NCBI RefSeq assembly: GCF_000240165.1
Contig: NC_017586.1
Location: forward strand, 1,302,001 to 1,366,000
Reading direction: 5' to 3'
DNA length: 64,000 bases
From: Streptantibioticus cattleyicolor NRRL 8057 = DSM 46488
GTDB taxonomy: Bacteria; Actinomycetota; Actinomycetes; Streptomycetales; Streptomycetaceae
Position numbers and translations under genes: made by a program. The notes under the pieces were generated by a model. The model saw only the letters and a list, made by a program, of their open reading frames with translations, was not told the origin of the DNA and did not search any database. Shown here piece after piece: positions 1 through 64,000 of this stretch; position 1 is the stretch's first letter, and each line of letters begins with the position of its first letter.

Positions 1-522
1 GGAGAACGAGCCGGTGACCGCCGCCGCGATGGCCACGTGGTAGAGCACGATCGCGGTGACGTCGTTGAAGAGCCCCTCGCCCTCCAGGATCGACACCATG
101 CGCCGGGGCAGCCCCAGCCGGCCGGCGACCGCGGTGGCCGCCACCGGGTCGGGCGGCGCCACCAGCGCGCCCAGCGCGAACGCCGCGGCCGGCGGCAGCC
201 CCGGCACCGTGGCGTGGGCGACCGCGGCCACCACCAGCATGGTGACGAAGACCAGCGCCACCGCCAGCAGGAAGATCGGCCGCCGGTTGGCCGCGAACTG
301 CCGCCAGGAGGTGCGCTGCACGGAGGCGTACAGCAGCGGCGGCAGCACCAGCGGCAGGATCAGCTCGGGGTTGATGGCGACGTTGGGCACGAACGGCAGC
401 AGCGCCAGCGCCGCGCCGAAGAGCGTCATCAGCACCGGTGCCGGCAGGTTGAGCCGGTCGCCCACGGGCACCAGCACCACGACCCCGAGCAGCACGATGA
501 AGAGCAGGGCGAGCTGGTCCAC
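1..522 (-). CDS. Na+/H+ antiporter, CPA1 (NhaP) family, N-terminal part
   Basis: The reverse strand encodes the first 174 residues of a polytopic membrane protein that runs off the left edge of the window. It starts at a GTG (VDQLALLFIVLLG) preceded by a GGGAG ribosome-binding site. Successive hydrophobic helices are separated by short loops, and the motif APPDPVAATAV followed by LEGEGLFNDVTAIV is typical of the Asp-containing ion-binding helices of CPA1 sodium/proton exchangers. The expected role is electroneutral exchange of Na+ for H+ at the cell membrane for pH and salt homeostasis. The C-terminal half is not visible, so regulatory domains cannot be judged. Confidence 0.85.
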   Translation of the reverse strand, partial: MDQLALLFIVLLGVVVLVPVGDRLNLPAPVLMTLFGAALALLPFVPNVAINPELILPLVLPPLLYASVQRTSWRQFAANRRPIFLLAVALVFVTMLVVAAVAHATVPGLPPAAAFALGALVAPPDPVAATAVAGRLGLPRRMVSILEGEGLFNDVTAIVLYHVAIAAAVTGSFS

Positions 523-674
523 GGGCGCACACGCTCCCAGGGTCGGGATCTTGCAGCGGCGCTTGACAGCCTGCCACGGCGGGTGCGGCGCAAACGTGAG
601 GTGCGCCTCGCGGAGCGGCCGGTGGTGTCACCGACCGAGCCGGACCGCGGTGCGCCCGTGGTCCGGCGGAGGCG

Positions 675-1616
675 TCAGGCGCTCTCGGCGCGCACCGCGT
701 CCAGCGCGTGCTGGAGGTCGTCCGGGTAGCGGCTGGTGAGCTCCACCCAGCGGCCGTCCGCGGGGTGTTCGAAGCCGAGCCGGACGGCGTGCAGCCACTG
801 CCGGGTCAGCCGCAGCCGCTTGGCCAGCGTGGGGTCGGCGCCGTAGGTGAGGTCGCCGACGCACGGGTGGCGGTGGGCGGCCATGTGCACCCGGATCTGG
901 TGGGTGCGGCCGGTCTCCAGCTTGATGTCGAGCAGGCTCGCCGCGCGGAACGCCTCCACCAGGTCGTAGTGGGTGACGCTGGGCTTGCCGTCGGCGGTGA
1001 CGGCCCACTTGTAGTCGTGGGTGGGGTGGCGGCCGATGGGGGCGTCGATGGTGCCGCTGAGCGGGTCGGGGTGGCCCTGGACCAGCGCGTGGTAGCGCTT
1101 GTCGACGGTGCGCTCGCGGAACTGCTGCTTGAGCACGCTGTAGGCCAGCTCCGACTTGGCGACCACCATCAGCCCGGAGGTGCCCACGTCCAGCCGGTGG
1201 ACGATGCCCTGGCGCTCGGCGGCGCCGGAGGTGGAGATCCGGTAGCCGGCCGCGGCCAGCCCGCCGATCACGGTGGGGCCGGTCCAGCCGGGGCTGGGGT
1301 GGGCGGCGACGCCGACCGGCTTGACGATCACCACCACGTCGTCGTCGTCGTGGACGATCTCCATGCCCTCGACGGGTTCGGCGACCACCCGGACCGGGGC
1401 CGCCGGGGCCGGCATCTCGACCTCCAGCCAGGCTCCGCCGCGCACCCGGTCGGACTTCCCGGCCGCGGCGCCGTCCACCCGCACCTTGCCGTCGGCGGCC
1501 AGCTCGGCCGCCTTGGTACGGGAGAAGCCGAACATCCGGGCGAGCGCGGCGTCGACGCGCTCGCCCTCCAGGCCTTCGGGGACGGGCAGGGTACGGGTCT
1601 CGGGAAGCGTGCTCAC
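675..1616 (-). CDS. rluD: RluD-family 23S rRNA pseudouridine synthase
   Basis: A protein of about 313 residues starting at GTG (VSTLPETRT). An N-terminal S4 RNA-binding domain (roughly residues 12-60, [18 protein letters not shown]) is followed by the catalytic RluA/RluD domain. The hallmark [15 protein letters not shown] carries the catalytic Asp, and [12 protein letters not shown] is the second conserved motif. The enzyme isomerises uridines in large-subunit rRNA. It lies 56 bases downstream of lspA on the same strand, the usual lspA-rluD pairing in bacteria, so the two are probably co-transcribed. An open frame continues upstream of the GTG, but it overlaps lspA in another frame and is not family-like. 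The exact target uridines cannot be read from sequence. Confidence 0.93.
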
Positions 1617-1672
1617 CCGATCGAGTATGCCGGAACCGCGGACCCCCTCGTCCCGCGCGGTCGGCCGGGGGG

Positions 1673-2302
1673 TCAGTTGCGGTGGACGGTGCCGTCCGGG
1701 TCCAGGCCGCGGAAGGAGAGCCAGACGATCAGCACGCCGCCGCAGACGATGGCGGAGTCGGCCAGGTTGAAGACGGCGAAGTGGGCCGGGGCGATGAAGT
1801 CGACGACGCCGCCCTGGAAGACGCCGGGGGCCCGGAAGATCCGGTCGGTGAGGTTGCCGAGCGCCCCGCCGAGCAGCAGCCCGAGCGCGATCGCCCACGG
1901 CACGCTGTAGAGCTTGCGGGACAGACGGGCGATCACGCCGATCACCACCAGCGCGATCACCGTGAAGACCACGGTCATGCCCTCGCCGATGCCGAAGGCG
2001 GCCCCCGAGTTGCGGATGGCCCACAGCTGGAGGTAGCGGCCGAGCAGCGGGACCGGCGGCTGGTTCTCCAGGTACTGGACCACCAGCGTCTTGGAGATCA
2101 GGTCGAGCGCGTAGGCGAACGCGGCCACCCCGAAGAGCACCAGCAGGCGCCGGCTGCCCCGGGGGGCCGGCGGGGCGTCGTCGGCCGGTGCCGGGCCGGT
2201 GGACGCCTCCGCCGGTTCCTCCGCCGCGCGTGCCGTGGCCCGCTCCGGCTCCTGTTCCTGGTCGAAACCTGGCGTACCGATGGTCCGCTCCGCCTTCGTC
2301 AC
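1673..2302 (-). CDS. lspA: Lipoprotein signal peptidase II
   Basis: A 209-residue GTG-start protein. About 50 N-terminal residues are rich in Ala, Glu and Pro and look disordered, an actinobacterial extension. Four predicted membrane helices follow. The two catalytic aspartates are in NLTDRIFR and FNLADSAI, separated by the conserved VVDFI, which is the signature of aspartic signal peptidase II. The enzyme cleaves the signal peptide from diacylglyceryl-modified prolipoproteins in the cytoplasmic membrane. It sits between the DksA-like gene and rluD on the same strand. No missing residue or truncation is apparent. Confidence 0.96.
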
Positions 2303-2384
2303 GTGAGTCCCTCAGCCTTCGGTCCCGGGGCAGCCCGCCGGGCGTACTGACGGGATCGAGCGTACGGCACGCGTCCGGCCGCGG

Positions 2385-3266
2385 TCAGCGGCGTTCGGTC
2401 CGCTGCTTGCACTCGACGCAGAGGGTGGCCCGGGGGAACGCCTGCATACGGGCCTTGCCGATCGGCTTGCCGCAGGACTCGCAGAGCCCGTAGGTGCCGT
2501 TGTGCAGGCGTTCCATGGCGTGCTCGGTCTGCCGGAGCATCTCGCGGGCGTTGTCGGCGAGGGCCATCTCGTGCTCGCGGGAGATGTTCTTGGTGCCCAC
2601 GTCGGCCTGGTCGTCGCCGGCTCCGTCGCCGGAGTCGCGCATCAGGCCGGAGATGGCCTCCTCGGCCGCCTTGATCTCGCCGCGCAGCCGGCGGGCCTCG
2701 GAGTCCAGTTCGGTCCGGGCCTCGGCGACCTCGTCGGGCGTCCACGGCTCCTCACCGGGGCGTACCGCGAGGGTGCCGGGTTCGGCGGGGGCGCCTTCGG
2801 CCGCGGCGCGGGCCGCGGGGAACGCGGACGTGTCGGATCCGGCCGCGTCGGCCACTGTCTTCTTCGCAACCACCGTCTTGGCCTCCGTCTGCTCAGCGGT
2901 CGCGTCGTTCGCCGCGGCCGTCGCCTGGTGTGTGGTGGTGCTGGTGGCCGCCTCGTCGTCGCCGGCCGGGGCCACCCCGCCGTGTGCCGCGCCGGCCGCG
3001 AGCCGGGCGGCGGTCCCCGTTCCGCCGGCCGGGTGCGGCGCGGTGGCCGGGTCGCTGCGCCGCCGGGGGCCGGTCCGCCGGGCCGGCCCGGTCGTGGCGG
3101 TGCTGCCAGTGTGCTCCTCGCCGGCCTCGGCGGGGACGGCCGGGAGCGGGCTCCTGGACGTCTTCTCGGCGCCGGTCCGGCGGGCGGGGGCTTTCTTCGC
3201 CGCCGGTGCCGGGGCGTGCTCCGGGGTACGCCGGGCGGATTCCGCGGCGGGCTTCTTCACCACCAT
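2385..3266 (-). CDS. TraR/DksA-type zinc-finger protein with long disordered N-terminus
   Basis: A 293-residue protein starting ATGGTGGTGAAG. The last 120 residues form the family domain: a coiled-coil-like stretch (DEVAEARTELDSEARRL), then a C4 zinc finger with Cys262, Cys265, Cys283 and Cys286 (CESCGKPIGKAR, then TLCVECKQ). DksA/TraR/CarD-like members bind RNA polymerase through the secondary channel and tune initiation. The first 160 residues are low-complexity Ala/Pro/Thr/Lys, with KKPAAE- and AKKAPARR-like blocks resembling histone H1-like tails, which could bind DNA. Family members are usually 120-150 residues, so this one is about twice as long. The finger-tip acidic residues typical of DksA are not clear. 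Confidence 0.85.
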   Translation of the reverse strand: MVVKKPAAESARRTPEHAPAPAAKKAPARRTGAEKTSRSPLPAVPAEAGEEHTGSTATTGPARRTGPRRRSDPATAPHPAGGTGTAARLAAGAAHGGVAPAGDDEAATSTTTHQATAAANDATAEQTEAKTVVAKKTVADAAGSDTSAFPAARAAAEGAPAEPGTLAVRPGEEPWTPDEVAEARTELDSEARRLRGEIKAAEEAISGLMRDSGDGAGDDQADVGTKNISREHEMALADNAREMLRQTEHAMERLHNGTYGLCESCGKPIGKARMQAFPRATLCVECKQRTERR

Positions 3267-3534
3267 GAGCGCGGCCCCTTAACAATTGGTGATCTTGCTA
3301 GCGAATGGTGCCGGAACGATAAATCGACATGAGACCCGCGGCAACGGGGCACGCCGCCGCCCAACCGTCCGGCGGGCGCCGCCGCACCCCATGGTCTGCA
3401 CACGTTGTGCCCAGCTCGCGGGCGCATAATCCGGTACGCCCCGAGAAGCGAGGCATATGGCAGGCAGCCTCTGCCCATTCGGGTCACCCGGGGTCACCGT
3501 CGGTCATCCGGAGGAAGCCCACCCGGCCGCGCCG

Positions 3535-3540
3535 TACACT
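3535..3540 (+). promoter_or_regulatory. Candidate -10 element of ileS (TACACT)
   Basis: TACACT matches the actinobacterial TANNNT -10 pattern and lies just ahead of the first conserved T-box stem (GGGGCGCAGC), so transcription would start near 3546. No good -35 hexamer is visible at 16-18 bases. The rest of the 270-base gap between the divergent dksA-like gene and the T-box shows no gene. Confidence 0.4.
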
Positions 3541-3834
3541 GGGGCGCAGCGAAAGGCGTGGATGGGGACGAGTAACGCCGTACGCAGCCATCAGCGACCC
3601 GGGGACGGTGCGAGCCCGGGGGTGTGCGCGGCGCGAAGATCACCCCGGAGCCGGCGGAGGAAAACCCGGAGCGTGGCGTGCCGGGCGAGTAGAACCGTCG
3701 TCGCGGCTCAATGAGTGGGCCGAGGGAGCCCCCGTTCCCCGGCCAAGGAGGGTGGTACCGCGGGAAGGCCGCAGCGGCGGCGTTTCTCGTCCCTCCGACG
3801 GTAGACGTGCGACGTTCCCGCCGGAGGATGTTGG
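3541..3834 (+). promoter_or_regulatory. tRNA-Ile T-box riboswitch, translational (actinobacterial ileS class)
   Basis: The leader contains the conserved pieces of the ultrashort-stem-I ileS T-boxes of actinobacteria: GATGGGGACGAGTA (3571-3584 region), an ATC isoleucine specifier at 3590-3592 in the motif CCATCAGCGACCCGGGGACG, and the T-box bulge TGGTACCGCG at 3753-3762. TGGT can pair with the ACCA end of uncharged tRNA-Ile. GGAGGG (3747-3752) can pair with CCCTCC (3791-3796). The overlapping CCTCCG (3792-3797) can instead pair with CGGAGG (3822-3827), which contains the ileS ribosome-binding site. The two pairings exclude each other, so uncharged tRNA should free the ribosome-binding site. 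No terminator U-tract is present, which fits translational control. Confidence 0.93.
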
Positions 3835-6800
3835 ATGAGCCAGTACCGCCAGGTGCCCGCCCAGGTCGACCTGCCAGCGCTGGAGCACGAGGTGCTCGCG
3901 TTCTGGCAGGAGAACAAGGTCTTCGCCCGCTCGCTCGAACAGAGCGCGGGGCGCCCGGAGTGGGGGTTCTACGAGGGCCCGCCGACGGCCAACGGCATGC
4001 CGGGCGCCCACCACATCGAGGCCCGGGTCTTCAAGGACGTCTTCCCGCGCTTCAAGACCATGCAGGGCCACCACGTGACCCGCAAGGCCGGGTGGGACTG
4101 CCACGGGCTCCCGGTGGAGCTGGCGGTCGAGAAGGAGCTGGGCTTCTCCGGCAAGCAGGACATCGAGCGGTACGGCATCGCCGAGTTCAACGCCAAGTGC
4201 CGGGAGTCGGTCACCCGGCACACCGACGCCTTCGCCGAGCTGACCCGGCGCATGGGCTACTGGGTCGACCTGGACGACGCCTACCGCACCATGGACCCCG
4301 AGTACGTGGAGTCCGTGTGGTGGTCGCTCAAGCAGATCTTCGACAAGGGGCTGCTGGTCCAGGACCACCGGGTCGCCCCCTGGTGTCCGCGGTGCGGCAC
4401 CGGGCTCTCCGACCACGAGCTGGCGCAGGGCTACGAGACCGTGGTCGACCCGTCGGTCTTCGTGCGCTTCCCGCTCACCTCCGGCCCGCTGGCCGGCGAG
4501 GCCGCGCTGCTGGTGTGGACGACCACCCCGTGGACGCTGGTGTCCAACACCGCGGTGGCCGCCCACCCCGAGGTGACCTACGTGGAGGCCACCGACGGCA
4601 ACGAACGCCTGGTGGTGGCCGAGCCGCTGCTGGCCAAGGCGCTGGGCGAGGGGTGGTCGGCCACCGGCCGCAGCTTCGCCGGCCGCGAGATGGAGCGCTG
4701 GACCTACCGGCGCCCGTTCACCCTGGTCGAGCTGGACGACGCCCACTACGTGGTCAACGCCGAGTACGTCACCACCGAGGACGGCACCGGTCTGGTCCAC
4801 CAGGCGCCCGCCTTCGGTGAGGACGACCTGAAGACCTGCCGCGCCTACGGCCTGCCGGTGGTCAACCCGGTCCGCCCGGACGGCACCTTCGAGGAGGGGC
4901 TCGGCCTGGTCGGCGGCCAGTTCTTCAAGAAGGCCGACGAGGCCCTGGTGGCCGACCTCGACGCGCGCGGCCTGCTCTTCCGCCACGTGCCCTACGAGCA
5001 CAGCTACCCGCACTGCTGGCGCTGCCACACCGCGCTGCTGTACTACGCCCAGCCGTCCTGGTACATCCGCACCACCGCGGTCAAGGACGCCCTGCTGCGG
5101 GAGAACGAGCGCACCAACTGGTACCCCGAGTCCGTCAAGCACGGCCGCTTCGGCGACTGGCTGGACAACAACATCGACTGGGCCCTGTCCCGCAACCGCT
5201 ACTGGGGTACCCCGCTGCCCATCTGGCGCTGTGCGGAAGGCCACCTGACCTGCGTCGGCTCCCGCGCCGAGCTGTCCGAGCTGGCCGGCCGCGACCTGTC
5301 CGGGCTCGACCCGCACCGCCCCTACATCGACGAGGTCACCTTCACCTGCCCGCAGTGCCCGGGCGAGGCGCACCGGGTGCCCGAGGTGATCGACGCCTGG
5401 TACGACTCGGGCTCGATGCCGTTCGCGCAGTGGGGATACCCGTACCGCAACAAGGAGCTGTTCGAGGCGACCTACCCCGCCCAGTTCATCTCCGAGGCGA
5501 TCGACCAGACCCGCGGCTGGTTCTACACCCTGATGGCCGTCGGCACCCTGGTCTTCGACCGCTCCGCGTACGAGAACGTGGTCTGCCTCGGCCACATCCT
5601 CGCCGAGGACGGCCGCAAGATGTCCAAGCACCTGGGGAACATCCTGGAGCCGATCCCGCTGATGGACCAGCACGGCGCCGACGCGGTGCGCTGGTTCATG
5701 GCCGCCGGCGGCTCGCCCTGGGCCGCCCGGCGCGTGGGCCACGGCACCATCCAGGAGGTCGTCCGCAAGACCCTGCTGACGTACTGGAACACGGTGGCCT
5801 TCCAGGCGCTGTACGCCCGCACCTGCGGGTGGGCCCCGGGGGATGCCGACCCGGCCCCGGCGGACCGTCCGCTGCTCGACCGCTGGCTGCTGGGTGAGGC
5901 CAACACCCTGGTGCGCGAGGTCACCGAGGCGCTGGAGGCGTTCGACACCCAGCGCGCCGGCAAGCTGCTGTCGGCCTTCGTGGACGACCTGTCCAACTGG
6001 TACGTGCGCCGGTCGCGCCGCCGGTTCTGGCAGGGCGACGCGGCGGCGCTGCGCACCCTGCACGAGGTGCTGGAGACGGTGACCCGGCTGATGGCGCCGC
6101 TGGTGCCGTTCATCACCGAGCGGGTCTGGCAGGACCTGGTGGTGCCGACCACCCCGCGGGCCCCGGAGTCGGTGCACCTGTCCTCCTGGCCGGTGGCCGA
6201 CGAGGCGCTGATCGACGCCGGGCTGTCGCAGCGGATGCGGCTGGTGCGGCGACTGGTGGAGCTGGGCCGGGCCACCCGTGCCGAGTCCGGCGTCAAGACC
6301 CGTCAGCCGCTGTCCCGCGCGCTGGTGGCGGCGGCCGGGTTCGAGTCGCTGGAGGAGGACCTGCGGGCGCAGATCGCCGAGGAGCTCAACGTGGCCGCGC
6401 TCGCCTCGCTGGCCGAGGTCGGCGGCTCGCTGGTGGAGACCACGGCCAAGGCCAACTTCCGGGCGCTGGGCAAGCGGTTCGGCAAGGGCACCCCGGCGGT
6501 CGCCAAGGCCATCGCGGACGCCGACGCCGCCGCCCTCTCCCTCGCGCTGCGGGAGGGCACCGCCTCGGTGGTGGTGGACGGCGAGACCGTCGCCCTCTCC
6601 CCCGACGAGGTCGTCATCACCGAGACGCCCCGCGAGGGCTGGTCGGTGGCCTCCGACTCCGGTGCCACCGTGGCGCTCGACCTGCACGTCACCCCTCAGC
6701 TGCGCCGCGCCGGTCTGGCCCGGGACGTGATCCGGCTGGTGCAGGAGGCCCGCAAGAACAGCGGCCTGGACGTCGCCGACCGGATCGCGCTGCGCTGGCA

Positions 6801-6963
6801 GACCGGTGACGAGGAGCTGGCGGCGGCCCTGGCCGAGCACGCCCCGCTCGTCGCCGAGGAGGTGCTGGCCACCGACTTCGCCGCCGGCGAGGGCGACGAC
6901 ACCTTCGGCGCCCCGTTCCGTGACGAGGCGCTCGGCCTCACCTTCCGGCTGCGCAGGCGGTGA
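3835..6963 (+). CDS. ileS: Isoleucyl-tRNA synthetase
   Basis: A 1042-residue class Ia aminoacyl-tRNA synthetase. The HIGH-type motif is in PPTANGMPGAHH (residues 49-60) and the KMSKS motif is KMSKH at about 595-599. A CP1 editing domain lies between them (VWTTTPWTLVSN), and an anticodon-binding domain follows (about 690-850). The length and motifs fit the eukaryote-like IleS type common in actinobacteria, which is often associated with mupirocin tolerance. Of two ATGs, 3835 is preferred because GGAGG at 3823-3827 is seven bases away, whereas the ATG at 3828 abuts it. Expression is controlled by the T-box upstream, and the gene ends at a bidirectional terminator shared with divIVA. Confidence 0.98.
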   Translation: MSQYRQVPAQVDLPALEHEVLAFWQENKVFARSLEQSAGRPEWGFYEGPPTANGMPGAHHIEARVFKDVFPRFKTMQGHHVTRKAGWDCHGLPVELAVEKELGFSGKQDIERYGIAEFNAKCRESVTRHTDAFAELTRRMGYWVDLDDAYRTMDPEYVESVWWSLKQIFDKGLLVQDHRVAPWCPRCGTGLSDHELAQGYETVVDPSVFVRFPLTSGPLAGEAALLVWTTTPWTLVSNTAVAAHPEVTYVEATDGNERLVVAEPLLAKALGEGWSATGRSFAGREMERWTYRRPFTLVELDDAHYVVNAEYVTTEDGTGLVHQAPAFGEDDLKTCRAYGLPVVNPVRPDGTFEEGLGLVGGQFFKKADEALVADLDARGLLFRHVPYEHSYPHCWRCHTALLYYAQPSWYIRTTAVKDALLRENERTNWYPESVKHGRFGDWLDNNIDWALSRNRYWGTPLPIWRCAEGHLTCVGSRAELSELAGRDLSGLDPHRPYIDEVTFTCPQCPGEAHRVPEVIDAWYDSGSMPFAQWGYPYRNKELFEATYPAQFISEAIDQTRGWFYTLMAVGTLVFDRSAYENVVCLGHILAEDGRKMSKHLGNILEPIPLMDQHGADAVRWFMAAGGSPWAARRVGHGTIQEVVRKTLLTYWNTVAFQALYARTCGWAPGDADPAPADRPLLDRWLLGEANTLVREVTEALEAFDTQRAGKLLSAFVDDLSNWYVRRSRRRFWQGDAAALRTLHEVLETVTRLMAPLVPFITERVWQDLVVPTTPRAPESVHLSSWPVADEALIDAGLSQRMRLVRRLVELGRATRAESGVKTRQPLSRALVAAAGFESLEEDLRAQIAEELNVAALASLAEVGGSLVETTAKANFRALGKRFGKGTPAVAKAIADADAAALSLALREGTASVVVDGETVALSPDEVVITETPREGWSVASDSGATVALDLHVTPQLRRAGLARDVIRLVQEARKNSGLDVADRIALRWQTGDEELAAALAEHAPLVAEEVLATDFAAGEGDDTFGAPFRDEALGLTFRLRRR

Positions 6964-7053
6964 GCTGATCCGCCGGCGCCGCCGGCCGGGCCGTGGGACG
7001 GTCCGGCCGGCGTCGGCGCGCTGCGGTCACCAGGCCGGAGCCGTACACGCAAA

Positions 7054-7096
7054 AGGGCCGGGGCCCCAGGGGATCAACCCCAGGGGCCCCGGCCCT
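7054..7096. terminator. Bidirectional terminator between ileS and divIVA
   Basis: A 14-bp perfect stem, AGGGCCGGGGCCCC (7054-7067) with GGGGCCCCGGCCCT (7083-7096), continues after one A-A mismatch into a 4-bp GGGG/CCCC stem around the loop ATCAA. It lies between the convergent ileS and divIVA genes. AAAA on the left serves the leftward transcript. The U-tract on the right is weak, as is usual in Streptomyces. Confidence 0.9.
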
Positions 7097-7142
7097 ATGT
7101 CACTCGGCGACCGCCGCGCGACCGAAACCGATCAGTCGGCGA

Positions 7143-8261
7143 TCAGTTGTCGTCCTCGTCGATCAGGAAACCGCGCATCGGCGTCGGCGCCTGCTGCAAC
7201 GGCTGCGGACCCTGCGGGCGCACCGGTGCCATCGGCTGCGTCATCGCCGGCGACATCTGCTGCTGACCGCCGTAGGTCTGGTTGCCGCCGCCGGTGTGGC
7301 CGCCCATCTGCTGGCCGCCGTACGACTGGTTGCCGCCGCCGGTGTGGCCCATCGAGGAGGCACCGGCCGCCGCCATGCCGCTGCCCATCGAGCCGCCCAT
7401 GGAGGACGAGGACGGCAGGGAAGCGGTCGCCGGTGTGCGCGGCGGGGCGAGCGAGTCGTCCGCCTGGTTCTCCAGCTGACGCAGCTGGCTCTCCAGGTAG
7501 GACTTGAGCCGGGTGCGGTATTCACGTTCGAAGCCCCGCAGGTCCTCGACCTTGCGTTCGAGGGTGGCGCGGGCGGACTCCAGGGAGCCCATGGCCACGC
7601 GGTGCTTCTCCTGCGCGTCCCGCTCCAGCGCGTCGGCCTTGGCGCGGGCGTCCCGCTCCAGGCCCTCGGCGCGGCTGCGCGCCTCGCCGACGATCTTGTT
7701 GGCCTCGGAACGGGCCTCCGCGATCGCCTGGTCGGCGGTCTGCTGGGCCAGCGACAGGACGCGGGCGGCGCTGTCGCCACCGGGTCCGCCCTGCTGCTGC
7801 ATCGGGTGGCCGCCCTGCTGCATCGGGTGCCCCTGTCCCATGGGGCCACCCGGGCCCATCGGACCTTGTCCCATCGGGCCGGGGCCCATGGGACCCTGCG
7901 GGCCGTGCTGCCCGCTGGGACCGGCCGGCAGCTGCGGGGCGCCCGGAAGCTGGGGCGGCCCCATCTGCTGCTGGTGCTGCTGGCCGGGCGGCACCGGCTG
8001 CGGTCCGGATATGGCGGCGGGCACGGGGGAGCCCTGCCTGTCCTGCTGCTCCGGCTTGCGCATCTGCTGCTGCTGGTTCTGCGCGGCGGCACGGGTGGCC
8101 GCGGCCAGCTTGGCCCGCAGGTCCTCGTTCTCGCGCAGCAGCCGGGTCAGCTCGGCTTCGACCTCGTCGAGGAAGGCGTCGACCTCATCCTCGTCATAGC
8201 CCTCTCGGAGGCGGACGGTCGTGAACTGCTTGTTACGAACGTCCTCGGGGGTCAGCGGCAT
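7143..8261 (-). CDS. divIVA: DivIVA polar growth determinant
   Basis: A 372-residue protein whose first 60 residues (PLTPEDVRNKQF..VRLREGYDEDEVDAFLDEVEAEL) are the membrane-curvature-binding DivIVA N-domain. A Pro/Gln/Gly/Met-rich linker (about residues 105-165, with MGPGPMGQGPMG-type repeats) separates it from a long second coiled coil (about 170-260). The tail is again Gly/Met/Gln-rich and ends in RGFLIDEDDN. In Streptomyces DivIVA marks hyphal tips and directs tip extension and branching, with phosphorylation by the kinase AfsK. GAGGTGAAGAG precedes the ATG. It is the last gene of the leftward dcw block and stops at the ileS/divIVA terminator. Confidence 0.97.
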   Translation of the reverse strand: MPLTPEDVRNKQFTTVRLREGYDEDEVDAFLDEVEAELTRLLRENEDLRAKLAAATRAAAQNQQQQMRKPEQQDRQGSPVPAAISGPQPVPPGQQHQQQMGPPQLPGAPQLPAGPSGQHGPQGPMGPGPMGQGPMGPGGPMGQGHPMQQGGHPMQQQGGPGGDSAARVLSLAQQTADQAIAEARSEANKIVGEARSRAEGLERDARAKADALERDAQEKHRVAMGSLESARATLERKVEDLRGFEREYRTRLKSYLESQLRQLENQADDSLAPPRTPATASLPSSSSMGGSMGSGMAAAGASSMGHTGGGNQSYGGQQMGGHTGGGNQTYGGQQQMSPAMTQPMAPVRPQGPQPLQQAPTPMRGFLIDEDDN

Positions 8262-8307
8262 CTCTTCACCTCAACGTGATCGTCGGCAATTGGCAAGACC
8301 GTATCGT

Positions 8308-8592
8308 TCACAGCCTGGCCACGACGGAGATCAGGATGTAGACGATGATCATCAGTACGAAGAAGGACAGGTCGAGCGCCACGCCCCCGAGACGCAGCGG
8401 CGGGATCAGCCGCCGCAGAAGCTTGAGTGGCGGATCGGTGACAGTGTAGGTGGCTTCGAGTATCACCACCATCGCCTTCCCCGGACGCCACGATCGGGCG
8501 AACTGGAAGACGTACTCCATCACCAGCCGGAAGATCAGCACGATCAGGAAGCACATCAACGCGATGTGGATGACCTGCTTTGCGACATCCAT
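8308..8592 (-). CDS. yggT: YggT-family membrane protein
   Basis: A protein of about 94 residues starting MDVAKQVIHIALMC, with two hydrophobic segments (about 5-30 and 68-92). A conserved central stretch, RSWRPGKAMVVILEATYTVTDPPLKLLRRLIPPLR, marks the YggT family. An in-frame ATG lies nine codons upstream, but AGGGAAG sits eight bases before the chosen ATG. The biochemical role is unknown. Between sepF and divIVA it is a constant member of the actinobacterial division cluster, so a membrane role at septum or tip is plausible but unproven. Confidence 0.9.
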   Translation of the reverse strand: MDVAKQVIHIALMCFLIVLIFRLVMEYVFQFARSWRPGKAMVVILEATYTVTDPPLKLLRRLIPPLRLGGVALDLSFFVLMIIVYILISVVARL

Positions 8593-8654
8593 CGCGCTTC
8601 CCTCTCCCCTGCTCTCCACCGGCTCTGCGGTCCGGTTCCACGTGCCTGCGTATG

Positions 8655-9215
8655 TCAGCTCTGGTTGAAGAACCCGCCCTCGGCGATCCGGGCCTTGTCC
8701 TCCGCCGTTACATCGACGTTAGCAGGAGACAGCAGGAACACCTTCTGCGTCACCCGCTCGATGCTGCCGTGCAGCCCGAAGACGAGACCCGCGGCGAAGT
8801 CGACGAGGCGCTTGGCGTCCGTGTCGTCCATCTCGGTCAAATTCATGATCACCGGGGTGCTCTCCCGGAAGTGTTCCCCGATCGTACGGGCTTCGTTGTA
8901 CGTGCGAGGGTGGAGCGTCGTGATCCGGTAGGGCTCCCGCTCCGACACGACCTTGGGCATGATCACCGGTGCGTTCTTCTCCAGAGTGCGGCGTTCGGGT
9001 GTGATGGATGCCACGGGTGCGATCCGCGGCTCCCGGGGGGCCGGCGCGTGGGTGACGCGGGCCGGTTCGTCCTGCGGGGGCTGGTGCTGACGCCGGGCGC
9101 GGTCGGGCTCCGGCTCGGGTTCGAACTCGTCGTCGGGGTCGAACCCCGGGCCGTCGTACCCATCGTCCTCCACGAGGCCGAGGTAGACCGCCATCTTGCG
9201 CATCGCGCCGGCCAT
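8655..9215 (-). CDS. sepF: Cell division protein SepF
   Basis: A 186-residue protein. The N-terminus [18 protein letters not shown] is the amphipathic membrane-binding helix. A charged Pro-rich linker (about 20-85) leads to the SepF core (about 90-180): [60 protein letters not shown]. SepF anchors FtsZ filaments to the membrane and is the essential FtsZ tether in actinobacteria, which lack FtsA. GGAGGACG lies upstream of the ATG. The protein has full family length with no oddities. It is probably co-transcribed with yggT and with yggS upstream. Confidence 0.96.
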
Positions 9216-9339
9216 GCTCTGCGTCCTCCGCTCTGTGGTGGATCGGCACCGTCATCAGGTGAGGGGATCCACTTCGGTCAGCTCCGAACCTGACGGAGCA
9301 TGACCATATTTTCTGCTGTGGTCCGACTTGCTGGTGACG

Positions 9340-10059
9340 TTACCGGAGCCCAGGACGGACTCCGAGTACCGCCGTACCCACGCGCACATGTGTCGCACCG
9401 GCGGCGATGGCCTCCTCGAGGTCCGAACTCATCCCTGCGGAGACCATGTTTGCAGCAGGATGGCTCGCGCGCAGGGCAGATGCGATTTCCATCAGCCGCT
9501 CGAATGCTCTTCGCGGCTGCGAGGCGTACTCCCCGGCAAGCGGCGCGACCGTCATCACCCCATCGAGGCGCAGCCCTTGAGCTGCGGCGATCGCGTCGGC
9601 GACGGCCGGGACGTCCTGCGGGGCGAGGCCGCCGCGGCTGCCGAGCGAGCCGGTCGGCGCGTCGAGCGCCACCTGCACCAGGCACCCCGTCGTCCGCTCG
9701 GCGCGCACCGCCGCCGAGGAGAGCGCGGAGACCAGCCGGAGCCGGTCGACCGAGTGCACGGCGTCCGCGTAACGGACCACGGAGCGCGCCTTGTTGGTCT
9801 GCAATTGTCCGACGAAGTGCCAAGTGAGTCCGAGATCGGCGCATTCCGCCGCTTTCGGGGCCGCTTCCTGATCGCGGTTCTCCGCGACCTCACGGACGCC
9901 GAGTTCCGCGAGAAACCTCACATCCGAGGCCGGGTAGGTCTTGGTGACCACGATGAGGGTCACCTCCTCGCGCGGCCGGCCCGCGGCCCGGCACGCGGCG
10001 GCGATCCGCTCCTCGACACCGGCCAGATTCCTGGCGAGTTGCGACTTTCTGTCCGTCAC
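9340..10059 (-). CDS. yggS: YggS/PROSC-type pyridoxal phosphate homeostasis protein
   Basis: A 239-residue PLP-binding TIM-barrel protein (COG0325). VTLIVVTKTYPASDV holds the Schiff-base lysine, and WHFVGQLQTNKAR and MSSDLEEAIAAGATHVRVGTAVLG are the other family motifs, the last binding the phosphate. The protein buffers PLP rather than catalysing a reaction. The GTG at 10059 is chosen because it overlaps the pgeF stop codon as GTGA, the coupling seen throughout this cluster. An ATG seven codons upstream is possible. Members of this family sit in division clusters of many Gram-positive bacteria for reasons not understood. Confidence 0.94.
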   Translation of the reverse strand: MTDRKSQLARNLAGVEERIAAACRAAGRPREEVTLIVVTKTYPASDVRFLAELGVREVAENRDQEAAPKAAECADLGLTWHFVGQLQTNKARSVVRYADAVHSVDRLRLVSALSSAAVRAERTTGCLVQVALDAPTGSLGSRGGLAPQDVPAVADAIAAAQGLRLDGVMTVAPLAGEYASQPRRAFERLMEIASALRASHPAANMVSAGMSSDLEEAIAAGATHVRVGTAVLGVRPGLR

Positions 10060-10817
10060 TTGCTGCCGTCTTTCCCGCACGTGCCGTCACTGCCGATCCA
10101 TACGTACCCGGCGAGCCGGCCGGTGGTCCTCTCCCGCCGGTACGAGAAGTGGTCCGGTGATTCACGGGTGCAGATATGGGATTTCTCACCCTTCGTCACC
10201 CCCGCGCCGACGAGTTGGGCCCGCACTCCGGCGGCCACGTCCACCGCCGGTGTCCCCCACAAGGTGGTCGCCCACGCCCGCGGTGCCACCGCGGCGACGT
10301 CGGCGCGCATCGCCTCGGGCACCTCGTAGCACCGGCCGCAGACCGCGGGCCCGGTGTGGGCGGTGATCCGCTCCGGGCGGGCGCCGAGCGCGGTCATCGC
10401 CTCGACGGCCGCCGGGACCACCCCGGCCACCAGCCCGGGACGGCCGGCGTGCGCGGCGGCCACCACCCCGGCCACCGGGTCGGCGAGGAGCACCGGGACG
10501 CAGTCGGCGGTGAGCACCGCGAGCGCCAGCCCGGGCCGGTCGGTGACGATCGCGTCCACCGCGGGCACCGGGTCGTCCCCCCAGGGGGCGGTGACGTGGG
10601 CGACGTCGTTGCCGTGCACCTGGTTCATCCACACCACGCGGCCGGGGTCGAGCCCCAGCGCGCCCGCCGCCGCGGCCCGGTTGGCGCGGACCGCGGCCGG
10701 GTCGTCGCCGACCGCGCCGCCGAGGTTGAGCTCCTCGTACGGAGCGGCGCTCACCCCGCCCCACCTGTCGGTGAAGGCGAAGTGGGCGCCGCTCACTTCG
10801 TAACGCTCGCTTATCAC
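10056..10817 (-). CDS. pgeF: PgeF/YfiH (Cu-oxidase_4) purine nucleoside/peptidoglycan editing factor
   Basis: A 253-residue protein of the DUF152 laccase-domain family. Visible motifs are FTDRWGGVS, MNQVHGNDV, LTADCVPVLLAD, VAAAHAGRPGL and the zinc-site region TGPAVCGRCYEV. Relatives have been described as purine nucleoside phosphorylase/adenosine deaminase enzymes, and the E. coli protein corrects misincorporated residues in peptidoglycan precursors. Which activity applies here is open. It directly follows ftsZ (10 bases) and overlaps yggS by GTGA, so these genes are translationally coupled. In the third motif many homologues read AAVHAGWRG; here the Trp is replaced (HAGRPGL), a small deviation. 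Confidence 0.92.
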   Translation of the reverse strand: MISERYEVSGAHFAFTDRWGGVSAAPYEELNLGGAVGDDPAAVRANRAAAAGALGLDPGRVVWMNQVHGNDVAHVTAPWGDDPVPAVDAIVTDRPGLALAVLTADCVPVLLADPVAGVVAAAHAGRPGLVAGVVPAAVEAMTALGARPERITAHTGPAVCGRCYEVPEAMRADVAAVAPRAWATTLWGTPAVDVAAGVRAQLVGAGVTKGEKSHICTRESPDHFSYRRERTTGRLAGYVWIGSDGTCGKDGSK

Positions 10818-10827
10818 CTGCGAATGA

Positions 10828-12051
10828 TCACTTCAGGAAGTCCGGGACGTCCAGTTCCTCGGCCTGGCTGTCCTGGTGGTAGCGGGGGGCCGGGGGGGCC
10901 GGGGGCGGGGTGACGGGGGGCAGCGGGGCCTCGACGACCGGGGCCGGGTCGGGCTCCTCGTCGCGCTGCGGGGCGACCGAGCCGAGGCCGCCGAAGGCCG
11001 GGCGGGTGGACGGCTCGGCGGACTGGCCGCCGGGGCGGGACTGACCGCCGCCGTCCTCGCGGCCGTAACCGCCGAGCACCTTCTCGCGGTTCTTGGTGGG
11101 CGGCTGGCCGCCGTCGAACCCGGCGGCGATCACGGTGACCCGCACCTCGTCGCCGAGGGCGTCGTCGATGACCGCGCCGAAGATGATGTTGGCCTCCGGG
11201 TGCGCCGCCTCGCTGACCAGCTGCGCCGACTCGTTGATCTCGAACAGGCCGAGGTCGGAGCCGCCGGAGATGGAGAGGAGCACACCACGGGCGCCGTCGA
11301 TGGACGCCTCCAGCAGCGGCGAGGAGATCGCCATCTCGGCCGCGGCCACCGCGCGGTCGTCGCCGCGCGCCGAGCCGATGCCCATCAGCGCCGAACCCGC
11401 CTCCGACATCACGGACTTGACGTCGGCGAAGTCGAGGTTGATCAGGCCCGGGGTGGTGATCAGGTCGGTGATGCCCTGGACACCGGAGAGCAGCACCTGG
11501 TCCGCGGACTTGAACGCGTCGAGCACGCTGACCTGGCGGTCGGAGATGGACAGCAGCCGGTCGTTGGGGATGACGATGAGGGTGTCCACCTCGTCGCGGA
11601 GCGCGGCGATGCCGTCCTCGGCCTGGTTGGCCCGGCGGCGGCCCTCGAAGGTGAAGGGGCGGGTGACCACGCCGATCGTCAAGGCGCCCAGTGAACGGGC
11701 GATGTTGGCGACCACCGGGGCGCCGCCGGTGCCGGTGCCGCCGCCCTCGCCCGCGGTGACGAAGACCATGTCGGCCCCCTTGAGGACCTCCTCGATCTCC
11801 TCGCGGTGGTCCTCGGCGGCCTTGCGGCCCACGTCCGGGTTGGCGCCGGCGCCGAGGCCGCGGGTGAGCTCGCGGCCGACGTCGAGCTTGACGTCGGCGT
11901 CGCTCATCAGCAGGGCCTGCGCATCGGTGTTGATCGCGATGAACTCGACGCCCTTGAGACCGACCTCGATCATCCGGTTGATGGCGTTGACGCCACCGCC
12001 GCCGATGCCGACGACCTTGATGACTGCGAGGTAGTTCTGCGGTGCTGCCAC
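10828..12051 (-). CDS. ftsZ: Cell division GTPase FtsZ
   Basis: A 407-residue tubulin homologue. The GTP-binding tubulin signature [12 protein letters not shown] lies near residue 105, after [17 protein letters not shown] at the N-terminus. The T7-loop region [11 protein letters not shown] follows, and the C-terminal conserved peptide ends DVPDFLK. A Pro-rich linker of about 85 residues (from about 315) joins the core to the tail. FtsZ builds the Z-ladders for sporulation septa and cross-walls. The start is a GTG with GAGAGG upstream. The 274-base region ahead contains a perfect 25-bp palindrome and is expected to hold developmentally regulated promoters, as in S. coelicolor. Confidence 0.98.
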
Positions 12052-12145
12052 GTCGAAGGCCTCTCGCCTCGATTTACGTGCCGGTGTCCCGCGAAGCCGC
12101 GGAGCACCGGCGGATGCCGATGGGACGGTCCGGACGCCCGACCCG

Positions 12146-12170
12146 AACCCTAAACCTGAGGTTTAGGGTT
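12146..12170. promoter_or_regulatory. Perfect 25-bp palindrome upstream of ftsZ
   Basis: Two 12-base arms, AACCCTAAACCT and AGGTTTAGGGTT, flank a single G. The centre lies about 107 bases upstream of the ftsZ start, in the ftsQ-ftsZ gap. The arms are far more AT-rich than the surroundings. As DNA this looks like an operator for a dimeric regulator. As RNA the arms could form a hairpin, but the one-base loop is sterically poor and no U-tract follows, so an operator is favoured. The rest of the 12052-12325 gap shows no gene. Confidence 0.75.
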
Positions 12171-12325
12171 ACCAGTATGTCTGTGCCTTGTGCCTGCCCT
12201 GGACAGGACAGTAAGTCGACAAGCGGTTCCCGTTCAACGAACACGCCGAACCTACCGCTTTTCTTTTGACCCTATGTGATCACGCCTGACGCGGGCGAAC
12301 CAGGGTCACCACGGAAAGCGCGACG

Positions 12326-13147
12326 TCAACTTCCCGATGCGGCGGGGGCGCTGGGGACACTCACGTCGAAGTGGCGCGCGCCCCCGGCCGCCTTCAGCAG
12401 CGCGCGCAGCGCCACCGACTTCTGCGCCCCGCGCTCCGCGCTCCCCCACACCACCGTGCGCCCGCCGTCGAGTTGCAGCGAGACGGCGTCGAAGGAACGC
12501 ACCTGGATGACGCGGGTCCGCTTGCGCACCGGCGCGGGGAGATCCGTGGCGACCTGTACCGCGGCCCGCAGAAGACGATCCGGGCCGAAATAGCCATTAC
12601 TGGACGAAGCGTCCCGGCCGGCCGATCCGTCGCGCGTTCCGGAACCGGTCGCCAATTCCACCCGGGGAACACCGGAAGGAGCGGTCGACTCCGTGGCAAA
12701 ACGGACACCATCGGCGTCCAGTTCCACATATTTTCCGTCCTTTTCCAGAACGGCTGCCGGAGTTCGCTCGGTCACATTGAGCGTCAGGGTGTGCGGCCAG
12801 GAACGGACCACCTCCACCGCGGCCACCCCGGGCAGCCCGGAACGGACGCGTCCGGCCACCGCGTCGGTGTCCACCGAGGCCAGCGCGGTGCCCTCGGGCA
12901 CGGCCGCCGCCGCCCGCACCTGACCGGCGCCGAGCGCGCGCACCCCGGTGACCCGCACCTGACGCACCCGCAGCCAGGGCGAGAGGTACAGCACCGCCAG
13001 GCAGCCGGCGACCACCACGGCCACCGCGACCAGCAGCAGGAGCAGGCCGCGCCGGGAGAGCCGCGGGCGCCGGGCGGCGGGCGGGGTGGGGCGGGGCGGA
13101 CCGGCGGTCTCCCGCTCCGCCCGCCGGGTCGTCATCGGTCCGGCCAC
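12326..13147 (-). CDS. ftsQ: Cell division protein FtsQ/DivIB
   Basis: A 273-residue bitopic protein. A basic Pro-rich cytoplasmic tail (1-32) is followed by one membrane helix (RGLLLLLVAVAVVVAGCLAVLYL, about 33-55), a POTRA domain beginning RVRQVRVTGVRALGAGQVRAAA, and the FtsQ beta domain (about 130-260). FtsQ scaffolds the FtsB/FtsL complex during septation. GTG at 13147 gives the frame above; an ATG four codons in is an alternative. It lies 28 bases downstream of murG. The C-terminus RHFDVSVPSAPAASGS is typical of Streptomyces FtsQ. Confidence 0.95.
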   Translation of the reverse strand: MAGPMTTRRAERETAGPPRPTPPAARRPRLSRRGLLLLLVAVAVVVAGCLAVLYLSPWLRVRQVRVTGVRALGAGQVRAAAAVPEGTALASVDTDAVAGRVRSGLPGVAAVEVVRSWPHTLTLNVTERTPAAVLEKDGKYVELDADGVRFATESTAPSGVPRVELATGSGTRDGSAGRDASSSNGYFGPDRLLRAAVQVATDLPAPVRKRTRVIQVRSFDAVSLQLDGGRTVVWGSAERGAQKSVALRALLKAAGGARHFDVSVPSAPAASGS

Positions 13148-13175
13148 GCCTCCACCCTTCCGTCCGTTCGCGGCC

Positions 13176-14270
13176 CTATCCTGCCCGGCCGGCCGCGACG
13201 GCCTCGTGCACCATGCCGACGAGCAGGTCGTCGGCGTCCCGGCGGCCGAACTCGGCGGCGGACCGGGACATCTCGTACAGCCGGTGCGGATCGGTCAGCA
13301 CCGGCAGCACGTTGCCCAGCACCCACTCCGGGGTCAGCTCGGCGTCGTCCACCAGCAGGCCGCCGCCGGCCTTGACCACCGGCTGGGCGTTGAGCCGCTG
13401 TTCGCCGTTGCCGATGGGCAGCGGGACGTAGGCGGCGGGCAGGCCGACCGCGGAGAGCTCGGCCACCGTCATCGCGCCGGCCCGGCACAGCATCATGTCG
13501 GCGGCGGCGTAGGCCAGGTCCATCCGGTCCAGGTAGGGCACCGGGACGTAGGGCGGCATGCCGGGCATGTTGTTGGGGGTCGGCAGCTCGTTCTTGGGGC
13601 CGACGGCGTGCAGGATCTGGACACCGGACTGCTGGAGGCGCGGCGCCACCGCCTGGACGGTCTCGTTGAGCCGCCGGGCGCCCTGGGAGCCGCCGGAGAC
13701 CAGCAGGGTGGGCAGGTTGGGGTCGAGCCCGAAGGCGGCGCGGGCCTGCGGACGGACGGCGGCCCGGTCCAGGGTGGCGATGGCCCGGCGCAGCGGGATG
13801 CCGATGTAACGGGCGTCACGCAGCTTGCTGTCGGGCGTGGAGACCGCGACCACCTTGGCGTACCGCGAGCCGATCTTGTTGGCCAGGCCGGGGCGGGCGT
13901 TGGCCTCGTGCACCACGATGGGCACCCCGAGGCGCTTGGCGGCCAGGTAGCCGGGGAGGGCCACGTAACCGCCGAAGCCCACCACGCAGTCGGCCTTGGT
14001 GCGTTCCAGCACCTGCTCGGCGGCCTTGATGGTGCCGCGCAGCCGGCCGGGCACGGTGATCAGCTCCGGGGTGGGGCGCCGTGGCAGCGGTACCGCCGGG
14101 ATGAGCGCCAGTTCGTAGCCGCGTTCCGGCACCAGCCTGGTCTCCAGGCCACGCTCCGTACCGAGCGCCGTGATACCCACGGTCGGGTCCTGCCTGCGCA
14201 GGGCGTCCGCGAGCGCGAGCGCGGGCTCGATGTGGCCGGCGGTCCCTCCGCCGGCGAGAACGACATGCAC
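13176..14270 (-). CDS. murG: UDP-GlcNAc:undecaprenyl-PP-MurNAc-pentapeptide GlcNAc transferase
   Basis: A 364-residue GT28 glycosyltransferase. The N-terminal G-loop [22 protein letters not shown] binds the lipid acceptor. [11 protein letters not shown] and [14 protein letters not shown] follow. The C-terminal donor site has [39 protein letters not shown] and NGEQRLNA. MurG converts lipid I to lipid II on the inner face of the membrane. It starts at GTG, six bases after the ftsW stop codon, so the two are coupled. All motifs are intact. Confidence 0.97.
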
Positions 14271-14276
14271 CGAAAT

Positions 14277-15683
14277 TCACCGCTTCCTGGACGGTCGTCG
14301 CCTGGCGAGCCGTCTCATGCTCCGTGTGATTACCCCAGTCGGAAAACCGTGTCCCCGCGCGGCCAGTGCCGCCCGCGCCGCGGGCTCGCTCCTGGCGAAG
14401 GAGACCAGCAGCCCGACGGCGAACATGGTCGGCAGCAGGGCCGAACCCCCGTAGGAGAACAGCGGGAGCGGAACTCCGGCGATCGGCAGCAGGCCGAGCA
14501 CCGACCCGATGTTGACCACGGCTTGCGCCATGATCCAGGTGGTCACGCTTCCCGCGGCGAACCTGACGAAGGGATCCTCCGTGCGTCCGGCCACGCGGAT
14601 ACCCGCATAGCCTAGAGCCGCGAAGAGACCCAGTACCGACAGCGTCCCCGCCAGCCCCAGTTCCTCCCCGGTGACGGCGAAGATGAAGTCGGTGTGCGGC
14701 TCGGGGAGTTGGCCCCATTTTTCCACACTGGCGCCGAGTCCGGAACCGAACCATCCGCCGGAGGCGAGTGCGTAGATTCCGTGAACGGCTTGCCAGCACT
14801 GGTCGGCCGGACCGGGATCGGTGGCACCGAGGCAGGCGAACCGGGACATCCGGTGCGCACTGGTCTTGATCAGGACGAGCGCCAGGATTCCGGCGACCGA
14901 CAGCACCCCGGCGAAGAGCCGGGTCGGGGCGCCGGCCAGCCACAGCAGCCCGAAGAGCATCGCGGTGAGCACGATCGCGGTGCCCATGTCGCCGCCGATC
15001 AGGATCAGCCCGAGGATCAGGAAGACCACCGGCACCAGCGGCACCAGCAGGTGCTTCCACTGGTTGAGCAGACGCTTGTCGTGCTTGCGGGCGAGCAGGT
15101 CGGCGCCCCACAGCACCAGCGCCAGCTTGCCGAACTCGCTGGGCTGCATCTGGAACGGGCCGCCGAGCGCCAGCCAGTTGCGGTTGCCGTTGACCGACAT
15201 CCCGATCCCCGGCACCTGGATCAGCGCCATCAGGAAGACCGAGCCGGCCAGCAGCGGATAGGCCAGCGCCCGGTGGCCCTTGACCGGCAGCCGGGCCGCC
15301 ACCACCGCCAGCACCGCGCCGATCGCGGCGGCCAGCAGCTGCTTGCGGAAGAAGTACGTGGACGGCAGGCCGCGCTGCAACGCCTTGATCTGGGAGGCCG
15401 AGAAGACCATCACCAGCCCCAGCACGATGATGAGCAAGGCGGCGCCGACGATGACGTAGTAGGCGGTCAGCGGGCGGTCCCAGGTGCGCCGGGCCCGTTC
15501 CAGGAGCGCCAGCGGGCCGCGCGGGGCGAGCCGGCCGCGGGCGGCGGCACCGCTCGGCGCGCGCCCCGGGCCGGGTACGGCGGCGCCGGCCCGGGGCGGG
15601 ACGCGCCGGGGCGGCAGCGCCCGGGCGGCCCCCGGCCCCGGGCGGCGTGTTCCGTTGCGGGCGCCAGGACCTCCGTCCGTCAT
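14277..15683 (-). CDS. ftsW: FtsW, SEDS peptidoglycan polymerase of the divisome
   Basis: The protein of about 468 residues starts MTDGGPGARNGTRRPG, with GAAAGGGACG ahead of the ATG. An open frame extends far upstream but overlaps murD in another frame and is not FtsW-like. An Arg/Pro/Gly-rich cytoplasmic tail of about 75 residues precedes ten predicted membrane helices. SEDS landmarks are visible: PSEFGKLALVLWGADLLARK, LILIGGDMGTAIVLTAMLF, HTDFIFAVTGEELGLAG and LLPIAGVPLPLFSYGGSALL. FtsW polymerises lipid II into glycan strands together with the class B PBP encoded four genes upstream. A 56-base gap separates it from murD. Confidence 0.95.
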   Translation of the reverse strand: MTDGGPGARNGTRRPGPGAARALPPRRVPPRAGAAVPGPGRAPSGAAARGRLAPRGPLALLERARRTWDRPLTAYYVIVGAALLIIVLGLVMVFSASQIKALQRGLPSTYFFRKQLLAAAIGAVLAVVAARLPVKGHRALAYPLLAGSVFLMALIQVPGIGMSVNGNRNWLALGGPFQMQPSEFGKLALVLWGADLLARKHDKRLLNQWKHLLVPLVPVVFLILGLILIGGDMGTAIVLTAMLFGLLWLAGAPTRLFAGVLSVAGILALVLIKTSAHRMSRFACLGATDPGPADQCWQAVHGIYALASGGWFGSGLGASVEKWGQLPEPHTDFIFAVTGEELGLAGTLSVLGLFAALGYAGIRVAGRTEDPFVRFAAGSVTTWIMAQAVVNIGSVLGLLPIAGVPLPLFSYGGSALLPTMFAVGLLVSFARSEPAARAALAARGHGFPTGVITRSMRRLARRRPSRKR

Positions 15684-15739
15684 GCGCGTCCCTTTCCTCG
15701 TACGTCCCGCCGGTTGACCGGCGACGCGCGGACGCCCGG

Positions 15740-17164
15740 CTAGTGGTGGTCGGTCAGGCCCTGTACGGCCTCGGCGAAGGCGTCGCCGCGCTTGCCGTAG
15801 TCGGTGAACATGTCCATCGAGGCGCAGGCGGGGGCCAGCAGGACGGTGTCGCCCGGCCGGGCGAGGCGCCGCGCGGCGTCGACCGCCTCGGCCATCGCCC
15901 CAGTGTCGGTCCGTTCCAGGTCGGTCACCGGGACCTCGGGGGCGTGTCGCGCCAGCGCTTGGGCGATCAGCGCGCGGTCGGCGCCGAGCAGCACCACGCC
16001 GCGCAGCCGGCCGGCCGCGCCGGCCACCAGCTCGTCGAAGGTGGCGCCCTTGGCCAGCCCGCCGGCGATCCACACCACGTGGTCGTAGGCGGCCAACGAG
16101 GCTGCCGCGGCGTGGGTGTTGGTGGCCTTGGAGTCGTCCACGTAGGCCACGCCGTCCACGGTGGCCACGTGCGTGATGCGGTGGGCCTCGGGGCGGAAGG
16201 CGCGCAGGCCGTCGCGGACGGCGGCGGGCTGGACGCCGTAGGCCCGGGCGAGGGCGGCGGCGGCCAGCGCGTTGGCGATGTTGTGCGGGGCCGGCGCGGC
16301 CAGGTCGGAGACCTCGGCCAGCTCCTGGGCGTTGCGGTGCCGGTCGGGGCAGAACGCGCGGTCGAGCAGGATGCCGTCGACCACGCCGAACTGCGAGGGG
16401 CCCGGGGCGCCGAGGGTGAAGCCGATGGCGCGGCACCCCTCCTCGACGTCGGCCTCGCGCACCAGGGCCTCGGTGGCGGGGTCGTCGGCGTTGTAGACGC
16501 AGGCGATCCGGTTGCCCTCGTAGATGCGGCCCTTGTCGGCGGCGTAGGCGGCCATGGAGCCGTGCCAGTCGAGGTGGTCGGGGGCGAGGTTGAGGACGGC
16601 GGCGGAGTGGGCGCGTACCGAGGGCGCCCAGTGCAGCTGGTAGCTGGAGAGTTCGACGGCGAGCACGTCGTGGGGCTCGGCGGAGCGGACCACGTCGAGG
16701 ATCGGGGTGCCGATGTTGCCGACGGCGGCCGTCCGCAGCCCGGCCGCCCGGAGGATGGCGGCGAGCATCCGGACGGTGGTGGTCTTGCCGTTGGTGCCGG
16801 TGACCGCGAGCCAGTCGGCGGCCCCCGGTGCCCGCAGCCGCCAGGCCAGTTCCACGTCGCCCCAGACCGGTACGCCGGCCGCTTCGGCGGCGGCGAACAG
16901 GGGGCCGGTGGGCTTCCAGCCGGGCGAGGTGACCACCAGGCCGGTGTGCTCGGGCAGCGTGGCGCCGTCGCCGAGGCGGACGCCGATCCCCTCGGCGGTC
17001 AGCTCCGCCGCGGTGGCGCGCTGCCGTTCGCCGTCGCCGCCGTCGACCACGGTGACCCGGGCGCCCAGTCCGGTCAGGGCCCGGGCGGCGGCGATGCCGC
17101 TGACCCCGAGGCCGGCGACGGTGACGTGGGCGCCCTTGAACTCCATGTCGGTCACGTCACTCAC
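15740..17164 (-). CDS. murD: UDP-MurNAc-L-alanine:D-glutamate ligase
   Basis: About 474 residues. Mur-ligase domains are in order: an N-terminal Rossmann-like UDP-binding domain ([17 protein letters not shown]), the ATP site [15 protein letters not shown], the central-domain motif [14 protein letters not shown], and the C-terminal domain [17 protein letters not shown], which carries the DSKATN motif characteristic of MurD. It adds D-Glu to UDP-MurNAc-L-Ala in the cytoplasm. The GTG at 17164 overlaps the mraY stop codon as GTGA. In-frame GTG (17155) and ATG (17146) are alternative starts, and the ATG is nearest the conserved domain. Confidence 0.96.
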
Positions 17165-18225
17165 CTGGAGGCCACGAATCCGGCGTAGAACAGGCCGAGG
17201 CCCACCGCCATGCACATGCCCTGGATGATCCAGAACCGGACCACCACCAGGACCTCGCTCCACCCCTTGAGCTCGAAGTGGTGCTGGAGTGGCGCCATCC
17301 GGAAGACCCGTCGTCCGGTGAGCCGGAAGGAGCCGACCTGGATCACCACGGAGAGGGTGATGAGCACGAACAGGCCGCCGAGGATGGCCAGCAGCAGCTC
17401 GGTGCGCGAGCAGATCGCCAGACCGGCCAGGGCGCCGCCGAGCGCCAGCGAACCGGTGTCGCCCATGAAGATCTTGGCCGGCGAGGTGTTCCACCACAGG
17501 AAGCCGAAGCAGGCGCCCATCAGCGCGGCGGCCACCACCGCCAGGTCCAGCGGGTCGCGTACCTCGTAGCAGCCGGCGCCGGCGGTGAGCGGGTTGGCGC
17601 AGGACTGGCCGTACTGCCAGACGCCGATGACGGTGTAGGCGGCGAAGACCATCACCGAGGCGCCGGTGGCCAGGCCGTCCAGGCCGTCGGTGAGGTTCAC
17701 GCCGTTGGACATGGCCAGGATCATGAAGAGCGCCCAGACCACGAAGATCACCGGGCCGATGGACCAGCCGAAGTCCTGGGTGAAGGAGAGCCGGGTGGAG
17801 GCGGGCGTGACCCCGCGGGCGTCGGCGAAGTTGAGCGAGAGGATGGCGAAGGCGATGCCGACGATGAACTGGCCGGCCATCTTCGCCTTGGCCCGCAGGC
17901 CCAGGCTGCGCTGCTTGACGATCTTGATGTAGTCGTCCAGGAAGCCGACCAGGCCGAGGCCGGCGAAGAGGAAGAGCACCAGCAGCCCGGACATGGTGGG
18001 CCGCTCGGAGACGATCACCTTGGTCAGCGCGTAGGCGACCAGGGTGGCCAGGATGAAGGCGATGCCGCCCATGGTCGGGGTGCCGCGTTTGCTGGCGTGC
18101 GCCTTGGGGCCGTCGTCCCGGATGAACTGCCCGTACCCCTTGCTGGCCAGCAGCTTGATCAGCAGCGGGGTGCCGATCAGCGAGAGGAAGAGCGCCAGGA
18201 CGCCGGAGATGAGGATCTGCTTCAT
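17161..18225 (-). CDS. mraY: Phospho-MurNAc-pentapeptide transferase (lipid I synthase)
   Basis: A 354-residue integral membrane enzyme with about ten helices. Family signatures are [37 protein letters not shown] with the DDxxK-type active site, [35 protein letters not shown] and [17 protein letters not shown]. MraY attaches phospho-MurNAc-pentapeptide to undecaprenyl phosphate. The ATG at 18225 overlaps the murF stop codon (TGATGA arrangement); a GTG one codon upstream is also possible. It is the target of many Streptomyces nucleoside antibiotics. No resistance-type change can be asserted from sequence alone. Confidence 0.97.
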
Positions 18226-19649
18226 CACCGGGTGCCCTCCGCCCCGGCACCGTCCAGCAGCGCCTGCGCCACCCGCTCCAGGCCCATCGCCCTCGAAGCC
18301 TTCACCAGCACGACGTCCCCCGGGCGCAGTTGGCTGCGCAACAGGTCGATCGCCGTCTCCGCGTCGGACACGTGCACCGACTCCTCACCCCACGAACCCT
18401 CGTTCTTGGCGCCCATGTCCAGCCAGGCGGCCGGTTCGCCGCCGACGGCCACGAGCTTGCTGACGTTGAGCCGGACGGCCAGCCGCCCGACGGCGTCGTG
18501 CTCGGCGAGCGAATCGTCGCCGAGTTCGGCCATCTCGCCGAGCACCGCCCAGGTGCGCCCCCCGCGTGCCCGGGCGGCGTCGCCCATGGCGGCGAGCGCG
18601 CGGAGCGCGGCCCGCATGGACTCGGGGTTCGCGTTGTAGGCGTCGTTGACGACCGTCACACCGTCCGGGCGCTCGACGACCTCCATCCGCCAGCGCGAGA
18701 GCGTGCCGGCCTCGGAGAGCGCGGAGGCGATCTGTGGCGTGGGCATGCCGAGTTCACGGGCGACGGCTGCCGCGGCGAGCGCGTTCGACACGTGGTGCTC
18801 ACCGTACAGCCGCAAGGTCACCGGGGCGCACCCGGAGGGTGTGCGCAGGGTGAAGACCGGGCGTCCGCCGTCGTCCAGCCGGACGTCCTCGGCCCGCACC
18901 TCGGCCTCCTCGGACTCGCCGAAGAGCACCACCCGGGCCGTGGTCCGCGCGGCCATGGCGCGCACCAGCGGGTCGTCGGCGTTGAGCACCGCCACCCCGC
19001 CGTCCGCCCCGGCCGGCAGCGCCTCCACCAACTCGCCCTTGGCCTGGGCGATCTGCTCCCGGCCGCCGAACTCGCCGAGGTGCGCGGAGCCCACGTTGAG
19101 CACCACGCCGATCCGCGGCGGGGTCAGTTCGGTCAGGTAGCGGATGTGCCCGATGCCCCGGGCGCCCATCTCCAGCACCAGGTGGCGGGTGCCGTCGTCG
19201 GCGCGCAGCGCGGTCAGCGGCAGCCCGATCTCGTTGTTGAGCGAGCCGGGGGTCCACACGGTGGGGGCCAGCCGCTGGAGCACCTGGGCGATCAGGTCCT
19301 TGGTGCTGGTCTTGCCGGAGGATCCGGTGAGCGCCACCACGGTGGTGCCCAGCCGTGCGATGACGGTCCGGGCGAGCGCGCCCAGCGCCCGCTGCACGTC
19401 GTCCACCACGATCGCGGGGACGCCGAGCGGGCGCGTGGCGAGTACGGCCACGGCGCCGTCCGCGACGGCCTGCGCCGCGTAGTCGTGGCCGTCCACGCGC
19501 TCTCCGCGGAAGGCGGCGAACAGGCCGCCGGGGCGTACCTCGCGGGAGTCGATCACCACGGGTCCGCCGACCGGCGCCTGGGGGTCGGGTATGTCGTGCA
19601 TGCTCCCGCCGACCGCCTGCGCGACCTCGGCGAGGGTGAGTGCGATCAC
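18225..19649 (-). CDS. murF: UDP-MurNAc-tripeptide:D-Ala-D-Ala ligase
   Basis: A 474-residue Mur ligase. Its ATP-binding loop is [19 protein letters not shown], followed by [12 protein letters not shown], the MurF-type motif [23 protein letters not shown] and [20 protein letters not shown]. It completes the UDP-MurNAc-pentapeptide. The GTG start overlaps the murE stop codon by four bases (GTGA), and the 3' end overlaps mraY, so murE-murF-mraY-murD form one coupled run. It has full family length and no anomalies. Confidence 0.97.
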
Positions 19650-21397
19650 TGCTGGTCCTGGTCCTTTGGCTGCGGCTGCCGACGCGAGGCGTGCTCGATC
19701 GCCTCGCGCAGCACCTCCCGGTCGTCGAAGGGGCGTACCACTCCGGCGATGTCCTGGCCCTGCTCATGGCCCTTGCCCGCGACGAGCACGGTGTCGCCCG
19801 GCTCGGCGCGGGCCACGGCGGTGGCGATCGCGGTGGCCCGGTCGGGCTCCACGGTGACATGGCCGCGTTCATGGGCCGGTACCTCGGCGGCACCGGCGAG
19901 CATGGCGGCCAGGATCGCCAGCGGGTCCTCGGAACGGGGGTTGTCCGAGGTGAGTACGGCGGTGTCCGCGAGCCGGGCGCAGGCGGCGCCCATCGGTCCG
20001 CGCTTGTGCTGGTCGCGGTCGCCGCCGCAGCCGAGCACGATGTGGACGCGGCCCTCGGTGACCTTGCGCAGCGCGCGCAGCACCGATTCGACGGCGTCGG
20101 TCTTGTGCGCGTAGTCCACCACGGCCAGGAACGGCTGTCCGGCGTCGACCCGTTCGAGGCGGCCGGGGACGCCGGTCACCGCGGCGATGCCGTCGGCGGC
20201 GGTCCGCGCGTCGATCCCGGCGGTGACCAGGGCGACCAGGGCGGCCAGCGCGTTGGCGACGTTGAACGGGCCGGGCAGCGGCGCGGCGGCGCGGATCCGC
20301 TCGCCCCCGGGGCCGACGGCGGTGAAGGTGCTGCCCTCGGTGCCCACCACCACCTCCTCGGCCCGCCAGTCGGCGTCCGGGTGGCCCTCGGCGGAGAAGC
20401 TCACCAGCGGCACGGTGGCCTCGGCGAGCAGCCGGCGGCCGTACTCGTCGTCGTGGTTGACCACGCCGCGGCGGCTGCGCGCCGGGGTGAACAACTGCGC
20501 CTTGGCCTGGAAGTAGTCCTCCATGCCGGAGTGGAACTCCATGTGCTCCGGGCTGAGGTTGGTGAAGACGGCCACGTCGAAGACGGCGCCGTCGACCCGG
20601 CCGAGCACCAGGGCGTGGCTGGAGACCTCCATGGCCACCGCCCGCACCCCGCGCTCGCGCATGGCGGCGAAGAGCGCCTGGAGGTCGGTGGCCTCGGGCG
20701 TGGTGCGTTCGCTCTTGAGCCGTTCGGTGCCGATCCGCGACTCGACGGTGCCGATCAGCCCGGTGTCGTCGCCGTGGACCGCGCGCAGCCCGCCTTCCAC
20801 CAGGTAGGCGGTGGTGGTCTTGCCGGAGGTGCCGGTGATGCCGATCTGGAGCAGGTCGCGGCCGGGCTCGTCGTAGACGGCGGCGGCGAGCGCCCCCATC
20901 CGGGCGCGCGGATCGGCGACGGTGAGCACCGGCAGCCCGGTGGCCGCCGCGCGGTCGCGCCCCGCGGGGTCGGTCAGTACGGCGACGGCCCCGCGTTCGG
21001 CGGCCTGCGCGGTGAAGTCGGCGCCGTGGAACCGGGCGCCGGGCAGGGCCGCGTAGATGTCACCGGGGCGCACCGCCCGCGAGTCGTGGGTGATGCCGGT
21101 GACGAGGGCGTCCCCGGCCGGCGCCGCGGTGCCGAGCTGCCCGGCCAGTTCCGCGAGCGGCTTGGGGCGGACCTGGGACGGGCGCGGAGGGCCCGGCTGC
21201 TTGCCCGGGCCGTCGTGCGCGTTGGGGGTACCCCCGCGGTGCAGGGTGGTGGACTGATCAGCATGTGGCACGGCGGTGAGGTTACCCGGCGTGCGGGGGT
21301 GGGAGCGAAAAGGGGCCGGGGCCGGGGCGTGTGCTCCGGTTCCGTCCCGGGATGGTTTTGTGATCGTTGTCACGGAGGTGTCGCTATCGCTGGTCAC
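19646..21397 (-). CDS. murE: UDP-MurNAc-L-Ala-D-Glu:diaminopimelate ligase
   Basis: Up to 583 residues. The catalytic core begins near residue 75 (RPKPLAELAGQLG). It contains the ATP loop IGITGTSGKTTTAYLVEGGL, EVSSHALVLGRVDG, FTNLSPEHMEFHSGMEDYFQAKAQLF-type central motifs, and LTSDNPRSEDPLAIL. The DNPR motif is diagnostic for diaminopimelate rather than lysine, consistent with LL-DAP walls in Streptomyces. The start is uncertain. The given GTG (21397) is the first after the ftsI stop codon and has no good ribosome-binding site. GTGs at about 21350 and 21271 (VPHADQSTTLHRGG) are equally possible, and the first 60-70 residues are low-complexity. Confidence 0.95.
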   Translation of the reverse strand: MTSDSDTSVTTITKPSRDGTGAHAPAPAPFRSHPRTPGNLTAVPHADQSTTLHRGGTPNAHDGPGKQPGPPRPSQVRPKPLAELAGQLGTAAPAGDALVTGITHDSRAVRPGDIYAALPGARFHGADFTAQAAERGAVAVLTDPAGRDRAAATGLPVLTVADPRARMGALAAAVYDEPGRDLLQIGITGTSGKTTTAYLVEGGLRAVHGDDTGLIGTVESRIGTERLKSERTTPEATDLQALFAAMRERGVRAVAMEVSSHALVLGRVDGAVFDVAVFTNLSPEHMEFHSGMEDYFQAKAQLFTPARSRRGVVNHDDEYGRRLLAEATVPLVSFSAEGHPDADWRAEEVVVGTEGSTFTAVGPGGERIRAAAPLPGPFNVANALAALVALVTAGIDARTAADGIAAVTGVPGRLERVDAGQPFLAVVDYAHKTDAVESVLRALRKVTEGRVHIVLGCGGDRDQHKRGPMGAACARLADTAVLTSDNPRSEDPLAILAAMLAGAAEVPAHERGHVTVEPDRATAIATAVARAEPGDTVLVAGKGHEQGQDIAGVVRPFDDREVLREAIEHASRRQPQPKDQDQQ

Positions 21398-21404
21398 GGC
21401 GGTG

Positions 21405-23375
21405 TCACCGGTTTTCCGGCCGGAAATCGACGGGGAACGGGGCGGCGGCGGTGGCGGACGGCGGCACCTGGAGGGTCTTGAGGGCGAACTCCATGACCTC
21501 CTTGAAGACCGGTCCGCAGTTGGGACCGCCGAAATAGCTGCCCACGGTGGGGTTCTGCACCACGCAGGAGACGGTGATCCGGGGGTTGTCGGCGGGGGCG
21601 AACCCCATGAACGAGGCGGTGTAGCCGTGGTAGCGGCCGGTGACCGGATCCACCCGGTTGGCCGTGCCGGTCTTGCCCGCGACGCGGTAGCCGGGGATGC
21701 GGGCGGCGGTGCCGGTGCCCTGTTCGTCGCCGACCACGGACTCCAGCATCCGGGAGAGGGTCCTGGCGGTCTGCTCGCTCACCACCCGGGTGCGCTTGGG
21801 CGCCGGCGCCGCGGTGAACCGGCCGTCCGGGCCCACCGTCCCCTTGACCAGGGTGGGCGTGATCCGGACACCTCCGTCGGCGATGGTGGAGTAGATCGAG
21901 GTGGCCTGCACCGCGTTGACCGACAGGCCCTGGCCGAACGGGATGGTGTACTGCTGCGAGGTGGACCACTTCTGCGGGGGCGCGAAGATGCCGGGGGTCT
22001 CGCCGGGGAAGCGGAGCCCGGTCGGCTCGCCGATGCCGAACTTGCGCAGGTAGTCGTAGAGCACCTGGTCGGCCTGGAACTGGGTGCGGCCGAGGTGGCC
22101 GGTGGCCAGGATGGTGCCGATGTTGCTGGACTTGGCGAGGACGCCGTTGAGGGTCAGGTCCCAGGTGCCGTGGTCGACGTCGTCGTGGAAGACGCGGTCC
22201 TCGCGCTGGAGGGTGCCGGGCACCACGACCCGGGTCAGCGGGGTGGCCACGCCCTGGTCGAGGACGGCGGCCATGGAGACCAGCTTGCTGACGCTGCCGG
22301 GTTCGTAGGCGTCCTGGAGGGCGGCGTTGCCGAGGGCGGCGCGGTCGGCGTGGGTGAGGTCGTTGGGGTCGAAGCCGGGGGCGTCGGCCATGGCGAGGAT
22401 CTGCCCGTTGCGGGCGTCCTGCACCACCACGTAACCGCGGTCCGCGTGGGCCGCCTCGACCTGCCGGGTGATGGCGTTCTGCGCGGCCCACTGGATGTCG
22501 CGGTCGATGGTGAGCTCGACGTCGGCGCCGGGCACCGCGGGCTGCTGCTGCATGCCGGCCGCGGGGATCTGCTGGGCTCCGGAGGCGGCGAAGGTCATCC
22601 GGCCGGGTTTTCCGGCCAGTTCGCCGTTGAGGGCGGCCTCCAGACCGCCGGCGCCGGCGTTCTCGCCGTTGACGAAGCCGATGACGCCGGCCGCGAGGTC
22701 GCCGGCCGGGTAGACCCGCTTGCTGGTGCTCTGGGCGAGGACCCCGGCGAGCAGTCCGGCGGCGCCCGGTCCGGCCGGGCGGGCGGCCGGGGCGTTCTTC
22801 AGCTCCTTGACCCGGTTCCACACCTGGGGGGAGCGGCGCCGGGCGAGCACCACGTAGCGGCTCTTGGGGGTGGCCAGCCGGGCGGCGAGGGTGCCGGCGT
22901 CCACCCCGAGGACGGGGGCGAGGAGGCGGGCCGCGCGCTGCGGGGCGTCCGGCCGCTTGGCCTGGCCGGGGGTGAACAGGTAGGGGTCGGCGGTGATGTC
23001 GTAGGCGTCCACGCTGGTGGCCAGCGGCACCCCGGCCCGGTCGGTGATGTCGCCGCGCACCGCGGCCACCTCCACCGGCTGGTAGCGGTTGACGTCGGCC
23101 TTGGCCGCGTACGCCGGAGCGTCGACCACCTGCACCTGGAACAGGCGTACCACGAAGGCGAGGAGCACCAGGGTGAGGAGGACGGCGACCAGCCGCAGCC
23201 GGGGCCGGGGGCGGCCGAGCCGCAGCGTCCCGCCGCCACCACGGCGGGCCGGGCGGCCCTGCGGCGCGGGACGGCCCCGCGGCGCGGGACGCGGGCGGCC
23301 CTGCGGGCGTGGTTTCCTCTCCCCCTCGGCGGGCCGCGGGAGCTGCCCCCGCCGTGGCGGCCTCTGCTCGATCAC
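21405..23375 (-). CDS. ftsI: Class B penicillin-binding protein FtsI (PBP3)
   Basis: A 656-residue septal transpeptidase. Its unusually basic tail of about 60 residues has tandem RPxPQGRP-type repeats. One membrane helix follows (about 61-79), then a PBP dimerisation domain (about 95-270) and the transpeptidase domain. Active-site motifs are SVSK (Ser361, Lys364), SSN (416-418) and KTGT (568-571). FtsI cross-links septal peptidoglycan with FtsW. It lies 74 bases downstream of ftsL and eight bases ahead of the longest murE frame. In S. coelicolor ftsI is needed for sporulation septation but not viability. All catalytic motifs are intact. Confidence 0.97.
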   Translation of the reverse strand: MIEQRPPRRGQLPRPAEGERKPRPQGRPRPAPRGRPAPQGRPARRGGGGTLRLGRPRPRLRLVAVLLTLVLLAFVVRLFQVQVVDAPAYAAKADVNRYQPVEVAAVRGDITDRAGVPLATSVDAYDITADPYLFTPGQAKRPDAPQRAARLLAPVLGVDAGTLAARLATPKSRYVVLARRRSPQVWNRVKELKNAPAARPAGPGAAGLLAGVLAQSTSKRVYPAGDLAAGVIGFVNGENAGAGGLEAALNGELAGKPGRMTFAASGAQQIPAAGMQQQPAVPGADVELTIDRDIQWAAQNAITRQVEAAHADRGYVVVQDARNGQILAMADAPGFDPNDLTHADRAALGNAALQDAYEPGSVSKLVSMAAVLDQGVATPLTRVVVPGTLQREDRVFHDDVDHGTWDLTLNGVLAKSSNIGTILATGHLGRTQFQADQVLYDYLRKFGIGEPTGLRFPGETPGIFAPPQKWSTSQQYTIPFGQGLSVNAVQATSIYSTIADGGVRITPTLVKGTVGPDGRFTAAPAPKRTRVVSEQTARTLSRMLESVVGDEQGTGTAARIPGYRVAGKTGTANRVDPVTGRYHGYTASFMGFAPADNPRITVSCVVQNPTVGSYFGGPNCGPVFKEVMEFALKTLQVPPSATAAAPFPVDFRPENR

Positions 23376-23449
23376 GCGGTCACCTTCCGGACGTCACGAC
23401 TAGCTGCTGACCAGGGCGCCGACCCGGGCGGCGGGCCGGCGGCGGCTGC

Positions 23450-23839
23450 TCACGGCGCCCCCGGGGTGGCCGAGGCCGATCCGGGGACGCCGCGCACCGA
23501 GCCGTCGGGGGTGAGTAAGGCGGGGGTGCCGCCGGGCACCATGCCCAGCCGGCGGGCCCGTTCCTGGAGGGTGCCGGGGGCGGAGTCCTGCTCCACCTCC
23601 TGCTGGAGCGCCTGCCGCTCGTCGGTGAGCCGGGTGGTCTCCTTCTTCAACTCGGCGAGCTGGAAGGAGCCCTGGTTGATGGCGGCGTTGAGCAGCAGCA
23701 GCGAGACCAGCCCGGTGGCCAGCAGGACGACCACCAGCACCACGAACGGGGCGCGGGCGGCGCGGGCCCGGCCGGTACGGGCCGGCGCGGGACGGGACTT
23801 GCCGGTACGGGCCGGGACGGGGCGGGGTCTGCGGGTCAC
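23450..23839 (-). CDS. ftsL: FtsL-like divisome coiled-coil protein
   Basis: A 129-residue bitopic protein: a basic tail (1-30, [16 protein letters not shown]), one hydrophobic segment (about 31-52, [20 protein letters not shown]), then a heptad-like coiled coil ([26 protein letters not shown]) and a short Pro/Gly-rich extracytoplasmic tail. Size, topology and position between rsmH and ftsI identify FtsL, which has little sequence conservation. It pairs with FtsB/DivIC and FtsQ. The GTG start overlaps the rsmH stop codon as GTGA. Confidence 0.9.
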
Positions 23840-24810
23840 GGCGCCCCTTCCGCCGCGCCGGAGGGGTCCTTGCGGATCCGTTCGGCGGCGCGCAGCCGGG
23901 CGGGGGCGGCCCGGCGGTTGGCGGCCACCTCCTCCTCGGTGGGGAGTTCGGCGCCGCGGGTGAGCAGCTTCAGCCGCGGCTGGTAGCGCTCGGGGACCAC
24001 CGGCAGGCCGGGCGGCGCGGTGCTCGTCGCGCCGGCCGCCAGCACCTGCTTGACCAGCCGGTCCTCCAGCGAGTGGTAGGAGAGGACGGCGATCCGGCCG
24101 CCCACCGCCAGGGCGGCCACGGCGGCCGGGACCGCCCGTTCGAGCACGTGGAGTTCGCCGTTGACCTCGATGCGCAGCGCCTGGAAGGTGCGCTTGGCCG
24201 GGTTGCCGCCGGTGCGCTTGGCGGCCTGCGGCAGCGCCTGGCGGATCAGCTCGACCAGCCGGGCGCTGTTGGTGAACGGTTCCTGCTCGCGTTCCCGGAC
24301 GACCGCTTCGACGATCTTGCGGGCGAACTTCTCCTCGCCGTAGGTCCGCAGGATGCGCACGAGTTCGCCGGGCGGGTAGGTGTTGAGCACCTCGGCGGCG
24401 CTGACCCCGGTGTCCTGGTTCATCCGCATGTCCAGCGGGGCGTCCTGGGCGTAGGCGAAACCGCGTTCCGCCTCGTCCAGTTGCATCGAGGAGACGCCGA
24501 GGTCGAACAGGACGCCCTGCACCTCGGGGACGCCGAGCCGGCCGAGTACCTGCGGCAGTTCGTCGTAGACGGCGTGCACCAAGGTGGCCCGGTCGCCGAA
24601 GGGGGCCAGCCGCTTGCCGGCGAGTTCCAGCGCGGCCGGGTCGCGGTCGACGGCGATCAGCCTGGCCTGCGGGAAGGCGGTCAGCAGCGCCTCGCTGTGG
24701 CCGCCGAGGCCGAGGGTGGCGTCGACCACCACGGCGCCGGGCTCGCGCAGCGCCGGGGCGAGCAGCTCCAGGCAGCGCTCCAGCATGACGGGTACGTGCC
24801 GCGGCTCCAC
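23836..24810 (-). CDS. rsmH: 16S rRNA (cytosine1402-N4)-methyltransferase
   Basis: A 324-residue SAM-dependent enzyme (MraW). Family motifs are [14 protein letters not shown] at the N-terminus, [16 protein letters not shown] for SAM binding, [32 protein letters not shown] and [15 protein letters not shown]. It methylates C1402 in the ribosomal P site. The GTG at 24810 (VEPRHVP) is preferred because GGGGAGGGG lies seven bases upstream. A GTG seven codons earlier lacks such a site. Its 291-base leader separates it from mraZ. Confidence 0.96.
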
Positions 24811-25101
24811 GTCAGCACCCCTCCCCGGCACCGGCGTGGCCAGGGCGTGGCCACGGCTGCGGGAAGGTCGTGTCGCGGGTGGTGCTCATCTGGGTGGGGC
24901 CCTCGATCGTCGGGTGGTGGCGGGGGACGTGGCCCCGGGTCCCCGCCCGCTCGGAAGGGGAAGCGGCCGGCTGGCGCCGGGGAAGGGGCACCAGCAGACC
25001 GTGGAGCGGGAGGAGGCCCGGCGTCACGTACCCCGCGGCTGCCGGGGTCACGTACGCGGACGTACGTACGGAAACGGAAAACGTGGCGGAATGGGACGCC
25101 G
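24811..25101 (-). other. mraZ-rsmH intergenic region with a possible 25-codon upstream ORF
   Basis: No conserved gene is visible. A small frame on the minus strand (24812-24889, [20 protein letters not shown]...) ends in TGA one base before the rsmH GTG, so it could couple translation to rsmH. Nothing else supports it as a gene. GTCACGTAC occurs twice (25023-25031 and 25047-25055), followed by the short palindromic run ACGTACGTACG. The region is otherwise featureless. Confidence 0.3.
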
Positions 25102-25533
25102 TCACACTATGCCGGGCAGCACCTCCTGCGACAGCGCGGCGAAGCTCTCCTCCTGGGCGGCGAGGTAGCTCTCCCAGGCGGCGGCGTCCCAGATCTCCAC
25201 CCGGTTGTTGGCGCCGATCACCGCGCAGTCGCGGGTCAGCCCCGCGTACTCGCGCAGCGGCTGCGGCACGGTGATGCGGCCCTGCTTGTCGGGGACCTCG
25301 TCGGTGGCGCCGGCGAAGAGCACCCGCATGTAGTCCCGGGCGGCCTTGGAGGTCACCGGCGCCTGCCGCAACTGCTCGGTGACCGCGCGGAACTCGGCCT
25401 CCGGCCATACGCACAGGCAGCGTTCCTGCCCCTTGGTGATCACCAGGCCAGCCGCGAGCTGCTCGCGGAACCGGGCGGGGAGGACCAGCCGGCTCTTGTC
25501 GTCCAGCCGGGGCGCGTACGTCCCGAGGAACAT
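25102..25533 (-). CDS. mraZ: Transcriptional regulator MraZ
   Basis: A 143-residue protein with two tandem SpoVT/AbrB-like (MraZ) repeats. The first starts [26 protein letters not shown] and the second has [18 protein letters not shown]. The DxKxR signature (DDKSR, DKQGR) is in both. The ATG at 25533 is chosen over an upstream in-frame start because GGGAGG lies six bases away and the homologous region begins there. MraZ forms ring-shaped oligomers, binds repeats upstream of its own operon and represses the dcw cluster in several bacteria. It is the first gene of the leftward cluster. Confidence 0.96.
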
Positions 25534-25599
25534 CCGCACCTCCCGCGGTCGACCGGCTTCGTGCCGTCGGAAACAGCGCAGTGGGAGCACATCCGTCTC

Positions 25600-25639
25600 C
25601 CACTTCGCGCCACTTTACTCCACCGCGCCCCACCGTCAA
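25600..25639 (-). promoter_or_regulatory. mraZ promoter overlapped by four MraZ-box-like repeats
   Basis: Read on the minus strand, TTGACG (25634-25639), a 16-base spacer and TAAAGT (25612-25617) form a good housekeeping-sigma promoter. The tetramer GTGG recurs four times at exact 10-bp spacing (CCAC on the plus strand at 25600, 25610, 25620 and 25630). The arrangement GTGGGGCGCG, GTGGAGTAAA, GTGGCGCGAA, GTGGGAGACG matches the TGGGN-N5 MraZ-box layout described in E. coli. The repeats cover the spacer and the -10 hexamer, so bound MraZ would block RNA polymerase. Confidence 0.8.
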
Positions 25640-25790
25640 TCGCACGCTGGACCGCACGCTAGGCCATGCGGGTGTAAAAACCGCAGGCCAGGGCGGGTGG
25701 AGGGGGGCGGAGGGCGGCGCATACCGGTGGCGGTCGGCGAGCGCGTGCGCCCCCTGCCCGTCATTCACCCGGTCGGCGGCGGGCGCTCCA

Positions 25791-25814
25791 GCCCTGTGGG
25801 TTAGCTCACAGGGC
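25791..25814. repeat. Inverted repeat ahead of the carbonic anhydrase gene
   Basis: GCCCTGTG (25791-25798) and CACAGGGC (25807-25814) are 8-base arms around an 8-base centre. They lie in the 370-base region between the divergent mraZ and carbonic anhydrase genes, about 100 bases upstream of the latter. This could be an operator or a short hairpin; no regulator is recognised. Confidence 0.45.
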
Positions 25815-25905
25815 GGCACATTGACCGAGGATGCGCCCTCGTATGCGCCCTTTTCCCGGCCGACCCAGCGGGACGCGGCCGGGCGGCGCCGATTAACGTC
25901 TAGGC

Positions 25906-26439
25906 ATGTCCACTACCTCGTCCACCCCCGCAGAGCCGGTCACCGGCAGCGTCACCGACCGCCTCGTCGCCGCCAACCGCGCCTACGCCGACCAGTTCAC
26001 CGACCCGGGCATGGACGCCCGCCCGGTGCTCAAGGTCGCCGTCGTCGCCTGCATGGACGCCCGGATCGACCTGCACGCAGCGCTCGGTCTGCACCTGGGC
26101 GACTGCCACACCATCCGCAACGCCGGCGGCGTGGTCACCGACGACACCATCCGCTCCCTGACCATCAGCCAACGGGCCCTGGGCACCCGCTCGGTGGTCC
26201 TCATCCACCACACCGGCTGCGGCCTGGAGTCCCTCACCGAGGACTTCCGCACCGAGCTGGAGCACGAGGTGGGCCAGCGGCCGACCTGGGCGGTGGACGG
26301 CTTCACCGACGTCGACCAGGACGTGCGGCAGTCCATCAACCGGGTGCGCACCTCCCCGTTCCTGCTCCACACCGACGACGTGCGCGGCTTCGTCTTCGAC
26401 GTGCACACCGGCCTGCTGCGGGAAATCACGGCCGAGTAA
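25906..26439 (+). CDS. Beta-class carbonic anhydrase
   Basis: A 177-residue protein. Zinc ligands are visible as Cys49 (VVACMDARID, including the Asp51-Arg53 dyad) and His102-x2-Cys105 (HHTGCG). The surrounding RNAGG (71-75) and LGTRSVVLIHHTGCG are typical of small beta-carbonic anhydrases. It interconverts CO2 and bicarbonate, supplying bicarbonate for carboxylation. It has its own promoter region, divergent from mraZ, and a strong terminator follows at 26485-26512. No clear ribosome-binding site precedes the ATG, so translation may be leaderless (TTAACGTCTAGGC just upstream). Confidence 0.92.
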   Translation: MSTTSSTPAEPVTGSVTDRLVAANRAYADQFTDPGMDARPVLKVAVVACMDARIDLHAALGLHLGDCHTIRNAGGVVTDDTIRSLTISQRALGTRSVVLIHHTGCGLESLTEDFRTELEHEVGQRPTWAVDGFTDVDQDVRQSINRVRTSPFLLHTDDVRGFVFDVHTGLLREITAE

Positions 26440-26484
26440 CGGCGCTCCCGTGACGTGACGGTCCGGGGAAGGGAACAATGCAAC

Positions 26485-26512
26485 GAGCGGCACCGGCGCC
26501 CCGGTGCCGCTC
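26485..26512 (+). terminator. Terminator after the carbonic anhydrase gene
   Basis: A 12-bp perfect stem, GAGCGGCACCGG (26485-26496) and CCGGTGCCGCTC (26501-26512), with loop CGCC. It lies 45 bases after the stop codon and before the moxR gene. No U-tract follows, as is common in Streptomyces. Confidence 0.8.
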
Positions 26513-26596
26513 ATCCATCGGGGAGGGCCGGTCCGTGACCGGGAGCCGGCTCCTGGAACCCTTGGACCGGGGTTCCGACGGGCCTAGGAGGGCCGA

Positions 26597-27592
26597 GTGA
26601 CGACCTATGACGCACGCGTGAACCTCGGTGAACTGACCGGCATCGCGGCGAAGGTACGCGACTCGGTGGAGAACGTGATCGAGGGCAAGCCGGAGGTCGT
26701 GCGGCTCGCCCTGACCGTCCTGCTCGCCGAGGGCCACCTGCTCATCGAGGACGTGCCCGGGGTCGGCAAGACGATGCTCGCCAAGGCGCTGGCGAAATCC
26801 ATCGACTGCTCGGTCCGCCGCATCCAGTTCACCCCCGACCTGCTGCCCTCCGACATCACCGGGGTGAGCGTCTTCGACCAGCAGCGCCGGGACTTCGAGT
26901 TCAAGCCCGGCGCGGTCTTCGCCCAGATCGTGGTGGGCGACGAGATCAACCGCGCCTCGCCCAAGACCCAGTCGGCGCTGCTGGAGTCGCTGGAGGAGCA
27001 CCAGGTCACGGTGGACGGCACCACCTACGACCTGCCCACCCCGTTCATGGTGATCGCCACCCAGAACCCGGTGGAGATGGAGGGCACCTATCCGCTGCCG
27101 GAGGCGCAGCGGGACCGCTTCATGGCCCGGGTCTCCATCGGATACCCCAGCGTGGACGCCGAGTTGCGGATGCTGGACGTGCACGGCGGGGTGAACCCGC
27201 TGGACGACCTGCGTCCGGTGGCCGACGCCGACGACATCACCGGCCTGATCGAGGCGGTGCGCGCGGTCCACGTGGCCCCCGCGGTACGGCGGTACGCGGT
27301 GCAGCTGGTGGCCGCCACCCGGGATCACCCCGATCTGCGGCTGGGCGCCTCGCCGCGGGCCACGCTCCACCTGGTGCGCGCCGCCCGGGCCGCGGCGGCG
27401 CTGGACGGACGGGAGTTCGTCCTGCCCGACGACGTCCAGGCGCTGGCCCCGGTGGTCCTCGCGCACCGGCTGCTGCCCACCGCGCAGGCCCAGTTGAACC
27501 GGGTCGGCGCCGAACAGGTGGTGGCCGAGATCGTGCGGCGCACCCCGGTGCCCGATCCGTACGACGCGGAATCCGGCGGCCGGGCGCTGTGA
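26597..27592 (+). CDS. MoxR-family AAA+ ATPase
   Basis: A 331-residue ATPase. Walker A is in IEDVPGVGKTMLAKAL, Walker B in VVGDEINRASPKTQSALLESLEEHQVTVDG, and the sensor in VIATQNPVEMEGTYPLPEAQRDRF, which together identify the MoxR/RavA branch. A C-terminal lid domain follows (LGASPRATLHLVRAARA). MoxR proteins act as chaperone-like ATPases that help mature metal-containing or membrane complexes, often with a DUF58 and a transglutaminase partner. The GTG start has GGAGG six bases upstream. It overlaps the DUF58 gene by GTGA, the first link of a three-gene operon. Confidence 0.95.
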   Translation: MTTYDARVNLGELTGIAAKVRDSVENVIEGKPEVVRLALTVLLAEGHLLIEDVPGVGKTMLAKALAKSIDCSVRRIQFTPDLLPSDITGVSVFDQQRRDFEFKPGAVFAQIVVGDEINRASPKTQSALLESLEEHQVTVDGTTYDLPTPFMVIATQNPVEMEGTYPLPEAQRDRFMARVSIGYPSVDAELRMLDVHGGVNPLDDLRPVADADDITGLIEAVRAVHVAPAVRRYAVQLVAATRDHPDLRLGASPRATLHLVRAARAAAALDGREFVLPDDVQALAPVVLAHRLLPTAQAQLNRVGAEQVVAEIVRRTPVPDPYDAESGGRAL

Positions 27593-28944
27593 GGCGGCCG
27601 TCCGCGCCCGCGGTCCGGCCGGCCGTGCCGGGGCCGCCGGACGGGAGCGCCGCCGAGGGGGGCGGCCGGGGCGGGCTGCCGCGCGCCCTGTCCGGGCTGA
27701 CCACCCGCGGCCGTTCCTTCCTGGCCGCCGGGGCCGCCGCCGGGGTCTGCTCGTACCTGCTGGGCCAGCCCGATCTGCTGCGGGTGGCGGCGCTGCTGGT
27801 GGCGCTGCCGCTGGTGTGCGTGGTCGTGGTGGCCCGCACCCGTTACCGGGCGGCCGGCGGCCGGCGGCTGACCCCGACCCGGGTGCCGGCCATGTCGCAG
27901 GCCCGGGTGGTGCTGCGGGTGGAGAACGTCTCCCGGCTCCCCACCGGGATGCTGATGCTCCAGGACCGGGTGCCCTACGTGCTCGGGCCCCGGCCGCGGT
28001 TCGTGCTGGACCGGGTCGAGCCGGGCGGCCACCGGGAGGTCTCCTACCGGGTCCGCTCCGACCTGCGCGGCCGGTACCCGCTGGGCCCGTTGCAGCTGAC
28101 GCTCTGCGACCCGTTCGGGATGTGCGAACTGACCCGCCCCTTCGACGACTCCGACACGCTCACCGTGGTGCCCCGGGTGGAACGGCTGCCCGTGGTGCGC
28201 CTCGGCGGCGACGCCCCCGGCTACGGTGACGGGCGCAGCCGGGTGCTGGCGCTGGCCGGCGAGGACGACGTCATCCCGCGGGGCTACCGGCACGGCGACG
28301 ACCTGCGCCGGGTGCACTGGCGTTCCACCGCGCGCTACGGCGAGTTGATGGTGCGCCGCGAGGAGCAGCCGCACCGGGCGCGCTGCACCGTGCTGCTGGA
28401 CACCCGGCGTACCGCCTTCCCCGGCGAGGGCCCGGACTCGGCGTTCGAGTGGGCGGTCACCGGGGCCGCCTCGGTGGTGGTGCACATGCTCCAACAGGGC
28501 TTCACCGCACGGGTGGTGACCGACACCGGCAGCGCGGTGCCGGCCACCTGGGCCATGGGGGCCGCGGGCGGCGGCGGTGAGGCGTCGGAGGCCGCCGGGG
28601 TGCTGCTGGACGCGCTCGCGGTGGTCGAACGTTCCGAGGGCACCGAACTGTCCCGGGCGCACGAGGCGTTGCGCGGGGACACCGAGGGGCTGCTCGTGGC
28701 CTTCCTCGGGGAACTCGACGAGGCGCAGGCGTCCTCGGTAGCCCGGCTGCGGCGGCGCGGCGGCACCGCGGTGGCCTTCGTGGTGGACACCCAGGAGGAC
28801 GGCACGGCGGTGGAGGGACCGTTGCGGGTGCTGCGGACGGCGGGGTGGAGCGCGGTCGCGGTGCGCCCCGGCGACCTGCTGCCGGAGCTGTGGCGGCGGG
28901 CGGCCGGCGTGGACGCCCGCGGGACGAGGGAGGCCGCCAGGTGA
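27589..28944 (+). CDS. DUF58 domain protein, MoxR partner
   Basis: A 451-residue protein. After a Pro-rich tail of about 35 residues come two membrane helices (about 42-75), a beta-rich segment and the DUF58 signature GYRHGDDLRRVHWRSTARYGELMVR (about 225-250). A vWA-like C-terminal domain with TVLLDTRRTAF follows. DUF58 proteins are coupled to MoxR ATPases and resemble integrin/vWA scaffolds. The substrate is unknown. The GTG overlaps the moxR stop codon, and the 3' end overlaps the transglutaminase gene, both by GTGA. Confidence 0.92.
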   Translation: MRRPSAPAVRPAVPGPPDGSAAEGGGRGGLPRALSGLTTRGRSFLAAGAAAGVCSYLLGQPDLLRVAALLVALPLVCVVVVARTRYRAAGGRRLTPTRVPAMSQARVVLRVENVSRLPTGMLMLQDRVPYVLGPRPRFVLDRVEPGGHREVSYRVRSDLRGRYPLGPLQLTLCDPFGMCELTRPFDDSDTLTVVPRVERLPVVRLGGDAPGYGDGRSRVLALAGEDDVIPRGYRHGDDLRRVHWRSTARYGELMVRREEQPHRARCTVLLDTRRTAFPGEGPDSAFEWAVTGAASVVVHMLQQGFTARVVTDTGSAVPATWAMGAAGGGGEASEAAGVLLDALAVVERSEGTELSRAHEALRGDTEGLLVAFLGELDEAQASSVARLRRRGGTAVAFVVDTQEDGTAVEGPLRVLRTAGWSAVAVRPGDLLPELWRRAAGVDARGTREAAR

Positions 28945-31313
28945 GCGGACGCGGACGGCTCACGGTGTGCGCGGTGCTGGCCTGCCTGCTCACCGCGACC
29001 TCGCTGCTGCCGCTGGCCACCCCGGTCACCTGGTACGTGCAGGCGGCGCTGCTGGTGGCGGTGCAGGCCGCGGTGGGGGCGCTGGCCCGGCGGGTGCCGC
29101 TGGGCCGCGCGCTGACGGTGGCGGCCCAGGCGCTGGTCTCGCTGCTGCTGATGACGCTGGTCTTCGTGCCCGGCCAGGCGCTGCTGGGGCTGGTGCCCGG
29201 GCCGCGGGCGCTGCTCGCCTTCGGCCACCTGCTGACCGAGGGCGTGCAGGACGTGGGCCAGTACGCGCCGCCGGCCCCGGTCACCGCCGGGATCCGGCTG
29301 CTGCTGGTGGGCTCGGTGGTGCTCTTCTCGCTGGTGGTGGACGTGATCGCGGTGACGCTGCGCAGCGCCGCGCCCGCCGGGCTGCCGCTGCTGGCGCTGT
29401 ACTCGGTGGCCTCCGGGCTCAACGAGGGCGGCGGGCACTGGCTGTGGTTCCTGTTCACCGCCGCCGGCTACCTGGTGATGCTGCTCGCCGAGGGGCGGGA
29501 CCGGCTCACCCGCTGGGGGCGCGTCTTCGGCCCTGCGCCCCGGCGTACCGGGTTCGTACCGGCCGGGACGGGCACGGCGGCCCCGGTGCGGGGCGGCCGG
29601 CGGATCGGGGCGCTGGCGGTCGGCCTCGCGCTGCTGGTGCCGGCCGCGCTCCCCGCGATGGGCGCCGGGCTGCTCACACCGGACGGGGCCGTACGCGGCC
29701 TGGGCCGCGGCGGCGGCACGATCGCCGCGGTCAACCCGCTGGTGTCGTTGCAGTCCAGCCTCAACCAGCCGCAGGACCAGGAGGTGCTGCGCTACCGCAC
29801 CACCACCGACGACGCCGCCGACATGTACCTGCGGATCCTCACCCTCGACCAGTTCGACGGCACCACCTGGCGGGCCTCGCAGCGCCGGGTCACCGACGTC
29901 CCCGACACCCTGCCCACCCCGGCCGGACTCGGCTCCGCGGTACAGGTCGCGCAGGTCAACACCACCTTCGCGGCGGCCACCGGCTACGTGCAGACCTACC
30001 TGCCGATGCCCTACCCGGCGGTGCGCGTCAAGACCGGCGGCAGCTGGCGGTACGAGCCGGAGGGGCGCACCCTCGTCGGCGACCACGGGCAGACCACCGC
30101 CGGCACCCGCTACCAGGTGACGAGCCTGCTGGTGCAGCCCACCGCGCGGCAGCTCGCCGAGGCGCCCGCCCCGCCGGCCAGGCTGCGCCAGGAGTACACC
30201 CAGGTGCCGGCGAACCTGCCGGCCGAGGTGCGGCAGACCGCGCTGCGCGTCACGGAGGGGGCGACCACCGCCTACGACCGCGCGGTGCGGCTCCAGCAGT
30301 GGTTCACCACCACCGGCGGCTTCTCCTACGACACCAAGGTCGCCGAGGGCAGCGGTCCGGACGCGATCGTGCGCTTCCTGCACGACAAGCGCGGGTTCTG
30401 CGTGCACTTCTCGTTCACCATGGCCGCCATGGCCCGCACGCTGGGCATCCCGGCCCGGGTGGACGTCGGCTTCGCGCCGGGCACCCCGCAGTCGGACAAC
30501 TCGTACCTGGTCGGGCTGAAGGACGCGCACGCCTGGCCGGAGCTGTACTTCGAGGGCGTCGGCTGGACCCGGTTCGAGCCGACCCCGAGCCGGGGCTCCA
30601 CCCCCGACTACACCCGCCCCACCACGCCGTCCCCGGGCGGCCAGGACCCGTCCGGGCCGCGCCACGGCTCCGGGGCGGTCCCCGCGCCGGGCCCCTCCCC
30701 CAGCGCCTCGTGCGACGGATCGGGCCACCCGGGGCGGGCGGACTGCACGGGCACCACGACCGTGACGGTGGGCATGCCGTCGGACGGCTCGTGGGCCGGG
30801 TACGCGCTGCTCGGGCTGGTGGCGCTGCTGGCGCTGGCGCTGGGCGCGGTGCCGGCGGTGTGGCGGGTGCGGCAGCGGTCGGTGCGGCTGGCCCGGGCGG
30901 CGGGGGCGGCCGGGGCGCGGGAGGCGGTGCTGGCCGCCTGGCGCGAACTCGTCGACACCGCGTGGGACCTCGGCGCCACGCCGGACGGTGCCGAGACGCC
31001 ACGCCGCGCCGCGGCCCGTGTCGTGCGCGTCTTCGGACTCGCCGGCCCCGCCGCGGAGTCGGCCCGACGGCTCGGCGACGCGGTGGAGCACGTCCTGTAC
31101 GCCCCGGCCACCCCCACCGTCCCCGACGGCCTCGCGGACGACGTGCGCCGGGCGTGCGCCGCCCTGCACGCCGGGGCCGACCGGCGCACCCGCCTGCGGG
31201 CCCGGCTCGCCCCGCGCTCCGCGGCCCGCCTCGGCCGCCGGTTCGCGGAACTCCGCACGGCGGTGGCGGCACGCTGCCGTGCGGCGCTGGCGACGCTGCG
31301 TCCCAGCCGCTGA
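28941..31313 (+). CDS. TgpA-like membrane transglutaminase (DUF3488/DUF4129 type)
   Basis: A 790-residue protein starting at a GTG that overlaps the DUF58 stop codon. Six or more N-terminal membrane helices (about 1-250) are followed by an extracellular core containing a transglutaminase-like fold. The catalytic Cys is about residue 486 in GFCVHFSFTMAAMARTLGIPARV, His is in DAHAWPELYF and Asp/Glu in FEPTP. A Pro/Gly/Ser linker and a final membrane helix (GYALLGLVALLALALGAVPAVW) precede a cytoplasmic DUF4129-like tail. Relatives with MoxR and DUF58 are thought to process cell-surface proteins; the P. aeruginosa homologue TgpA is essential. The cluster ends at a convergent terminator. Confidence 0.92.
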   Translation: MSGRGRLTVCAVLACLLTATSLLPLATPVTWYVQAALLVAVQAAVGALARRVPLGRALTVAAQALVSLLLMTLVFVPGQALLGLVPGPRALLAFGHLLTEGVQDVGQYAPPAPVTAGIRLLLVGSVVLFSLVVDVIAVTLRSAAPAGLPLLALYSVASGLNEGGGHWLWFLFTAAGYLVMLLAEGRDRLTRWGRVFGPAPRRTGFVPAGTGTAAPVRGGRRIGALAVGLALLVPAALPAMGAGLLTPDGAVRGLGRGGGTIAAVNPLVSLQSSLNQPQDQEVLRYRTTTDDAADMYLRILTLDQFDGTTWRASQRRVTDVPDTLPTPAGLGSAVQVAQVNTTFAAATGYVQTYLPMPYPAVRVKTGGSWRYEPEGRTLVGDHGQTTAGTRYQVTSLLVQPTARQLAEAPAPPARLRQEYTQVPANLPAEVRQTALRVTEGATTAYDRAVRLQQWFTTTGGFSYDTKVAEGSGPDAIVRFLHDKRGFCVHFSFTMAAMARTLGIPARVDVGFAPGTPQSDNSYLVGLKDAHAWPELYFEGVGWTRFEPTPSRGSTPDYTRPTTPSPGGQDPSGPRHGSGAVPAPGPSPSASCDGSGHPGRADCTGTTTVTVGMPSDGSWAGYALLGLVALLALALGAVPAVWRVRQRSVRLARAAGAAGAREAVLAAWRELVDTAWDLGATPDGAETPRRAAARVVRVFGLAGPAAESARRLGDAVEHVLYAPATPTVPDGLADDVRRACAALHAGADRRTRLRARLAPRSAARLGRRFAELRTAVAARCRAALATLRPSR

Positions 31314-31370
31314 GGGGCGCCGCCGGGCGTGTCGGCCTCCCCCGCCGGGGGCGCGCACCGCACGGAAGAC

Positions 31371-31421
31371 GCCGGACCCCTCCGGCCCGGACCGGAGAGG
31401 TCCGAACCGGAGGGGTCCGGC
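31371..31421. terminator. Convergent terminator, transglutaminase gene / DUF3040 gene
   Basis: Outer stem GCCGGACCCCTCCGG (31371-31385) with CCGGAGGGGTCCGGC (31407-31421), 15 bp perfect. Inside it a second hairpin, GGACC (31389-31393) with GGTCC (31399-31403), closes on GGAGA. It lies between convergent genes and can serve both. Confidence 0.85.
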
Positions 31422-31442
31422 GGAGACGGGTGGAACGGAGGG

Positions 31443-31844
31443 TCAGGGCCCCTGTTGCTCGTCGCGGCGGCGCTGCCAGCGCTCCTCGATCCGGTCCATC
31501 ACCCTGCCCTTGCGGCGCGGGTGGGGCCGGCCGGGGTGGTGGCCGACACGTCCCGGAGCGGACTGTTCCGGTTTGGCGGACCGTCGCCAAGCGGTCACGG
31601 CGAGCGCCGCGCAGCCGAGCATCACGAGGAAGCCGACCACGCTGATCCAGATCTGCTGGGCGACCATACCGGCCATCAGGAGCGCGATGCCGACCAGGAA
31701 ACCGGCGACCGCCTGGTAGACGCGCCGCCGGGTGAACGTGCGCAGCCCGCTGCCCTCGAGCGCCGACGCGAACTTCGGGTCCTCGGCGTAGAGCGCTCGC
31801 TCCATCTGCTCCAGCATGCGCTGCTCGTGCTCCGAGAGCGGCAC
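31443..31844 (-). CDS. DUF3040 membrane protein
   Basis: A 133-residue protein beginning MPLSEHEQRMLEQMERALYAEDPKFASAL, the hallmark of DUF3040. Two adjacent membrane helices (about 45-85, YQAVAGFLVGIALLMAGM and ISVVGFLVMLGCAALAV) follow, with a basic Arg/Gln-rich C-terminal tail. The family is actinobacterial and of unknown function. In Streptomyces it lies close to the division cluster. It is transcribed toward the convergent terminator. A CGGTCGCA/TGCGACCG hairpin (31862-31882) lies in its presumed 5' leader. Confidence 0.88.
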   Translation of the reverse strand: MPLSEHEQRMLEQMERALYAEDPKFASALEGSGLRTFTRRRVYQAVAGFLVGIALLMAGMVAQQIWISVVGFLVMLGCAALAVTAWRRSAKPEQSAPGRVGHHPGRPHPRRKGRVMDRIEERWQRRRDEQQGP

Positions 31845-32114
31845 GGAGTCCTCCTACTCGTCGGTCGCAGGGGGTGCGACCGGTACGACCCTTTCAGGAT
31901 AGGCAGGGTTGCGCCCCCGGGAAACCCGCCCCTCTGCCCCTGGCCACCCGCTGATCCACTGATCGCGCACCTGCGGTGTGCGACAAGTGCATTCCCCGCG
32001 GGTGGGTTCCTCATGCTGCCCTTGCTTTACCTCGATGATACGTTCCGCGCGGCCGGAAGGCAGCGGTCCGCGATGGGAGCGACGCCACATCCGCCGCGGA
32101 CGTTCCGTGCCCGG
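31845..32114 (-). other. Non-coding gap upstream of the DUF3040 gene
   Basis: Contains a perfect 8-bp hairpin, CGGTCGCA (31862-31869) and TGCGACCG (31875-31882), with a GGGGG loop just upstream of the DUF3040 start codon. A less GC-rich stretch (around 32015-32045) probably holds its promoter. No convincing gene is seen in this 270-base stretch. Confidence 0.5.
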
Positions 32115-32876
32115 TCAGCCGCGGTGCGCGAGGACGTGCAACTGGGTCGCGATCGAGTGGAACGCGGGGAGTTCGGCGGCGGCCAGCTCCAGCTCGCGCA
32201 GCGCCTCGACGGCGCCCGGCTCGGTGTCCACCAGCACCCCGGGCACCAGGTCGGCGAAGACCCGCACGCCGTGCACCGAGGCGACCTCCAGCCCGGCCTC
32301 GCCGACCAGGGCGGTGAGTTCCTCGGCGGTGAACCGCCGGGGCAGCGGATCTCCCTCACCCCAGCGCCCGTCGGGGTCGGTCAGCCCGCGGCGCGCCTCG
32401 CCGAAGTGGCCGGCGATGGCGCGGGCGAGCACGGCGCCGTTGCGGCCGGCGGCGAGCAGGCTCAGCGTGCCGGAGGGGCGCAGCGCGCGCACCACGTTGC
32501 GCACGCCGCCAGCCGGGTCGTCGAGGTACTCCAGCACCCCGTGGCAGAGCACGACGTCGTAGGCGCCGCTCTCCACCACGTCGAGCAGGCCGCCCGCGTC
32601 GCCCTGCACCCCGCGCACCCGGTCGGTGACCCCGGCCTCGGCGGCCCGGCGCTCCAGGGCGAACAACGCGTCCGGGCTGGGGTCGACGACGGTGACGCGG
32701 TGGCCGAGTTCGGCCACGGGGACGGCGAAGTTGCCGGTGCCGCCGCCGGTGTCGAGGACGTCGAGCCCCGACCCCTCCGGAACGGCGGCCTTGGCCCGCC
32801 GTTCCAAGGCGTCCTTGAGCACCTCCCACACCACGGCGGTTCGCAGGGACGCGCGGGGGCGCAGCGGGTCTGACAC
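32115..32876 (-). CDS. SAM-dependent class I methyltransferase
   Basis: About 253 residues from the GTG in VSDPLRPRASLRTAVVWEV, which has AGGAG ten bases upstream. A longer frame continues into a repeat element and is not favoured. Motif I is LDVLDTGGGTGNFAVPVAELG, with acidic motif II TVVDPSPDALFAL, then VRGVQGDAGGLLDVV and the post-I motif YDVVLCHGVLEYLDDPAGGVRNVVRALRP. The substrate is unknown. The fold resembles UbiE/CmoA-like enzymes, and the Streptomyces orthologue lies in the same place beside the HEPN gene. It is transcribed away from the large palindrome. Confidence 0.85.
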   Translation of the reverse strand: MSDPLRPRASLRTAVVWEVLKDALERRAKAAVPEGSGLDVLDTGGGTGNFAVPVAELGHRVTVVDPSPDALFALERRAAEAGVTDRVRGVQGDAGGLLDVVESGAYDVVLCHGVLEYLDDPAGGVRNVVRALRPSGTLSLLAAGRNGAVLARAIAGHFGEARRGLTDPDGRWGEGDPLPRRFTAEELTALVGEAGLEVASVHGVRVFADLVPGVLVDTEPGAVEALRELELAAAELPAFHSIATQLHVLAHRG

Positions 32877-32947
32877 GGCGCGACGGCTCCTCATCCACGG
32901 ATGTTCCACGTACTGGCCGCTCCACCATAAGGCTTCGCCGACCTCAG

Positions 32948-33630
32948 CCATCACTACCTCGGGGTGCGCCCGTTCCCCTTTCGCCGTGGCGGTTCGCTCG
33001 CGCTGGCGGTCAGCCATTACCTCCCCGGGTGCCCCCGGTCCCCCTCTCGTCGTGGCTGGCGTCACGGATGTTTCCCTCCGCCCACCCGTGGCTGTCATCG
33101 CATAGCGCGGGATGCGCACTGTCTGCCTGGGTTCCCGGGGGCCCTCCGGGGTGACTCCTCGCTCCCCGTATCCGCCACGGTTGCGCTCCGGCTACTGGGT
33201 CGCTGCGGGGACACCCCTGCACGCCCCCGTTCCGCATCGTTCCGCGCTGCGGCACGGGGTGGGTGAGAAAGGAAATCGGGGTCACCCCAACCTCCTTACT
33301 CACCCCCACCCGCGAAGAGAGGCACCCGCGAACGGACAGGAGGGGGTGTGCCGGGGGTGTCCCCGCAGCGACCCAGCGGCCGGAGCCAAGCTGTGGCGGA
33401 TACGGGGAGCGAGGAGTCACCCCCGGCGCGCCCCCGACCCCATACGCACCCAAGGCGAACCCACCCGGTGCCGAACCCAACCAAAACCCCACCAACCACC
33501 CACCGGACAGGGGCGAACGGGGGCCACCCCGGCACCCTGAAACGGGCGAACCGGGCCACGGAGTAATGGCTGACCGCCAGCGCGTAGCGGGCCCGCTGAC
33601 CGCCAGCGCGAGCGAACCCGCGTGAGCGAA
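32948..33630. repeat. Long imperfect palindrome (about 680 bp)
   Basis: The gap between the methyltransferase and HEPN genes is one large imperfect inverted repeat. Perfect pairs include a 23-base block at 32991-33013 against 33596-33618, and a 22-base block at 32999-33020 against 33563-33584. The longest arms, 33148-33222 against 33347-33424, match at nearly nine bases in ten. The right arm carries the CTGACCGCCAGCGCG block twice, and the left arm holds a degenerate direct duplication beginning CAGCCAT (near 32948 and 33011). Open frames on both strands here encode look-alike peptides only because of the palindrome. No transposase or target duplication was found. Confidence 0.85.
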
Positions 33631-33633
33631 CCG

Positions 33634-34110
33634 TCAGGAGGGGAGGGCCAGGAGGCGGTGGACGAGGCGGAGGAAGACGGTGACGGCGCGGAGGAGGTCG
33701 TCCGCCTGGCGCCAGGTCGCGGCACCGGGTATGCCCGCCTCGGCCCGTGCCCGGCGTTCCGCGCCGGAGGCGAAGAGCGCACTCCACTCGGCCAGTTCGG
33801 GGGCGGCCTCCGGAAGCACCTCCCAGGCGCTGCGGATGCGCCGGCGGCGGCGCGGGGTGGCCTCGGGACGGCCGCGTACCGCGAGGACCGCGGCGGCGGT
33901 GCGCAGCGCGGCCAGATGCGCGGTGGCGTACCGCTCGTTGGCCGTGGGGGCCTCGGCCGCCTCGGCGAGACCGCGGCGGGCCTGGGCGAGCAGGTCGAGG
34001 GCGGCGGGCGAGGCGGTGGCCCGGCGCAGGACGGGGTGGACGTCGGCCGGCGGACCGGCGGACCGGCCTCCGGGGATCGGACGGCGACGCGATGCGGCGG
34101 TGGCAGCCAT
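33634..34110 (-). CDS. SAV_6107-family HEPN protein
   Basis: A 158-residue, mainly helical protein starting MAATAASRRRPIPGG, with CAGGAGGTCGCC directly ahead of the ATG. A helical domain (SPAALDLLAQARRGLAEAAEA ... YATAHLAALRTAAAVLAVRGRP) matches what I recall as the SAV_6107 HEPN family, conserved in Streptomyces. HEPN domains can be RNases or nucleotide-binding partners of NTases, but the RNase motif Rx4-6H is not evident, so function is unknown. The C-terminus (WRQADDLLRAVTVFLRLVHRLLAL) may be amphipathic. The 208 bases upstream separate it from the divergent ABC operon. Confidence 0.8.
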   Translation of the reverse strand: MAATAASRRRPIPGGRSAGPPADVHPVLRRATASPAALDLLAQARRGLAEAAEAPTANERYATAHLAALRTAAAVLAVRGRPEATPRRRRRIRSAWEVLPEAAPELAEWSALFASGAERRARAEAGIPGAATWRQADDLLRAVTVFLRLVHRLLALPS

Positions 34111-34268
34111 GGCGACCTCCTGTCGTCGGTGACGGTTCGCACCGTCACCGCCCATAGTCGGGCACACCACTGACAATCGACCCTGACCTGGGGAAATCCC
34201 GTATGCGCGGCGGGAGTTGGGGCACCCGGAGGACAGCCGGGCGGAGGATGTGGCATCCTAGTTTTTAG

Positions 34269-34282
34269 ACTGACCAGTCAGT
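34269..34282. promoter_or_regulatory. TetR-type operator upstream of the ABC/YhgE operon
   Basis: ACTGACCAGTCAGT is a perfect 14-bp palindrome within an AT-rich window (CTAGTTTTTAG just before it). It lies 36 bases upstream of the ATPase GTG, and TetR-family operators are often of this size and symmetry. The last gene of the operon encodes a TetR regulator, so autoregulation is likely. The operator also sits in the divergent gap with the HEPN gene. Confidence 0.75.
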
Positions 34283-34318
34283 GCAAGACGAACCACCGCG
34301 TGAACGAAGGAGGGGCAC

Positions 34319-35269
34319 GTGCAGCAGGGGCGCGCGCAGCACAGCCGGGCCACGGCCGCCGACCGGCCACCGGAAACACCCCCGGAGCAGGCCCGCACGG
34401 CCCAAGGGGGTCCGGCCTCCGGGACGACCCCGGCGGCCCCGGACACCCCGTCCACCACGGCGCCGGCGGCCCCCGCCGGAACGACCGCACCGGCCGGAAC
34501 GACGGCCCCCGCCACCGTCCGCGCCCACCACTTCGGCCTCAAGGGCCCCCGCGGCTGGGTCTTCCAGGACGTCACCTTCGACGCCCCGGCCGGCAGCCTG
34601 GTGGCGCTCGCCGGACCGTCCGGTTCCGGGCGCACCTGCCTGCTGCTGTCGCTCACCGGCCGCATGCGGGCCACCGAGGGCCACGCCGAGGTGGCCGGGT
34701 TCCGGCTGCCCAAGCAGCTCGCCCAGGTTCGCGGGATCACCGGGATCGGGCCGGTCGCCGGGATCGCCGAACTCGACCCGGCGCTCACCGTCGCCGAGCA
34801 CTTGCGGGAACGCGCCCTGCTGGTCAGCCGGTTCGGCGGCTCGCTGCGCCAACTGCTGCGCCCGCGCAAGGAACGCGCGGCCCACGCCCGCGACCGGATC
34901 GCCGAGGCGCTGGCGACGGCCGGGCTCGACCCGCGGACGCTGCCCAAGGGCCCCCGCACCAGCGTGCGCGACCTGGAACGGCTGGAGGCGCTGCGGCTGG
35001 GCATCGCGCTGGCGCTGCTGTCCGGCCCCCGGGTGCTCGCGCTGGACGACGTGGACCACAAGCTGTCCACGGAGGACCGGGCCGCGGCCTGGCGGACGCT
35101 GCGTTCCGTCGCCGCCTCGGGGGTGACCGTCCTCGCGGTGTGCACCGAGCCGCCCGGGGACGTGCCGGACGCGCTGACGGTACGCCTGGGCAGCACGCGC
35201 CAGGCGGCGGAGGAGACCATACGGAAGGGGGCGGCGGCCGATGCGGGCGCCACGGTTGGCAGCGCTTGA
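34319..35269 (+). CDS. ABC-type ATPase with degenerate nucleotide-binding motifs
   Basis: A 316-residue protein from a GTG with GGAGGGG upstream. The first 65 residues are Ala/Pro/Thr-rich and disordered. An ABC fold follows. Walker A is GPSGSGRT (99-106), with Arg105 replacing the invariant Lys. The signature region SVRDLERLEALRLGIAL lacks LSGGQ. Walker B is VLALDD (239-244), with Asp in place of the catalytic Glu. The switch His is absent (VLAVCTEPP). It overlaps the YhgE/Pip gene by 29 bases. It may bind rather than hydrolyse ATP, or hydrolyse it weakly, as partner of the membrane protein. Confidence 0.85.
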   Translation: MQQGRAQHSRATAADRPPETPPEQARTAQGGPASGTTPAAPDTPSTTAPAAPAGTTAPAGTTAPATVRAHHFGLKGPRGWVFQDVTFDAPAGSLVALAGPSGSGRTCLLLSLTGRMRATEGHAEVAGFRLPKQLAQVRGITGIGPVAGIAELDPALTVAEHLRERALLVSRFGGSLRQLLRPRKERAAHARDRIAEALATAGLDPRTLPKGPRTSVRDLERLEALRLGIALALLSGPRVLALDDVDHKLSTEDRAAAWRTLRSVAASGVTVLAVCTEPPGDVPDALTVRLGSTRQAAEETIRKGAAADAGATVGSA

Positions 35270-37508
35270 GCTGCGGAAGTTCGGGCGAGGGAAGCTGCCG
35301 GTCGCGGCGTTGGTGGCGTTGCTGCTGCCGCTGTTGTACGGCGCGCTGTACCTGTGCTCGTTCTGGGACCCGTACGGCCGGCTGGACAAGGTGCCGGTGG
35401 CCCTGGTCGACGAGGACAAGGGCGCCACGGTCAAGGGTGAACGGATCGCCGCCGGCGACGAGATCGTCAAGAAGCTGCGGGCCAACCGCAGCAAGAGCTT
35501 CAACTGGGTCGACACCAACGCCCAGGACGCCGCCAAGGGCGTGGAGAACGGCACGTACTACCTGTCGTTGACCATCCCGGCCGACTTCAGCCACCGGGTG
35601 GCCTCCAGCGGCGGCGACGACCCGCAGACCGGCGCGCTCCAGGTGCGGACCAACGACGCCAACAACTACATCGTCGGCCAGATCTCCCGCACCGTCTTCT
35701 CCGAGGTGCGTTCGGCGGCCTCCGCGACCGCGTCCCGGGGCTTCTACGACAAGATCTTCCTGGCCTTCTCCGACATCCACGACAAGACCCGCACCGCGGC
35801 CGACGGCGCCGCCAAGCTCAACGACGGCCTGGGCAAGGCCAAGGACGGCGCCGCCAAGCTCAACGACGGCCTCACCAAGGCCAAGCAGGGCAGCGGTGAA
35901 CTCGTCGACGGCCTGGGCACCGCCAAGCAGGGCAGCGGACAGCTCGCCGACGGCCTCGGCACCGCCAAGCAGGGCAGCGGCAAGCTGGCCGGCGGGCTCG
36001 ACACGCTGGAGAGCGGCTCCGCGAAGGTGGCGGCCGGCGCCCACGAGGTGGCCGACGGCACCCAGCAGCTCGCCGACAAGGTGGGCGGCCTCGCCGACAC
36101 CGTACGGCCGGTGCTGAAGAACCACAGCCAGGAGATCGCCGACGCGGCCCGGCTGGTCGCCGACGGCTCCCGGGTGATCCGGGAGAACCTGGCCAAGCTG
36201 CCGCAGGCCGCCGCGCAGGCCGACAGCGACGCGCAGTCCGCGTACGACGACCTGTCCGCCGCCTACCAGCGGCAGTGCGGCGGCGCGGCGGGCGACGTCA
36301 AGGGGCTGGGCGTCGACTGCGCCGCGCTGAAGAAGGCGGTGGACGCCGCGCAGCTCACCGCGCGGGTGGCGCACGACGTGCACACCGTCGTCCAGAACGA
36401 CACCGACGGCCTGCGTCAGCTCGACGGCGACCTCGCCTCGTTGCAGCAGCTCGCCGGCAAGCTCGCCGACGACGCCCCGCACCTGTCGTCCGACCTGGAC
36501 AACGCGGTGCGCCAGATCAACCAGCTCAACTCCGGTGCCCACCAGGTGGCTTCGGGCGCCGACCGGGTGCACGCCGGCAACCGCGACGCCAGCACCGGCG
36601 CCAACGCCCTCGACGGCGGCCTCGGCAAGCTGGAGAACGGCGGCAACGCCCTCGACAACGGCATCGGCAAGCTGCGGAACGGCGGCAACGCCCTGAACAG
36701 CGGCATCGGTGACCTGTCCACCGGCGCCCAGTCGCTGAGCGGCGGTCTGTACAAACTCTCCGACGGCTCCAACCAGCTGGCCACCGGCCTGGCCGACGGC
36801 GTCCGGCAGATCCCCGACTACGGCAAGGACGCCCGGACCCAGCGGGCCGGGGTGATGGCCGACCCGGTGCGGCTGGCCGCCGAGGACATGCACAAGGCGC
36901 CCAACTACGGCACCGGCTTCGCGCCCTACTTCATCCCGCTCTCGCTGTGGGTCGGCGCGATGGTCGCGTACATGCTGATGCAGCCGCTCAGCAGGCGGGC
37001 GCTGGCCGCCGGGGCCTCCGGGTGGCGGATCGCGCTGGCCGGCTGGCTGCCGGTGGCCGGGATCGGGGTGCTGCAGAGCGCGGCGCTGCTGTCGGTGCTG
37101 CACTGGGCGATCGGGCTCCAGATGGTCCGGGCGGCCGGCACGGTGGGCTTCCTGCTGCTGGTGGTGGCCTGTTTCACCACCCTCGTCCAGTGGTGCAACG
37201 CGCGGTTCGGCCCGGCCGGCCGGGTGCTGGTGCTGGCGCTGCTGATGCTCCAGCTGACCTCCGCGGGCGGCACCTACCCGGTGCAGACCTCGCCGGCGTT
37301 CTTCAACTGGATCCACCCGTTCCTGCCGATGAGCTACGTGGTGGACGGCCTGCGCCACCTGATCACCGGCGGGGACATGTGGCCGGTGTGGCGGGCCTGC
37401 CTGGTGCTGGCCGCCTTCACCGCCGGGGCGCTGACGCTCACCGCGTGGACCGCCCGCCGCAAGCAGGTGTGGACGGTGGACCGGCTGCACCCCGAGATCA
37501 GCTTGTGA
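35241..37508 (+). CDS. YhgE/Pip-type ABC-2 membrane protein
   Basis: A 755-residue protein. An N-terminal membrane helix (LPVAALVALLLPLLYGALYL) is followed by a long extracytoplasmic region and five or six C-terminal helices (from about 565), the ABC-2/YhgE-Pip layout. The ectodomain contains at least five 14-residue repeats of the type DGLGTAKQGSGQLA (35823-36030) and a second block, GGNALDNGIGKL-like (36590-36720), which should form long coiled rods. Relatives include phage infection protein and EsaA-like type VII secretion components. The substrate is unknown. Downstream TetR and upstream ATPase genes complete an exporter-like operon. Confidence 0.9.
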   Translation: MRAPRLAALELRKFGRGKLPVAALVALLLPLLYGALYLCSFWDPYGRLDKVPVALVDEDKGATVKGERIAAGDEIVKKLRANRSKSFNWVDTNAQDAAKGVENGTYYLSLTIPADFSHRVASSGGDDPQTGALQVRTNDANNYIVGQISRTVFSEVRSAASATASRGFYDKIFLAFSDIHDKTRTAADGAAKLNDGLGKAKDGAAKLNDGLTKAKQGSGELVDGLGTAKQGSGQLADGLGTAKQGSGKLAGGLDTLESGSAKVAAGAHEVADGTQQLADKVGGLADTVRPVLKNHSQEIADAARLVADGSRVIRENLAKLPQAAAQADSDAQSAYDDLSAAYQRQCGGAAGDVKGLGVDCAALKKAVDAAQLTARVAHDVHTVVQNDTDGLRQLDGDLASLQQLAGKLADDAPHLSSDLDNAVRQINQLNSGAHQVASGADRVHAGNRDASTGANALDGGLGKLENGGNALDNGIGKLRNGGNALNSGIGDLSTGAQSLSGGLYKLSDGSNQLATGLADGVRQIPDYGKDARTQRAGVMADPVRLAAEDMHKAPNYGTGFAPYFIPLSLWVGAMVAYMLMQPLSRRALAAGASGWRIALAGWLPVAGIGVLQSAALLSVLHWAIGLQMVRAAGTVGFLLLVVACFTTLVQWCNARFGPAGRVLVLALLMLQLTSAGGTYPVQTSPAFFNWIHPFLPMSYVVDGLRHLITGGDMWPVWRACLVLAAFTAGALTLTAWTARRKQVWTVDRLHPEISL

Positions 37509-37575
37509 ACCGGTACGCCACGGTGCCCCGGGCCGCGCGCCCGGGGCACCCCGCCGGGGGAGGAGAATCAGCGCC

Positions 37576-38184
37576 ATGAACAGCGCACGACGCGAGGCGA
37601 CCCGGCAGAAGCTCTACGAGGCCGCGGTCACCCTGATCGCGGAGAAGGGGTTCTCCTCCACCACGGTGGACGAGATCGCCGAACGCGCCGGGGTGGCCAA
37701 GGGCACCGTCTACTACAACTTCGCCAGCAAGAACGACCTGTTCGAGGAGTTGCTGCGGCACGGTGTCGGTCTGCTGACGGCGTCCTTGCGGGAGGCGGCG
37801 GAGGGGGTGTCGGCGGCCGGCGGCAGCCGGGTCGACGCGTTGGACGCGATGATCCGCGCCGGGCTCGCCTTCATCGCCCGCTACCCGTCGTTCACCCAGC
37901 TCTACGTGGCCGAGCTGTGGCGCACCAACCGGGCCTGGCAGTCGACCTTGATGATGGTCCGGCAGGAGGCGATCGCGGTGGTGGAGAAGGTGCTGCGGGA
38001 GGCGGTGGACGGCGGTGAGCTGAGCGCCGAGATCGACGTGCCGCTGACCGCGTCCGCGCTGTTCGGGATGGTGCTGGTGGCCGCGCTCGACTGGCAGGCG
38101 TTCCAGCCCGAGCGGAACATCGACGACGTGCACGCCGCCTTGTCCCGGCTGCTCCAGGGCCGGGTCGGCGGCAGCGGCTCGTAG
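37576..38184 (+). CDS. TetR-family transcriptional repressor
   Basis: A 202-residue regulator. The N-terminal HTH (TRQKLYEAAVTLIAEKGFSSTTVDEIAERAGVAKGTVYYNFASKNDLFEELL, residues 7-57) is canonical. The C-terminal ligand domain is helical and includes LAFIARYPSFTQLYVAELWRTNRAWQ. It is the third gene of the plus-strand operon, 67 bases after the YhgE/Pip gene with GGGGGAGGAGAA upstream of the ATG. It probably binds the ACTGACCAGTCAGT palindrome at 34269. The ligand is unknown. A 22-bp stem terminator follows. Confidence 0.93.
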   Translation: MNSARREATRQKLYEAAVTLIAEKGFSSTTVDEIAERAGVAKGTVYYNFASKNDLFEELLRHGVGLLTASLREAAEGVSAAGGSRVDALDAMIRAGLAFIARYPSFTQLYVAELWRTNRAWQSTLMMVRQEAIAVVEKVLREAVDGGELSAEIDVPLTASALFGMVLVAALDWQAFQPERNIDDVHAALSRLLQGRVGGSGS

Positions 38185-38214
38185 CCCCTCGTCCCCCGAC
38201 CCCCGAGCGCGAGC

Positions 38215-38265
38215 GCGCTGGTCCGGCGCGGCTCGATCCCCCGTCGAGCCGCGCCGGACCAGCGC
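38215..38265 (+). terminator. Terminator after the TetR gene
   Basis: A 22-bp perfect stem (38215-38236 against 38244-38265; the left arm begins GCGCTGGTCCGG and ends GGCTCGA) around the 7-base loop TCCCCCG. It starts 31 bases after the tetR stop codon. It is one of the most stable hairpins in the window. The rest of the gap to 38507 shows no gene. Confidence 0.9.
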
Positions 38266-38506
38266 TTCCCCCGCTCTTTCCCCCGTGCGGACCGTGCCGT
38301 CCGTTCCGCCGCCCCGTGCCGGCGGTTCCGGATGATCACTGCCGTCCGCGTGATCCACTCTCTCGTCCCCGGGGCCCCCGTCCCATCCGTGCGGCTACTC
38401 AACTGGGTGCCTAGGTACGGATACTCAGCCCCGGTGCGACGGGCTCACCGGGCGGGCCGGAACCTGGGGTGCGGCGTTGTCGGTGGTGGCCGATAGAGTC
38501 CCGGAC

Positions 38507-39925
38507 ATGGCAGGAATCGCGGTGATCGGCGCGGGTATGGGCGCCCTGGCGGCGGCGGCCCGGCTGGCCACGGCGGGCCACCGGGTGACGGTGTACGAGC
38601 GGGCGGCGACGTACGGCGGCGGGGTGGGCCGCTACGAACGTGACGGCTTCGCCTTCGACACCGGCCCCGGGCTGCTCCATCTGCCCGCCGTCTACCGGGA
38701 CTTGTTCATCAAGACCAGCCGGGGCGGCAAGGGCACCCTGGAGTCGGTGGTCGAGGTGCGGCAGACCGACCCGTCCAGCGCGCACGTGCTCCCGGACGGC
38801 ACCCGGTTCGCGCTGCCGGACGCCTCCCGGGCCGGGGTGGTGGCGGCGCTCGACGCGGCGCTGGGCGCGGGGGCCGGCCAGCGGTGGGGCGAGGTGATGA
38901 ACCGGGCGCGGCACGTGTGGGAGGTCACCCGCCGTCCGCTGCTGGAGGAGACGCTGGCCGCCGACCCCACGCCGCTGGGCCGCGACCCCTACCCGGCCGC
39001 CCGGCGCGGGCTCTTCCGGCGCGCCGTCCCCTCGCTGGCCGCGCTGGCCGCCCGCGAGCTGGGCCACCCCGGGCTGGTGGCGCTGATGTCCGGGTACGCG
39101 CTCCAGTACGGCCTCGATCCGGCGACCGCCCCGGCGAGCGCGGTGGTGCTGCCGTACATGGAGCAGACCTTCGGCACCCGGTACGTGGCCGGCGGGATGC
39201 GGGCGCTGGCCGGCGCGGTGTACGACCGGTGCGTGGCGCGGGGCGTGGCGTTCCGCTTCGGCGCCGAGGTGACCCGGGTCGTCGAACGGGACGGCCGGGC
39301 GGCCGGGGTCGAGCTGGCCGACGGCGAGGTGGCCGAGGCGGACGTGGTGGTGGACGGCAGGCCCGGCACGCCGCTCCCGGGTGATCTGGCGCGCTTCACG
39401 GTGCTGCTGGCGCTGCGCGGCGCCCGTCCGTCCGGCACCGCCCACCGCACCGTGGTGCACGGCTCCGGCACCCCGGACGAGGAGGCGCCCACGGTCACCG
39501 TGCTGCGCCCCGACGACCCGGCGCTGCGGCCGGACGACCGCCACGAGTCGGCCGTCCTGACGGTGACGGTGCGTCCGCAGGGCCCGGTCGACTGGACGGC
39601 GCCGGGGTACGCGGAGGCGTTCGCGGACCGGGTGACGCGGGCGGTCGGGGCGGCCATACCCGACCTGGCCGACCGCCTCCTGTGGCGCGAGGTACGCACC
39701 CCGGCCGACGTCGCCGCGGCCACCGGCGCCCCCGGCGGCGCCGTCCCCGCCCCGGTCCTCGCCGGGGCCGACGGCGCCTTCCTGCGCACCGCCAACCGGG
39801 GCGGCACCCCCGGCCTCTACCTGGTCGGCGGCTCCGCCCACCCCGGCGGCGGCCCCGCCCACGCCGGCATGTCCGCCGCCATCGTCGCCGACCTCATCGC
39901 CGGCGGCCCCGGCGGCAGCCGCTGA
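38507..39925 (+). CDS. Phytoene-desaturase-like FAD-dependent oxidoreductase
   Basis: About 472 residues starting MAGIAVIGAGMGALAAAARLATAGHRVTVYE, a Rossmann dinucleotide-binding motif (GxGxxG) at the extreme N-terminus. GGGVGRYERDGFAFDTGPGLLHLP is the second FAD motif. YVAGGMRALAGAVYDRC is the CrtI-type substrate region, and the C-terminal FAD motif is GLYLVGGSAHPGGGPAHAGMSAAIVADLI. No carotenoid genes flank it, so the substrate is open; retinol-saturase- or diapophytoene-like members look similar. The ATG immediately before the Rossmann motif is chosen. There is no clear ribosome-binding site. Confidence 0.88.
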   Translation: MAGIAVIGAGMGALAAAARLATAGHRVTVYERAATYGGGVGRYERDGFAFDTGPGLLHLPAVYRDLFIKTSRGGKGTLESVVEVRQTDPSSAHVLPDGTRFALPDASRAGVVAALDAALGAGAGQRWGEVMNRARHVWEVTRRPLLEETLAADPTPLGRDPYPAARRGLFRRAVPSLAALAARELGHPGLVALMSGYALQYGLDPATAPASAVVLPYMEQTFGTRYVAGGMRALAGAVYDRCVARGVAFRFGAEVTRVVERDGRAAGVELADGEVAEADVVVDGRPGTPLPGDLARFTVLLALRGARPSGTAHRTVVHGSGTPDEEAPTVTVLRPDDPALRPDDRHESAVLTVTVRPQGPVDWTAPGYAEAFADRVTRAVGAAIPDLADRLLWREVRTPADVAAATGAPGGAVPAPVLAGADGAFLRTANRGGTPGLYLVGGSAHPGGGPAHAGMSAAIVADLIAGGPGGSR

Positions 39926-40095
39926 CCCCCAGCGCCGGGCACCCGACCGCCCGGGGCGGCCCACGCCGTCTTGTCGACCCGTGCCGACACCGCCCATCAC
40001 GACAGCCGCTGCCCCCGGCCCCTCAACGGGCCGCCCCGCCCCGGACATCCCGCCCCGGCACCGGGCACGCCAGCGTAGGGAGGGGGAGACAGCCC
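39926..40095. repeat. Repeat-rich non-coding region (continuing to about 40445)
   Basis: CCGCCCATCACGACAGCCGC occurs at 39990-40009 and again at 40139-40158. A second direct repeat, 22 bases beginning CCGCGCCGGCCGATCG, lies at 40221-40242 and 40345-40366. The gap between the plus-strand oxidoreductase and the minus-strand membrane protein is therefore built from duplicated GC-rich blocks. No gene is convincing. The true 3' end of the membrane protein may be at 40446, which would make the whole 39926-40445 stretch non-coding. Confidence 0.6.
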
Positions 40096-41223
40096 CTACC
40101 ACGTTGCCAACCCCGTCACGACACCGGCCGACCCGCAACCGCCCATCACGACAGCCGCCCCGCCCCGAACGCCGGCGCGCCGACGGCGGGGGCAGCCCGA
40201 CCCCGCGACCGTGCCGTCAGCCGCGCCGGCCGATCGCGCCGGACACGGCACGCCGACCCGGCGGCTCGAAGCCTCGGCGCGGAATCGACCACGCCCACGT
40301 ACCCGGCGGGGTGACCGCAACCCGGCTACGGGCCCGGGCCGGCACCGCGCCGGCCGATCGCGCCGGCGCGGCACGCAGTCCACCCGCCTGCCCGCCCCGG
40401 ACCACACCTCGCTGCGCCACGCCTCCCCCGCCGCGACTCCGGGGCTCACCACCCGTACGGGTCGTAGGGCTCCGCGGGATGGGGGTGGTCGGGGGGATGG
40501 GGGGGTCCAGATGCCGCCGGGAGGGGTGGGGGGGGTGTAGGGGTCGGCGGGTGGGGCGGGGGGGTAGGGCTGGTCGGCGTAGTCGGGGTAGGGCGTGGTG
40601 TTGCCGAAGACGTCGGGTTCGTAGGCGTCGTCGTAGCCGGGGTAGCCGACCGGTTCGGACGGGTCGGCCCAGGGCTGGGGGTGGGGCTGGCCGGGGTCGG
40701 CCGGGTAGCCGTCGGGCTCGCCGCCGTCGTACGGCTCGAAGCCGCCCACCGCGGTGGCCTCGGGGTCGTCGGCGGTCGCCTCGACGGTGGCCGCGGTGGC
40801 CGCCGCGGCGGCGGCACCCGCCGCTCCGGCCACCGCCGCGCCGCGACCGCCCTTGCGGCGCCGGCCGCCACCTCGCCGACCGCCACCGTCACCCGTTCCG
40901 GAGGACTCCACGGCGGCGGCCCCCCGGCCGCCCCGACCACCGGCCCGGCGGCGCCGGCTCGCACCGGGCCGGCCGCCCAGCGCCCACCCGGACGTGAACC
41001 CGCGCCGGTAGGACAGGGTGACGAAGGTCTGCCCGGTGGCGAAGGCGACCGCCCCCAGGCAGATCACCAGGACCGAGGGGATGACCACCCCCGCCACCAC
41101 GCCCAGGAAGCCGGCGAAGGCGCACAGCCGCCATCGCAGCCGCGCCTTGTGCTGGAGGAGCACCTCGCCGAGCAGCCACAACGCGACGATGCCGAACGCG
41201 ATGTAGAGCAACGCGTAGCCCAT
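40096..41223 (-). CDS. Streptomyces conserved membrane protein; probable frameshift in its 3' part
   Basis: The start is clear: MGYALLYIAFGIVALWLLGEVLLQ, then a second hydrophobic pair (FAGFLGVVAGVVIPSVLVICLGAVAFATG). A basic Arg/Gly segment and an acidic Tyr/Pro-rich tail (EPYDGGEPDGYPADPGQ ...) follow. After GGIWTPP the open frame continues for about 115 codons of Arg/Gly/Val-rich sequence that does not look coding. A -1 shift at the seven-G run (40499-40505) would instead give a tail ending AEPYDPYGW and a stop at 40446, consistent with the Tyr/Pro tail. I infer an indel, natural or a sequencing error. Function is unknown; the two N-terminal helix pairs suggest a membrane anchor. Confidence 0.7.
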   Translation of the reverse strand: MGYALLYIAFGIVALWLLGEVLLQHKARLRWRLCAFAGFLGVVAGVVIPSVLVICLGAVAFATGQTFVTLSYRRGFTSGWALGGRPGASRRRRAGGRGGRGAAAVESSGTGDGGGRRGGGRRRKGGRGAAVAGAAGAAAAAATAATVEATADDPEATAVGGFEPYDGGEPDGYPADPGQPHPQPWADPSEPVGYPGYDDAYEPDVFGNTTPYPDYADQPYPPAPPADPYTPPTPPGGIWTPPSPRPPPSRGALRPVRVVSPGVAAGEAWRSEVWSGAGRRVDCVPRRRDRPARCRPGPVAGLRSPRRVRGRGRFRAEASSRRVGVPCPARSAGAADGTVAGSGCPRRRRAGVRGGAAVVMGGCGSAGVVTGLATW

Positions 41224-41283
41224 ACGCGCCCTTCCTCAACCGGTCGTCACCGAAGCCGTCGCCCAGGGCGGTGGATCCGCCCG

Positions 41284-42201
41284 TCACGGCCTACGGTGCA
41301 GGCCCAGGTTCTCGTAGATTTCCAGTGAAGCCGTGGAGTGGTTCAGCGTAATGAAGTGGAGCCCCGGGATCTCCTCGGCCATCAGCTTGCGGCACATCTC
41401 GGTGGCGAACTCGATGCCGATGGCCCGTACGGCCGCCGGGTCGTCCTGCACCGCGAGGATGCGCTCGGCGAGCGCGGGCGGGAACGGGGCGTTGCCGAGC
41501 TGCGAGAACCGCTCGATCTGCCGGACGTTGGTGACCGGCATGATCTCCGGGATGATCGGCGTGTCGCAGCCGGCCGCGGCCACCCGGTCCCGCAGCCGCA
41601 GGTAGTCGTCGGCGTCGAAGAACATCTGGGTGATGGCGAAGTCGGCGCCGGCCCGGCACTTGGCCACGAAGTGCCGGGTGTCGGTCTCCACGTCGGTGGA
41701 GCGCGGGTGCATCTCGGTGAAGGCGGCGACGCCGACGCAGAAGTCGCCGGACTCCTTGATCAGTTCGACGAGTTCGGCGGCGTACCGCAGCCCGCGCGGA
41801 TGGGGCACCCACTCGCCCAGCGGGTCGCCGGGCGGGTCGCCGCGCACCGCGAGCATGTTGCGGATTCCGGCGTCCGCGTACTGCCCGATGATGTTGCGCA
41901 GCTCGGCCACCGAGTGGTTGACGGCGGTCAGGTGGGCGCAGGGGGTCAGCGTGGTGTCGGAGACGATGCGGTCGGTGGCGCGTACGGTGCCTTCGCGGGA
42001 GGAGCCGCCGGCGCCGTAGGTCACCGAGACGAACGTCGGGTTGACCGCCTCGATGCGGCGGATGGCGTTCCACAGCGTCCGCTCGCCCTTCTCGGTCTTC
42101 GGGGCGGCGAATTCGAAGGAGTACGAGCGCTCGCCGGAAGCGAGCAGCTCCCGGATGGTGACCGCGCGATCGGTCCTGGTGGAAGGGGTTCCAAGGGCCA
42201 T
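41284..42201 (-). CDS. metF: 5,10-Methylenetetrahydrofolate reductase
   Basis: A 305-residue TIM-barrel flavoprotein. Family landmarks are [17 protein letters not shown] at the N-terminus with the catalytic Glu, [73 protein letters not shown] and [19 protein letters not shown]. It reduces methylene-THF to methyl-THF for methionine synthesis. Length and motifs are those of bacterial MetF without the regulatory domain. It has its own short upstream region (42202-42258) after thiE. No riboswitch is visible. Confidence 0.96.
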
Positions 42202-42258
42202 ACGGGTCAGGCTATCCGGCCATCCGGGGCGCCCATAACCTGCAATGCCATATACGCG

Positions 42259-42933
42259 TTATGCCGGGTTCCCGTCCGCCCCTCGGACGATCTTGGCGAG
42301 CCGGGCGGCGGCGTCGGCCGGGTCGTCGGCCTCGGTTATCGCCCGGACGACGACGATCCGCCGAGCGCCGGCCGCCAGCACCTGCTCGACGTTGTCCAGG
42401 CCGATGCCGCCGATGGCGAACCAGGGGCGGGCGGTGCCGAGCCCGGCGGCGTACTCCACCAGCGGCAGCCCCGGCGCGTGGCGGCCGGGTTTGGTCGGGG
42501 TGGGCCACACCGGCCCGGTGCAGAAGTAGTCGGCACCGGGCTCGGCGGCGGCTGCCGCCGCCTCGGACTCGGCGTGGGTGGAGCGCCCGATGAGCACCTC
42601 GTCGCCGAGGAGGGCGCGGGCGGCCGGCACCGGCAGGTCGCCCTGGCCGAGGTGGAGCACGTCCGCGCCGGCCGCGTGGGCGACGTCGGCGCGGTCGTTG
42701 ACCGCCAGCAGCTTGCCGTGCCGTCGGCAGGCGTCGGCGAAGACCGCCAGGTGCTCCAGCTCCTCGCGGGCCTCCATGCCCTTGTCGCGCAGTTGCACGA
42801 CGTCGACGCCGGAGGCGAGGACCGCGTCGAGGAATTCGGCGAGGTCGCCCTGGCGCTTGCGGGCGTCGGTGCACAGGTAGAGCCGGGCGTCGGCGAGCCT
42901 GGCGCGCCGGTCGGCGGCGGTGGCGGTGCTCAT
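42259..42933 (-). CDS. thiE: Thiamine-phosphate synthase
   Basis: A 224-residue TIM barrel. Motifs are [53 protein letters not shown], the pyrophosphate-binding [31 protein letters not shown] and [29 protein letters not shown]. ThiE couples HMP-PP with the thiazole phosphate. It is on the strand opposite thiO-thiS-thiG, 2 kb away, and has no TPP riboswitch of its own within the 55 bases upstream. It could be transcribed with the Rv2175c-like gene upstream. Confidence 0.95.
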
Positions 42934-42988
42934 GGCGGTGGGCGCTCCCCCGGGGTGGTGGCTGCTGGGTCTGCCGGTGCGGCGCGGG

Positions 42989-43354
42989 TCAGACGGCGAG
43001 CGCCTGGGCGCGCCGCTTGACCTCGGTGCCGCGATTCTCCCGCAGCGCCTGGGCGGGGGTGCCGGGCAGGGTCGGGTCGGGGGTGAAGAGCCACTCCAGG
43101 GCCTCTTCGTCGGTGAAGCCGTCGTCCCGCAGGAGGGTGAGGGTGCCGGGGACGCCCTTGACCACCTTGCCGTCCCCGATGAAGTCCGCGGGCACCATCA
43201 GGACCCGGTTCTCCCCGCGGCGGACCGCGATGAGCTGGCCCTCCTTGATGAGCGAACGAACACGGGTCACCTCGACGCCGAGCCGCTCGGCGACCTCGGG
43301 GAGGTTGAGCCAGGCGGGTACGAGGGCGTCAATCTTGTTGTCGATCTCGGTCAC
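42989..43354 (-). CDS. Rv2175c-family DNA-binding protein
   Basis: A 121-residue protein with a winged helix-turn-helix near the N-terminus ([44 protein letters not shown]) and a C-terminal domain, [40 protein letters not shown]. This matches the Rv2175c family. In M. tuberculosis Rv2175c lies next to pknL and is phosphorylated by that kinase, which reduces DNA binding. Here a PASTA kinase gene lies about 4 kb away on the other strand, so the functional pair may be retained. It is followed by thiE after 55 bases. Confidence 0.88.
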
Positions 43355-43429
43355 ACGACAAGCCTGCCATCCCGCACCGACAACCGGTACCCGGACCCGT
43401 CCGCCCGGGCGACGGCGTACGCCGTACGG

Positions 43430-44668
43430 CTACGCAGCCTCGCGCACCGCGTTCTTCAGCGGCACCGCCGCGTCCCGTACCGCCGTCTCGTCCAGCAGCG
43501 CGCCGCGCTCGATGAGTTTGCGGCCCTGGGCGAGGTCGCGGGGGCGGCCGACGGCGAGCAGGGCGGCCAGGGCGCCGTCGCGCAGCCAGCAGACCGACCA
43601 GGCGGGGCCGCCGGGTTCGCCGCGCAGCACCATGCGGTCGGCGGCGGTGTGGTGGCCGGCGTACTGCACGAAGCGGCCGAACTGCTCGGACCAGAAGTAC
43701 GGCACCGGGTCGTAGACCTCGTCGCCGCCCAGCAGGTTGGCGGCGGCCACCCGGGGGCCCTGGACGGCGTTGTCCCAGTGGTGGATCAGCAGCCGTTCGC
43801 CGTACCGGGCGGAGGGGAACGAGGCGCAGTCGCCGACCGCGTAGATCCCGGGGAGCGAGGTGCGCAGGCGGTCGTCGGCGCGGACCGCGTGGTGCTCGTC
43901 GAGCGCGATGCCGGAGCCGGCCAGCCAGCCGGTGGCCGGGTGGGCGCCGATGCCGACGACCACGGCGCCGGCGGTCAGCCGGGTGCCGTCGGAGAGGACC
44001 ACCGAGCCGGGCTCGACGGCGGCGACCGCGGTGCCGGTCAGCAGCCGTGCCCCGGCCGCCTCGTACCAGCCGCGCATCGGCTCGGCGATCTCCGGCGGCA
44101 GCACCCCGGCCAGCGGGTGGTCGGCGGCCTCCACCACGGTGACCGGGCACCCGGACTCGCGGGCCGCGGTGGCGAACTCGGCGCCGATCCAGCCCGCGCC
44201 GACCACCACCACCTCGTGGCGGGCGGCGAGCACCGGGCGCAGCGCGTTGGCGTCGTCCAGGGTGCGCAGCAGGTGGACGCCGGGCAGGCCGGCCGAGCCC
44301 GGCAGGGTGACCGGTTCGGCGCCGGTGGCGATCACCAGCCGGTCGTAGGGCAGCGGGCCGTCCGAGGTGATCACCTCGCGCTCGGCGGGGCGCAGCGCCT
44401 CGGCGCGCGAGCCGAGCCGCAGGTCGACGCGGAGGCCGGCGAAGTCCACCTCGAACGCCGAGCCGTCGGCGGCGCCGAGCAGGACGGCCTTGGACAGCGG
44501 CGGCCGGTCGTACGGCTGGTGGGGTTCGGCGCCCAGCAGGATGATCTCGCCGGGGAAGCCCTGGTCGCGCAGGCAGATCGCGGTCTGCACCCCGGCCATC
44601 CCGGCGCCGGCCACCACGACCCGCGCCACGTTCCCGTCCTCGGTCACGACAGTCTCGTCCTCGCTCAC
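43430..44668 (-). CDS. Ferredoxin-reductase-type FAD/NAD(P) oxidoreductase
   Basis: A 412-residue protein. The FAD motif ARVVVAGAGMAGVQTAICLRDQG, then PYDRPPLSKAVL and YDRLVIATGAEP, the NAD(P) motif HEVVVVGAGWIGAEFATAARESG, and the second FAD contact GIYAVGDCASFPS are all typical of rubredoxin/ferredoxin reductases (BphA4-like). A C-terminal reductase domain follows (FWSEQFGRFVQYAGHH). It probably passes electrons from NAD(P)H to a ferredoxin; no ferredoxin or P450 gene is adjacent. It is divergent from the TPP riboswitch and thiO. Confidence 0.92.
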   Translation of the reverse strand: MSEDETVVTEDGNVARVVVAGAGMAGVQTAICLRDQGFPGEIILLGAEPHQPYDRPPLSKAVLLGAADGSAFEVDFAGLRVDLRLGSRAEALRPAEREVITSDGPLPYDRLVIATGAEPVTLPGSAGLPGVHLLRTLDDANALRPVLAARHEVVVVGAGWIGAEFATAARESGCPVTVVEAADHPLAGVLPPEIAEPMRGWYEAAGARLLTGTAVAAVEPGSVVLSDGTRLTAGAVVVGIGAHPATGWLAGSGIALDEHHAVRADDRLRTSLPGIYAVGDCASFPSARYGERLLIHHWDNAVQGPRVAAANLLGGDEVYDPVPYFWSEQFGRFVQYAGHHTAADRMVLRGEPGGPAWSVCWLRDGALAALLAVGRPRDLAQGRKLIERGALLDETAVRDAAVPLKNAVREAA

Positions 44669-44784
44669 GCGATCACCGTAAACCCGTCGGGCCCCGGGGT
44701 CGCAGTCGTACGCGGCGAGATGTCTGACACACCGTCACACCAAGATCGCCGCGGGGCGGCGCGCGGGGCCGTCCGTCCCCGCCC

Positions 44785-44814
44785 TTAACCGGGGCGCCCG
44801 GCGCGTAATACAGT
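44785..44814 (+). promoter_or_regulatory. Candidate promoter of the thiOSG operon
   Basis: TTAACC (44785-44790) and TACAGT (44809-44814) are separated by 18 bases, in a locally less GC-rich stretch. Transcription would start near 44821, ten bases before the first TPP-riboswitch stem. The -35 match is only moderate. Confidence 0.4.
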
Positions 44815-44830
44815 GGCTGCCGTATTGCAC

Positions 44831-44922
44831 TCGCGGGAGCCCGGACGCACCGGGCTGAGAGGGCGGCTGGCCGGCCGCCGACCGTAGAACCTGATCCGGG
44901 TCATGCCGGCGAAGGGAGGAGC
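44831..44922 (+). promoter_or_regulatory. TPP (THI-element) riboswitch
   Basis: The conserved THI core is complete. CGGGAGCCCGG then CACCGGGCTGAGAGGG form the pyrimidine-sensing arm. A variable GC hairpin (GCGGCTGGCCGGCCGC) follows, then GACCGTAGAACCTGATCCGGGTCATGCCGG and the closing GCGAAGGGAGG. The terminal GGGAGG doubles as the ribosome-binding site of thiO, 13 bases before its ATG, so TPP binding probably hides the site and blocks translation. No terminator hairpin with U-tract lies between it and the gene. Confidence 0.96.
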
Positions 44923-44931
44923 GGGATATCC

Positions 44932-46149
44932 ATGTATCCGTCCACGCGTCCGCCGCGACCGGGGCACAGCCATGACGTGCTCGTGGTCGGCGGCGGCATC
45001 ATCGGCCTGGTCACCGCCTGGCGGGCGGCCCAGCGCGGGCTGCGGACGGCGGTGGCCGATCCGGCGCCCGGCCGGGGCGCCGCCCGGGTGGCGGCCGGCA
45101 TGCTGGCCCCGGTGACCGAGCTCCAGTACGGCGAGCAGACGCTGCTGGAGTTCAACCTGGCCTCGGCGCGGCGGTATCCGTCGTTCGCCGCCGAGCTGGC
45201 CGAGGCCACCGGGGCGGACATCGGCTACCGGGAGTGCGGCACGCTGGCGGTCGCGCTGGACGCCGACGACCGGGCGCAGCTTCGTGAACTCCACGCGTTC
45301 CAGGGGTCGTTGGGGCTGAGCGCGCAGTGGCTCAGCGGCCGGGAGTGCCGGCGTCTGGAACCGATGCTCTCCCCCGCGGTCCGCGGCGGCCTGCGGGTGG
45401 ACGGCGACCACCAGACCGATCCGCGCCGGCTCGCCGCCGCCCTGCTGCGCGCCGCCGAGCTGGCCGGGGTGGTCCTGCACCGTGCCGAGGCCGCCCGGAT
45501 CGAGGTGGCCGGCGACCGGGCGGTGGGCGCGGTGCTCTCCGACGGCACGTTCGTGGCGGCCGGCCGCACCGTGCTCGCCGCGGGGAGCTGGAGCGGCACC
45601 GTCGCCGGGGTGCCCGAGCACGTGCTGCCGCCGGTGCGCCCGGTCAAGGGCCAGGTGCTGCGGCTGCGGATGCCGCCGGGGGCCACCCCGTTCCTGTCCC
45701 GCACCGTCCGCGCCGTGGTGCGCGGCGGCCACGTCTACCTGGTGCCCCGGGAGAACGGGGAGCTGGTGATCGGGGCCACCAGCGAGGAACTGGGGTGGGA
45801 CACCACGGTCACCGCGGGCGGCGTGTACGAGCTGCTGCGCGACGCCCACGAACTGGTGCCCGGGGTCACCGAGCTGGCGCTGACCGAGACGATCGCGGGG
45901 CTGCGGCCCGGCTCGCCGGACAACGCGCCCGTCCTCGGCCCCACCGAGCTGCCCGGGCTGCTGCTGGCCACCGGCCACCACCGCAACGGGGTGCTGCTGA
46001 CCCCGGTGACCGGGGACGTGATGGCCGAGGTGCTCACCACCGGCGAACTGCCGGACGCCGCCCGCCCGTTCTCGCCCCGCCGCTTCGCCGGCCCGTCCTC
46101 TTCCGCTTCCGCCACCACCACCGCACGCAGCGAGGTGTCGTCCGCATGA
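44932..46149 (+). CDS. thiO: Glycine oxidase ThiO
   Basis: A 405-residue FAD-dependent amine oxidase (DAO fold). The dinucleotide motif VLVVGGGIIGLVTAWRAAQRGL starts near residue 16. VAAGMLAPVTELQYGEQ is a ThiO signature, and the C-terminal motif is IAGLRPGSPDNAPVLGPTELPGLLLATGHHRNGVLLTP. The enzyme oxidises glycine to iminoacetate for thiazole synthesis. The ATG lies directly behind the riboswitch ribosome-binding site. The stop codon overlaps the thiS ATG (ATGA). It is the first gene of thiO-thiS-thiG. Confidence 0.96.
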   Translation: MYPSTRPPRPGHSHDVLVVGGGIIGLVTAWRAAQRGLRTAVADPAPGRGAARVAAGMLAPVTELQYGEQTLLEFNLASARRYPSFAAELAEATGADIGYRECGTLAVALDADDRAQLRELHAFQGSLGLSAQWLSGRECRRLEPMLSPAVRGGLRVDGDHQTDPRRLAAALLRAAELAGVVLHRAEAARIEVAGDRAVGAVLSDGTFVAAGRTVLAAGSWSGTVAGVPEHVLPPVRPVKGQVLRLRMPPGATPFLSRTVRAVVRGGHVYLVPRENGELVIGATSEELGWDTTVTAGGVYELLRDAHELVPGVTELALTETIAGLRPGSPDNAPVLGPTELPGLLLATGHHRNGVLLTPVTGDVMAEVLTTGELPDAARPFSPRRFAGPSSSASATTTARSEVSSA

Positions 46150-46364
46150 CCGTCCCGTCCATGGTGACCGTCTCGCTCAACGGCGAGTCCCGCGAGGTCC
46201 CGGCGGACCTCACCCTCGACCGGCTCGTCGCCACCTTGACCACCGCCCACTCCGGGGTGGCCGCCGCCGTCAACGAGACGGTGGTGCCCCGGGGCGCGTG
46301 GAGCTCCACCCCGCTCGGCGACGGCGACCGCGTCGAGGTCCTCACCGCAGTCCAGGGAGGCTGA
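46146..46364 (+). CDS. thiS: Sulfur-carrier protein ThiS
   Basis: A small 72-residue beta-grasp protein, MTVPSMVTVSLNGESREVPAD..., ending in the Gly-Gly (VQGG) that is adenylated and converted to a thiocarboxylate. Its ATG overlaps the thiO stop codon by four bases, and thiG begins three bases after its stop codon. It delivers sulfur to ThiG for the thiazole ring. Size and GG end leave little doubt. Confidence 0.95.
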   Translation: MTVPSMVTVSLNGESREVPADLTLDRLVATLTTAHSGVAAAVNETVVPRGAWSSTPLGDGDRVEVLTAVQGG

Positions 46365-47162
<798 letters not shown>

Positions 47163-47215
47163 CCTGGGGCCGCGGCGGTCGGTCCCGGCCGTCGCGGCTC
47201 GTAGACTGACCTGTC

Positions 47216-49126
47216 GTGGATACGACCCTGCGCGACCCGCTGATCGGCCGGGCGCTCGACGGCCGGTACCGGATCGAGGCGCGGATCGCGGTGGGCGGGA
47301 TGGCCACCGTCTACCGGGCCGTGGACACCCGGCTGGACCGGGTGCTCGCGGTGAAGGTGATGCACCCCTCGCTCGCCGCCGACGCGGCCTTCGTCGAGCG
47401 TTTCATCCGGGAGGCCAAGTCGGTCGCGCGGCTGGACCACCCCAACGTGGTGGGCGTCTACGACCAGGGCACCGACGGCGACTACGGCTACCTGGCGATG
47501 GAGTACGTGGCCGGGTGCACGCTGCGGGACGTGCTGCGGGAGCAGGGGGCGCTCACCCCGCGGGCCGCGCTCGACGTGCTGGAGCCGATCGCGGCGGCGC
47601 TGGGCGCGGCCCACCGTTCCGGTCTGGTGCACCGGGACATGAAGCCGGAGAACGTGCTGATCGGGTCGGACGGCCGGGTCAAGGTCGCCGACTTCGGGCT
47701 GGTGCGCGCGGTCGGCAACGAGACCACGGCGACCAGCGGTTCGGTGCTGGGCACGGTGTCGTACCTGGCCCCGGAGCAGATCGAGGACGGCTCGGCTGAC
47801 CAGCGCACCGACGTCTACGCGTGCGGGGTGCTGCTCTACGAGATGCTCACCGGGGCCAAGGCGCGTTCCGGCGCCACCCCGGGTGCCGTGCTCTACCAGC
47901 ACCTCAACGAGGACGTCCCGGCGCCCTCGGCGGCCGCCCCCGGGCTGGCGCCGGGCCTGGACGACCTGGTGGCGCGGGCCGCCGCCCGGGACCCCGGTGA
48001 ACGTCCGGCGGACGCCGTCGCGCTGCTGGCCCTGGTGCGGCAGGTACGGGCCGGGCTCACCGGCGAGCAGCTCGACGCGGTGCCGCCGACCGCCCGCACG
48101 CCGCTGGCGCCGGGCGCCGAGGACCGTACCGCCGTGGTGCCCCGGCCCGGCGGCGGCCCGGCCGAGGGGGCGGTGGACCGCACCGCCCGCTTCCAGGTGC
48201 CGCCGGATCTGGTGCGCGAGGAGACGGTGGCCCCGGCGGTGCGCCGTCCCTCCCGGCGCGGGTTGATCGCGCTGCTGGTCGCGCTGGCGGTGCTGGTGTG
48301 CGGCGGGGCGGTGGTCTGGTACGTCGGCTCGGGCCAGTTCACCTCGGTGCCGCCGGTGCTGGCGCTGACGCAGGACGAGGCGGGCAAGCGGCTGCGGGCG
48401 GCCGGGCTGGGGGTGAGCTTCGGCGAGGCCTGGAGCGAGACGGTGGCCAAGGGCCGGGTGGTCTCCACCGACCCCGGGCCGGGCGCCCGGATCCGGGGCA
48501 ACGGCACGGTACGGGTGGTGGTCTCCCGGGGCCCGCACCGGGTCGCGGTGCCGGACGTCACCGGGCAGCCGCTGGACGCCGCCCGGGACCGGATCTCCGG
48601 CGCCGGGCTCACCCCGGGCACGGTGGCCAAGGCGTTCAGCGACTCCGTTCCGGCCGGCTCGGTGATCTCCACCGACCCGGCCAAGGGCACCGCGCGCAAG
48701 TCCGGGGACGCGGTGGCGTTCACGGTCAGCAAGGGCCGGCCGGTGCCGGTGCCGGACGTGACCGGGAAGACGGTCTCCGACGCCGAGCAGGCGCTGACCG
48801 GGGCCGGGCTGAAGGTGGAGGTCTCCGGCACCCCGGTCTACTCCGACGCGGTGCCCAAGGACTCGGTGGCCCAGCAGTCCCCCGGCCACGGCACCCAGGC
48901 GGCGGCCGGCGACACCGTCACGCTGACCGTCTCCAAGGGGCAGCAGCTGTTCAAGGTGCCCGACGTCACCGGCAAGGACGTGGACGAGGCCACCAGGATC
49001 CTCCAGCAGGCGGGGTTCAAGGTCTCGGTGATCCAGGTGTTCTTCACCGGCAAGGTGTTCAACCAGTCGCCGGGTGGCGGTTCGACGCAGCCGAAGAACA
49101 CCACGATCACGCTGTGGGCCCGGTGA
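47216..49126 (+). CDS. PASTA-domain Ser/Thr protein kinase (PknB/PknL type)
   Basis: A 636-residue receptor kinase. The kinase domain (about 19-275) has the Gly loop IAVGGMATVYRA, catalytic Lys in LAVKVMHPS, HRDMKPEN (about 138-145) and DFGLVRA, and is closed by GTVSYLAPEQ. A linker rich in Pro/Gly/Ala leads to one membrane helix (about 344-366). Four extracellular PASTA repeats follow, each starting VPDVTG-like, except the first, VPPVLALTQDEAG, which is diverged. PASTA domains sense peptidoglycan fragments or lipid II. In S. coelicolor the syntenic gene is pkaF. The GTG start and position 54 bases after thiG suggest its own promoter. Confidence 0.95.
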   Translation: MDTTLRDPLIGRALDGRYRIEARIAVGGMATVYRAVDTRLDRVLAVKVMHPSLAADAAFVERFIREAKSVARLDHPNVVGVYDQGTDGDYGYLAMEYVAGCTLRDVLREQGALTPRAALDVLEPIAAALGAAHRSGLVHRDMKPENVLIGSDGRVKVADFGLVRAVGNETTATSGSVLGTVSYLAPEQIEDGSADQRTDVYACGVLLYEMLTGAKARSGATPGAVLYQHLNEDVPAPSAAAPGLAPGLDDLVARAAARDPGERPADAVALLALVRQVRAGLTGEQLDAVPPTARTPLAPGAEDRTAVVPRPGGGPAEGAVDRTARFQVPPDLVREETVAPAVRRPSRRGLIALLVALAVLVCGGAVVWYVGSGQFTSVPPVLALTQDEAGKRLRAAGLGVSFGEAWSETVAKGRVVSTDPGPGARIRGNGTVRVVVSRGPHRVAVPDVTGQPLDAARDRISGAGLTPGTVAKAFSDSVPAGSVISTDPAKGTARKSGDAVAFTVSKGRPVPVPDVTGKTVSDAEQALTGAGLKVEVSGTPVYSDAVPKDSVAQQSPGHGTQAAAGDTVTLTVSKGQQLFKVPDVTGKDVDEATRILQQAGFKVSVIQVFFTGKVFNQSPGGGSTQPKNTTITLWAR

Positions 49127-49175
49127 GCGCGGACGGCCCGGCGGGCACCGTCCGCGGCCATGACATCCTGGAACG

Positions 49176-50057
49176 GTGAGCCTCACCTCCTCCCCCGCCG
49201 GCCTCGTTCCGCGCAACCCCGTCGGTGCCCACGTCCCCGTCTCCCGGGGGCTGGCGGCGGGCGGGCTGCCGTACGCGCGGGCGGTCGGCGCCGAGGTGGT
49301 CCAGGTCTTCGTGGCCAACCCGCGCGGCTGGGCCACCACCGAGGGGGTCCCGGCCCAGGACGCCGCGTTCCGCGAGGGGTGCGCGGCCGAGGGCGTTTCG
49401 GCGTACGTCCACGCGCCTTATCTGATCAACTTCGGTTCGCACACCGCGGAGACGGTCACCAGGTCGGTGGCCTCGCTGCGGCACTCGCTGCGCCGCGGCC
49501 GGGCGATCGGGGCGCGCGGGGTGGTGGTCCACACCGGTTCGGCCACCGGAGGGCGGACGCGTGAGGTGGCGCTGGCGCAGGTGCGCGAGCACGTGCTGCC
49601 GCTGCTGGACGAGCTGACCCACGACGACGACCCGTGGCTGCTGCTGGAGCCCACCGCGGGCCAGGGCGCCTCGCTGTGCTCCCTCATGGCCGACCTCGGC
49701 CCCTACTTCGACGCCCTCGACCACCACCCCCGGCTCGGGGTCTGCCTGGACACCTGCCACGCCTTCGCGGCCGGCCACGACCTGACGGCGCCGGGCGGCA
49801 CCAAGGCGCTCCTGGACGAGCTGGTGGAGGTGTGCGGTCCGGGCCGGCTGAAGCTGATCCACGCCAACGACTCCAAGGACGTCGCCGGCGCCCACAAGGA
49901 CCGCCACGAGAACATCGGCGCCGGTCACATCGGCGTCGAGCCCTTCCGGGACTTCTTCACCCACCCGGCCACCGAGGGCGTCCCGCTGGTCATCGAGACC
50001 CCGGGGGCGAAGGAGCAGGACGCGGTGGACATCTCCCGGCTGAAGGCGTTGCGGTGA
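49176..50057 (+). CDS. nfo: Deoxyribonuclease IV (AP endonuclease, Nfo type)
   Basis: A 293-residue AP-endonuclease-2 TIM barrel. Zinc-site motifs are VHAPYLINFGSHT, GVVVHTGSATGG, LLLEPTAGQG, GVCLDTCHAFAAGHDL, LKLIHANDSKDVAGAHKDRHENIGAGHIG and LVIETPG. It cleaves abasic sites during base-excision repair. A GTG start precedes SLTSSPAG. It converges with the sulfite-oxidase-like gene, with only six bases between the stop codons and no obvious terminator. Confidence 0.95.
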   Translation: MSLTSSPAGLVPRNPVGAHVPVSRGLAAGGLPYARAVGAEVVQVFVANPRGWATTEGVPAQDAAFREGCAAEGVSAYVHAPYLINFGSHTAETVTRSVASLRHSLRRGRAIGARGVVVHTGSATGGRTREVALAQVREHVLPLLDELTHDDDPWLLLEPTAGQGASLCSLMADLGPYFDALDHHPRLGVCLDTCHAFAAGHDLTAPGGTKALLDELVEVCGPGRLKLIHANDSKDVAGAHKDRHENIGAGHIGVEPFRDFFTHPATEGVPLVIETPGAKEQDAVDISRLKALR

Positions 50058-50063
50058 ACGAGG

Positions 50064-50678
50064 CTAGAGTTCCGGGCCGTCGCCCGGTTCCTCCTGGTAG
50101 GAGTAGCGCTGCTCGCGCCAGGGGTCGCCGATGTTGTGGTAGCCGCGTTCCTCCCAGAAGCCGCGGCGGTCGGCCACCATGTACTCCACGCCGCGCACCC
50201 ACTTCGGCCCCTTCCAGGCGTACAGGTGCGGCACGATCAGCCGTACCGGGAAGCCGTGCTCGGCGGTGAGCAGCTCACCGCGGCAGTGGGTGGCGAAGAC
50301 GGCGTTGTCGTCGGCGAAGTCGGCGATCCGCAGGTTGGCGCTGAAGCCGTACTCGGCCCACACCATCACATGGGTGACCTCGGGCGCGGGCGGGGCCAGG
50401 GCCAGGAGGGTCGAGGTGGAGATGCCGCCCCACTCGACGCCGAGCATGGAGAACTTGGTGACGCAGTGGAAGTCGCCGACGACCGTGGTGTGCGGCAGCG
50501 CGGAGAACTCCTCGTGGTTCCAGCAGTGCTTGTCGCCGTCGGCGGTGGCCCCGAAGACCCGGAACTCCCAGCGGTCGGGGCGGAACTTGGGCACCGGTCC
50601 GTAGTGCAGCACCGGCCAGCCGCGCTGAAGGCGCTGCCCCGGAGGAAGCTCTCCTTCGTGGCGTTCCGACTGACCCAT
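50064..50678 (-). CDS. Sulfite-oxidase-like molybdopterin-binding protein
   Basis: A 204-residue protein corresponding to a stand-alone oxidoreductase molybdopterin-binding domain. The Mo-ligating Cys is in VGDFHCVTKFSMLGVEWGGI, and FPVRLIVPHLYAWKGPKWVRGVEYM matches the sulfite-oxidase/YedY core. It lacks a TAT signal peptide, heme and dimerisation domains, so it should be cytoplasmic. The substrate is unknown. Length and motifs match the short actinobacterial subgroup. It is divergent from the bacterioferritin gene. Confidence 0.88.
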   Translation of the reverse strand: MGQSERHEGELPPGQRLQRGWPVLHYGPVPKFRPDRWEFRVFGATADGDKHCWNHEEFSALPHTTVVGDFHCVTKFSMLGVEWGGISTSTLLALAPPAPEVTHVMVWAEYGFSANLRIADFADDNAVFATHCRGELLTAEHGFPVRLIVPHLYAWKGPKWVRGVEYMVADRRGFWEERGYHNIGDPWREQRYSYQEEPGDGPEL

Positions 50679-50833
50679 GACTCCATGGTGACAGACCGGA
50701 CGGCATGCTTTTGACCAGGGCGGCTATGATTCCGGGCGCAACGCACCCGGACGTGTACATACTGGATCGGCCCGGTCCGCGGTGCGAGGATGCGCGTCAC
50801 ATGTCGGGCTTCCCCAGAAGGGCGGCTGTTGCC

Positions 50834-51322
50834 ATGCAGGGCGACCCCGAGGTCATCGAGTTCCTCAACGAGCAGCTCACCGCGGAACTGACCGCGATCA
50901 ACCAGTACTTCCTGCACGCGAAGCTTCAGGAGAACAACGGCTGGTACAAGCTGGCCAGGTACACCCGGGCCGAGTCGTTCGACGAGATGCGGCACGCCGA
51001 GGTCCTCACGGACCGGATCATCTTCCTGGATGCGCTCCCCAACTACCAGCGCCTCTTCCACGTCCGCGTGGGCCAGACGGTCACCGAGATGTTCCAGGCC
51101 GACCGCCAGATCGAGGTCGAGGCCATCGACCGCCTGCGGCGCGGGATCGACGTGATGCGCGCCAAGGACGACATCACCTCGGCCAACATCTTCGAGTCCA
51201 TCCTCGCCGACGAGGAACACCACATCGACTACCTGGACACCCAGCTGGAGCTGGTGGACAAGCTCGGTGAGGCGCTCTACCTCGCCCAGCAGATCGAACA
51301 GCCCAGCTCGGACGGGGACTGA
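50834..51322 (+). CDS. bfr: Bacterioferritin
   Basis: A 162-residue four-helix iron-storage protein starting MQGDPEVIEFLNEQL. Ferroxidase ligands are visible in LTAELTAINQYFLHA (Glu18), SFDEMRHAEV (Glu51, His54), Glu94 in helix C (EVEAID) and LADEEHHIDYLDTQ (Glu127, His130). The heme-ligand Met52 (DEM) is present, so 24-mer heme-binding bacterioferritin is expected. An upstream frame (from 50705) overlaps the region but AAGGGCGG before 50834 favours this ATG. It converges with the bfd gene 16 bases away. Confidence 0.97.
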   Translation: MQGDPEVIEFLNEQLTAELTAINQYFLHAKLQENNGWYKLARYTRAESFDEMRHAEVLTDRIIFLDALPNYQRLFHVRVGQTVTEMFQADRQIEVEAIDRLRRGIDVMRAKDDITSANIFESILADEEHHIDYLDTQLELVDKLGEALYLAQQIEQPSSDGD

Positions 51323-51338
51323 CCCCTCCGGGCCGGGC

Positions 51339-51638
51339 TCAGGCGACCGGTGCCGCCACGCGGGCGGCGGCGCGGCGGGCGGCCTGCCGGGCGCGGACGG
51401 CGGTGAGGCGGGCCGCGGCGGCGGGCGGCAGCGCGGGGGCGGCCGAGGCGGCCTCCCGCGGCAGGCAGTCGGCGCCCCGGCCGAGCAGCGCCTGGATGCG
51501 GCGCACGCACGAGCCGCAGTCGGTGCCCGCCTTGCACGCCGAGGCGATCTGGCGCGGGGTGCAGCGTCCGGAGTCCGCGTGCTCGCGTACCTGCTCCTCC
51601 GTGATGCCGAAGCACGAGCAGACGTACACGCGGTTCAC
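51339..51638 (-). CDS. bfd: Bacterioferritin-associated ferredoxin (BFD-like [2Fe-2S])
   Basis: A 99-residue protein. MNRVYVCSCFGITEEQVREHADSGRCTPRQIASACKAGTDCGSCVRRIQ shows the four BFD cysteines (C-x-C near residues 7-9 and C-x2-C near 41-44) and the helix-turn-helix-like fold. BFD supplies electrons to release iron from bacterioferritin. An Ala/Arg-rich tail of about 45 residues is an extension. A near-consensus DmdR/IdeR iron box lies 39 bases upstream of the ATG, so it should be induced when iron is low, opposite to storage in the convergent bfr. Confidence 0.93.
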   Translation of the reverse strand: MNRVYVCSCFGITEEQVREHADSGRCTPRQIASACKAGTDCGSCVRRIQALLGRGADCLPREAASAAPALPPAAAARLTAVRARQAARRAAARVAAPVA

Positions 51639-51676
51639 CCCTTGCTGGTATCGGGCCCGGCCAGGTCGGCCGTCAC

Positions 51677-51695
51677 TGAGGTTAACCTAACCTTA
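51677..51695 (-). promoter_or_regulatory. DmdR/IdeR iron box upstream of bfd
   Basis: The 19-bp site reads TAAGGTTAGGTTAACCTCA on the minus strand, against the DmdR/IdeR consensus TTAGGTTAGGCTAACCTAA (three mismatches). It sits 39 bases upstream of the bfd start. It lies between bfd and the terminator of the DAHP synthase gene, so it can only control bfd. Iron-loaded DmdR would repress bfd. Confidence 0.88.
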
Positions 51696-51722
51696 CCCAG
51701 CCCACCAGCGGCGGGGAACGCC

Positions 51723-51757
51723 GAAGGGGCGCGGATCGGTGTGATCCGCGCCCCTTC
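51723..51757 (-). terminator. Terminator after the DAHP synthase gene
   Basis: GAAGGGGCGCGGATC (51723-51737) and GATCCGCGCCCCTTC (51743-51757) form a 15-bp perfect stem with a five-base loop, 16 bases beyond the DAHP synthase stop codon on the minus strand. Confidence 0.88.
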
Positions 51758-51773
51758 CGCCGTTACCGGCCGG

Positions 51774-53123
51774 TCACTGGCCGCGGTACATCTCCGCCAC
51801 CAGGAACGCCAGGTCGAGCGACTGGCTGCGGTTGAGCCGCGGGTCGCAGGCGGTCTCGTAGCGCTGGTGCAGGTCGTCCACGAAGATCTCGTCGCCGCCG
51901 CCGACGCACTCGGTGACGTCGTCGCCGGTCAGCTCCACGTGGATGCCGCCCGGGTGGGTGCCCAGGCCCTTGTGGACCTCGAAGAACCCCTTGACCTCGT
52001 CGAGCACGTCGTCGAAGCGGCGGGTCTTGTGCCCGGAGGCGGCCTCGAAGGTGTTGCCGTGCATCGGGTCGCAGACCCAGGCCACCCGCGCCCCGGAGGC
52101 GGTGACCTTCTCGACCAGCTCGGGGAGCTTGTCGCGGACCTTGTCGGCGCCCATCCGGGTGATGAACGTCAGCCGGCCGGGCTCCCGCTCCGGGTCCAGC
52201 CGGTCGATCAGCGTCAGCGCGTCGTCCACCGTGGACGTCGGCCCCAGCTTGACCCCGACCGGGTTGGCGATCCGGGAGGCGAACTCCAGGTGCGCCCCGT
52301 CCAGCTGCCGGGTGCGCTCACCGATCCACACCATGTGCCCGGAGACGTCGTACAGCCGGCCGGTCCGCGAGTCGGTACGGGTCAGCGCCGACTCGTAGTC
52401 CAGGATCAGCGCCTCGTGCGAGGAGTAGAACTCGACGGTCTTAAACTCCTCGGGGTCCGCGCCGCACGCGTGCATGAAGTTGAGCGCGCTGTCGATCTCC
52501 CGGGCCAGCGCCTCGTAGCGCTGGCCGGACGGCGAGGACTTCACGAAATCCTGGTTCCAGGCGTGCACCTGGCGCAGGTCGGCGTAGCCGCCGGTGGTGA
52601 AGGCGCGCACCAGGTTCAGCGTGGCGGCCGAGGCGTGGTACATCCGCTTGAGCCGCTGCGGGTCCGGGGTGCGGGCCTCGGCGGTGAACTCGAAGCCGTT
52701 GACGGAGTCGCCGCGGTACGTCGGCAGCGTCACCCCGTCGCGGGTCTCGGTCGGCTTCGAACGCGGCTTGCTGTACTGGCCGGCGATCCGCCCGACCTTG
52801 ACCACCGGCACCGAGGCCGCGTACGTCAGCACCGCGCCCATCTGGAGCAGCGTCTTCAGCTTGTTGCGGATCTGGTCGGCCGAGACGGCGTCGAACGCCT
52901 CGGCGCAGTCGCCGCCCTGGAGCAGGAACGCCTCGCCGCGGGCAACCGCCCCCATCCGGGCGCGCAGCAGGTCGCACTCACCGGCGAAGACGAGCGGCGG
53001 ATACGACTCCAGCTCCGCGATCACATCGCGCAGAGCCTCGGGATCCGGCCACTCGGGCTGCTGCGCCGCGGGCAGATGACGCCAGGTGTTGCCACCGGCG
53101 GTGTTTTCAGCGTTCACGGTCAC
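51774..53123 (-). CDS. aroF: 3-Deoxy-7-phosphoheptulonate synthase, class II (plant type)
   Basis: A 449-residue class II DAHP synthase. Motifs are PPLVFAGECDLLRARMG, FLLQGGDCAEAFD, KVGRIAGQYSKPRS, GKTR-like RLDGAHLEFASRIANPVGVKLGPTS and the metal site WVCDPMHGNTFEAASGHKTR. It condenses PEP and E4P at the entry of the shikimate pathway. Three closely spaced GTGs are possible; 53123 (VTVNAENT) matches Streptomyces orthologues. There is no ribosome-binding site, so leaderless translation is possible. It lies about 5 kb from the anthranilate-synthase-type gene, which uses a product of the same pathway. Confidence 0.96.
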   Translation of the reverse strand: MTVNAENTAGGNTWRHLPAAQQPEWPDPEALRDVIAELESYPPLVFAGECDLLRARMGAVARGEAFLLQGGDCAEAFDAVSADQIRNKLKTLLQMGAVLTYAASVPVVKVGRIAGQYSKPRSKPTETRDGVTLPTYRGDSVNGFEFTAEARTPDPQRLKRMYHASAATLNLVRAFTTGGYADLRQVHAWNQDFVKSSPSGQRYEALAREIDSALNFMHACGADPEEFKTVEFYSSHEALILDYESALTRTDSRTGRLYDVSGHMVWIGERTRQLDGAHLEFASRIANPVGVKLGPTSTVDDALTLIDRLDPEREPGRLTFITRMGADKVRDKLPELVEKVTASGARVAWVCDPMHGNTFEAASGHKTRRFDDVLDEVKGFFEVHKGLGTHPGGIHVELTGDDVTECVGGGDEIFVDDLHQRYETACDPRLNRSQSLDLAFLVAEMYRGQ

Positions 53124-53307
53124 AGACACAAGGTTACGGGGTCGCACCCCCCGCCCCGGGCGATGCTCACGTAATGAGACGAGATTCCCAACGTCCCGGA
53201 CATCACCTCTTCGGGTGAGCCCGCCGCCCGCGCGAGCGGGATGACCCGGTTTGGGCCGGTGGCGCTCCGGTGCGGGTCGGTAGCGTGGCGGTCGGAGGAG
53301 GGTCCGA

Positions 53308-53868
53308 ATGGCCGCAGAGCCCGTCAAGCCGTACCACGACGTCGACCCGGAGCGCGCGCTGAAGTACGCGGTGCAGCACGTCGCGGGCGGGCGGGCCGAG
53401 GTCGTCGAGGGGACGCTCCGGGCGTCGTGGCGGTCGTGGGGCCACGAGGGGGCCGTCCGGGAGATCCGTCGGCGGATCCTGCCCCGGCTCGACCGGATGG
53501 GCTGGGTCGACGGCTCCGGCAACGTCGACCTTCCCGGCTCGGCGAACTGGTACGTCCCCGACCTCGTCGTCATCCCCCAGGAACTCGACGCCACCGACCC
53601 GTTCCTCGTCCTGCCCGACCAGACGCTGCTCGTCGTGGAGTGCACCTCCCCGTCCGACGAGGACACCGACCGGATCGTCAAGCGGAAGCGGTACGCCGAG
53701 TACGGCGCACCCCTCTATCTGCTGGTCGACTCACAGGAGCGCGTCTGCACGGTCTTCTCCGCACCGTTCGAACTCGGCTACACCCGGGTCGACGGCCCCC
53801 ATCCCTTCGGCACCCCCGTCCGGCTCCCCGAGCCCTTCGGAATGGACATCGACACCTCCGGCTTCTGA
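53308..53868 (+). CDS. Uma2-family endonuclease-fold protein (DUF820)
   Basis: A 186-residue protein. A PD-(D/E)xK nuclease core is visible: WYVPDLVVIPQEL, LLVVECTSPSDEDTDRIVKRKRYAEYGAPLYLLVDSQ with Asp, Glu and Lys in order. This is the Uma2 signature. Uma2 proteins are abundant in actinobacteria and cyanobacteria, with no agreed function. GGAGGAGGG lies five bases before the ATG. It is divergent from the DAHP synthase gene (184-base gap, no other feature seen) and followed by a membrane-anchored hypothetical protein after 54 bases, probably one operon. Confidence 0.9.
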   Translation: MAAEPVKPYHDVDPERALKYAVQHVAGGRAEVVEGTLRASWRSWGHEGAVREIRRRILPRLDRMGWVDGSGNVDLPGSANWYVPDLVVIPQELDATDPFLVLPDQTLLVVECTSPSDEDTDRIVKRKRYAEYGAPLYLLVDSQERVCTVFSAPFELGYTRVDGPHPFGTPVRLPEPFGMDIDTSGF

Positions 53869-53922
53869 CGGGAGGATGGGGCGAGCCGTCCGGCTCCGGG
53901 GATCTTGGGGAGAAGTCCGCAC

Positions 53923-54666
53923 ATGTCGTTACCGCCGCCACCGCCACCGCCGTCCCCGCAGGGGAACCCGTACGCGGGCGCACCGGCGCCCTGGGGGGCG
54001 CCCCCGCCACCGCCTCCTCCGGCCAGGAACAAGGCGGGCAAGGTGGTCGCCATCGTGACCGGGACCGTCGTGGCGGCGGCGGTCGTGGTGGGCGTGGTGA
54101 GCTACGGGGAGCGCGGCGAGGCGCGACGTGAGGTCGCCGAGCAGGGACCGGATCCGCAGTACAAGCTCACGGTGCCCAGGACCCTGCTGGACGGCACGTA
54201 CGTCCGCGCCCGCGACCTCAGCGGGCCGCTCGCCGAGCAGGCGGGCGCCAAGGGCATCGACATGCAGAGCCGGACGGCCGCCGGCGGCGAGTACGTCACC
54301 GCCGCCGGAACGGACCGGAAGGCACTGCTCGTCACGGGGCTCTCCGGCCGCACCGCCGACCCCGTCCACGACCGGGACGAGTTGCTGAGCGGCGCCTCCA
54401 ACGCCCAGGCCACCACGCTCTCCATCGCCGCGAAGGAGTTCACCCCGGCCGATTCCTCCGAGCGGGTCGCCTGCGAGGTGCTGTCCACGACCCGGGGAAG
54501 CCAGGTGGTGTCCTTCCCCATCTGCGGATGGGGTGACAACGGCACCGTGGCCACCGTCATGCAGACCGGCTCCGCCACGACCGGCTCCCCCGACTCCGTC
54601 GACCTCCAGGCGTGCGCGAACCTGACATCCCGGGTCCGCGCCCAGGTCCGGGTGGCGCTCCGCTGA
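53923..54666 (+). CDS. Membrane-anchored hypothetical protein with Pro-rich N-terminus
   Basis: About 247 residues. The start MSLPPPPPPPSPQGNPYAG is preferred because GGGGAGAAG lies just upstream. A Pro-rich cytoplasmic region (1-37) is followed by one membrane helix (KVVAIVTGTVVAAAVVVGVVSYG) and an extracytoplasmic domain of about 180 residues with two conserved-looking cysteines (VACEVLST, FPICGWGD). It resembles a large group of Streptomyces proteins with this layout, of unknown function. It follows the Uma2 gene and lies about 110 bases before the cold-shock gene. Confidence 0.72.
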   Translation: MSLPPPPPPPSPQGNPYAGAPAPWGAPPPPPPPARNKAGKVVAIVTGTVVAAAVVVGVVSYGERGEARREVAEQGPDPQYKLTVPRTLLDGTYVRARDLSGPLAEQAGAKGIDMQSRTAAGGEYVTAAGTDRKALLVTGLSGRTADPVHDRDELLSGASNAQATTLSIAAKEFTPADSSERVACEVLSTTRGSQVVSFPICGWGDNGTVATVMQTGSATTGSPDSVDLQACANLTSRVRAQVRVALR

Positions 54667-54775
54667 CCCGGACCGCCGCTCGTCACGGCTCACGGCATTC
54701 GACCCCCGCCGACAGGACGAGACCATTAGCCTGAGGTTCGGTCATGGCCACGGCAGAAAGCTGAGGGCAACAAAG

Positions 54776-54979
54776 ATGGCAACAGGCATCGTCCGATGGT
54801 TCAACGACGCCAAGGGCTTCGGGCTGATCATCCCCGACGACGGCGGCGAAGACCTCTTCGCCCACTTCTCGGAGATCAGGACCGACGGGTTCAAGTCCCT
54901 TCAGGAGAACCAGAAGGTCGAGTACGAGGTGAAGTCCGGCCCCAAGGGCCTCCAGGCCGCGAACATCAGACCGCTGTAA
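54776..54979 (+). CDS. Cold-shock domain protein (CspA family)
   Basis: A 67-residue protein covering one cold-shock domain. MATGIVRWFNDAKGFGLIIPDDGGEDLFAHFSEI contains RNP1-like KGFGLI and RNP2-like DLFAHF. The end AANIRPL is typical. It binds single-stranded RNA/DNA. GAGGGCAACAAAG precedes the ATG. RNP1 reads KGFGLI where most have KGFGFI, a mild change seen in some Streptomyces paralogues. It is monocistronic. Confidence 0.93.
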   Translation: MATGIVRWFNDAKGFGLIIPDDGGEDLFAHFSEIRTDGFKSLQENQKVEYEVKSGPKGLQAANIRPL

Positions 54980-55080
54980 CCTCCCCGGCCGGGCCGCGTG
55001 AGCTTGAGCTGGTACGGCGGCCCGGTCGGCGGGCACGAGTTCACCTCGGGCTTCCGCAGCTCACCAGCGCGTAGCGCAGG

Positions 55081-55305
55081 ATGCGGCCGGGCACTCGCAC
55101 CGGTCCGACCGCATCGGGGGAACCCACGGCGACCGTGGTGGCGCTGTTCCGCATGGTCGTACGGCGGGTCCACCACGCACGGAGCGCGGAACACGACGTC
55201 CCGCGCCCGGTGATCACCATGCCGTCGTTGCCCCCGATGCGGCGCCGGCCCCGCCGACAGGGCGCCAGGGCGGGCCACCGCTTCACCGTCCCCGTCCGCG
55301 GCTGA
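55081..55305 (+). CDS. Possible small protein of unknown function
   Basis: A 74-codon frame, MRPGTRTGPTASGEPTATVVALFR..., with high GC in third codon positions and a convergent 3' overlap with the HATPase gene. No ribosome-binding site or known family is visible, and the C-terminus (MRRRPRRQGARAGHRFTV) is basic. It is the only candidate in the 300-base gap after the cold-shock gene. It could equally be chance. Confidence 0.3.
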   Translation: MRPGTRTGPTASGEPTATVVALFRMVVRRVHHARSAEHDVPRPVITMPSLPPMRRRPRRQGARAGHRFTVPVRG

Positions 55306-55726
55306 CCCGGCCCACCGCCAGCTCGAACCACACCGTCTTGCCGCCACCGTCCGGATCCGGCTCGGCGCCCCACTCCCGCGTGACCGCGCCGAGCAGGGCC
55401 AGCCCGCGCCCGCCCTCGTCCAACGGCCCCGCCACCCGCGCTCGCGGCAACTGCGGCGAACCGTCCGCCACCTCCACCCGGACCCCGCCCGGCAGCCGCG
55501 CCACCCGCACCCGGCACGGCCCGTCCGGCGCGTGCCGCACCGCGTTCCCGACCACCTCAGTGACCGCCAACTCGGCGGCGCAGATCAGCTCGGGCAACCC
55601 CCACAACTCCAGCAGGATGGCCACTATCCGCCGCACATGACGCACGATGTGCGGGCTGGGACGCAGGGTCATGCGGTACTGCTCCGGAGGGAAGTCACCC
55701 AGGACTTCGGCGGCGATCGGATTCAC
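55283..55726 (-). CDS. HATPase_c_2 anti-sigma-regulator-like ATP-binding protein
   Basis: About 147 residues from GTG (VNPIAAEVLGDFPPEQY); a TTG five codons upstream is also in frame. GHKL ATPase motifs are ICAAELAVTEVVGNAVRHAPDG (N box), VRVEVADGSPQLPRA (D-x-G/S) and DEGGRGLALLGAVTREWG (G box). Streptomyces has dozens of these stand-alone HATPases next to XRE-DUF397 genes; some act as anti-sigma-like kinases. It is divergent from the XRE regulator, with an inverted repeat between them. Confidence 0.9.
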   Translation of the reverse strand: MNPIAAEVLGDFPPEQYRMTLRPSPHIVRHVRRIVAILLELWGLPELICAAELAVTEVVGNAVRHAPDGPCRVRVARLPGGVRVEVADGSPQLPRARVAGPLDEGGRGLALLGAVTREWGAEPDPDGGGKTVWFELAVGRVSRGRGR

Positions 55727-55780
55727 CCCACAAGGCTGCAACCGGCCGACTACGCTGAGCTACACGCCGAACGAAACCCC

Positions 55781-55802
55781 CCATACCGTTGGCGGGGTAC
55801 GG
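55781..55802. promoter_or_regulatory. Inverted repeat in the HATPase/XRE divergent promoter
   Basis: CCATACC (55781-55787) and GGTACGG (55796-55802) are near-perfect inverted arms (six of seven) around eight bases. They lie 17 bases before the XRE ATG and about 55 bases from the HATPase start, where the XRE protein could regulate both. Confidence 0.5.
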
Positions 55803-55818
55803 AAGCCAAGGGGGTCCC

Positions 55819-56643
55819 ATGCCCAACATCCGCGAACTCGACCCAGGTGCCTCCCCACTCAACTTCTACGGCTCCGAACTCCGCCGCCTCCGCCTCGCGG
55901 CCCAACTCACCCTCGACGAACTGGGCGCCAAGGTCTACTGCACCGGCTCGCTGATCGGCCAGATCGAAACGGCGCGGAAGGTCCCGACGCGCGAGTTCAC
56001 GGAGCGGATCGACACGGCCCTCGGGACGGACGGGACGTTGATGAGGGTGTGGGAGTTGGTGATGCGGAGCCAGTTGCCGGGTTGGTTCCGGCCGTACGCC
56101 GAGCTGGAGGCGAAGGCGACGCACATCTACAGCTTCGAAGCTCAGGTGGTACCTGGACTGTTGCAGACGCCTGAGTACGCCCGCGCCACGCTCGGCGTCA
56201 TGCAGCAGAAGCGGCTGGTCGAACGGGTGGCAGCCCGACTTGAGCGCCAGCGCATCCTCGACCGGGAGGAGCCGCCCGTTTTCTGGGCCGTTATCGGCGA
56301 GGCGGCGCTGCATCAGCAGATCGGCGGCCCGAAGGCCATGCGTGGTCAACTGGCCCACCTGTTGAGCTTCCGTGACCACGACTGGGTGCAGATCCAGGTC
56401 ATGCCGTTCACGGCAGGCGCCCACGCGGGACTTCCCGGTTCGTTCAAGATTCTGCGCTTTGAGAAGGACCCGGACATCGTCTACGACGAGGCGTACGGGC
56501 CCGGCCACATGACCGCCAACCCGCAGGAAGTCAAGGGCCGTTCGCTCCGTTACGATCATTTGCGTGCCGCCGCCCTCTCGGTGGAGGACTCGGCGGAGTT
56601 GATCGCCCGCGTGATGGAGGATCGCTATGCAGAGCAAGCCTGA
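55819..56643 (+). CDS. XRE-family regulator with DUF5753
   Basis: A 274-residue protein. An N-terminal HTH (FYGSELRRLRLAAQLTLDELGAKVYCTGSLIGQIETARKVPTREF, about 12-56) is followed by the DUF5753 domain (WFRPYAELEAKATHIYSFEAQVVPGLLQTPEYARA ... VQIQVMPFTAGAHAGLPGSFKIL). This type (BldB/WhiJ-like partners) regulates development and secondary metabolism in Streptomyces and pairs with a DUF397 protein encoded just downstream. The ATG at 55819 follows AAGGGGG. It overlaps the first DUF397 gene by 17 bases. Confidence 0.93.
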   Translation: MPNIRELDPGASPLNFYGSELRRLRLAAQLTLDELGAKVYCTGSLIGQIETARKVPTREFTERIDTALGTDGTLMRVWELVMRSQLPGWFRPYAELEAKATHIYSFEAQVVPGLLQTPEYARATLGVMQQKRLVERVAARLERQRILDREEPPVFWAVIGEAALHQQIGGPKAMRGQLAHLLSFRDHDWVQIQVMPFTAGAHAGLPGSFKILRFEKDPDIVYDEAYGPGHMTANPQEVKGRSLRYDHLRAAALSVEDSAELIARVMEDRYAEQA

Positions 56644-56836
56644 CCTGACCAGCGCTCAGTGGCGGAAGTCCAGCTACAGCACCGACACCGGCGGCGATTG
56701 CGTCGAGGTCGCCGCCCTCCCTTCTACCGTCGCCGTCCGCGACTCCAAGAACCCCGACGGCCCGGCCCTGACGTTCACCCCGGAAGCGTTCACCGCCTTC
56801 CTCTCGGCCGTGACGGACGGCGAGTTCACCGCGTAA
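56627..56836 (+). CDS. DUF397 protein (single domain)
   Basis: A 69-residue protein. LTSAQWRKSSYSTDTGGDCVEVA is the N-terminal signature, and VAVRDSKNPDGPALTFTPEAFTAFLSAV the second half. DUF397 proteins are small partners of XRE/DUF5753 regulators in Streptomyces. It overlaps the XRE gene by 17 bases, indicating translational coupling. Its sequence is nearly identical, at both protein and DNA level, to the last unit of the next gene. Confidence 0.92.
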   Translation: MQSKPDLTSAQWRKSSYSTDTGGDCVEVAALPSTVAVRDSKNPDGPALTFTPEAFTAFLSAVTDGEFTA

Positions 56837-56976
56837 CCCCGGATCCGGCGGCACCGGGCGCCCACGGCGATGCGCCCCGCCCGGTGGCCGACCGGCGTTC
56901 TTGTCGGGCACGCGAACCCTGGGCACGCTGGGACCACCGGCGGAGGCGCCGATGGCCCACGTGACGGAGGTTCGCC

Positions 56977-57330
56977 ATGCCCAGCAATACCGATCTGACC
57001 GGCGCGCGGTGGCGGAAGTCGAGCTACAGCAGTGACACCGGCGGACAGTGCGTCGAAGCGGCGGTGCTCGGTGGCGCCCGCTGGCGCAAGTCCAGCCACA
57101 GCGGGGACGACGGCGGCAACTGCGTCGAGGCAGCCGCACTCGGCGGCGCCCAGTGGCACAAGTCCAGCCACAGCACCGACACCGGCGGCAACTGCGTCGA
57201 GGTCGCCGCCCTCCCCGCCACCGTCGCCGTCCGCGACTCCAAGGACCCCGACGGCCCGGCCCTGACGTTCACCCCGGAGGCGTTCACCGCCTTCGTAACC
57301 GCCGTGGCCAAGGGCGAGTTCACCAGGTAG
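56977..57330 (+). CDS. DUF397 protein with triplicated N-terminal module
   Basis: A 117-residue protein: a short leader, then three 24-residue copies of the motif ARWRKSSYSSDTGGQCVEAA (unit starts at residues 10, 34 and 58). A single C-terminal half follows, VRDSKDPDGPALTFTPEAFTAF. Standard DUF397 proteins are about 60-70 residues with one unit. DNA units repeat every 72 bases (57004-57219). The third unit and C-terminus copy the neighbouring single-domain gene almost exactly. It follows that gene after 140 bases and precedes the DUF6879 gene. Confidence 0.92.
   Translation: MPSNTDLTGARWRKSSYSSDTGGQCVEAAVLGGARWRKSSHSGDDGGNCVEAAALGGAQWHKSSHSTDTGGNCVEVAALPATVAVRDSKDPDGPALTFTPEAFTAFVTAVAKGEFTR
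57004..57219 (+). repeat. Three 72-bp tandem repeats inside the second DUF397 gene
   Basis: Three in-frame units starting at 57004, 57076 and 57148, each encoding ARW/AQW...KSS.S...GG.CVEAA and ending LGG or LPA. Units two and three share AAGTCCAGCCACAGC and GGCGGCAACTGCGTCGAGG at the same offset. Confidence 0.9.
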
Positions 57331-57365
57331 CCCCGCGACAGCGCACCGAAGGAGTTGGACGGACG

Positions 57366-57905
57366 ATGCCGCGGTTCATCAGCGACGAGAGTTTCGACCA
57401 CTACTTCGGCGACGGCTTCGCGCACACCGCGTGGCGTCTCGAAACGCGACGGGGTTACGCCTCGGACCGGGAAGGGGACGGGTGGCAGCGGTTCCTGCGC
57501 GGTGAGGCGGACGGGGAGGACCCGGACCGTCCGTGGTGCCGGAACATCCGGGCCCAGGTCGCCCGGGGCAAGCGTGTCGAGCGGGTGCGTCTGGTGGACG
57601 ACCCGCCGACGATCGGGCAGCGGTTCCTGCTGTACAGCGCCGCCACGAACGTCGCGGCCGGGGAAGACATCCGGGGGCTGTTCCGTGCCCAGGCCGAGCA
57701 ACTGGGCCTGCCCATGGACGACTTCTGGCTGTTCGACTCCCGCTTCGGTCTGAGACTCCACTTCGACGAGAGCGACACCTACCTCGGCGCCGAGTTGGTC
57801 ACCGAGCCGGCCGAGGTCCTGCGGTGGTGTCAGGTACGGGACGCCGCGTGGCACCACGCCATGCCGTACGAGGAGTTCAGGGCCCGGGTACCGGCCACGG
57901 CGTGA
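57366..57905 (+). CDS. DUF6879-family protein
   Basis: A 179-residue protein. HTAWRLETRRGYASDREGDGW, QVARGKRVERVRLVDDPPT, AAGEDIRGL, GLPMDDFWLFDSRFGLRLHFD and WCQVRDAAWHHAMPYEEF match what I recall as DUF6879, a Streptomyces family commonly encoded beside XRE/DUF397 genes. Function is unknown. The ATG at 57366 follows GGAGTTGGACGG. It is the last gene of the five-gene module and is followed by the trp leader region. Confidence 0.85.
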   Translation: MPRFISDESFDHYFGDGFAHTAWRLETRRGYASDREGDGWQRFLRGEADGEDPDRPWCRNIRAQVARGKRVERVRLVDDPPTIGQRFLLYSAATNVAAGEDIRGLFRAQAEQLGLPMDDFWLFDSRFGLRLHFDESDTYLGAELVTEPAEVLRWCQVRDAAWHHAMPYEEFRARVPATA

Positions 57906-57993
57906 CGACGGGTTTCCAGCGCGGCCGGGGCGACCGTCCGCATGGCGGAACGGAACGCGGCGGGCGCGAGGGGTGTGCGTTACGCTACGCCGC

Positions 57994-58050
57994 ATGTACG
58001 CGCATGCTGCCATGTCCTGGTGGTGGACCGTCCATCCGGCGGCCCACTGA
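57994..58050 (+). CDS. trpL: trp leader peptide
   Basis: An 18-residue frame, MYAHAAMSWWWTVHPAAH, ending at a TGA. It contains three consecutive tryptophan codons (TGG at 58018-58026). It lies 26 bases before an attenuator stem and about 100 bases before the fused synthase gene. Stalling at the Trp codons when charged tRNA-Trp is scarce should prevent terminator formation. Attenuation has been described for a fused anthranilate synthase gene of S. venezuelae. Confidence 0.88.
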   Translation: MYAHAAMSWWWTVHPAAH

Positions 58051-58075
58051 TCGCGCGTACCGAGAAACGCAGACG

Positions 58076-58108
58076 CGAAGGCCGCCCGAGGGGCGGCCTT
58101 CGGTGTTT
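58076..58108 (+). terminator. trp attenuator (intrinsic terminator)
   Basis: CGAAGGCCGCCC (58076-58087) and GGGCGGCCTTCG (58091-58102) form a 12-bp perfect stem with a GAG loop, followed by GTGTTTTC with a run of four T. This is a rare Streptomyces terminator with a U-tract. It follows the leader peptide and would stop transcription when tryptophan is plentiful. Confidence 0.88.
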
Positions 58109-58150
58109 TCGCGGGGCGGCCCCTCTGTTCTGGAGGGAAGGCAGGAAGCC

Positions 58151-60082
58151 GTGCCGAAGAGGATGGACGCTCGTGAGGTGGTCGCCCGGTTGACGGAGCC
58201 GGGGTGTCCGCCGTTCGCGGTGGTGCGCAGGGGGGCGCCGGGGCGGGCGGGGGATGTGGTGGAGGTGCTGGTCGGGCCGGTGGAGGAGGCCGGGCGGCTG
58301 GCGGAGATCGGGTTGCCGGAGGGGGCGCCGGGGCGGAGCGTGGTGGACGCGCTGGCGCTGGTGCCGTTCCGGCAGATCCGGGAGCGGGGGTTCGAGGCCC
58401 GGGACGACGGGACGCCGCTGATGGTGTTGCGTCCGCGGGAGGTGTACGAGCTGCCGCTGGACGAGGTGCGGGCGGCGCTTCCGACGCGTCCGGTACGGGT
58501 GTCGGGCGGGGCGTTCGACGTGGACGACGAGGCGTACGCGCGGATCGTGGAGCGGGTGGTCGCCGAGGAGATCGGGCGCGGCGAGGGCGCCAACTTCGTG
58601 GTGCGGCGCACGTTCGAGGGGACGGTCGAGGGGTTCGGCGCGGCGGACGCGCTGGCGTTGTTCGGGCGGTTGCTGGCCGGGGAGCGCGGCGCGTACTGGA
58701 CGTTCGTGGTGCGTACCGGCGAACGCACGCTGGTGGGGGCGAGCCCGGAGGCGCACGTGCGGATGTCGGGCGGGACGGTGGTGATGAACCCGATCAGCGG
58801 GACGTACCGCTACCCGGCCGAGGGGCCGTCGGCGGAGGGGCTGCTGGCGTTCCTGCACGACGCGAAGGAGGTGGAGGAGCTGACCATGGTGGTCGACGAG
58901 GAGCTGAAGATGATGTGCGCGGTCGGCGACCTCGGCGGCCAGGTGGTCGGGCCCCGGCTGAAGGAGATGGCCCATCTGGCGCACACCGAGTACGAGTTGC
59001 GCGGACGCAGCACGCTGGACGTGCGTGAGGTGCTGCGCGAGACGATGTTCGCGGCGACGGTGACCGGCTCGCCGGTGCAGAACGCCTGCCGGGTCATCGC
59101 CCGCCACGAGCGCGGCGGGCGCGGTTACTACGCGGGGGCGCTGGCGCTGATCGGGCGGGACGCGGGCGGGGCACGCACGCTGGACTCGCCGATCGTGATC
59201 CGTACCGCGGACGTCGCCGCGGACGGGCGGCTGAGGGTGTCGGTGGGGGCGACGCTGGTGCGTCACTCGGATCCGTGGGGCGAGGTGGCCGAGACGCACG
59301 CCAAGGCGGCCGGGGTGCTGGCGGCGCTCGGGGTGCGGCCGGGTCCGGCGGACGGCGGGGCGCGACCGGCGGGCCGGCTCGCCGCCGATCCCCGGGTGCG
59401 GGCCGCGCTCGACGCCCGGCGGGCGAACCTCGCCCCGTTCTGGCTGCGGATGCGGGAGCCGGGGCGCACGGCGGACCGGGGGCACGCGCTCGTGGTGGAC
59501 GCCGAGGATACCTTCACCGCGATGCTGGCCCATCTGCTGCGGTCGGCGGGGCTGGCGGTGACGGTACGGCGGTACGACGAGCCGGGGACGTACCGGGCGG
59601 CGGTGGCGCACGCCGGTCCGGTGGTGCTGGGACCGGGGCCGGGCGACCCGGGTGACCTGGGCGACCGGCGGATGCGGGGCCTGCGTCCGCTCGCCGCCGA
59701 GCTGCTGCGCGGCGCGGCGGCCGGGGAACGCGCGGGCGGGGTGCTCGGGGTGTGCCTGGGGCACGAACTGATCGCCGCCGAGCTGGGGTTGGACGTGGTC
59801 CGCAAGGACGTGCCGTTCCAGGGCGCGCAGGAACGCGTGGACTTCTTCGGGCGGCCGGAGACGGTGGGCTTCTACAACACCTTCACCGCCCGCTGCGACG
59901 ACGCGGTAGCCGCCGAACTGGGCATGCACGGCGTGGAGTTGAGCCGCGACGCGTTCTGTGGTGACGTGCACGCGCTGCGTGGTCCGGGGTTCGCCGGTGT
60001 CCAGTTCCACCCGGAGTCGGTGCTGACGCTGAACGGCACCGCGATCGTGGCGGAGCTGCTGGCGGCGGTGACGGTGGGGTGA
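58151..60082 (+). CDS. trpEG: Fused anthranilate synthase-type enzyme (TrpEG/PhzE-like)
   Basis: A 643-residue fusion. The chorismate-utilising part (about 120-405) has AYWTFVVRTGERTLVGASPEAHV, VVMNPISGTYRYP, ELTMVVDEELKMM and GYYAGALALIGRDAGG. A class I glutamine amidotransferase (about 440-643) has the nucleophile Cys in GVCLGHELIAAELG and the dyad in FHPESVL. The N-terminus lacks the LLES motif that binds feedback tryptophan in many TrpE, and the NPISGT motif is of the PhzE type. The trp leader argues for anthranilate formation; PhzE-like adIC synthesis is the alternative. GTG at 58151 follows AGGAAG. Confidence 0.88.
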   Translation: MPKRMDAREVVARLTEPGCPPFAVVRRGAPGRAGDVVEVLVGPVEEAGRLAEIGLPEGAPGRSVVDALALVPFRQIRERGFEARDDGTPLMVLRPREVYELPLDEVRAALPTRPVRVSGGAFDVDDEAYARIVERVVAEEIGRGEGANFVVRRTFEGTVEGFGAADALALFGRLLAGERGAYWTFVVRTGERTLVGASPEAHVRMSGGTVVMNPISGTYRYPAEGPSAEGLLAFLHDAKEVEELTMVVDEELKMMCAVGDLGGQVVGPRLKEMAHLAHTEYELRGRSTLDVREVLRETMFAATVTGSPVQNACRVIARHERGGRGYYAGALALIGRDAGGARTLDSPIVIRTADVAADGRLRVSVGATLVRHSDPWGEVAETHAKAAGVLAALGVRPGPADGGARPAGRLAADPRVRAALDARRANLAPFWLRMREPGRTADRGHALVVDAEDTFTAMLAHLLRSAGLAVTVRRYDEPGTYRAAVAHAGPVVLGPGPGDPGDLGDRRMRGLRPLAAELLRGAAAGERAGGVLGVCLGHELIAAELGLDVVRKDVPFQGAQERVDFFGRPETVGFYNTFTARCDDAVAAELGMHGVELSRDAFCGDVHALRGPGFAGVQFHPESVLTLNGTAIVAELLAAVTVG

Positions 60083-60089
60083 ACGGCGA

Positions 60090-60119
60090 AGGGGCGCGCC
60101 GGGGTTCCGGCGCGCCCCT
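60090..60119. terminator. Convergent terminator, trpEG/pfkA
   Basis: AGGGGCGCGCCGG (60090-60102) and CCGGCGCGCCCCT (60107-60119) form a 13-bp perfect stem with loop GGTT between the convergent genes. Confidence 0.88.
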
Positions 60120-60133
60120 GGGGGCCGTGGGCG

Positions 60134-61165
60134 TCAGCCGAAGAAGACGCCCGCCTCGGCGTAGAGCGCCGGGTCGACCGTCTTGAGCTTGGCGGTGGCC
60201 TCGGTGAGCGGTACCCGGACGATGTCGGTGCCGCGCAGCGCGACCATGGTGCCGAACTCCCGGTCCCGTACCGCGTCGATGGCGTGCAGGCCGAAGCGGG
60301 TGGCGAGCCAGCGGTCGAAGGCGGTGGGGGTGCCGCCGCGCTGGATGTGGCCGAGCACGGTGGTGCGGGCCTCCTTGCCGGTGCGCTTCTCGATCTCCTT
60401 GGCGAGCCAGTCGCCGATGCCGGAGAGGCGTACGTGGCCGAAGGAGTCGAGCTGGTCGGCGTCCTTGACCACCAGGTCGCCGTCCTTGGGCATGGCGCCC
60501 TCGGCGACCACCACGATCGGCGCGTAGCTGGCCTGGAAACGGGACTCCACCCAGCCGCAGACCTGGTCGAGGTCGAAGCGCTGCTCGGGCAGGAGGATGA
60601 CGTTGGCGCCGCCCGCGAGCCCGGCGTGCAGCGCGATCCATCCGGCGTGCCGGCCCATCACCTCCACCACCAGCACCCGCATGTGGGACTCGGCGGTGGT
60701 GTGCAGCCGGTCGATGGCCTCGGTGGCGATGTTGACCGCGGTGTCGAAGCCGAAGGTGTAGTCGGTGGCGCTCAGGTCGTTGTCGATGGTCTTGGGTACG
60801 CCGACGCAGGGGACGCCGTACTCGTCGTACAGCCGGGCGGCCACCCCCAGGGTGTCCTCGCCGCCGATCGCGACGAGGGCGTCCACCTCGTACTTGGCGA
60901 GGTTCTCCTTGACCCGGCGGACCCCGTTCTCGGCCTTGAGGGGGTTGGTGCGGGAGGAGCCGAGGATGGTGCCGCCGCGGGGCAGGATGCCGCGGACCGC
61001 GGGGATGTCCAGTTGCCTGGTGAGCCCTTCGAGCGGGCCGCGCCAGCCGTCGCGGAAGCCCGTGAACTCGAACCCGTGGTTCTGTACGCCCTTGCGGACC
61101 ATGGCCCGGATCACGGCGTTGAGACCGGGGCAGTCGCCGCCGCCGGTCAGCACTCCGACGCGCAT
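60134..61165 (-). CDS. pfkA: Phosphofructokinase with Asp104/Lys125 signature
   Basis: A 343-residue protein starting MRVGVLTGGGDCPGLNAVIRAMV. Substrate and catalytic motifs are PKTIDNDLSATDYTFGFDTAVN, VVEVMGRHAGWIAL, ESRF and GHIQRGGTPTAFDRWLAT. The phosphoryl-donor site reads GGEDT (101-105), with Asp at position 104 and Lys in PKTIDND. Asp at 104 together with this Lys marks pyrophosphate-dependent enzymes in the actinobacterial PFK group, while ATP-dependent members have Gly at that position. So PPi rather than ATP may be the donor. The ATG at 61165 follows AAGGGAAG. It is the last gene of a leftward run behind the two-component system. Confidence 0.92.
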   Translation of the reverse strand: MRVGVLTGGGDCPGLNAVIRAMVRKGVQNHGFEFTGFRDGWRGPLEGLTRQLDIPAVRGILPRGGTILGSSRTNPLKAENGVRRVKENLAKYEVDALVAIGGEDTLGVAARLYDEYGVPCVGVPKTIDNDLSATDYTFGFDTAVNIATEAIDRLHTTAESHMRVLVVEVMGRHAGWIALHAGLAGGANVILLPEQRFDLDQVCGWVESRFQASYAPIVVVAEGAMPKDGDLVVKDADQLDSFGHVRLSGIGDWLAKEIEKRTGKEARTTVLGHIQRGGTPTAFDRWLATRFGLHAIDAVRDREFGTMVALRGTDIVRVPLTEATAKLKTVDPALYAEAGVFFG

Positions 61166-61254
61166 GGAATCTTCCCTTCTCCAGCACCGCGAACAGCACT
61201 GGCAGACGTCCGACTCCGGCAACGCTAGCCGTGATCCAGGTCACACGGGATCGC

Positions 61255-61283
61255 CCGGAACGCCGAATTCGCGGCGGTTCCGG
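61255..61283 (-). terminator. Possible terminator after the response regulator
   Basis: CCGGAACGCCG (61255-61265) pairs with CGGCGGTTCCGG (61272-61283) with one bulged base; the loop is AATTCG. It lies about 58 bases beyond the response-regulator stop codon on the minus strand and could separate its transcript from pfkA. The gap 61166-61340 holds nothing else recognisable. Confidence 0.5.
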
Positions 61284-61340
61284 GGCCCCCGCGGCGCACG
61301 GCTCACCCGTACGGGGTGCCCGCCGAGGGTTCGGCGGGGT

Positions 61341-62009
61341 TCACCCCTCGTCCAGGCCGCGCTCGATGGCGTAGCGGACCAGTTCGACGCGGTTGTGCAG
61401 TTGCAGCTTGCCCAGGGTGTTCTGGACGTGGTTCTGCACGGTGCGGTGGGAGATCACCAGGCGTTCGGCGATCTGGCGGTAGCTCAGCCCCTTGGCGACC
61501 AGCCGCAGCACCTCGGTCTCGCGTTCGGTCAGTCGCGGCACCCCGGGGTCGTCGGGCTCGGCCGGGGCGGGGGCGGCGGCGAGCCTGCGGTATTCGCCGA
61601 GGACCAGCCCGGCCAGCCCGGGGGTGAAGACGGGGTCGCCGGCGGCGGTGCGGGCCACCGCGTCGATCAGCTCCTCGCGCCCCGCCGACTTCAGCAGGTA
61701 TCCGGTGGCCCCGGACTTGACGGCCTCCAGCACGTCCTCGTGCTCGCCGGAGGCGGAGAGCACCAGCACGCGCAACGCCGGGTCGGCGGCGACGAGTTGC
61801 TTGCAGACCTGGACGCCGGGCAGGCCGGGCAGGTTGAGGTCGAGGACGAGCACCCGGGGGGCGGCGGCGCGGGCGCGGCGTACCGCCTCGGGGCCGTCGC
61901 CCGCGGTGGCCACCACCTCGTACCCGGCCTCGGCCAGGTCGCGGGCGACCGCGTCGCGCCACATCGGGTGGTCGTCGACCACCATCACCGTCACCTTGTC
62001 GTCGGCCAC
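61341..62009 (-). CDS. macR: LuxR-type response regulator (MacR-like)
   Basis: About 222 residues from GTG (VADDKVTVMVVDDHPMWRDAV). The receiver domain has the acidic pair VDDHPMWRD, phospho-acceptor Asp in VLVLDLNLPGLPGV, the Thr/Ser-equivalent LSASGEHEDVLEAVKSGATGYLLKSA and Lys. The C-terminal LuxR HTH is RLTERETEVLRLVAKGLSYRQIAERLVISHRTVQNHVQNTLGKLQLHNRVELVRYA. It overlaps the kinase gene by 19 bases. In the S. coelicolor synteny block the equivalent pair is MacRS (SCO2120/2121), reported to control morphogenic membrane-protein genes. The name is inferred from position. Confidence 0.92.
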   Translation of the reverse strand: MADDKVTVMVVDDHPMWRDAVARDLAEAGYEVVATAGDGPEAVRRARAAAPRVLVLDLNLPGLPGVQVCKQLVAADPALRVLVLSASGEHEDVLEAVKSGATGYLLKSAGREELIDAVARTAAGDPVFTPGLAGLVLGEYRRLAAAPAPAEPDDPGVPRLTERETEVLRLVAKGLSYRQIAERLVISHRTVQNHVQNTLGKLQLHNRVELVRYAIERGLDEG

Positions 62010-63232
62010 CGGGCCGCTCCCTCCTTCGTCGTGCTCGGCCGGCCGGCCACCGGCACCCGTAGTTCCACCTCGGTGCCCTGGCCCGCCACCGAGGTCACCT
62101 CGGCGCTGCCGCCCAGGTCGCGCAGGCGTCCGCGGATGGACTGGGCGACCCCGAGGCGCCCTTCGCGCGCCGCGTCGGCCAGCCGGCCCTCGGGGATGCC
62201 GGGGCCGTCGTCGCGGACGCTGACCAGGACGGCGTCGGGCTCGGCCTCCAGCAGGATCCAGGCGTGGGCGCCGGCCCCGGCGTGCCGGGCCACGTTGTCC
62301 AGCGCGGCGCCGACGGCGGCGGCCACCTCGCGGGCGGCGTGGCCGGGCAGCAGCACCGGCTCGGCGGGCGCGGAGACGGTGACCCGGGCCCCGGCGTAAC
62401 GGCCGATCAGGGTGCGCAGATCGCTCTCCGCGGGGCCGTCCCCGGCGTCGTCCGCCACCGCCCCGGCCGCCTCGGGCGCGGTACGGGGGGCGGGCACCGG
62501 GCCGCCGGTGATCAGGGAGCGCAGCGCGACCTCCTGTTCGCCCGCCATCCGGCCCAGTTCGGCCGCCTCGCCGCCGATCTCGCTGCCGCGCCGCTGCACC
62601 ATGGCGAGGACCTGGAGCACGCTGTCGTGGATGTCCCGGGCGAGCCGTTCGCGTTCCCGGGTGGCCGCCTCGATCTGGAGGGCGCGGGCGAGCACCCGTT
62701 CGCTGCCACGGGCGAGTTCGACCACGTAGCCGATGCCGACGGTGATGAAGACCAGCAGCACGATGCTGTGCACGTTGCCCTGGCTGACCTGGCCGCGCTC
62801 GACGACGTTGGCGACGCCGACGACGGCGGAGGCGCCGGCCGCCCACCGCCAGCCGCCCTTGATGGCGAAGGCGAGCACCGGCCCGGCCGACCAGATCCCG
62901 ACCAGCGTGGGGTTGCCGGCCACCACCCGGACGTGGGTGTCCACGGCGATGGTGAGCAGGATGCCGGTGAGGCCGACGGCGAGGTCGGCGAGGAGGAACG
63001 GCCGGGTGCAGCGGACGCCGGAGGTGACGCACGGCGTGGTGGCCAGCGTCCAGCCGGTGAGCACCGCCATGTAGGCCCACGCCCACCCCGGACGGGCGTA
63101 CTGGTCGTCGGTGTAGGCGTAGTGGGCGACGACGTAGGCGAGCGAGAGCACCCGGTAGGCGGTGAGCGCACGCCACAGCGGCTGCTCCACCGATATCCGG
63201 TCGACCTTGGATGGCCGTGCGGCGCGCGGCAC
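61991..63232 (-). CDS. macS: Sensor histidine kinase (MacS-like, HisKA_3)
   Basis: A 413-residue sensor. About five predicted membrane helices (about 20-190) with little extracytoplasmic sequence are followed by a DHp helix, RERERLARDIHDSVLQVLAMVQRR, with the phospho-acceptor His (HisKA_3 type). The HATPase domain has VGAALDNVARHAGAG, VSVRDDGPGIPEG and LGVAQSIRGRLRDLGGSAEVTS. It overlaps the response-regulator gene at its 3' end. This PspC-less NarL-type kinase probably senses the membrane itself. The upstream 118-base gap separates it from the acyltransferase gene. Confidence 0.93.
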   Translation of the reverse strand: MPRAARPSKVDRISVEQPLWRALTAYRVLSLAYVVAHYAYTDDQYARPGWAWAYMAVLTGWTLATTPCVTSGVRCTRPFLLADLAVGLTGILLTIAVDTHVRVVAGNPTLVGIWSAGPVLAFAIKGGWRWAAGASAVVGVANVVERGQVSQGNVHSIVLLVFITVGIGYVVELARGSERVLARALQIEAATRERERLARDIHDSVLQVLAMVQRRGSEIGGEAAELGRMAGEQEVALRSLITGGPVPAPRTAPEAAGAVADDAGDGPAESDLRTLIGRYAGARVTVSAPAEPVLLPGHAAREVAAAVGAALDNVARHAGAGAHAWILLEAEPDAVLVSVRDDGPGIPEGRLADAAREGRLGVAQSIRGRLRDLGGSAEVTSVAGQGTEVELRVPVAGRPSTTKEGAARWPTTR

Positions 63233-63349
63233 TGGTTTCTCCTCCCCCGAACTTCCTCCCCGGACCCCCGTGCAGGATCTCCGCCCCGGGCGTCCGCCCC
63301 GGACTTCCGCCCCCGACGGGACGGCGGCCGTCCGCCGCCGTCGGTCCGC

Positions 63350-64000
63350 CTACTGCTCCGCCTGGTCCTTCCTGGCTTCCCTGGCCTCGGCCTCGGCCTG
63401 CTTCTTGGCCTCGGCGATCTGGCGCTTGGCGGCGGTGGCGTAGATGTCCACGTACTCCTGGCCGGAGAGCTTCATGATCTCGTACATGACCTCGTCGGTC
63501 ACCGAGCGCAGGATGAAGCGGTCGTTCTCCATGCCGTGGTAGCGGCTGAAGTCCAGCGGCTTGCCGATCCGGATGCCCGGGCTCATCAGCTTGGGGACGA
63601 CCTTCCCGGGCGGCTGGATCTTCTCGGTGTCGATCATGGCGACCGGGATCACCGGGGCGCCGGAGGCGAGGGCGACCCGGGCCAGGCCGCCGGGCTTGCC
63701 GCGGTAGAGGCGGCCGTCCGGGGAGCGGGTGCCCTCCGGGTAGATGCCGAACAGCTCGCCGCGGGCGAGGACTTCGAGGCCGCTCTTGATCGCCGCCTCG
63801 CCGGCCCCGCGGGCCCCGGAGCGGTCCACCGGCAGCTGGCCGACGCCCTTGAAGAACGCGGCGGTGAGCTTGCCCTTGACGCCGGGTGAGGTGAAGTACT
63901 CGGCCTTGGCGATGAAGGTCACCTTGCGGTCGAGCACGGCGGGCAGGAAGAACGAGTCGGAGAACGACAGGTGGTTGCTGGCCAGGATGGCCGGACCCTC
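63350..64000 (-). CDS. plsC: 1-Acyl-glycerol-3-phosphate acyltransferase, PlsC type (N-terminus beyond the window)
   Basis: The visible C-terminal 216 residues (no start codon in the window) begin EGPAILASNHLSFSDSFFLPA, containing the NHx4D acyltransferase motif. IYPEGTRSPDGRLYRGKPGGLARVAL carries the second, glycerol-phosphate-binding motif (EGTRS). VIPVAMIDT is the third. A Lys/Ala/Glu-rich tail closes the protein. It makes phosphatidic acid at the membrane. It is probably the first gene of the leftward run. Only the extreme N-terminus is cut off. Confidence 0.93.
   Translation of the reverse strand, partial: EGPAILASNHLSFSDSFFLPAVLDRKVTFIAKAEYFTSPGVKGKLTAAFFKGVGQLPVDRSGARGAGEAAIKSGLEVLARGELFGIYPEGTRSPDGRLYRGKPGGLARVALASGAPVIPVAMIDTEKIQPPGKVVPKLMSPGIRIGKPLDFSRYHGMENDRFILRSVTDEVMYEIMKLSGQEYVDIYATAAKRQIAEAKKQAEAEAREARKDQAEQ

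Follow-up and report, generated by a model that had tools for sequence, protein, structure and literature searches.

The large palindrome between a methyltransferase gene and a HEPN gene in our window (the whole 64,000-nt stretch of the Streptantibioticus cattleyicolor chromosome analysed here) is best read, with a probability of about two in three, as one copy of a non-autonomous, MITE/BIME-like interspersed repeat family of Streptomycetaceae that is placed at gene 3' ends and would act there as a 3'-end RNA structure and as homology for recombination. The element is GC-rich, 600 bases long and present in about 50 scattered copies. The host genome has 8.10 Mb in two replicons, the chromosome (C2, 6,282,967 bp) and C1 (1,812,548 bp); after all located loci had been collected, the count came to at least 47 copies of ≥300 bp, about 84–92% identical, besides a few that are shorter. 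The initial annotation had called for a search for further copies and had held that a single conserved copy would point to a local structure; the count disposes of that option. In a DNA similarity search 40 scored copies span most of the element at 84–92% identity, while searches for the terminal and inner motifs as patterns gave 53 and 54 matches, respectively, all on C2, and added several loci. Copy orientation is balanced (27/27), and none of the 47 copies lies on the 1.81-Mb second replicon (p = 7e-6 if placement is proportional to size). These statistics are based on 46 sequence stretches (445 kb, gene-called with a custom gene caller). Solitary terminal-repeat units outside elements are absent from the 445 kb and from 180 kb of C1, and the idea that these units are independent small REP elements was rejected for that reason. 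Half-length element clusters (150–370 bp, several directly behind successive genes) occur at C2:2307363-2311216 and 2576183-2581250 (L151, L158, L159) and are perhaps a simpler or decayed form of the element.

The window copy and its flanking genes are laid out as follows (window positions):

32936..33636, no strand: whole composite palindromic repeat element, delimited by similarity to other copies (instance C2:1334936-1335636)
32940..32990, + strand: truncated tandem repeat of the left outer segment (CTCAGCCATCACTACCTCGGGGTGCGCCC...CGCCGTGGC), found in several other copies as well
32991..33020, + strand: left terminal repeat GGTTCGCTCGCGCTGGCGGTCAGCCATTAC
33021..33127, + strand: left outer segment, with the strongly conserved core GTTTCCCYCCGCCCACCCGTGGCTGT
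33128..33232, - strand: hairpin module, inverted copy, with conserved stem and hypervariable apex (module covariance model match C2:1335128-1335232(-))
33233..33338, no strand: centre between the two modules, with a smaller inverted repeat GGGTGAG..CTCACCC
33339..33443, + strand: hairpin module, direct copy, GGGGGTGTGCCGGGGGTGTCCCCGCAGCGACCC-[variable]-GAGCGAGGAGTCACCCCCGGCGCGCCCCC (covariance model match C2:1335339-1335443(+))
33444..33562, + strand: right outer segment (ACCAAAACCCCACCAACCACCCACCGG..)
33563..33633, - strand: right terminal repeats, with full units at 33563-33584 and 33595-33618 and a partial third at 33620-33633 that abuts the stop codon
33634..34176, - strand: flanking gene for a SAV_6107-type HEPN protein (PF18726), TGA stop at 33636-33634, element directly after
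32115..32876, - strand: flanking gene for a SAM-dependent methyltransferase (PF08242), its start side facing the element at ~60-100 bp; the start codon is uncertain and the ORF 32115-33119 runs into the element

The outline drawn in the initial annotation held up on measurement. The imperfect palindrome between the two genes is present at ~32,936–33,636. Its perfectly mirrored blocks, first given as 22–23 bases, are 24 nt (32991-33014 / 33595-33618) and 22 nt (32999-33020 / 33563-33584) long, and the central arms, described as matching at nearly nine in ten bases around a loop, are 81-nt inverted repeats (33137-33217 / 33354-33434) with 86% identity and a spacing of 136 nt. The duplication reported inside the right arm is 16 nt long (33569-33584 / 33595-33610). 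As to the suggested hairpin potential, the RNA fold predicted for 32900-33680 has –487 kcal/mol versus –378 ± 6 for dinucleotide shuffles (z = –17.8), which makes it 109 kcal/mol more stable, and none of 20 shuffles folds as well. The palindrome is real and far beyond chance. What the initial annotation did not contain was the stop-codon position, the covarying hairpin in two modules, the occurrence in sister genera and the rearrangement breakpoints.

Alignment of 40 copies resolves the inner palindrome into a pair of hairpin modules of ~105 bp in inverted orientation. Each has a basal stem and an asymmetric internal loop (CCCCGCAG / CGAGGAG), both conserved, and a hypervariable apex; two such modules, outer segments and 24–30-bp terminal repeats make up the composite. 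There are constant blocks and variable patches: CTCCTCGCTCC...CTGGGTCGCTGCGGGGACACCCC is kept in each arm of nearly every copy, and the ~30 nt between these motifs come in a small number of distinct forms, reshuffled among arms and copies. The ends, which read GGTTCGCTCGCGCTGGCGGTCAGCC, differ among copies, and extra tandem outer segments or terminal units are carried by several of them, the window copy included. The element is non-coding. Look-alike peptides had been noted on both strands, and as mechanical ORFs they exist, but as coding sequence they fail: stops or net frameshifts interrupt the two longest frames in the majority of the 40 copies, substitutions in these copies show no three-base periodicity, and the frames have no match in Pfam. 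On these grounds a coding gene was rejected.

Copies lie flush with stop codons. Fifty gene 3' ends face a copy, and 47 of them fall between –68 and +27 nt from the element edge; the 44 start-codon sides are 9 to 1912 bp away (median ~115 bp). The usual junction is a stop codon followed at once by CGGTTCGCTCGCGC, and CGGTTCGC-like sequence stands directly after the stop in 27 of the 50 versus 11 of 268 other genes. In the window, the TGA of the HEPN gene (33636-33634) is immediately followed by CGGTTCGC. Gene settings of the 47 copies (28 tandem, 11 convergent, 8 divergent) are near the background mix. The stops flush with elements are mostly native: nine other flush genes were compared with their orthologs in Streptomyces sp. 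RPT161 and/or S. humicola, where the C-termini match to within a few residues, several of them in length too, and no element lies behind the gene. The HEPN protein of the window falls short of its orthologs by a few residues or more, so some gene ends may have been trimmed. Junctions of 76 HEPN-methyltransferase pairs in other Streptomyces are mostly far shorter than that of the window, and those of the closest relatives, whose sequence was examined in full, are without the element.

Several single loci deserve mention in this context. The HEPN-methyltransferase junction of Streptomyces albireticuli (L029) holds a different long GC-rich palindrome, CCGGGGCTCCGCCCCGG...CAAGCGCCGGACGGGCTGAAATCAGCCCGTCCGGCGCTTG, which is probably another Streptomyces repeat family. 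Three unrelated genes of our genome (at C2:5547310, 4426400 and 1460913; L127, L136 and L132) run about 15–20 codons into the element and stop at the same element-encoded TGA (..CGTCGTGGC TGA), and their predicted proteins share a ..RRG-stop tail. One copy (C2:4702086, L148 3087) lies not behind a protein gene but behind a tRNA-Gln/Glu/Glu cluster with its terminator.

Outside this genome, DNA searches with the element found, apart from a trace in S. scabiei, nothing but remote relatives in RPT161 (G012/G043), and the part in common is the hairpin module. With an RPT161 copy as query, three genomes of the sister genus g13 gave 19–28 matches each, whereas S. humicola and ICBB 8177 gave none. 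A covariance model of the module detects at least 65 instances in this genome, 18 in G052, 5 in G012, 7 in G058 (genus g6) and one in each of three further g6 genomes; under strict filters it finds none in 54 of 61 sampled family genomes. The exact stem pattern, sought in 298 family genomes, occurs only in this genome, in two g13 species and in one chance-like match in G111. An origin from plasmids or phages was rejected, as neither collection contains a match. In the module phylogeny this genome forms one clade, G058 another, and G052 and G012 are interleaved. Two copies of G052 (L234, L244) begin directly behind a stop (TAG followed by TTCGCTCGCGCTTGGCGG). Orthologous sites tested in g13 relatives are mostly without copies. 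Three sites are common with g13 species (3908418 with G052, 3597710 with G061 and the gamma-glutamylcyclotransferase side of 4086513 with G052), less than one being expected by chance on a rough estimate, and in G058 the gene concerned at 3597710 is likewise followed by a copy. Part of the set is thus old and inherited (or the sites are hot), not recently transposed. Copies at the shared sites are not each other's best matches, which fits concerted evolution or repeated insertion. In G058 another palindrome with conserved stem and variable apex, GGTCAAAGACC...GGTCTTTGACCTCTCACCCC, adjoins the module (L235, L242, L260), which suggests a second hairpin module type. Many element matches in G052 and G061 lie at contig ends (C13:11, C49:1, C56:48, C61:3, C11:5, C50:7), so the repeats probably break assemblies and the counts there are lower bounds.

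The hairpin module covaries. In the cross-genus alignment 12 of 24 stem pairs have changes on both sides (compensatory), and on five measures 0 of 500 shuffles reach the observed value while all slid controls are far lower, although the alignment used (A3) was fitted to the model and leans towards it. The internal loop (CCCCGCAG / CGAGGAG) is kept while apical stems are replaced by unrelated, still paired sequences. Cells with G-U outnumber those with A-C on this strand (47 versus 5), an excess that favours RNA pairing on this strand, though with few independent events behind the count. RNAalifold on the full 600-bp alignment of this genome shows little covariation because stems hardly vary here; covariation is seen only across genera. 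No T-run follows the hairpins in the sequence, so they are not textbook intrinsic terminators, and nothing in the elements comes near a gathering score in Rfam. A match to the Scr4115 sRNA (RF02829) above gathering score was noticed a few kb upstream of an element (L142 214-340, C2:3595113-3595239). An RNA role at transcript ends is plausible.

The strongest alternative takes this role as primary: a functional structured RNA, or 3'-end element under selection, that serves as a bidirectional hairpin for transcript ends and stability, its copies homogenised by gene conversion and its dispersal incidental. We regard it as possible and hold it only tentatively. It would account for the stem covariation with G-U bias on one strand, for the internal loop conserved across genera, for flush positions behind stops in two genera and for shared-site copies that are not mutual best matches, as concerted evolution predicts; the inverted modules would also offer a sense-oriented hairpin to transcripts from either side. 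It is harder to reconcile with 8 of 47 copies that are flanked by divergent genes and have no nearby stop codon, with most tested orthologous sites in g13 relatives being without a copy, with 54 of 61 sampled family genomes in which strict filters detect no module, and with the lack of a T-tract; the G-U counts, moreover, stand for few independent events.

In our view the most likely history is that a trans-acting activity dispersed the copies, which either survived at gene 3' ends or went there by preference. For the MITE/BIME-like family that we favour, a mobilising activity supplied in trans, perhaps since lost, would spread the copies and tolerate or prefer gene 3' ends. The hairpins at each site would serve as RNA structures of the 3' end, for transcript ends or stability, and recombination of the copies with one another would shuffle the variable cassettes and rearrange neighbouring genes. 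Recombination among copies is indicated only indirectly, by mosaic cassettes and breakpoints. The block C2:4082066-4086397 is inverted relative to G052 and RPT161 and has inverted copies at both ends. The HAD/GDT1 junction, ~60 bp in RPT161, is split here by a block of four genes (short-chain dehydrogenase, MmyB-like regulator, aldo/keto reductase, alpha/beta hydrolase) that is bounded by two copies in direct orientation. It seems unlikely that the copies arose mainly in this manner, by homologous recombination and carry-along with gene blocks at a recombination hot spot, and not by transposition of their own. Copies at both ends of the inversion and of the inserted block, local copy clusters and mosaic cassettes common to arms and copies agree with such an origin, but the window copy and several others sit in otherwise unbroken gene pairs, which block insertion does not explain.

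The MITE-like idea put forward at first is supported in part. The element is multi-copy, non-coding and transposase-free with terminal inverted repeats; target-site duplications, looked for in the 17 copies with both ends, are absent (mean boundary repeat 2.2 nt versus 2.1 nt shuffled). A classical MITE, in which a DNA transposon has been reduced by deletion and its 24–30-bp terminal repeats are recognised by a DDE transposase that moves it, is rather improbable, and the same absence speaks against it. Terminal inverted repeats, a non-coding centre, high copy number and empty orthologous sites speak for it; the ends, however, are variable with tandem terminal units, and all 53 end matches in the genome belong to short elements, with no longer relative that has the same ends. 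No full-length ORF-bearing relative that could be an autonomous partner is found among the copies examined. Mobilisation by a RAYT/IS200 system was rejected: the Y1/RAYT transposase family PF01797 is absent from the genome, while control genomes give matches. These negative results, the sites shared with g13 species and the lack of a T-run weigh against the reading that we favour as well. A long shot is a mobile structured RNA (sense-strand stem, conserved internal loop and hypervariable apical cassette) that spreads specifically to CDS 3' ends, possibly via its RNA where translation or transcription terminates, with recombination keeping copies similar within a genome. The idea of a single-copy palindrome with a local regulatory role, or of a small protein gene, for which one could cite long ORFs on both strands, is refuted by ~50 copies, mostly broken frames and the lack of codon periodicity and Pfam matches.

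A stop-flush family with a covarying hairpin and hypervariable apices would offer a concrete handle on three questions: how repeats of this kind select 3' ends when RAYT transposases are absent, how 3' ends form in bacteria of very high GC content, and what gives rise to inversions and inserted gene blocks in the core chromosomes of Streptomyces. There is a warning for annotation in it too, since long frames inside such repeats are not genes, and draft assemblies appear to break at the copies. Enterobacteria and pseudomonads have interspersed palindromic repeats that are well studied; for Streptomyces we found no description of them in a non-exhaustive search of the open literature, and to our knowledge the family is an uncatalogued relative of BIME/MITE-type bacterial repeats.

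BOX, RUP and SPRITE of pneumococcus, ERIC and Correia elements are likewise modular or palindromic intergenic repeats, BOX also with repeated modules. Their descriptions set them apart by phylum, size and position rule (PMC10969869). The mycobacterial MIRU inserts apparently at gene borders with minimal damage, at start-codon sites with translational coupling (PMC12548453). Compared by literature description, it is also an actinobacterial interspersed repeat at gene borders; however, MIRUs are short, contain a coupled, in-frame small ORF and are found in operons at start codons, in coupled stop/start sites, whereas our 600-bp non-coding palindrome stands behind stops, avoids starts and has no conserved ORF. 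With prokaryotic MITEs (PMC10969869) the element shares short length, many copies, strong RNA structure, terminal inverted repeats (24 + 22 nt perfect) and the lack of a transposase, but it differs from them in lacking a target-site duplication, and the end matches in this genome include no parental transposon. The BIME/REP repeats of enterobacteria, Pseudomonas and Stenotrophomonas are, like it, interspersed, non-coding, palindromic, extragenic and composite, with units in alternating orientation, an RNA hairpin and frequent positions behind genes. Known systems have REPs with a GTAG head and RAYT (PMC2817692); in contrast, instead of a GTAG-headed unit of 20–40 nt we find modules of ~105 nt with a GGGGGTGTGCC stem in a 600-bp composite, terminal units that read GTAATGG, a flush-to-stop position and a host genome without RAYT/Y1 transposase. 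The family is filed as MITE/BIME-like by its mode of working, not as a member of either group.
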